A stretch of DNA of 22,535 nucleotides from a virus, in IMG/VR virus record IMGVR_UViG_3300027754_000471, positions 1 to 22,535 of that record. The stretch is one strand, 5' to 3'. Under the pieces are notes generated by a model. That model had not been told where the DNA came from. It searched no databases and worked only from the letters and a program-made list of their open reading frames with translations. The position numbers and the translations under genes are program-made. Below, piece after piece: positions 1 to 22,535 of this stretch; the stretch's first letter is position 1, and each line of letters begins with the position of its first letter.

Positions 1-2287
1 GCCTAACATTTCTTCTTATCTCAGATGGAGTTAACCCATCCATAATCTTTATGCCTCCATTTATAAGCGATACATTTTCATTACTAAGCTTATCTATAGC
101 CGCTTGAATAATAGGCTTGTTTATATCCTGAGCGTCAGCAAGAGCTGTTTCTAATTGCTTTAACTTGTCTGCGTTTGATTTTATTTTCTTTCCTGGATCA
201 TTCACAAACGGAGCAATAGCTTGCGCTGCTAATGCCGGAGCAACAGTAATGAGTCCACCAATAGTAGCGCCACTTACAAACGCGTCATCAACGCCATCGA
301 ATACACCAACATTCTTTTTGCCTAAAACATATTTGTCAGCAAGGTTGCCGCCTATTTGAGAAAAAGCTTCAGCAGAACCTTCTTTAAATTGATTTGATCC
401 AACTTCTTTACCAAGGGCTATTGCGCTCTTGATTCCTTTTTTAAATTCATCACGCATCACATTTAGCTCAAGATTAGTGGCTCCTTTTTTTGCAGCCTCA
501 GCTAATCTCCATGATGGCAACGCTTTCTTCCATATGTCAATCTCTGCTTTTTCTGTAAGTATTTCTAATCCACCTACCAAAGCAGACGTTAATATCTTTT
601 GAAGATCGCTATATAATTCTTTACCTGCTTGCGTTTCTTCTTTTTCTAACTCTTTGTATTTTTGTCCATAAGCAGACAATCCTATAATATATGGAGCCAT
701 TCCACCTGTACTATAAGCTAATGCAAAATTTGCAGATTGATCAACAATCTGTGAACCAGAATATCTTAAAAAATCATATGGGGTTTCTACATCCTTGTAA
801 GACATAGGTTTTGATAAAGCGCTTCTTAATTTATCAGCAGTTTCAATATCTTTACCTTTAAGCCCAACTGCTCTATCTAAGCCTCCAAAAATACTAAAAA
901 CACCAGCTTGAGCTTTTCCAACTGCATTTGAAAGGATTCCGTAATTTCTTTTTAATAAATCTGCCTCTTGGCTGAAGTCTTGTATGTTGTCGCTGCTATT
1001 ATTCCATGCATCAAATTTATTATATAAATCTTTTGACAATAAGCTCAACTCCTGTTTTTTTGCAATAAAAGACTTCTTGTCTTCATCTGGCATAGCATTA
1101 AATTCTTCTTGAGAAATATCTTCAATCTCGCTTTTAAGACTCTTCCAATTCTTTAGGTTATTATCAAATCTTGCTTTCTCAAGTACAACTTTATTTTTCA
1201 TTGACTCGACATTTTTAAGCATATCTGATTGATTGCCAGGCAATAATGGATCTGTTATGGCTTCCTTTTCCGGATCTACTAAATTTATAAATGTATTTGC
1301 AAGGCTAGTAGTTAAAGGAGTTTCACTTGTTAGTATATTGTCAATCTCTTTGTCTATACTACTCTTTAACTTCTTTTCAGATAATATATCTTTAGCTCTC
1401 GCAATAATCTCTTCATTGGTAGCTTGTTGCTTATTCTTTTGAAAATATAATATTGATTGAGTAATTGCATCGTCAATAGGCCTTGAACTTGTTGACGGCA
1501 AATTAAACTGTAATCTATTATTGATTGCAGAAATTAATCTATCTGGATTTTCTATTTTAGAAAACTCGTCTTCTGCATATTTGTTTGACTCCTCTTTAAA
1601 TCCAGATGTTTCTTTTGCCAGGCCAGATTCAAGCATTGTTAATTTAAATGAAGTATTTAACTCTTCCGGAGTAAAGTCACCTAATACATTAAGCTTTTTA
1701 TTTAGCTCTGTTACGTTTGCTTCTTCTTGCGCTCTTTGTCTTGTTGGTATTGGAGCCTTTTCTTTTATACCTAATGCAACCTCAGCAATTGGTTTAGCCG
1801 CAGGTTGAACAGGAGCTGCTTTAATAAACTTATTAGCAGTCTGTAGGTCTTCGTTAAGTAATGGATCAGAAGCAATGGTTGGATTGCTGGCACGCAATTG
1901 CTCAAGTTGTGATTGAGCATTCTTTATCCCTACTGCGTCATTCTTTTGCGCAGCCTCTTGTAAAGAACGAGTTAAGGCTTGGTGTGATTGCCAGTCCCTA
2001 GACTCAATGCCTTTATTATACGTTGATGGATTCTTTGGAGATGCCGATAAACCAATTGTCTGACCCGAAGAGGATTGAGATACCCCAACGTCTTTTTTTT
2101 TTACGTCAGCAAAAAAGTCTTGCTTGAAAGAATTAAAGTCATTGGTATATAGTTGATCTTTATATAATTGATCATGCAATGATTTTTGATTTCCTTCGTC
2201 TCCAAATTGAGAAACAAAATCTTCATAGCTGTTTGTATATAATTGGTCCTTGTATAATTGTTCGTATAATGGTTTTGAATTTGGCAT
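1..2287 (-). CDS. Large internal virion (ejection) protein, T7 gp16-like in position; C-terminus beyond window
   Basis: The frame is open from an ATG at 2287 to the left edge, giving at least 762 residues with no stop. The first 66 residues hold two 30-residue tandem repeats (7-36 and 37-66) sharing the core QLYKDQLYTN. Much of the rest is charged, Lys/Glu/Asn-rich and predicted helical. Two less polar stretches stand out: about residues 518-541 (Ala/Gly/Ile-rich) and 668-695 (core SGATIGGLITVAPALAAQ), which could associate with membranes. No lytic transglycosylase or polymerase motif was seen in the visible part. The gene starts 4 nt after the 514-residue gene and is last of three genes whose order matches T7 14-15-16 (internal core, ejected with the DNA). 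The ejection role is inferred from size, composition and order. It could instead be a tape-measure-like or polyvalent structural protein. Confidence 0.6.
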   Translation of the reverse strand, partial: MPNSKPLYEQLYKDQLYTNSYEDFVSQFGDEGNQKSLHDQLYKDQLYTNDFNSFKQDFFADVKKKDVGVSQSSSGQTIGLSASPKNPSTYNKGIESRDWQSHQALTRSLQEAAQKNDAVGIKNAQSQLEQLRASNPTIASDPLLNEDLQTANKFIKAAPVQPAAKPIAEVALGIKEKAPIPTRQRAQEEANVTELNKKLNVLGDFTPEELNTSFKLTMLESGLAKETSGFKEESNKYAEDEFSKIENPDRLISAINNRLQFNLPSTSSRPIDDAITQSILYFQKNKQQATNEEIIARAKDILSEKKLKSSIDKEIDNILTSETPLTTSLANTFINLVDPEKEAITDPLLPGNQSDMLKNVESMKNKVVLEKARFDNNLKNWKSLKSEIEDISQEEFNAMPDEDKKSFIAKKQELSLLSKDLYNKFDAWNNSSDNIQDFSQEADLLKRNYGILSNAVGKAQAGVFSIFGGLDRAVGLKGKDIETADKLRSALSKPMSYKDVETPYDFLRYSGSQIVDQSANFALAYSTGGMAPYIIGLSAYGQKYKELEKEETQAGKELYSDLQKILTSALVGGLEILTEKAEIDIWKKALPSWRLAEAAKKGATNLELNVMRDEFKKGIKSAIALGKEVGSNQFKEGSAEAFSQIGGNLADKYVLGKKNVGVFDGVDDAFVSGATIGGLITVAPALAAQAIAPFVNDPGKKIKSNADKLKQLETALADAQDINKPIIQAAIDKLSNENVSLINGGIKIMDGLTPSEIRRNVR
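2090..2269 (-). repeat. Two 90-bp in-frame tandem repeats at the 5' end of the large internal protein gene
   Basis: Residues 7-36 and 37-66 align without gaps. Both contain QLYKDQLYTN followed by an aromatic/acidic pattern (YEDFVSQF in copy 1, FNSFKQDF in copy 2). The DNA copies are 2180-2269 and 2090-2179. Similar Tyr-Thr-x-Ser-x-x-Asp-Phe repeats are, from memory, common at the ends of structural proteins in aquatic Bacteroidota phages. They may dock the protein to a partner. Confidence 0.7.
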
Positions 2288-2291
2288 ATTT

Positions 2292-3836
2292 TTATTTTCC
2301 TAAATTATTATATTTTCCTACGCTTTTTGCTGGTATTTTTTGTGATGCAGTTGTACCTTTTGGTCTATTGAAATCTTGTACAGTTGTCCAATCTACTTCC
2401 AATCCTTTAGGTTCATTAAGCATCCTGTTAATTATATCTTGTTTTTCAAGTTCGCTAGCTATAGGCTTAAATCTTTCAACGTCAACATATTCATCTGAAC
2501 CAGGCCTTTTTATTCTCTCAGTTACCACTGCATACAGTTTTACGTTTGGATTTTGTCTTTTTATAGGCGCTGGTATTTGTGATAGATCTGTTTGGAATGC
2601 CTCAAATCTACTCTCTCCTATATTATCTGGGTATGGCCTTCTTCTAATTTCTCCTATGTATTGAGATCGATCAAAGTTCTTGCCGATGTCTAAAACTTTT
2701 TTAAATCTATCAGCAAGATCGGCTTCCTTGGCACCTTGTTTTTCTTGTCTATTAATATCTGTTTGAGTAACTCTTTCAGGCTTCTCTACTTTGTAATCAA
2801 TCTGTGATTCAATGACATCGTCTACAATTGACTTAGCCTTCTTCATTTGCTCTTCGCTTAACTGAGGCGTAAAGATACCATTCTCATCCCTTACAAGCAA
2901 GATTGTTTTGTCACGCTGAGAAGATAAAGTATTAATTTCTTTTTGTATTGCCTTCTTGTCTGCGTCTGATTTCACAGATTCCCTTTGTGCGGAAAGTTTG
3001 TCAATCTGGCTATTGATTGATTGAATTTCTTTTGCGTTATACGTAAATGAATAACCATCTGTAGTATTGTCGTATAATACACTTGCAGCCTTTCTTGGAT
3101 TGTTTGTAATAGCATCAATAATCTCTGGCTTGGTCTTGCTATTAAACTTGCCTCTAATTGACTCAGAGATAACGTATCTACCGTTAACCATTCTTGACTC
3201 TGAACCTAAGTTCTTTACATATGCATTTACTTCGTTAGAAACATTCAACTTGTCTACGTTCTGATTCAGTCCGGCATTTATAGTTTGAAGGTCTACTAAT
3301 TTAGATTCGTCTTTAATCTTTTTTGTAACTGGATCAACTTCAGCAATGTACATTCTACCATCCTTAGGATTCATAAATGTAGTCTTGTCTTTTAAGTTAA
3401 GTAAGTCAGATGTCATTTGTCTTTGATATATTTCTTGACCGGCAGCCTTACCTTCCTGAGCTCGTTTTAGTCCTTCCTCATAGTTTGCGTCGTATTGCTT
3501 TGTCATGTCGGCAAGCCTTGACCAACTATCTTTACTAGTTGATACAATTCTTGAATACTCACTTGGAGTAATCTTGCCTCTTTTTAACAACTGGTTTTGT
3601 TCGTACAAAGAATTTCTTACATTGTTTGCTCCGTCCATTATAAATTGATTGAATGTAGGTGCCTTAGATCCTTGATACTTGTCTACAGTAGATATTACGT
3701 CGGTGTATTGTTTATCTAACTCAACTCGTTTCGCTTCTCTACCTTCTTCTACTTTGTCAAGTTTCTCTAATATGTTCTGTGTTATGCCGCCCCAATCAAT
3801 TGGGTTGGTGGCTTGGTATTGTGAATATTCTGGCAT
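2292..3836 (-). CDS. Probable internal virion protein, T7 gp15-like in position
   Basis: This 514-residue protein is strongly hydrophilic, with long stretches likely to form helices or coiled coils: residues about 17-60, 85-140 and 275-320 are rich in Lys, Glu, Gln and Ser. There is no signal peptide, membrane segment or recognisable catalytic motif. It starts 2 nt after the 261-residue gene and ends 4 nt before the large internal protein gene, so the three are surely co-transcribed. By position and composition it fits the middle member of a T7-like ejection set. The name is an inference from context, because no specific family motif was recognised. A cargo or scaffold-like structural protein is the alternative. 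Confidence 0.5.
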   Translation of the reverse strand: MPEYSQYQATNPIDWGGITQNILEKLDKVEEGREAKRVELDKQYTDVISTVDKYQGSKAPTFNQFIMDGANNVRNSLYEQNQLLKRGKITPSEYSRIVSTSKDSWSRLADMTKQYDANYEEGLKRAQEGKAAGQEIYQRQMTSDLLNLKDKTTFMNPKDGRMYIAEVDPVTKKIKDESKLVDLQTINAGLNQNVDKLNVSNEVNAYVKNLGSESRMVNGRYVISESIRGKFNSKTKPEIIDAITNNPRKAASVLYDNTTDGYSFTYNAKEIQSINSQIDKLSAQRESVKSDADKKAIQKEINTLSSQRDKTILLVRDENGIFTPQLSEEQMKKAKSIVDDVIESQIDYKVEKPERVTQTDINRQEKQGAKEADLADRFKKVLDIGKNFDRSQYIGEIRRRPYPDNIGESRFEAFQTDLSQIPAPIKRQNPNVKLYAVVTERIKRPGSDEYVDVERFKPIASELEKQDIINRMLNEPKGLEVDWTTVQDFNRPKGTTASQKIPAKSVGKYNNLGK

Positions 3837-3838
3837 AA

Positions 3839-4624
3839 TTATCTTTTAGTAACTAAATAATCTGGTACATAAAAAGGTTGAAATGGGCTAGATGATTGAC
3901 CAATATTTGGAGTCATCTGAAAGTTAGCCAAAGGATTATTTTGTGAATTCTCCCAATACTTTGATTGAATTTTTGGTTGAGGCAAATCAACTGATGGATA
4001 TTGATTTAAAAGTTTTTCAGGATTTGATACTGGTTGTGGTGCACCTAATTTATTTGGAACTTCTTCTTTTTCTGTCTTATACAATGGTCTAGTCTTGTCA
4101 TATTGAACAGCCAATGCGCCAAGCGTTCCAGCAGCACCAGTAAGACCAGCGTTGATATTTGCTTGACCCTGCGCTCTTGCCATTTGCGCTCCTTGTAGTT
4201 GAGATGTTAAGAAGTCGTTTTTGCGATCTACGGAACGAGCTTGTATTGCTTGCTCTTGTTGTGCAACAAACGCATCTCTTTCATATTTAGCTTGATCAAG
4301 CTGAGCAGCTAACTGCAAGTCTTGTGCGGTACCTTGTTGGTTAACACCTGGTAATCCACCTAATACAGCAGCAGCGCCAGCACCTTGTAATGCTTGCACC
4401 TCGTTTGCTGTTCTTTGAGCACCAGATTGTTGTGCTAACTGATAACCAAGTTGTGGCACTTGTACGCCAGCAACTCTGTTTTGCTCAGCCAACATTTTTT
4501 GTTGCGCTCCAATATCGGAAGCTGATTTAGCAGCAGCCTCAGATTGTTGTACTCCTTGATATGTTTGATATGCGTTGAGAGCTAATCCAGCTCCGGCAAC
4601 TATTGCGGATGTTATTGCGGCCAT
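3839..4624 (-). CDS. Probable internal virion protein, T7 gp14-like
   Basis: This 261-residue protein is rich in Ala, Gln and Gly. The N-terminus is a hydrophobic Ala/Gly helix (core AITSAIVAGAGLALNAYQ, residues 3-20). It is followed by a long Ala/Gln-rich helical body (about 24-165) with a second Gly/Ala patch near 158-172, then a Pro/Asn/Gln-rich C-terminal tail of about 90 residues. This pattern is typical of small podovirus internal proteins such as T7 gp14, which inserts in the outer membrane during DNA ejection. It starts 3 nt after the GNAT-like gene and 2 nt before the 514-residue gene. The start ATG at 4624 gives the hydrophobic N-terminus directly. The function is inferred from composition and gene order. 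Confidence 0.55.
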   Translation of the reverse strand: MAAITSAIVAGAGLALNAYQTYQGVQQSEAAAKSASDIGAQQKMLAEQNRVAGVQVPQLGYQLAQQSGAQRTANEVQALQGAGAAAVLGGLPGVNQQGTAQDLQLAAQLDQAKYERDAFVAQQEQAIQARSVDRKNDFLTSQLQGAQMARAQGQANINAGLTGAAGTLGALAVQYDKTRPLYKTEKEEVPNKLGAPQPVSNPEKLLNQYPSVDLPQPKIQSKYWENSQNNPLANFQMTPNIGQSSSPFQPFYVPDYLVTKR

Positions 4625-4627
4625 GTC

Positions 4628-5038
4628 TTATTGTTTTATAAATACTAATTCTGTGCATCCTGTAGAACCCTCCAAGAAGCCAAACTCTTTCATGCTATTT
4701 ATCAATGATGGGTTCTTCATTGACGAGTAGATATATGTTTTGCCAGATAAGACTGACATTGCCTTTGCAACATCAATCATATAAGCTAACGCATTCTTTC
4801 TCAATACTTTATCTTTTACTTCAAAGTTACTAACGATAAATTCTAACCAGCAAATCTTTGAGTTTGTCATGTACAAAAAGCAGGCACAGATATCTACGCC
4901 ATCCTTTGAAACCATAACTCCTTCTAAATTAAAAGGTAAGAAATCCTTAGCAGGGGCATCCCATCTCCAATCTTTCCACCATTTCTTTAAAATGTTCTCG
5001 TAATCAGATTCTGAAATGACTCTTGTTTCAAACTTCAT
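4628..5038 (-). CDS. GNAT-like acetyltransferase-fold protein
   Basis: This 136-residue protein has the size and secondary-structure order of a compact GNAT domain. The N-terminal segment has WWKDWRWDAPAKDFLP. A beta segment (about 39-57, VMVSKDGVDICACFLYM) is followed by WLEFIVSN (64-71). A basic helix (79-93) sits where the acetyl-CoA pyrophosphate loop usually lies, and the C-terminal part has YIYSSMKNPSLINSMKEFGF, typical of the GNAT last helix and strand. The canonical Q/RxxGxG/A loop is not clear, so activity is uncertain. Similar small proteins occur, from memory, among tail and ejection genes of aquatic phages. The gene has its own TAnnTTTG box 7 nt before the ATG and opens the operon that leads into the ejection genes. 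Its substrate is unknown. Confidence 0.55.
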   Translation of the reverse strand: MKFETRVISESDYENILKKWWKDWRWDAPAKDFLPFNLEGVMVSKDGVDICACFLYMTNSKICWLEFIVSNFEVKDKVLRKNALAYMIDVAKAMSVLSGKTYIYSSMKNPSLINSMKEFGFLEGSTGCTELVFIKQ

Positions 5039-5045
5039 ATTAATG

Positions 5046-5053
5046 CAAAGATA
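5046..5053 (-). promoter_or_regulatory. Bacteroidota-type -7 box (TATCTTTG) before the GNAT-like gene
   Basis: TATCTTTGC matches the Bacteroidota -7 consensus TAnnTTTG and lies in the 20-nt gap between the 264-residue and GNAT-like genes. Only about 7 nt separate it from the ATG, so a transcript from here would have a very short leader or none. No clear TTTG -33 element was found upstream. Confidence 0.5.
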
Positions 5054-5058
5054 CTAAA

Positions 5059-5853
5059 TTAAGGGTAACTTTTAAATACCTCTGAAGATACTTGGAAAAC
5101 TTCTACAGAATCAGTGTTTGTACTATCCAATTGCACATCCATATAGTAGCCTCTTAGTCCAAATGATTCTGATACTGAATTCTTTACGGACAAGATAAAG
5201 TCGCCCACAATCGGTGCGTTAAGCGTTCCTGTTGCGTCAGCAATAATTCTTATCACCGTCCTATTTGTTGCGGCATTATATGTTCTGGCAGATGCCATGC
5301 CTGCCTTTGCTTTTGCTGCTAGCGATCCATTAATTCTATAAATGATGTCACCGCTAAATCTGCCTGGGCTATTCAAGTTAACATTCTCTCCAACTTTTCC
5401 GGCAAATGTAATGTCTACAAAGCCAGCGCCAGAAGAAACAAGTAAAACTTCAGATATCCCTTGAGCCGATAAGTACACCGTATTCGACTCATTGTCCTCT
5501 CTACGGATATATGCGAACCACATTCCTTCCTTTCTTGTAAAGTTGTCATTGTTGATATTGCCGGATCCAAGGTTAGATAAAACTTGCGCTCCCCAACTAT
5601 CGCTTGCCTCAAGATGCAATGTCTTAAACATTTTCTGTTCGTCAGGCGCATCATTGAATATTGTTCTTACAGAAGAATTGTATTGTGTCCCATAAAAGTT
5701 ATTGTGCGTAGCATTGGTATTGTGCTTCCATATCTCGCCATCAATAAACGTATAGAAGTTGTTATTCATATTTGCCATCCAATCAGGAAAGTAAGAATGA
5801 AACGATGTCCATCCGCTCAAGACGGGAGAGTATGTTAATGTATAGTTCGCCAT
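5059..5853 (-). CDS. Probable tail structural protein of unknown role
   Basis: This 264-residue protein begins MANYTLTYSPVLSGWTSF and continues with an aromatic- and Asn-rich segment (about 20-75) containing NNFYTF, NNFYGTQYN and TIFNDAP. I recall the same pattern in conserved late-gene proteins of crAss-like and uncultured aquatic phages. The middle (about 130-235) is Gly/Ser/Thr/Val-rich and probably beta-structured. There is no catalytic motif or signal peptide. It starts with a 1-nt overlap (TAATG) with the glycosyltransferase-like gene and lies between the nozzle-adhesin gene and the ejection genes, which suggests a tail or baseplate component such as a fibre or hub. The virion role is inferred. 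Confidence 0.5.
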   Translation of the reverse strand: MANYTLTYSPVLSGWTSFHSYFPDWMANMNNNFYTFIDGEIWKHNTNATHNNFYGTQYNSSVRTIFNDAPDEQKMFKTLHLEASDSWGAQVLSNLGSGNINNDNFTRKEGMWFAYIRREDNESNTVYLSAQGISEVLLVSSGAGFVDITFAGKVGENVNLNSPGRFSGDIIYRINGSLAAKAKAGMASARTYNAATNRTVIRIIADATGTLNAPIVGDFILSVKNSVSESFGLRGYYMDVQLDSTNTDSVEVFQVSSEVFKSYP

Positions 5854-6797
5854 TACTGCAAATTTAATCTTTTTTTGGCGGAGTTCTCAATCCACTTCCA
5901 ATATAAATAAGAACACCTGTTTGGATCTAATCCTTTTATATCCAATCCGATTGGATCTACGTTGACATATTTGCCCTTCACAAACATTCCAGTGCTATCA
6001 TCTATAGCTCCGGCATTATGGTAGAAGCTAACTTTATCCCATCTTGGTGATCCACACGTTGCCCATGCGAAGTCAAACTCTGGCACAACCATGGTCTCTA
6101 TGCCTCGCTTCCATAAGCACCACAGCTCGGCCCACATACTGGCACACCATATCTGCACACCGTAAGGGTCACCGTCATTCTTCTTGTCTTTTAATTCTCC
6201 AAGGCCAAAGTATAGCGCATTGCTAATATCCTCAACCTCTTGCCAGTAATCAGCGTCAACGCCCTTCAATAGTTTCTGTGCGCCACCGCTCATCATTTCG
6301 TTGGCTTCAACAATATGGTGGTCAATGCCAGCTAACTCACACATCTTTAAGAATACGTCTTCTCCCTTACTCTTGATATACTTTGCGCCAATGTAACTTA
6401 TCGTATCGGATAAATAGCAGATATTATCGTATCTATGCGTATCAAAATTCATCGGCCTTGTAAATAAGAAGTCACAATCGTGATAAAAGATGTCACAATT
6501 CTTTGGAAATTTGTGACACACTTTCTTTAATATGTGCGGCTGAATAGATGGCGCATAACCTTTGTTGTCTCTCGTGTCCTCTGCGTAAATGAAATTAGCT
6601 TTTGGATACATTCTCTGGCATCTCAGCCAAGATGCCGGCAAATCATTGTCTATGGCTGCAACAACGTATATATCCTTCTCATCTATTCCCATAGATGTAA
6701 AGTTGTTTAAGTAAACCTCAACCTGCCAGGCATAATAGTCCGTGGCAGGTTGGGCTGATAGATAGATTAAAGAGGACAATCTACTACTGTTATCCAT
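5853..6797 (-). CDS. Glycosyltransferase-like protein (GT-A fold candidate)
   Basis: This 314-residue protein has an N-terminal alpha/beta part: strand IYLSAQP, then YVVAAID (44-50), then FIYAEDT (69-75). A DxD-type motif follows in IFYHDCDFLF (103-112; Asp107-Cys-Asp109). This order matches GT-A nucleotide-sugar transferases, where DxD binds the metal and nucleotide. Later features are a Met/Gly segment EMMSGGAQ, a Trp/Cys-rich stretch WCASMWAELWCLW and a C-terminal YLYWKWIEN. The ATG at 6797 lies inside the end of the nozzle-adhesin gene (31-nt overlap). An in-frame stop just upstream rules out a much longer form, and the next Met is residue 35. The gene ends in a TAATG overlap with the next one. 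The acceptor is unknown; a virion protein or host glycan is possible. Confidence 0.55.
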   Translation of the reverse strand: MDNSSRLSSLIYLSAQPATDYYAWQVEVYLNNFTSMGIDEKDIYVVAAIDNDLPASWLRCQRMYPKANFIYAEDTRDNKGYAPSIQPHILKKVCHKFPKNCDIFYHDCDFLFTRPMNFDTHRYDNICYLSDTISYIGAKYIKSKGEDVFLKMCELAGIDHHIVEANEMMSGGAQKLLKGVDADYWQEVEDISNALYFGLGELKDKKNDGDPYGVQIWCASMWAELWCLWKRGIETMVVPEFDFAWATCGSPRWDKVSFYHNAGAIDDSTGMFVKGKYVNVDPIGLDIKGLDPNRCSYLYWKWIENSAKKRLNLQ

Positions 6798-9700
6798 TGT
6801 GTACCGTCCCAGTTATATGAAACGAATGATCCAGCAAATGTTGTCTTGTACCATCCAGCAGGAGCAAGTATTGTTCCTCCGGCATTGGTATATAGAGATC
6901 CAGAAGATCCAAATACACCAGTGTAGTAATATGTATTAAATGCATTGGATGCACATGACGCACCAGACGTTAATCCATAAGCTAAGCTCTTGCTTAAAAC
7001 TGGAGGCGCTGTCGTTGTGGTAGTCGTTGTACTTGTCGTTGTACTTGTCGTTGTACTTGTTGTTGTACTTGTTGTTGTACTCGTGGTTGTGGTAGTTGTA
7101 GCGCAGTTATACTTTGCAAGAACTAATCCTGTAATAGATATCTGCAAGGCATAAGTATTAGCTCCTTCGTTCACATAGTACCACTTGTTCAAGCCATTGA
7201 ACGGCAATGTACCTATTGAGTTGGTATATATAAAGTCTCCAAGTGCAGGGTATGCGCTAGCTCCATTATGGTAGAACGTTGTTGAGTTTACACCCAAAGA
7301 ACAAGAACTATACTGAGTGCTATATCCCGTTGGATCCATAAGGTATCCGGTGAACACAGGCGCAGTAGTCGTTGTGGTTGTTGTCGTAGATGTAGTCGTT
7401 GTTGTACCAATACACGTTGCACAGTTTGCATAAAGAACTCTTGGATTAGGAATTAGATACCCATAAGGTTGTGCAGCTACCGTTCCAGTGATTGTCCAGC
7501 AGTTGCCATCAGATGACTTCAATACATTGCCTACTGAGATTGCTTGAGAGAAAGTATCTAACAATACATCGTTGTATGTTGTTCCACATAATGTTGCGCT
7601 GTAGTAAGTTCCTGCTGGCAAAGTAGTTGTGGTCGTTGTGGTTCCGCAATTAAATACGTCAACTACATTACCAAGGTTGTCAACTTTTATTGCCTGACCA
7701 TTATTAATCAAGTACCAGTTGTTGCCACCCACTAAAGGCGTTGCACCATTTTGATCTTCGTAAACAATGTCATCAACCATCGGGAATACTGTGTATCCGT
7801 TTGAGTACATAGTAATAAATGTAGGTACAGCAATTGCACAGCAAGCTGATGCACTAACTTGATTATGAACCTTATCCACTTGAATAGGAATATAATTTAC
7901 TGGTTGGCTATTTACGGTAATTATAAATGTGTTTGGTATGCTTGTTCCCACACAGTTAGTTGCCGTTACATTTAAATTGTATTGCCCAAATCCAGACGCT
8001 GTTCCAGAAATTAATCCTGTCGCGGTGTCAAGACTCAAACCTGCCGGCATGCTATTAGTTTGACAAGGACCTACTAATGAGAATGTTACATCTGATCCAG
8101 TGACAACTGATATTGTACCACTGACATAGCATTTGTAAAGAACCTGACCAAGATTAACAACAACATTTTCATACAATAATGTAATTGGGTTTTGTCCAGT
8201 AACAACGCCACCAACCGTTCCGCCATCAATGGCATAATTAGATGATGTGGTTGACACAGCAAAACTTGTAGGGTTATTTGTTGCAGCTACCTTAATGCTT
8301 ACATCATTACCTTGGATGAATTCTACATTGCCTTGAATAATAATTGGCACAGCAACCTCAGAGCATCCGCAATCGGTTACTGATAATACAACACCGAAGT
8401 TATCAATTCTTAATGCGTATCCAGATATGTAATAATATTTACTGTCTCCAGCAAATAATGTTGTTCCTCCAGCGTCAGAGTAGATAATATTTCCCTCAGA
8501 AGGTATTGTGTTTTGTCCATTATAATATACAGTTGTGCTTGTGCTTCCGGCACATGCAAGGGCTGTAGTTATATAGGGTGTTGCACCCATTGCGATTGAC
8601 CTCAATGTGGTTGCGTAAGTTTGGAATGACCATGTTGTACTAACAATAGGAGAGTAAACATATAAGAAATAACTTCCTGTTGTTTGTTTAACCTGTGTTA
8701 AGAATCCTAATCCGTTGTTTACCAATCCATTATAAGGAGAACTTAAATTTATATTATCAACACCTAATGCAACCAATGCGTTATAGTTTGACAAGCTGTT
8801 TAATCCAACGTATCCACTATCATTAATTAAGTTGTTGTTTGCGTCATATAAAACAAATCTAGAAGCACCAACTCCTGCGTTATACTTCAATTGTAAATTA
8901 CCTACGTTTGATCCATAGTTCAATTCAATGATCTCAGGATTCAATGTGCCAGAAGATGTAGACGATCCAACGCTTGGAATGTTTACTTTGTTTCTATAAT
9001 CCCAAGTTAAGTACAAATTAGTACCACTTGCTGCATAATTGAAGTTTGCATTGTAAAGACCTGCGCTATAAACTGGCGTAATCTCAGTAGACGCTGCAAT
9101 CAATGCATTTACATTTGCAGGGTCGTAGGTTGCGTTTGTATCTAATGAATATACTTTATTACCCAAACTTGGATTAAATATCTTTATATTTGATCCTTGT
9201 GCATTTGTAGGTGTGGTATAAGATGTAAGAGTAACAGTATCTCCAATTGCTGGAATGTCACCCTGCCCAACAACACCAATACTTTGAGAATATAATGATA
9301 ATCCAGTTGGTTGCATTACTACGTTTGAGTACAATGCTCCTGAAGATCCTGAGCTTGTCCAGTTCACGTTCTGTTGTGTTTGCGATCCACCTTGAGCTAT
9401 TTGACCACCATTAGAAACCACAACTGTCTTAATAACAGCTGGTCTATTAGATTGAGTCAATATAACATCTTGAAATGTTCCGCAGGCATTCACTCTAATC
9501 TTTATAGATCTAGATGTAGCAGCTCCAATATTTGACGTAAGCGTAACTTTAATAAGTTTATTACCTGTGCCAGCAACTTGAGAAAGTGTAGCCCATCCAG
9601 TTCCAAAACCATTGTCAATCAATGACACAGTCCAGTTCTGAGATGCAGTAATAATAAATGTGTCATATGTTCCGGCAGTTCCCTCAATAAAGAAAACTGT

Positions 9701-12700
9701 TTTGTTTACAGAGTATGTACACAAGTTCACAGTTTTTGTGTTGCTTGTTAATACATACACGGCATCATAAGGATCATATGCACCAATCTTTTGTGTATCT
9801 GGCCCACTTGAGAATAAATCTCTGAACCAGTCTCTCATGCCTTGAGAAGATATCTCAAACAATCCAGACTCATCAAGCTTCATCGCTGTGCCTCTTCTGG
9901 CATCAGTAAAGAAGATATCAGATCCCCACTTCGCAAAACTCTCAGGGTTTAAGCTAATACCATATTCTCCCATATAAGGTACAGGTGTACCAAGCACTTC
10001 AGGGATAGAAGATATTGCGCCTCCGCCAATAGCGTCGCTTAGTAAGTTCTTTTCGTAAAGAACTCTGAATATTTTATTCTCTTGAAATACAACTAAGTCA
10101 GTGTCTCTTGAGTGCAGCTTTTGAATGGAGCCGTATGCTCTGTCCAAAAACTTGAAGTTAGCTTTTGATAAGTTGAACTCATTCAATCTATTAGTAGATG
10201 TTTCAGACTGATATATTTGGGAGTACGTGATGCCAGACTTCGCATTGCTTTGCGCATAGTTAGAAATGTATGAGTTAACCCTTGGAGTATTCCCCATAGT
10301 AGGCTGATTGAAATCATCCCTAACTCTATAACTTTCAACTCCATTACCAAATGAGAATGCGTTAAAGTCATTAATCTGCAAAGTTGCAATACCGTTTAAC
10401 GGTTGAACTTTGTCTCCTGATGCAATTCCTGATGCGGTTGATCCATGAAGCTTTATTGATCCGCTAGTTGTGATTGGGTATGTGATTGGTATCTCATAAA
10501 ATATCTCAGAATTATTGTCCCTACCAATTGTTTCAAGCACTATAGGGGTTTGACCAAATGGACTATATGTAATTTTAAAAGTAATTTTATTTTCTGATTT
10601 TTTATCAAATTGATCCTCATAAACATTAGGTATTGCTGGATTATCTTTTTGATTATTGACATCGTAACCTTTTACAATCATATTTACGGAATTATTAATA
10701 ATTCTAAAAAACACATTTTTAGGGCCATTATTGGTTCCGTCTTCAGAATATTGTCTAAATTTAGTATAAATCTGATCTTCGTAAAACCATTCTTCAATGT
10801 TTACATAATCAGAAGAAGAAATAAATGCTTGTTCAGGCTGATCTGCCGATCCTTCGCTTTCAGATATGTCTATTTTAATAAATTGACCAGAAGTTATATT
10901 GTTTAATGGTAAGGCCGCAAACCCTCCATCTCTTTGATAAGGACTACTCCACCATGTCGGGCCATTAAATACATTAAGACCCTTATTGCTTCTACAGTTT
11001 ATTCTCCAAGAATCTCCAACCGTATAACCAGAATTTGATCCAAATATAATAAAACCAATAACCTTTCCTGAAGCGTCTTTTAAATAGTTACCCTTCTTTA
11101 ATCCTGAACTATCTTTATTTACGTCAATATTTGATTCAATTGGCGTAGATAAATTAGGAAACAAATAATAACTAAATGTACTTACTTTTGTAGTTTTATT
11201 GGTTCCTGTTATTTTTAAAAAATATCTAGCGTCCTTAGACCCTCTATAATCAGGTATAACCGTAAGTTTATTATTGCCTGTTCCATAAAATATTGGTGTT
11301 TCAATTGCAGAGTAAGCATTGTATTTGCTATAATTTATACTTCCATTATATGCTTGCAAGTATGTATCTCTATTTGTAGCCTTACCAACATCACTTATAG
11401 AAGCTTCAGAGTTAGATATCTTAGTAAATAAAGATCCCTCAGATTTAATTTTAATATAAAACCCTTCAGGTTGAGTTGTTGGAGGGTTATTCAAGAAGTT
11501 AATCGCCTTCATGTCCGCCTCAATAATTTTATATCTCTCGGCAGAACCTGTTGGTCCAGACTCTGTAGACTTAATCGTTAAGTAAGCATCTTTCTGAACC
11601 TTATCAATGTCAGCCTTGGGTATTAAGAACCAAGTATACAAACCATCTTGAAAATAATCAACTGGAAATACATTGTAATACTCTGATTTGTTTTGTTTTA
11701 TAAAGAACCTATACTTTGTTGCAAAACAAGGAGCATAGTTCTTAACAGAAACTTTTAATAAGTTTTGCGCAGTAGATGCACTCGCTGGCACATGAACTGT
11801 ATTCCCATCAGAGGTAAGAACAGTTGTCATTCTACCATAGTCATCTAAATACACAATCCCTAACTCATAGTCCCTGTCGCTTTTAAATGTTTTTCTTGGA
11901 ACACCCTTAGTTACTACAGGTATAGATTCTAGCTTAGCTTCAAGGCTAATATTAATAGGCACTTGATTGCAGTCAGCGATATCATAGAACTGAGTGTAGT
12001 TACCATAAGATAATCTGTTGCCAATATACTCTTGCGCTTTTGCTTTCAATGGCACGTTGTCAAACAACCTTGTCAATTGATCTTCTGGCAAAGCTGCGTA
12101 AGCTTTGTTGTTTTGAAATTTAAACTTATTTGATAAAGCTGTCGCCTTGGTTATGTTCTCAATAATGTTTGCCGTCAATGAATAGCTGTCCTTAAATATT
12201 AACTGAACCTCTTTTACATTGCTGTCTCCAAAGTCAAAAGTAATATCAACAGTATTGTTTACATTGACCATGGACTTGTTACTTCCTGTCCCATAGTCAT
12301 ATGAGAATACCTTAGGGAAGAATGCAACGTCAGAGAAAGGCGATAACGCACTATACTCATTGTCAAGGTACTTGTATCTATAAGCAAATCGTATAAATCT
12401 CTCACTGATATTATTCACGTCAGATCCATCATTGCTCATTACAATTGTAGGCGCATTTAATGGAGGAGCTAATATCACAGAGATGTCTTTGTCTGTAAAC
12501 CCATCTAAGGCATATGTTCTTGTTACATTTATTTTTCTTGGTGGGTTCAATCCATCTGTCCAATACAATAAATTATCAACCAAGTTAACGCCAGTAATTA
12601 AATTACTAGTGCTGAACTTTAAGTACTCAACCGGAGCTCTACCAACGCTTTCTATTAACAATATATATGTCTCTCCTGTTCCGTTTGCATTCTCATGGTA

Positions 12701-12997
12701 TTTCACAACCATATTAAATATGCCCTTCACAAAATAGTATATATTATTGTTTGCCAGATCAACATACGAACCAATGGTTGTATATGTGCCCGGCAACGTG
12801 ATACCCATAGCTAACGCTGCGGCTCTTAATCCAGACACTTTGGTGTTACCCATTACATTCTGCACGGAACCAACATTGGTTGAGTCAGATGTACCTACAC
12901 GGATGTTTCTGGCATCTCTATATTGACCATTAGGGATAAGCCTCTCATCGAGGTCCTTGTTCATTATGCCAGCGGCAAAGTTTCTTTTTAATTCCAT
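6767..12997 (-). CDS. Giant tail nozzle-adhesin fusion with BACON, Ig-like and poly-Thr-linked repeat modules
   Basis: This 2076-residue protein has a nozzle/tail-tube part in front (about 1-1085). It opens with KDLDERLIPNGQYRDARNI and ends its conserved core with VVFQENKIFRV, GEYGIS, FFTDARRGTAMK and GMRDWFRDLF, motifs I associate with T7 gp12/P22 gp10-like nozzle proteins of crAss-like and aquatic phages. A BACON domain follows (about 1093-1183; ITASQNWTVS, GWATLSQ, VILTQS). Next come beta-rich adhesin-like sequence (1183-1475), a repeat module (about 1478-1545), an He_PIG-type Ig domain (about 1630-1702; MPAGLSLDTATGLISGTASG) and further repeat modules separated by poly-Thr/Ser linkers. 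T7 gp12 is about 800 residues, so the C-terminal half is an added host-binding extension. It starts 2 nt after the 297-residue gene and overlaps the glycosyltransferase-like gene. It is likely expressed from the promoter before the 229-residue gene. Confidence 0.75.
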   Translation of the reverse strand: MELKRNFAAGIMNKDLDERLIPNGQYRDARNIRVGTSDSTNVGSVQNVMGNTKVSGLRAAALAMGITLPGTYTTIGSYVDLANNNIYYFVKGIFNMVVKYHENANGTGETYILLIESVGRAPVEYLKFSTSNLITGVNLVDNLLYWTDGLNPPRKINVTRTYALDGFTDKDISVILAPPLNAPTIVMSNDGSDVNNISERFIRFAYRYKYLDNEYSALSPFSDVAFFPKVFSYDYGTGSNKSMVNVNNTVDITFDFGDSNVKEVQLIFKDSYSLTANIIENITKATALSNKFKFQNNKAYAALPEDQLTRLFDNVPLKAKAQEYIGNRLSYGNYTQFYDIADCNQVPINISLEAKLESIPVVTKGVPRKTFKSDRDYELGIVYLDDYGRMTTVLTSDGNTVHVPASASTAQNLLKVSVKNYAPCFATKYRFFIKQNKSEYYNVFPVDYFQDGLYTWFLIPKADIDKVQKDAYLTIKSTESGPTGSAERYKIIEADMKAINFLNNPPTTQPEGFYIKIKSEGSLFTKISNSEASISDVGKATNRDTYLQAYNGSINYSKYNAYSAIETPIFYGTGNNKLTVIPDYRGSKDARYFLKITGTNKTTKVSTFSYYLFPNLSTPIESNIDVNKDSSGLKKGNYLKDASGKVIGFIIFGSNSGYTVGDSWRINCRSNKGLNVFNGPTWWSSPYQRDGGFAALPLNNITSGQFIKIDISESEGSADQPEQAFISSSDYVNIEEWFYEDQIYTKFRQYSEDGTNNGPKNVFFRIINNSVNMIVKGYDVNNQKDNPAIPNVYEDQFDKKSENKITFKITYSPFGQTPIVLETIGRDNNSEIFYEIPITYPITTSGSIKLHGSTASGIASGDKVQPLNGIATLQINDFNAFSFGNGVESYRVRDDFNQPTMGNTPRVNSYISNYAQSNAKSGITYSQIYQSETSTNRLNEFNLSKANFKFLDRAYGSIQKLHSRDTDLVVFQENKIFRVLYEKNLLSDAIGGGAISSIPEVLGTPVPYMGEYGISLNPESFAKWGSDIFFTDARRGTAMKLDESGLFEISSQGMRDWFRDLFSSGPDTQKIGAYDPYDAVYVLTSNTKTVNLCTYSVNKTVFFIEGTAGTYDTFIITASQNWTVSLIDNGFGTGWATLSQVAGTGNKLIKVTLTSNIGAATSRSIKIRVNACGTFQDVILTQSNRPAVIKTVVVSNGGQIAQGGSQTQQNVNWTSSGSSGALYSNVVMQPTGLSLYSQSIGVVGQGDIPAIGDTVTLTSYTTPTNAQGSNIKIFNPSLGNKVYSLDTNATYDPANVNALIAASTEITPVYSAGLYNANFNYAASGTNLYLTWDYRNKVNIPSVGSSTSSGTLNPEIIELNYGSNVGNLQLKYNAGVGASRFVLYDANNNLINDSGYVGLNSLSNYNALVALGVDNINLSSPYNGLVNNGLGFLTQVKQTTGSYFLYVYSPIVSTTWSFQTYATTLRSIAMGATPYITTALACAGSTSTTVYYNGQNTIPSEGNIIYSDAGGTTLFAGDSKYYYISGYALRIDNFGVVLSVTDCGCSEVAVPIIIQGNVEFIQGNDVSIKVAATNNPTSFAVSTTSSNYAIDGGTVGGVVTGQNPITLLYENVVVNLGQVLYKCYVSGTISVVTGSDVTFSLVGPCQTNSMPAGLSLDTATGLISGTASGFGQYNLNVTATNCVGTSIPNTFIITVNSQPVNYIPIQVDKVHNQVSASACCAIAVPTFITMYSNGYTVFPMVDDIVYEDQNGATPLVGGNNWYLINNGQAIKVDNLGNVVDVFNCGTTTTTTTLPAGTYYSATLCGTTYNDVLLDTFSQAISVGNVLKSSDGNCWTITGTVAAQPYGYLIPNPRVLYANCATCIGTTTTTSTTTTTTTTAPVFTGYLMDPTGYSTQYSSCSLGVNSTTFYHNGASAYPALGDFIYTNSIGTLPFNGLNKWYYVNEGANTYALQISITGLVLAKYNCATTTTTTSTTTSTTTSTTTSTTTSTTTTTTTAPPVLSKSLAYGLTSGASCASNAFNTYYYTGVFGSSGSLYTNAGGTILAPAGWYKTTFAGSFVSYNWDGTQWITVVDCPL
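7010..7099 (-). repeat. Poly-Thr/Ser linker with five 12-bp tandem units
   Basis: Thirty consecutive Thr/Ser codons follow NCA and precede APP. The centre (7031-7090) is five tandem 12-bp units, each coding Ser-Thr-Thr-Thr, with plus-strand unit acttgtcgttgt or acttgttgttgt and one more diverged copy. The unit length is a multiple of 3, so copy-number change keeps the frame. Most unit differences are synonymous. Confidence 0.9.
7364..7405 (-). repeat. Second poly-Thr linker (14 codons, one Ser)
   Basis: Fourteen codons encode TTTTTSTTTTTTTT between CIG and APV in the nozzle-adhesin protein. The linker joins the variant repeat module to the next Cys-bounded module, and sequence composition is like the two other linkers. 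Confidence 0.85.
7622..7642 (-). repeat. Third, short poly-Thr linker (7 codons)
   Basis: Seven Thr codons directly follow NCG at the end of a Cys-bounded module and precede LPAG. It is the shortest of three Thr linkers in the C-terminal part of the nozzle-adhesin gene. Confidence 0.8.
7897..8105 (-). other. He_PIG-type putative Ig domain within the nozzle-adhesin gene
   Basis: Residues about 1630-1702 contain MPAGLSLDTATGLISGTASG, then YNLNVTATNCVG and a final strand TFIITV. This is the usual LPxGLxLxxxTGxIxGTP...VxATN pattern of the putative Ig family found in bacterial surface adhesins. The terminal Pro of ISGTP is replaced by Ala. Confidence 0.75.
9440..9722 (-). other. BACON domain within the nozzle-adhesin gene
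   Basis: Residues about 1093-1183 show the BACON pattern: ITASQNWTVS (the ASxxWTVS core), GWATLSQVAGTGN, a long beta strand with VTLTSN, then RSIKIRVNACGTFQDVILTQS with the closing Gln-Ser. BACON domains are Bacteroidota-associated modules linked to carbohydrate or mucin binding, and are known in crAss-like phages. A binding role here is an inference. Confidence 0.8.
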
Positions 12998-12999
12998 AG

Positions 13000-13893
13000 T
13001 TATTTAATCCACTTATCTCTACCACGAAGAACCATTAATAATCTTCCTGGCTTAAGGTTACTCAATCTGATTTTAGCATTTCTTAGCATCGCTGACTTCT
13101 CTTCTCTTGCACGTCTTACAATGTACTCCTGAACGCCAATTCTGTTGTTTAGAATACACCATTTGATGTAAGAGTAAATAAAGTCTTCAGCAAACTTGTG
13201 AACCTTTAATTGTGATGGATCTGTGCTCTCAAGACCATCAGAGATATACTCAAGCACGATCAACCTGCCTGATACAGCTGACGAGAAGTTAATCACACCA
13301 GATGCTTTGTCAATTACAAACTTAGGGTTGACATTCGCTTCGCTTGACTCCATACCAAAGCGTCCGCCAATTCCGTATCTAAAGTACCAGTAGCCATCAT
13401 AGAACCAACCCTCTCTTCCATAGTACCATCCATCAATGTAAGCAATCTCCATTGCTGTATTCTTGATGCGTGAGATATCTAATTCAGATTGACCGGTGAT
13501 AATGTTGCCATCTTGGTCATAGATGAAATCATCATTGTTATCTTGCAAATATGCGTTAGCATAGTTAACAGTTGTGTTCTCTGTTAACTTGAACAACACA
13601 CCATTCGCTTCTAATGATATTCTAATATAGTCAACATAGTCAGGAGGCAATATGAACTTCAAATCATCCTTAACCTTCATCTCAAGAACCTTCTTGTTTC
13701 TTAGTGCGTCATAGTTTAGCTCCTGCAATGCTCTCTTTGCGTGGAACAACACATTGTAACGCGTAGCATTGTCAATTAATTTGTCAGGCCCAACATACAT
13801 AAGCATGAAGTTGTTGACAATATCAGCCAATGTTGTATTCTGCCCTTCACCCCAAAGGTTTGAGTCGTTGTAATATTCTTGGTTTGTTGACAT
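13000..13893 (-). CDS. Head-tail connector / ring (tail tubular A-like) protein
   Basis: This 297-residue protein contains FHAKRALQELNYDALRNKKVLEMKV (residues about 50-74) followed by LKFILPPDYVDYIRIS (78-93) and LTENTTVNYANAYLQDN (about 102-118). I recall this block from conserved ring or gp4/gp11-like connector proteins of crAss-like phages. A Tyr/Gly/Trp-rich stretch (about 150-180; GWYYGREGWFYDGYWYF) precedes a C-terminal helical part with KFAEDFIYSYIKW and a basic tail. T7 gp11 and P22 gp4, the functional counterparts, are somewhat shorter (about 170-200). It begins with a 1-nt TAATG overlap with the 229-residue gene and ends 2 nt before the nozzle-adhesin gene. Both neighbours fit a connector-to-tail series. 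Confidence 0.65.
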   Translation of the reverse strand: MSTNQEYYNDSNLWGEGQNTTLADIVNNFMLMYVGPDKLIDNATRYNVLFHAKRALQELNYDALRNKKVLEMKVKDDLKFILPPDYVDYIRISLEANGVLFKLTENTTVNYANAYLQDNNDDFIYDQDGNIITGQSELDISRIKNTAMEIAYIDGWYYGREGWFYDGYWYFRYGIGGRFGMESSEANVNPKFVIDKASGVINFSSAVSGRLIVLEYISDGLESTDPSQLKVHKFAEDFIYSYIKWCILNNRIGVQEYIVRRAREEKSAMLRNAKIRLSNLKPGRLLMVLRGRDKWIK

Positions 13894-14582
13894 TATTGTT
13901 GTTGTTGATTATTTTGTTCCTCAGCAGTTGCTATTGCAACAATCTCATTCTCTCTAATAGTAACACCAGCAAACTTCAATATCTTGATAATCAAGTCGTT
14001 CTGAAATATATCAGGCACCTCAAAGTCTTTATAATCTGGAGCAGCTTGGTCAAACAATGGTGCTTGCGTTGCCGGATCCGTGTAGTATGTCCACTTCGGA
14101 TCTAACGGGTATCTATTGTAAACAATTGATACGTTAGTCTGAATTGTTGATGGATAGACAGTTATTGTTGTGCCAGCTTGTGAGTAAGCAGGGTAATAAG
14201 TTGTTGGAGCTGTGTGATTAGAAAACAAAAAGTAAGGCAATTTGTTTTTCTCAATTCTCTCAACATCCTTAAGACTATACAATACATTTGTTACACTATA
14301 TACATCTGTAGGCAAATTGTATATGCCACCAGAATATGTTAATGCAGCGCTGGTAGAAAACTTATCAATGCTTTCAGACAAAAGCTTGGCAATGTCCGAG
14401 CTGCCACTATACGATACCCCTGTATTCCTCTTAACAAGCCACTTATTGTATTGATAGAACATATCTTCAAATACCTCTAATTGTGCTTGTCTGGCAAATG
14501 CATTGAATTCATCAGGAGTAAGATATCCATTGTTATCCTTGTTAAGGAAGAACATTACGGTATTTCTTACGTTATTTATCAT
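13893..14582 (-). CDS. Head-tail adaptor / ring protein with an EF-hand-like N-terminal loop
   Basis: This 229-residue protein starts with a helix-loop-helix: a hydrophobic helix (5-13), the loop NKDNNGYLTPDE (14-25), and a helix FNAFARQAQLEVFEDMF (26-42). The rest is mixed, with beta-like YNLPTDVYSVTNVLY (about 88-102), TTITVYP (137-143) and a C-terminal helix (about 195-215, IFQNDLIIKILKFAGV) ending in NNQQQQ. From memory, similar small proteins directly precede the ring protein in crAss-like and related aquatic phages, where they sit between portal and tail. It is first in the unit that reads into the 297-residue, nozzle-adhesin and glycosyltransferase-like genes, and has its own TAnnTTTG box right after a terminator. 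The adaptor role is inferred from order. Confidence 0.6.
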   Translation of the reverse strand: MINNVRNTVMFFLNKDNNGYLTPDEFNAFARQAQLEVFEDMFYQYNKWLVKRNTGVSYSGSSDIAKLLSESIDKFSTSAALTYSGGIYNLPTDVYSVTNVLYSLKDVERIEKNKLPYFLFSNHTAPTTYYPAYSQAGTTITVYPSTIQTNVSIVYNRYPLDPKWTYYTDPATQAPLFDQAAPDYKDFEVPDIFQNDLIIKILKFAGVTIRENEIVAIATAEEQNNQQQQ

Positions 14583-14589
14583 TGTATCG

Positions 14590-14597
14590 CAAAGATA
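14590..14597 (-). promoter_or_regulatory. -7 box (TATCTTTG) before the adaptor gene
   Basis: TATCTTTGC fits TAnnTTTG and ends 7 nt before the ATG at 14582. It lies 2 nt downstream of the U-tract of the preceding terminator, so termination and re-initiation are fused in under 40 nt. No -33 TTTG was found; the terminator stem occupies that place. Confidence 0.55.
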
Positions 14598-14599
14598 AT

Positions 14600-14627
14600 A
14601 AAAAAATAGCAGGGACTTGCCCTGCTA
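14600..14627 (-). terminator. Intrinsic terminator after the 97-residue gene
   Basis: On the minus strand an 8-bp perfect stem (TAGCAGGG with CCCTGCTA) closes a 5-nt loop and is followed by seven T. It begins 26 nt after the stop of the 97-residue gene. Stem length, GC content and U-tract are all typical of a Rho-independent terminator. Confidence 0.85.
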
Positions 14628-14653
14628 CCTTAATGAATGAAAGAAAGAAATAA

Positions 14654-14947
14654 TTAAGCGATTGCTGCAATAGAAATACTAACACCACTTGGTAGTGTTG
14701 GTGTAATAAATTGCAAAGGAGCCGAGTTTGGCTTGTTAATAGCAATGATTGCATCAATAATTGATTGAACTGTTGCAAAAGTTGCATTACTTGTGTGAGT
14801 AAGTGTAATTACGTCAGTAGATGCGCTAGCAGCAGTGTACGCAATAGTAACGGTAGTATCAGAAGCTTTAGCTACTAAACCGATGTTGTCTAGGCCGATC
14901 AAAACCGTTCCGGTAGTCGATGCCTCAATTTTTAAAAATTTGCTCAT
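14654..14947 (-). CDS. Small conserved late protein, candidate head decoration or minor capsid protein
   Basis: This 97-residue protein begins MSKFLKIEAS from the ATG at 14947. A longer frame would need a TTG at 14959, which lies within the promoter box, so the ATG is preferred. The composition is Ala/Thr/Ile/Ser-rich with alternating beta-prone stretches (TVLIGL, TVTIAYTAAS, DVITLTHTS) and one helix (about 62-75, TVQSIIDAIIAIN). There are no Cys, no catalytic motif and no signal peptide. It lies between the 248-residue gene and the adaptor gene, with a TAnnTTTG box in front and a strong terminator behind. This suggests high or separately tuned expression. Small beta-rich proteins next to capsid genes are often decoration or head fibre proteins; that role is a guess. 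Confidence 0.6.
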   Translation of the reverse strand: MSKFLKIEASTTGTVLIGLDNIGLVAKASDTTVTIAYTAASASTDVITLTHTSNATFATVQSIIDAIIAINKPNSAPLQFITPTLPSGVSISIAAIA

Positions 14948-14956
14948 AGTTGTATG

Positions 14957-14964
14957 CAAATATA
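14957..14964 (-). promoter_or_regulatory. -7 box (TATATTTG) before the 97-residue gene
   Basis: TATATTTGC matches TAnnTTTG and ends 9 nt before the ATG at 14947, in the 21-nt gap after the 248-residue gene. No -33 TTTG was found at the usual distance. Confidence 0.45.
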
Positions 14965-14968
14965 ATAA

Positions 14969-15715
14969 TTATTCTTGACTAATCCTGTTAAGCATTTCTT
15001 CTGTCTCAATACCTTCTTGAGTCTTGAAATAAGCAGCCATGGCATTGATGGGTTCTTCTCCTAAAGGAATGCTCATCATTTTGCGCTTATTGTCTTTAAG
15101 GTTAAAGTATACGTCTCTTTGTGAGTTCCTAAATTGCAAGTAAGCCATCTCAATATACTTCGCTGCTTTGTTGCGTAATTGTAAGTCAGAGTCGTCAATC
15201 ATTTCTAAGAAGTCTTCTGGATTGTTTCTAGCATATACCATAACGTCTCTTCTTATTTCTTGAGATGTCATGTTTTCTACACGAGAACCAATCATCACAC
15301 GTAATACCGCCATTGCAGTATCAATGCTGATTTCTCTGGCAGCTATTTGCGCATCAAGTTCAAAGTTGATATACTCAAGACTTTGCGTTGCTTCTTTCTC
15401 TGGATCAAACTCTTCAAAAATATCTCCATTAGATGGATGTAATTCTAAGAACTTTTGTAATACAGGATTGTTCTTTTGAACAACCAATGCGCCATCTTCA
15501 AATACAATTGGCTCTAAGATGTAGTTACCATCTTGTTCGTCCTCGAAAGGAGACTTCTGGTTTCTGGCATATCTTAATGCTCTATTTGTGTTTGTTTCTT
15601 CGTCGAAGTGCAATAAAGCAAAACGCTTGGTGTTGCGAGAAGGCAACATGAATGACAATGGAGGAGCTACGTCCTTCAGAACGTACACTCTGTCTTTGAT
15701 TTCAGGTTTTTTCAT
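14969..15715 (-). CDS. Conserved late protein of unknown function (structural candidate)
   Basis: This 248-residue acidic protein has an N-terminal PPLSFMLPSRNTKRF (about 18-32), then RALRYARNQKSPFEDEQDG (about 45-63) and LEPIVFEDGALVVQKNNPVLQKFLELHP. The rest is helix-rich and acidic, with DVYFNLKDNKRKMMSIPLGEEP near the C-terminus. I recall the RYARNQ/PFEDEQ block from proteins just downstream of the capsid gene in uncultured aquatic phages, but no role is known to me. There is no signal peptide or catalytic motif. It is set apart from the capsid gene by a terminator and its own TAnnTTTG box, and precedes the 97-residue gene. A head-associated or assembly role is the best guess from position. 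Confidence 0.55.
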   Translation of the reverse strand: MKKPEIKDRVYVLKDVAPPLSFMLPSRNTKRFALLHFDEETNTNRALRYARNQKSPFEDEQDGNYILEPIVFEDGALVVQKNNPVLQKFLELHPSNGDIFEEFDPEKEATQSLEYINFELDAQIAAREISIDTAMAVLRVMIGSRVENMTSQEIRRDVMVYARNNPEDFLEMIDDSDLQLRNKAAKYIEMAYLQFRNSQRDVYFNLKDNKRKMMSIPLGEEPINAMAAYFKTQEGIETEEMLNRISQE

Positions 15716-15735
15716 TTGATTAAAATTTTACATTG

Positions 15736-15743
15736 CAAATATA
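15736..15743 (-). promoter_or_regulatory. -7 box (TATATTTG) before the 248-residue gene
   Basis: TATATTTGC matches TAnnTTTG, ends 20 nt before the ATG at 15715, and begins 2 nt after the end of the capsid-gene terminator's T run. It restarts transcription for the 248/97 pair. A -33 TTTG at the usual spacing is absent. Confidence 0.5.
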
Positions 15744-15745
15744 AA

Positions 15746-15775
15746 CAAAAAAAAGTGGGGCTATTAACCCCACTT
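15746..15775 (-). terminator. Intrinsic terminator after the major capsid gene
   Basis: On the minus strand AAGTGGGG pairs perfectly with CCCCACTT around a 7-nt loop (TTAATAG), and seven T follow. It begins 24 nt after the capsid stop codon. It would separate abundant capsid mRNA from downstream genes and may also protect the mRNA 3' end. Confidence 0.88.
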
Positions 15776-15799
15776 AGTTTATTGATTGCTAATTACTTA

Positions 15800-17200
15800 T
15801 TAGTTACGGAATAAAACGAAGTTGTTAGCTCCCAAGGTGCACAATGCACGCTCAGACAAGAAATGAACTTGCATAGCATCCAAGTCACTAGTAGTTGCAC
15901 CACCGGCAGAACCAGTAATCCAAGTTTTGTAACGACGATCTTCAGTTTCGCTAGCTCTGTAACGAACGTGCAAGAATGGACGTTTAGCGTTCTTACCTAA
16001 CACTTGATCATAAACGCTGGTAGAACCTGCTGGTACCAACACACCGTTTACAACACCACCATTAAGACCACCACGCAAAGTAGCATCGTTAAGGTATTTC
16101 CAGTCAGTTTTGTAGAACTCATAGCTACCACGTTTGAAGCCTTTGAAGCCCAAAGTTAATGCCATGTTCTCGTCATTGTCAAACAAACCAAAGCTTGTTC
16201 CACCTGCACCGTAGCTGTTTTGAGCAGCCAACATATCATCAATATCCAAAGAGAATTGACGATTGATGAACAATGCGTTTTCTTGGATAGCTCCTTGTTT
16301 GTCAAGACGTTGCAAGATAGCATCGAAGTCAGCTAATGCAGTTGGGTTTCCACCGCCCCACACGTTACCACGGCTATTAACAACGTAGAATAAACCTTCA
16401 GAACCCTTGTTTCCAATGTCACCAGTAGCTGCGATAGCACCAGAGTTAGCTTCAGCAGGAACTGCTTCAACCATAGCCATTTCCAAGTAGTCATCAAAAC
16501 GTAAACGAGTTTCGTGCTCTGATTTCAAATACCACAAGTAACCTGTAGCACCGTTCTCAGTAGTAACTTCTACCCATCCGATTTGAGCCATGTCAGAACC
16601 AGAAACTTCATACTTGTCTTTGATAATGATTGGGCTGTTAGAGAAGATATCATCTTGTCCTTCCAAAGAACCAGACATACCGTTAGAACCTTTTTTGAAT
16701 TCAGAACCGTAAACAAATGCACTAGATGCAGTTGCTACAGGGATAGTTTGTCCACCACCAGCATAGTATGCTACAGTGAAAGTCAAACCACTAACAGCAG
16801 TGATAATTGCTTTGTCACTTTGAGTTCCAGCTGCATTTCTAGATAAGAATACAGTTTGACCAACTCTAAAGTTACAAGCAGTGATACCTGCGTCAGCTAC
16901 AGTCCAAACAGCGGTGTCATCACCAGCAGCACCAGCTGAAGTACAGCTAGAATACTTTGTGTGCAAACGACCTTGTTCAGCCCATTTGATTAAGTCGGAG
17001 TTACTTGGCATCTCTGCGCCGACCATACGCAAGAAAGATGCAATTGAACGATTACCATATCTCTCGAATTCCTTCTCGTAAGTATCAGGAAGATACTGGT
17101 TCAAGAAGTTGAAGTTGGTAATGTAGTTAGTAGGCAATGTTGCCTTTACTGATGAGGGGGTTAATGCGAAACCCGGACTCGATAATACTGAACCAGCCAT
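15800..17200 (-). CDS. Major capsid protein (HK97-fold, crAss-like)
   Basis: This 466-residue protein is placed after portal and scaffold genes. Recognisable parts are an N-terminal arm (about 1-60), GNRSIASFLRMVGAEMP (49-65), a beta-rich segment (about 82-170) that looks like an insertion domain, the block GYLWYLKSEHETRLRFDDYLEM (about 220-241), and a C-terminus with LHVRYRASETEDRRYKTW and LSERALCTLGANNFVLF. The last two blocks are what I associate with crAss-like capsid proteins. HK97-fold capsid proteins build the icosahedral shell and are cleaved or matured around a scaffold. The gene has an A-rich leader instead of a Shine-Dalgarno site and a strong terminator. The sequence gives no sign of a processed N-terminus. 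Confidence 0.85.
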   Translation of the reverse strand: MAGSVLSSPGFALTPSSVKATLPTNYITNFNFLNQYLPDTYEKEFERYGNRSIASFLRMVGAEMPSNSDLIKWAEQGRLHTKYSSCTSAGAAGDDTAVWTVADAGITACNFRVGQTVFLSRNAAGTQSDKAIITAVSGLTFTVAYYAGGGQTIPVATASSAFVYGSEFKKGSNGMSGSLEGQDDIFSNSPIIIKDKYEVSGSDMAQIGWVEVTTENGATGYLWYLKSEHETRLRFDDYLEMAMVEAVPAEANSGAIAATGDIGNKGSEGLFYVVNSRGNVWGGGNPTALADFDAILQRLDKQGAIQENALFINRQFSLDIDDMLAAQNSYGAGGTSFGLFDNDENMALTLGFKGFKRGSYEFYKTDWKYLNDATLRGGLNGGVVNGVLVPAGSTSVYDQVLGKNAKRPFLHVRYRASETEDRRYKTWITGSAGGATTSDLDAMQVHFLSERALCTLGANNFVLFRN

Positions 17201-17225
17201 GTTTTTTTATTTTTGTTTTTTTTGT
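17201..17225 (-). promoter_or_regulatory. A-rich translation leader of the major capsid gene
   Basis: The 25 nt before the capsid ATG are almost only A on the coding strand, with no AGGAGG-like site. Bacteroidota initiate many genes without Shine-Dalgarno pairing, and A-rich upstream tracts raise initiation. The leader follows the scaffold stop directly, so it probably acts in translation of a shared transcript. Confidence 0.5.
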
Positions 17226-18326
17226 TTATTTTTTGTTGCTTTTTATAACTAATCTGTTGCCGTGGTCGTTGTCAAGAGAAGTTACCTTAAATCCACCTTT
17301 GCCCATATTTTCTGGTACGGATCTTACACCTCCCATATCTATGTTCTTTGATTCCTTTGCGATTGTTTCTACTGCCTCAGATTTTCCCTGATCGTAGAAA
17401 TATTTTGCAAAACCCTCCGGATTTCTGGCAACTGCTATCGCCCTATGATACGCAGCCGGATCTTTCATAAAACCGTTATCATCTAAGAATGTCTTGATGA
17501 ACTCGGTCAAATTAGATTGATCCTTCTTAATCGCTTCTGTCTCGCCCGGTTTGTAAACAAATTCATTATCTCCAACTTTAAATCCAAAACCTTTGAATTC
17601 ATTAGAGAATAACTCGTCAGTTTTCTTGGCGAAATATTCAGCTCTTTCTCTCTGCGCCTGTTCAACTTCTTTGGCACTTTGGGCATTTTGCTTAAAGGCG
17701 TTGTACTGATCTTTTTCGTTGTCCGGAATTCCAGCACCTCTTGACTCAAGGGGAACTTTGTATTGGTCCTTCAACTTATTAAAGTAGTCCTTCGCTTTTG
17801 TAAGCTCTTGTTTGTGTGCTATTCGCTTCTTCTTAACATCCCTTTCGTCGTCCATGTCTTCATCGTACTTAAACTTGTTCTCAAGTTCAAATGCAACTTC
17901 ATCATCGTCAAGGTCAGGATTGTTTTGCTTGTAATAATCGAACAGCAACTTATTTGGGTCTTCGTTATCAATGTCTCTATTTACTTTATAGAAATCATCA
18001 ATGCCTCGACCTGTTTCCTTTTTGAACTTTAAAAACGCTGAGACATCCTCTGGTAACTCTTCACTTTGATTTCTCTCTTGAAGCAAGTCATCCAAAGTAT
18101 TAATCTCTTTGTTATACCTATTCTTAATAAAGGACAGAACGTCATTCTCTTCAATGTTCCTTTGCTCTCCTTGCGGTGCAGCAATTTGCTCTTCAATTCT
18201 AACAGGCTCTTCTACCTGTTCTGTTGGGTGCTGTTCTTCGTGCTTGGCTAGTAACTCCTGTTCGATTTCTTGAACAGATTTTTCTTCACCGAAACTCACA
18301 GCTTTTACTGATGTGAAATTCTCCAT
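17226..18326 (-). CDS. Probable capsid scaffolding protein
   Basis: This 366-residue protein is extremely charged and helix-rich (Glu, Lys, Asp, Gln). It has acidic N-terminal coiled-coil-like sequence (about 15-60), DLDDDEVAFELENKFKYDEDMDDERD (about 137-162), a Lys/Arg-Glu helix region and a basic C-terminal tail. There is no membrane segment or enzyme motif. Scaffold proteins of tailed phages have this composition and lie between portal and capsid genes, as here. It starts after a TAnnTTTG promoter with an upstream TTTG and is followed 25 nt later by the capsid gene. No fused protease was recognised. The name rests on composition and position. Confidence 0.65.
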   Translation of the reverse strand: MENFTSVKAVSFGEEKSVQEIEQELLAKHEEQHPTEQVEEPVRIEEQIAAPQGEQRNIEENDVLSFIKNRYNKEINTLDDLLQERNQSEELPEDVSAFLKFKKETGRGIDDFYKVNRDIDNEDPNKLLFDYYKQNNPDLDDDEVAFELENKFKYDEDMDDERDVKKKRIAHKQELTKAKDYFNKLKDQYKVPLESRGAGIPDNEKDQYNAFKQNAQSAKEVEQAQRERAEYFAKKTDELFSNEFKGFGFKVGDNEFVYKPGETEAIKKDQSNLTEFIKTFLDDNGFMKDPAAYHRAIAVARNPEGFAKYFYDQGKSEAVETIAKESKNIDMGGVRSVPENMGKGGFKVTSLDNDHGNRLVIKSNKK

Positions 18327-18353
18327 ATATTTTATTTGATTAATTTTTCGCTA

Positions 18354-18382
18354 CAAAAATAGTGATTTTTATTTTGGTTCAA
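18354..18382 (-). promoter_or_regulatory. Promoter with -33 and -7 elements before the scaffold gene
   Basis: TATTTTTG (plus 18354-18361) matches TAnnTTTG and lies 27 nt before the scaffold ATG. A TTTG sits 18 nt upstream, inside the last codons of the portal gene, which is close to the usual -33/-7 spacing. It is the only box here with both elements, so it is likely the main late promoter for scaffold and capsid. Confidence 0.6.
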
Positions 18383-20801
18383 ATTGAGCCAAATCAAAAC
18401 CATCTAAAGAGTCTTCGCTTGATTCAAAATCAATGGCAGGCAAGTCTTTCTTACGCTGCTCAATTAACTTTGATTGGTGTGTGCTTTGGATGTCAATACG
18501 CTTATCCTTCGCCATTTCCTTCTCTTGGTCAATTGTCTTTGCAGCATTAACTTCTAAGCCCTTCAATTGCATATTCATCTCAAACTCCATTTGCATTAAC
18601 TGCATTTTAAGTTGAGCCTCTTGCTTCATCTTCTCGATATCAAATGCTGACTCAGCTTGCTTTAATTGCGCCTTAGCTTGGAACTCTGCCTGAACCTTTT
18701 GTAAGCTCGCTTGTGCTGCTGCCTGAGAAGATTGGATGTTAGACTGCGTTTGCATCTCCATCTTTTGTTTCTCACGGTCCATGTCCTGCTCTTGTTTCTT
18801 TCTGCGCTTTAATTTCAAAAGCTCATTTGCTAATTTAATATTGCGAATTTCGCGAATATCAATAGCGTCTTCAAGATCAATCTGGTCACGTTGTAACGAC
18901 GCTTGGATGTTAGCCTCAAGCTGAGACTTCTCCTCTTCGTCCGGAGATACTTCAATAAAGATACCAAAATCATGTAAGTATAAGTCTTTTACGTCTTCCA
19001 ATACACCAACATTGTACTTACCAATTTGGTTTATAAACTCTTCTTTAAACTCAGAATACTCAAGCACGTCAGAGATACGGCAAGACAATGCCTCTGCTAA
19101 TCTCTTTGTAATGAATAATGTTCCGTCTAAGATATGTCTTGTTGCTGTGTTTGAATTAAGCGCAGCTAACTTCTGTACACCAACCAACGATCTTGGATCA
19201 GGCATAGAGCCATCTCTCGCTTCGTTTAAGCCAGTTACGTCCCTAATCATACTCAAGTAGTGGTTGTAAGAATTAATCAACGCTGTGATCTTTCCTTGGC
19301 CGCTATTTGAGTTTAACTCTTGAATTGGAATCTTGCCTTGGTTGAACTCGCCATCTTGATTGTAAGAACGACCAATGACACTACCCGTTTGGAAGTATAA
19401 CTTAAGTGCGTCCTCTGGATTATAGTTTGCACCATTACCCAAGTCAACCTCGTTCATACCATCAGCATCAATGTATACACCATCTGGCACAACTCTCGCA
19501 ATAACTTGCTGTAGCTTAAGATGCGTAATTTGAATCAAATCAGCAAACGTAATCATACGCTTAACCAATGACTCAATCACACCCTTGTACATTCTTGGGG
19601 CCATTGCGATATAGTTAGGCAAAGCATACTGCGTCGCAGACTTTGGTCTAACCATGTTCTTGCTGAGTTCCCACTTAAGCAAATAGCTTGAACCTAACAC
19701 CATGACACCTTCGTACCATACGTCAATTCTCTTTTCTATTTTCTCAAATCTTTCGTCAGTCCCAGTTGGTGGGTTAAAGTTTTCATCCTTGCGAATGACA
19801 CGAGTACCACCATTATCCAAAAACTTCTTCTTGTAGACAAATTTCTTATCGGTTTTATAATTAAAATATAATAATGTTACGACATCTCTGTCGAACAATG
19901 TGTTCCTGTATGGTCTAATAATATTGTACTGCGTGAACCAGATACTACTTAACTTAGATATTTTGTCAAGCTCCTCTTTGGTAATGGTCGGGTCAATCTT
20001 AATTAACTCACCAATATGTACTTGCTTGATCTCTCCATAGTAGAAGCAGTCATCAAATGTTGGAGACTCTGTGTACGAATAAACAACAGACGCAGGGTCA
20101 ACGTACTCAACCCTAATGCCGGCTCCTGCTTGGAACGTGTGCTTAACCATTCCGATACCTAAGACAGTCATGTCATAATCAACACGTCTTTTAACCTCTT
20201 GATATCTATTCTGTTCAAACAATGTATCAATCGCAATCTCTTCAGCAATCTCAATCGCAGGCTTATAGTTAAGCTGCATATGTAGATTGAGCTCTTGATC
20301 GTTCTCTGGCAAATCTTTAGGATTCGTATTGAAAGCATTAATACCAAATTGTTCTTGTGTTTGCACCAAGAAGTCTTTTGCTACCATGTCCTTCTCAATC
20401 ATCTCTTTGTAACCTGAACGCTTGCCGGCAGCTAACTCATCTTGAGCAAATGCCTTTACTGCGTACATTCTGTCAGACATACCGTTAACAACGATATCGA
20501 CAAACTTAGGGATAATTGGAACCGGTTCCCAGTTAAGATTTAAGTAAGACAAGTCACCGTCAACGGCTAACTCATCCTTGTACTTTTGTACAGGCTGTTC
20601 ACCACGGGCGTATAGTCTTAGCTTATGAAACTCAATCCACTGGTTATAGAAACGACAAGAATTAGTATCTCTTCTGAACCACTCATAAGAGATGGCTCGT
20701 CCCACTTTAATACCATATTCCTTGGACGCTTTGTCTGCATCAGTAGCCAACTGACTTGGAAATGAGGTTGGGCTTATTAATTCTTGAGTTGTTTGATCCA
20801 T
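18369..20801 (-). CDS. Portal protein
   Basis: This 810-residue protein is the right size for podovirus/crAss-like portals, which form the dodecameric ring for DNA entry and exit. It follows the terminase gene with a 1-nt overlap (TAATG). Motifs I associate with these portals are SYLNLNWEPVPIIPKFVDIVV (near 85-105), YEWFRRDTNSCRFYNQWIEFHKLR, the block around VEYVDPASVVY, and ALNSNTATRHILD. The last about 130 residues (near 658-785) form a Lys/Gln/Met-rich coiled coil (QKMEMQTQSN, KAQLKQAESAFDIEKMKQEAQLKMQL). That could be the barrel-like region that reaches into the capsid. The start gives a plausible N-terminus. Confidence 0.85.
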   Translation of the reverse strand: MDQTTQELISPTSFPSQLATDADKASKEYGIKVGRAISYEWFRRDTNSCRFYNQWIEFHKLRLYARGEQPVQKYKDELAVDGDLSYLNLNWEPVPIIPKFVDIVVNGMSDRMYAVKAFAQDELAAGKRSGYKEMIEKDMVAKDFLVQTQEQFGINAFNTNPKDLPENDQELNLHMQLNYKPAIEIAEEIAIDTLFEQNRYQEVKRRVDYDMTVLGIGMVKHTFQAGAGIRVEYVDPASVVYSYTESPTFDDCFYYGEIKQVHIGELIKIDPTITKEELDKISKLSSIWFTQYNIIRPYRNTLFDRDVVTLLYFNYKTDKKFVYKKKFLDNGGTRVIRKDENFNPPTGTDERFEKIEKRIDVWYEGVMVLGSSYLLKWELSKNMVRPKSATQYALPNYIAMAPRMYKGVIESLVKRMITFADLIQITHLKLQQVIARVVPDGVYIDADGMNEVDLGNGANYNPEDALKLYFQTGSVIGRSYNQDGEFNQGKIPIQELNSNSGQGKITALINSYNHYLSMIRDVTGLNEARDGSMPDPRSLVGVQKLAALNSNTATRHILDGTLFITKRLAEALSCRISDVLEYSEFKEEFINQIGKYNVGVLEDVKDLYLHDFGIFIEVSPDEEEKSQLEANIQASLQRDQIDLEDAIDIREIRNIKLANELLKLKRRKKQEQDMDREKQKMEMQTQSNIQSSQAAAQASLQKVQAEFQAKAQLKQAESAFDIEKMKQEAQLKMQLMQMEFEMNMQLKGLEVNAAKTIDQEKEMAKDKRIDIQSTHQSKLIEQRKKDLPAIDFESSEDSLDGFDLAQFEPK

Positions 20802-22535
20802 TATTTGTCTATTATCCTACTATTGTAACCTTCGTTTTGGTATCTCGCAAATTTAATGCTTATTTTTGATTCTTTTTTTTCTGGCACATATAAATGCTTT
20901 TGGTTTGCCATTACCGCTAAACCGCTGCTAATCGTTGCATCAAATTTAGTTCTATTATTGATATCAAATCTTGCCCAGTCCTCAAGTGTCCTTGTGAAAT
21001 ACATTGATCCCATCTCATCAGCATCCCTGTACACATTCTCAAAGTCTATGCCAACGTGCTTCTCAATGTACGTCTCAATAGCGGACGCGTGTGCTTGCTT
21101 TACGTCTTCGGATGAGTTAGGTATCCCACCAATCTCTTTCTCTGTCTTAGAGAGCTTGTGGATAGGCTTATCTGGTCTATTTAATGCAAAGTTTCTGTAT
21201 CCCCTGTTCTTGAAGTGATATAGTAGCCTTGGCTTGTTATTCTCCACAAGCGCTGGCATACCATAGAACACACACGCCATCAATACCTCCTCAAAGAATA
21301 TCTCTGCCGTCTGTGGCCTTGCCACGTACTCTAAGAAGAACTGGTTGCTTGGCGCATCCTCCATGTTGAACTTCGTCATACCATGGAGTGATCCGTTAGA
21401 CCCACCACCACCCACAACACCTGAGATATCATATGGGTCACATCCAAACGCACCAAGATGCTCATTGCTAGGATAGAATAAACTACCTCGTTTGATAAAA
21501 TTATTTCTTAAATTCTCTGGCGGAACCCATGAAACCATAAATCGGCCCTTATTGTCTGGCGTCCAAATAACTTGGCTGTCCTTCACACCGTCCTTCCAAT
21601 GGAAGTAACCTCTTGTGAGAACCCTGTCCTTGATCAACGAGTCATTGTAGTCAATCTGCTGATATATCTTCGTAAGATTAAACAAAGATGCCTTACTCTC
21701 ATCCCTGAACGCGTGTGACTCCGTGCGTGGGAACTGCCTGTAAAATTCATTCAATGAGTCTGAGTCACTCTTCAAAGAGGTAACCTCATTATTCCAGTAC
21801 TCAATTACGCCAATCTTAATCATTCTGCCATCAATACCTTTGATAGGCTTAGATGGTGTATTAAATACTGGGTGACCATACTCGTCAAGATACCCTTCAA
21901 AGTTCCATTCCATTGGAATAAACAATGAATACAAGCCACTCTTGGTTTGCCCGTTCTCATTCTTCTTCCTTGGATCAGAGTCCTCGTATAATTTCTTAAA
22001 GTTAGAACCACCCTTGTCAAGCGCATTCGAGGTAGAACCCATCATACACTTACCAATGATCCTACTACCCAGACGCAAACACGTCTTGGTTACACGCCAG
22101 TTATTCTGTATGTTATTTGGTGCAAGCCATTTACCGCTCTCATCCTGAATGAGCATCCGTAACTTCTCTCCATCATAACTGTTGTCACCTGTGTTCTTCC
22201 AGTCAATCGTGGTGTTAAGTCCCTCTAGGTGATCCTCCTCAGCCTTGGCAATACTCTTTCTTGTGAACTTAGATGCCGGAACACGATACGCAAGCTCAGT
22301 CTTTGGCTTGTCCATACCATCTTGTATTGGCTTAAAAAAGAATGGATAGCTCAACGATATATTCACGACCTTGTCTGTGAACATTTTCTTTGCATCATCT
22401 CCCGTCTTTGATAAGATACCAAACCTTGCATCCTTAGTAATTGTCGCTTGGTTGACCATCTCAGAGCTGCTCATAAATGAGAAACCTGAACGTCTATTCT
22501 TTAGATAGCACATACCAAAGCACCTATCGTCAGCC
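20801..22535 (-). CDS. terL: Terminase large subunit (packaging ATPase-nuclease), N-terminus beyond window
   Basis: The frame is open from the right edge to a stop at 20801, giving about 577 residues. Reading upstream from the in-frame Met at 22511-22513, the frame stays open to the edge, so this is not the true start. The Walker B region is LRMLIQDESGKW (Asp-Glu, near 22139-22160), and the ATPase coupling segment is near CMMGSTSNALDKGG. The C-terminal nuclease (RNase H-like) shows three acidic residues at the expected places: FGCDPYDISG (near 21425-21450), ALVENNKPR (near 21230-21259) and KFDATISSG (near 20925-20950). The P-loop region near the right edge reads KNRRSGFSFM, without a canonical GKS/T. 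The protein uses ATP to pump DNA into the head and cuts it. It overlaps the portal start by 1 nt. Confidence 0.88.
   Translation of the reverse strand, partial: ADDRCFGMCYLKNRRSGFSFMSSSEMVNQATITKDARFGILSKTGDDAKKMFTDKVVNISLSYPFFFKPIQDGMDKPKTELAYRVPASKFTRKSIAKAEEDHLEGLNTTIDWKNTGDNSYDGEKLRMLIQDESGKWLAPNNIQNNWRVTKTCLRLGSRIIGKCMMGSTSNALDKGGSNFKKLYEDSDPRKKNENGQTKSGLYSLFIPMEWNFEGYLDEYGHPVFNTPSKPIKGIDGRMIKIGVIEYWNNEVTSLKSDSDSLNEFYRQFPRTESHAFRDESKASLFNLTKIYQQIDYNDSLIKDRVLTRGYFHWKDGVKDSQVIWTPDNKGRFMVSWVPPENLRNNFIKRGSLFYPSNEHLGAFGCDPYDISGVVGGGGSNGSLHGMTKFNMEDAPSNQFFLEYVARPQTAEIFFEEVLMACVFYGMPALVENNKPRLLYHFKNRGYRNFALNRPDKPIHKLSKTEKEIGGIPNSSEDVKQAHASAIETYIEKHVGIDFENVYRDADEMGSMYFTRTLEDWARFDINNRTKFDATISSGLAVMANQKHLYVPEKKESKISIKFARYQNEGYNSRIIDK

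Follow-up and report, generated by a model that had tools for sequence, protein, structure and literature searches.

A crassvirus-type tail muzzle with a long modular arm, a separately encoded C-terminal domain, and a neighboring glycosyltransferase gene linked to threonine runs

The gated tail plug of crassvirus-like phages is thought to contact the cell. Here, we describe a viral DNA in which a muzzle-type protein continues into a modular adhesin arm of ∼990 residues and in which the C-terminal domain of the muzzle is encoded by a gene of its own, with a glycosyltransferase gene between the two. All features lie on the minus strand of the window, the whole stretch of 22,535 nucleotides that was analyzed (IMG/VR record IMGVR_UViG_3300027754_000471). 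In our main reading, to which we give a probability of roughly 60%, adhesin arms would stand out from a muzzle with six-fold symmetry, and a phage enzyme dedicated to this task would glycosylate their Thr linkers. The comparisons show the homology of the muzzle body and its C-terminal domain, the modules of the arm, the gene order, its conservation, the predicted fold of the enzyme, and the linkage of the enzyme to Thr-run proteins; we infer the hexamer, the position of the arms, the glycosylation, and the receptor binding. The muzzle is a known type of protein, and the two further findings are the split muzzle and the linkage between Thr linkers and a glycosyltransferase.

The frame at positions 6767 to 12997 runs uninterrupted from an ATG start over 2076 codons and encodes 2076 amino acids. 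What is the first half of this protein? Residues 1 to 1085 (9743 to 12997), the muzzle body, matched PHROG 14478 (virion structural protein; E = 4e-189). Residues 1 to 1083 matched virion structural proteins of flavobacterial podoviruses, among them gp097 of Cellulophaga phage phi38:1 (35 to 36% identity; 36% by tblastn, E = 5e-171). When the body was compared by hhalign with a profile of the crassvirus muzzle (gp44) built on seven crassvirus muzzle proteins, residues 7 to 394 aligned with gp44 residues 8 to 392, the N-terminal propeller/ring-joining region (probability, 98.3%), and a second, collinear block paired residues 914 to 1063 with gp44 residues 1023 to 1170 (probability, 74%). Body residues 400 to 900, corresponding to the crass-fold region in gp44, gave no local alignment to the profile. 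Since the Pfam model crAss_MUZ (PF25731) did not match the body at E values up to 1, the assignment rests on the profile-profile comparison and the phi38:1 link, which together indicate that the body is a divergent crassvirus muzzle homologue outside the Pfam family.

The crAss001 muzzle is hexameric, with a ring-joining domain and a propeller similar to the T7 nozzle (PMC10172136). An earlier note on this DNA had described one frame joining a nozzle-type half to ∼1000 residues of surface-binding modules, with the boundary at residue 1085. The intact 2076-residue frame, which is conserved in relatives, bears this out, and homology to the tail proteins of most cultured phages ends at about residue 1083. 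The profile search that the note had proposed for the first half returned nozzle/muzzle homology. Given the resemblance to T7, "nozzle" was right in kind and "muzzle" is the precise family; the standard nozzle of ∼800 residues that the note assumed gives way to a crassvirus-type muzzle, the usual length of which is about 1300 to 1400 amino acids including the C-terminal domain. On these muzzle-based relationships, the virus is probably a flavobacterial-type podovirus related to crassviruses.

The C-terminal domain was found outside the muzzle chain. In crAss001, Pfam crAss_MUZ_C lies at residues 1244 to 1333 of gp44, in the same chain as the body, and in phi38:1, elemo, and Gundel_1 it follows in the muzzle chain 5 to 21 residues after the body. 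In the window and its relatives, by contrast, MUZ_C is a separate gene two genes beyond the muzzle-arm frame. The 264-residue protein encoded at 5059 to 5853, whose start overlaps the stop codon of the glycosyltransferase gene by 1 nt, matched PF25729 (E = 1.7e-17), is homologous to residues 1078 to 1307 of phi38:1 gp097, and aligned with the C terminus of gp44 (hhalign probability, 98.4%). PDB sequence searches with this protein and with the 2076-residue chain returned nothing significant. Because the domain shares a chain with the body in all four of these phages and is a separate gene here, these comparisons indicate that the muzzle chain was opened between body and MUZ_C in this lineage. 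MUZ_C lies near the end of a chain from which the propeller and the ring-joining domain are built, and by analogy the separate protein would probably join the muzzle in trans. The split-off gene is one of two findings that go beyond the earlier note.

Compared with crAss001 gp44 (PDB 7qok; PMC10172136), the window shares the homologous N-terminal 400 residues, the collinear block at 914 to 1063, a homologous MUZ_C domain, and an operon position after ring-type virion proteins. However, gp44 is a single chain of 1371 amino acids ending in MUZ_C, with no BACON domain, cassettes, or Thr linkers and with a middle crass-fold region lacking detectable local similarity, whereas the window has the ∼990-residue arm after the body and MUZ_C as a separate gene. 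In phi38:1 gp097 and its kin (Gundel_1 and elemo), the body continues directly into MUZ_C, with neither arm nor glycosyltransferase. A long modular arm can thus apparently be added to a gated plug of the crassvirus-like type by opening the plug at a single fixed position, the severed domain now being supplied as its own gene.

The arm (residues 1089 to 2076) was divided into modules by means of domain profiles built from 36 relatives. It begins with a BACON domain (9431 to 9733; residues 1089 to 1189). The window's own copy had no significant Pfam match; PF13004 was matched by 11 of 29 aligned family members (best, 6e-6), and the hallmark W, N, R, and Q residues are conserved in the family alignment. 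Two beta-rich adhesin domains follow, AD1 (8978 to 9424; residues 1192 to 1340), at about which the separate adhesin gene of a sister clade starts, and AD2 (8588 to 8977; residues 1341 to 1470), with a profile conserved in 36 aligned rows. Cassette copy 1 (8363 to 8587; residues 1471 to 1545) precedes an Ig region (7901 to 8362; residues 1546 to 1699) with a He_PIG domain at residues 1625 to 1696 (PF05345, E = 1.6e-9; 38.5 bits versus a gathering cutoff of 24). Beyond cassette copy 2 (7637 to 7870; residues 1710 to 1787; profile comparison), the modules are set on three Thr/Ser linkers, all read directly from the translation: run 1 (7622 to 7642; residues 1786 to 1792, TTTTTTT), a second-type cassette (7403 to 7618; residues 1794 to 1865), run 2 (7364 to 7405; residues 1865 to 1878), cassette copy 3 (7100 to 7363; residues 1879 to 1966), run 3 (7010 to 7099; residues 1967 to 1996), and the terminal cassette, copy 4 (6770 to 7000; residues 2000 to 2076). 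Run 3 consists mostly of TTTS units on a 12-bp tandem repeat (TRF: 7010 to 7090, period 12, 6.8 copies).

Self-BLAST of the arm did not reveal the cassettes, and profiles were needed. By hhalign, copies 1 to 3 are clearly homologous (probability, 99%), copy 4 is probably homologous to them (78 to 88%), and the second-type cassette is unrelated to copies 1 to 3. The BACON, Ig-like, and cassette modules named in the earlier note were thus recovered by profiles as one BACON domain, one He_PIG domain, and five cassettes, of which four are related and one is of a second type. An AlphaFold model of the arm (pLDDT, 77; pTM, 0.46) showed beta domains strung one after another, with linkers of low confidence. 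Because Foldseek returned only generic Ig-string matches for this low-pTM model, we drew no receptor from the fold search. Carbohydrate binding is unproven for BACON domains, which are possibly linkers (PMC6949934). The tail-region protein gp64 of prototypical crAssphage, likewise from a Bacteroidota phage, contains BACON domains too; it differs in carrying eight in tandem in an open reading frame flanked by tail genes, whereas here a single one ends the muzzle body in the same chain (PMC6949934).

The gene at 5853 to 6797 (PHROG 4417; 314 amino acids) starts within the 3' end of the adhesin frame, with an overlap of 31 nt. Its protein had no significant Pfam match. Foldseek of an AF2 model (pLDDT, 92.7) returned GT-A folds, with UGGT/GT24, WbbM, XXYLT1, and GT8 at the top (E = 2e-7 to 5e-6) and a probability of 1.00 against GT8/GT24 enzymes, and the DxD motif (D107xD109) was invariant in 45 sequences of the family. 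The model therefore predicts a GT-A-fold glycosyltransferase near GT24/GT8. Stealth CR2 gave a faint signal in 6 of the 45 members (best, 0.0045), and further Stealth-type matches were CpsY 8j2n (E = 0.35) and GNPTAB (rank 33 in Foldseek). This overlapping gene is absent from the earlier note, and its linkage to Thr linkers is the second finding beyond it.

Does this gene travel with Thr runs? With the glycosyltransferase as the sole bait, we collected 53 viral loci. A Thr-run protein was nearby in all 53 and was encoded by the immediately upstream gene in 50, versus 9 of 465 (1.9%) other same-strand genes used as background. The upstream genes formed six clusters; 43 of their proteins belong to one family, and four further unrelated groups, on contigs reaching 246 kb, also have Thr runs. 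In one lineage (L038 to L040), one or two genes stand between arm and glycosyltransferase. Among nine cultured phages examined, the neighbor of the homologue in eight is either a virion protein of the major tail, capsid, or Ig kind or an unnamed protein containing a Thr-rich segment, Enterococcus phage 9183 being the exception. In Enterococcus phage phiFL1A, the homologue gp51 follows the major tail protein, which ends TTTTTSTTTTTTSSTTTTTTTQASSK, and Lactococcus phage 1706 has the pair as orf13 and orf14. The pairing recurs in phages that are unrelated to one another and have Bacteroidota or Gram-positive hosts. Thr runs were absent from the muzzle relatives that lack the glycosyltransferase (phi38:1, phi13:2, Gundel_1, elemo, Panino, L007, and L031).

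The linkage is not universal in either direction. A reverse search found PHROG 4417 in only 12 of 95 stretches with Thr-run phage proteins (many of these stretches end early), and few other glycosyltransferase families were encoded immediately downstream, which excludes the idea that every such protein has one. Nor does every PHROG 4417 homologue sit by a Thr run: among the more distant homologues on bacterial chromosomes (30 to 41% identity), 31 of 37 had none nearby, and the six exceptions may be prophages. On this evidence, the substrate is not fixed across the superfamily, and the link appears to belong to the phage branch of the enzyme. Tentatively, and at somewhat less than even odds, we propose that PHROG 4417 comprises widespread phage enzymes whose dedicated task is to glycosylate Thr-rich linkers in neighboring virion proteins, and that they do so across unrelated phages of Gram-positive bacteria and Bacteroidota; here, they would serve receptor-binding arms grown from a muzzle whose ring two polypeptides rebuild in trans. 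An uncharacterized phage gene family thereby gains a specific, testable candidate substrate, the Thr-rich linkers of a neighboring virion protein. Phage poly-Thr glycosylation was not described in the open literature that we searched, and the novelty of the idea is unproven. Mycobacteriophages Che8 and Rita also have phage-encoded glycosyltransferases linked to virion proteins, with covalent glycans reported (PMC11256854, citing Freeman et al. 2023); unlike the present case, these concern capsid proteins of actinobacterial phages. If true, Thr-linker glycosylation would mean that virion glycosylation reaches far beyond the capsids of mycobacteriophages.

The giant frame recurs in 13 contigs, the window and 12 relatives with 41 to 87% identity in the first half. 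The 1085 boundary is crossed in one frame in relatives at 82 to 87% (L008 to L013 and L016), 63 to 64% (L014, L015, and L037), and 41 to 42% identity (L038 to L040); one fused-frame relative is a terminally repeated genome of 63.6 kb with a 123-bp terminal repeat. Pairwise Nei-Gojobori dN/dS between the window and two close relatives, calculated segment by segment, was 0.02 to 0.36 throughout the chain and 0.13 to 0.14 around the body/arm junction. The terminal cassette had the highest values (0.31 to 0.36) and the other segments 0.02 to 0.19, with the middle of the muzzle body (crass-fold region) second at 0.16 to 0.19 and the BACON segment at 0.04 to 0.06. The continuous frame in relatives and ratios well below 1 throughout indicate that the 2076-residue protein is real and is maintained as one chain at the gene level.

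The fusion is not unique to the window, and a split sister form, which the earlier note does not mention, was found in 28 contigs. In these, the muzzle ends with the BACON domain, and the next gene downstream encodes the arm by itself (850 to 960 amino acids, homologous to residues ∼1205 to 2076); at the junctions inspected, this gene starts near the stop codon of the muzzle and in some cases overlaps it. The sister clade (e.g., L050, L062, and L082) shares the order body, arm, glycosyltransferase, MUZ_C, with BACON ending the body, and differs in the stop codon; its arm usually contains four Thr runs as well as an additional second-type cassette. In a muzzle tree made by a quick method and with some long branches, the 28 split contigs formed one clade (support, 100), and the 13 fused rows formed two clades outside it. 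AD1 also lies within the muzzle chain of the outgroups phi13:2 (L005), L007, and L031; in phi13:2, a Cellulophaga phage, MUZ_C is likewise encoded separately. Given these two observations, the fused form looks ancestral and the 28-contig clade would have split it later, which is the simplest reading; two independent fusions are the alternative. A recent fusion in this phage is rejected, since fused forms occur in two lineages and AD1 is part of the muzzle chain in more deeply placed outgroups.

How might such a particle work? In the proposed mechanism, the gated plug of the tail tip would consist of six muzzle subunits, with a MUZ_C protein completing each in trans, and every subunit would bear the ∼990-residue arm from the point where the ancestral chain entered MUZ_C. 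Given the hexamerization known for crAss001 (PMC10172136), six arms could reasonably be expected to form a skirt around the tip. The BACON spacer and Ig-like beta domains would lead to the cassettes on Thr/Ser-rich linkers, which the adjacent enzyme most likely glycosylates; expressed late, it would O-glycosylate them in the cytoplasm before assembly. Glycosylated linkers could form stiff, protease-resistant bristles that hold the cassettes off the tail. The cassettes, the terminal one above all, would be the likely contact with host surface glycans, and this contact may help trigger opening of the gated tip.

Other explanations were weighed against this mechanism. That the giant frame is an assembly chimera, an assembly error, or a read-through of two genes would fit the separate genes of the sister clade, but it is ruled out for practical purposes by the 12 further contigs, which share the frame down to ∼41% identity, and by purifying selection spanning the junction. 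Cleavage of the arm from the muzzle at maturation, giving a virion like that of the split-gene clade, is improbable: although the separate gene in 28 relatives implies that the arm is able to function as an independent polypeptide, neither a protease site nor a protease gene was noticed (the search was not systematic), the boundary stretch is constrained, and the fused form reaches deep outgroups.

The C-terminal half could also be structural, a fibre clamp or tip stabilizer rather than a receptor-binding part. The doubtful carbohydrate binding of BACON domains (PMC6949934) and other candidate fibre genes in a relative genome would agree with this; however, modular cassettes on Thr linkers, the dN/dS peak at the terminal cassette, and an arm that some muzzle lineages have and others lack are better explained by a variable, surface-facing part, and we consider a structural role unlikely. 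Slightly less unlikely is that the Thr/Ser runs serve simply as flexible spacers and that the enzyme acts elsewhere, e.g., in a host-surface change blocking superinfection. The many Thr-run phage proteins without such an enzyme in the visible stretch speak for this possibility, as do the distant bacterial homologues. Against it stand the 50 of 53 genes directly following a Thr-run gene, the recurrence of the pairing in unrelated phages, and the joint absence of enzyme and runs from muzzle relatives; moreover, a superinfection gene would need no place in a late virion operon overlapping a tail gene. Thus, we favor glycosylation of the linkers on a receptor-binding arm.

The earlier note had suggested that receptor binding sits on the nozzle instead of on separate fibre genes, or that a polysaccharide-binding skirt surrounds the tail tip. 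A replacement of fibre genes was not supported by comparison with the 63.6-kb relative genome, in which a region outside the window encodes proteins of 309 and 250 amino acids that match C-terminal parts of phage minor-tail/virion families. On the basis of these matches, separate fibre-type proteins may well exist alongside the arm.

Genes for virion proteins with threonine (Thr) runs were found directly upstream of PHROG 4417 glycosyltransferase genes in many unrelated phages. This order occurs in the window (glycosyltransferase at 5853-6797, minus strand) and in loci L073-L077, L079, L083 and L086-L094, and the phages that have it include those of Enterococcus, Lactobacillus, Lactococcus and Staphylococcus. 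We consider PHROG 4417 a candidate virion O-glycosylation family. Divergent homologues of the window enzyme are also present on chromosomes of Sphingobacterium, Pedobacter, Chitinophaga and Mucilaginibacter (L221-L257), most of them without Thr-run neighbors.

The gene content between the muzzle (tail-plug) body and its C-terminal domain, MUZ_C, varies by lineage and includes a putative glycosidase and 343-aa and 374-aa proteins of unknown function (genes at L007:12650-13201, L017:13493-14524 and L038:6543-8015). Because different genes occupy this site in different lineages, these data suggest that the junction is an insertion hotspot. In Maribacter phage Panino, the muzzle lies in two open reading frames of 946 and 320 aa (L002:8001-11914), between which body residues ∼965 to 1005 are absent; the break may be either a sequencing error or a true split.

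The next gene after MUZ_C (window 4628-5038) encodes a 136-aa PHROG 17252 protein, found there in most relatives, including those lacking the adhesin arm or the glycosyltransferase; its counterpart in the muzzle relative L007 is annotated as an N-acetyltransferase subunit.

In the terminally repeated relative genome G002, there are genes (L262:17370-19165) for a chaperonin resembling GroEL (PF00118, E = 5e-55) and for its partner GroES, and a second, 183-aa GroES-like protein is encoded at L262:10711-11259. A very large minus-strand gene at window positions 1-2290, truncated by the window edge, has a 2786-aa counterpart in the relative (L264:4896-13253) and probably encodes an internal or ejected virion protein.
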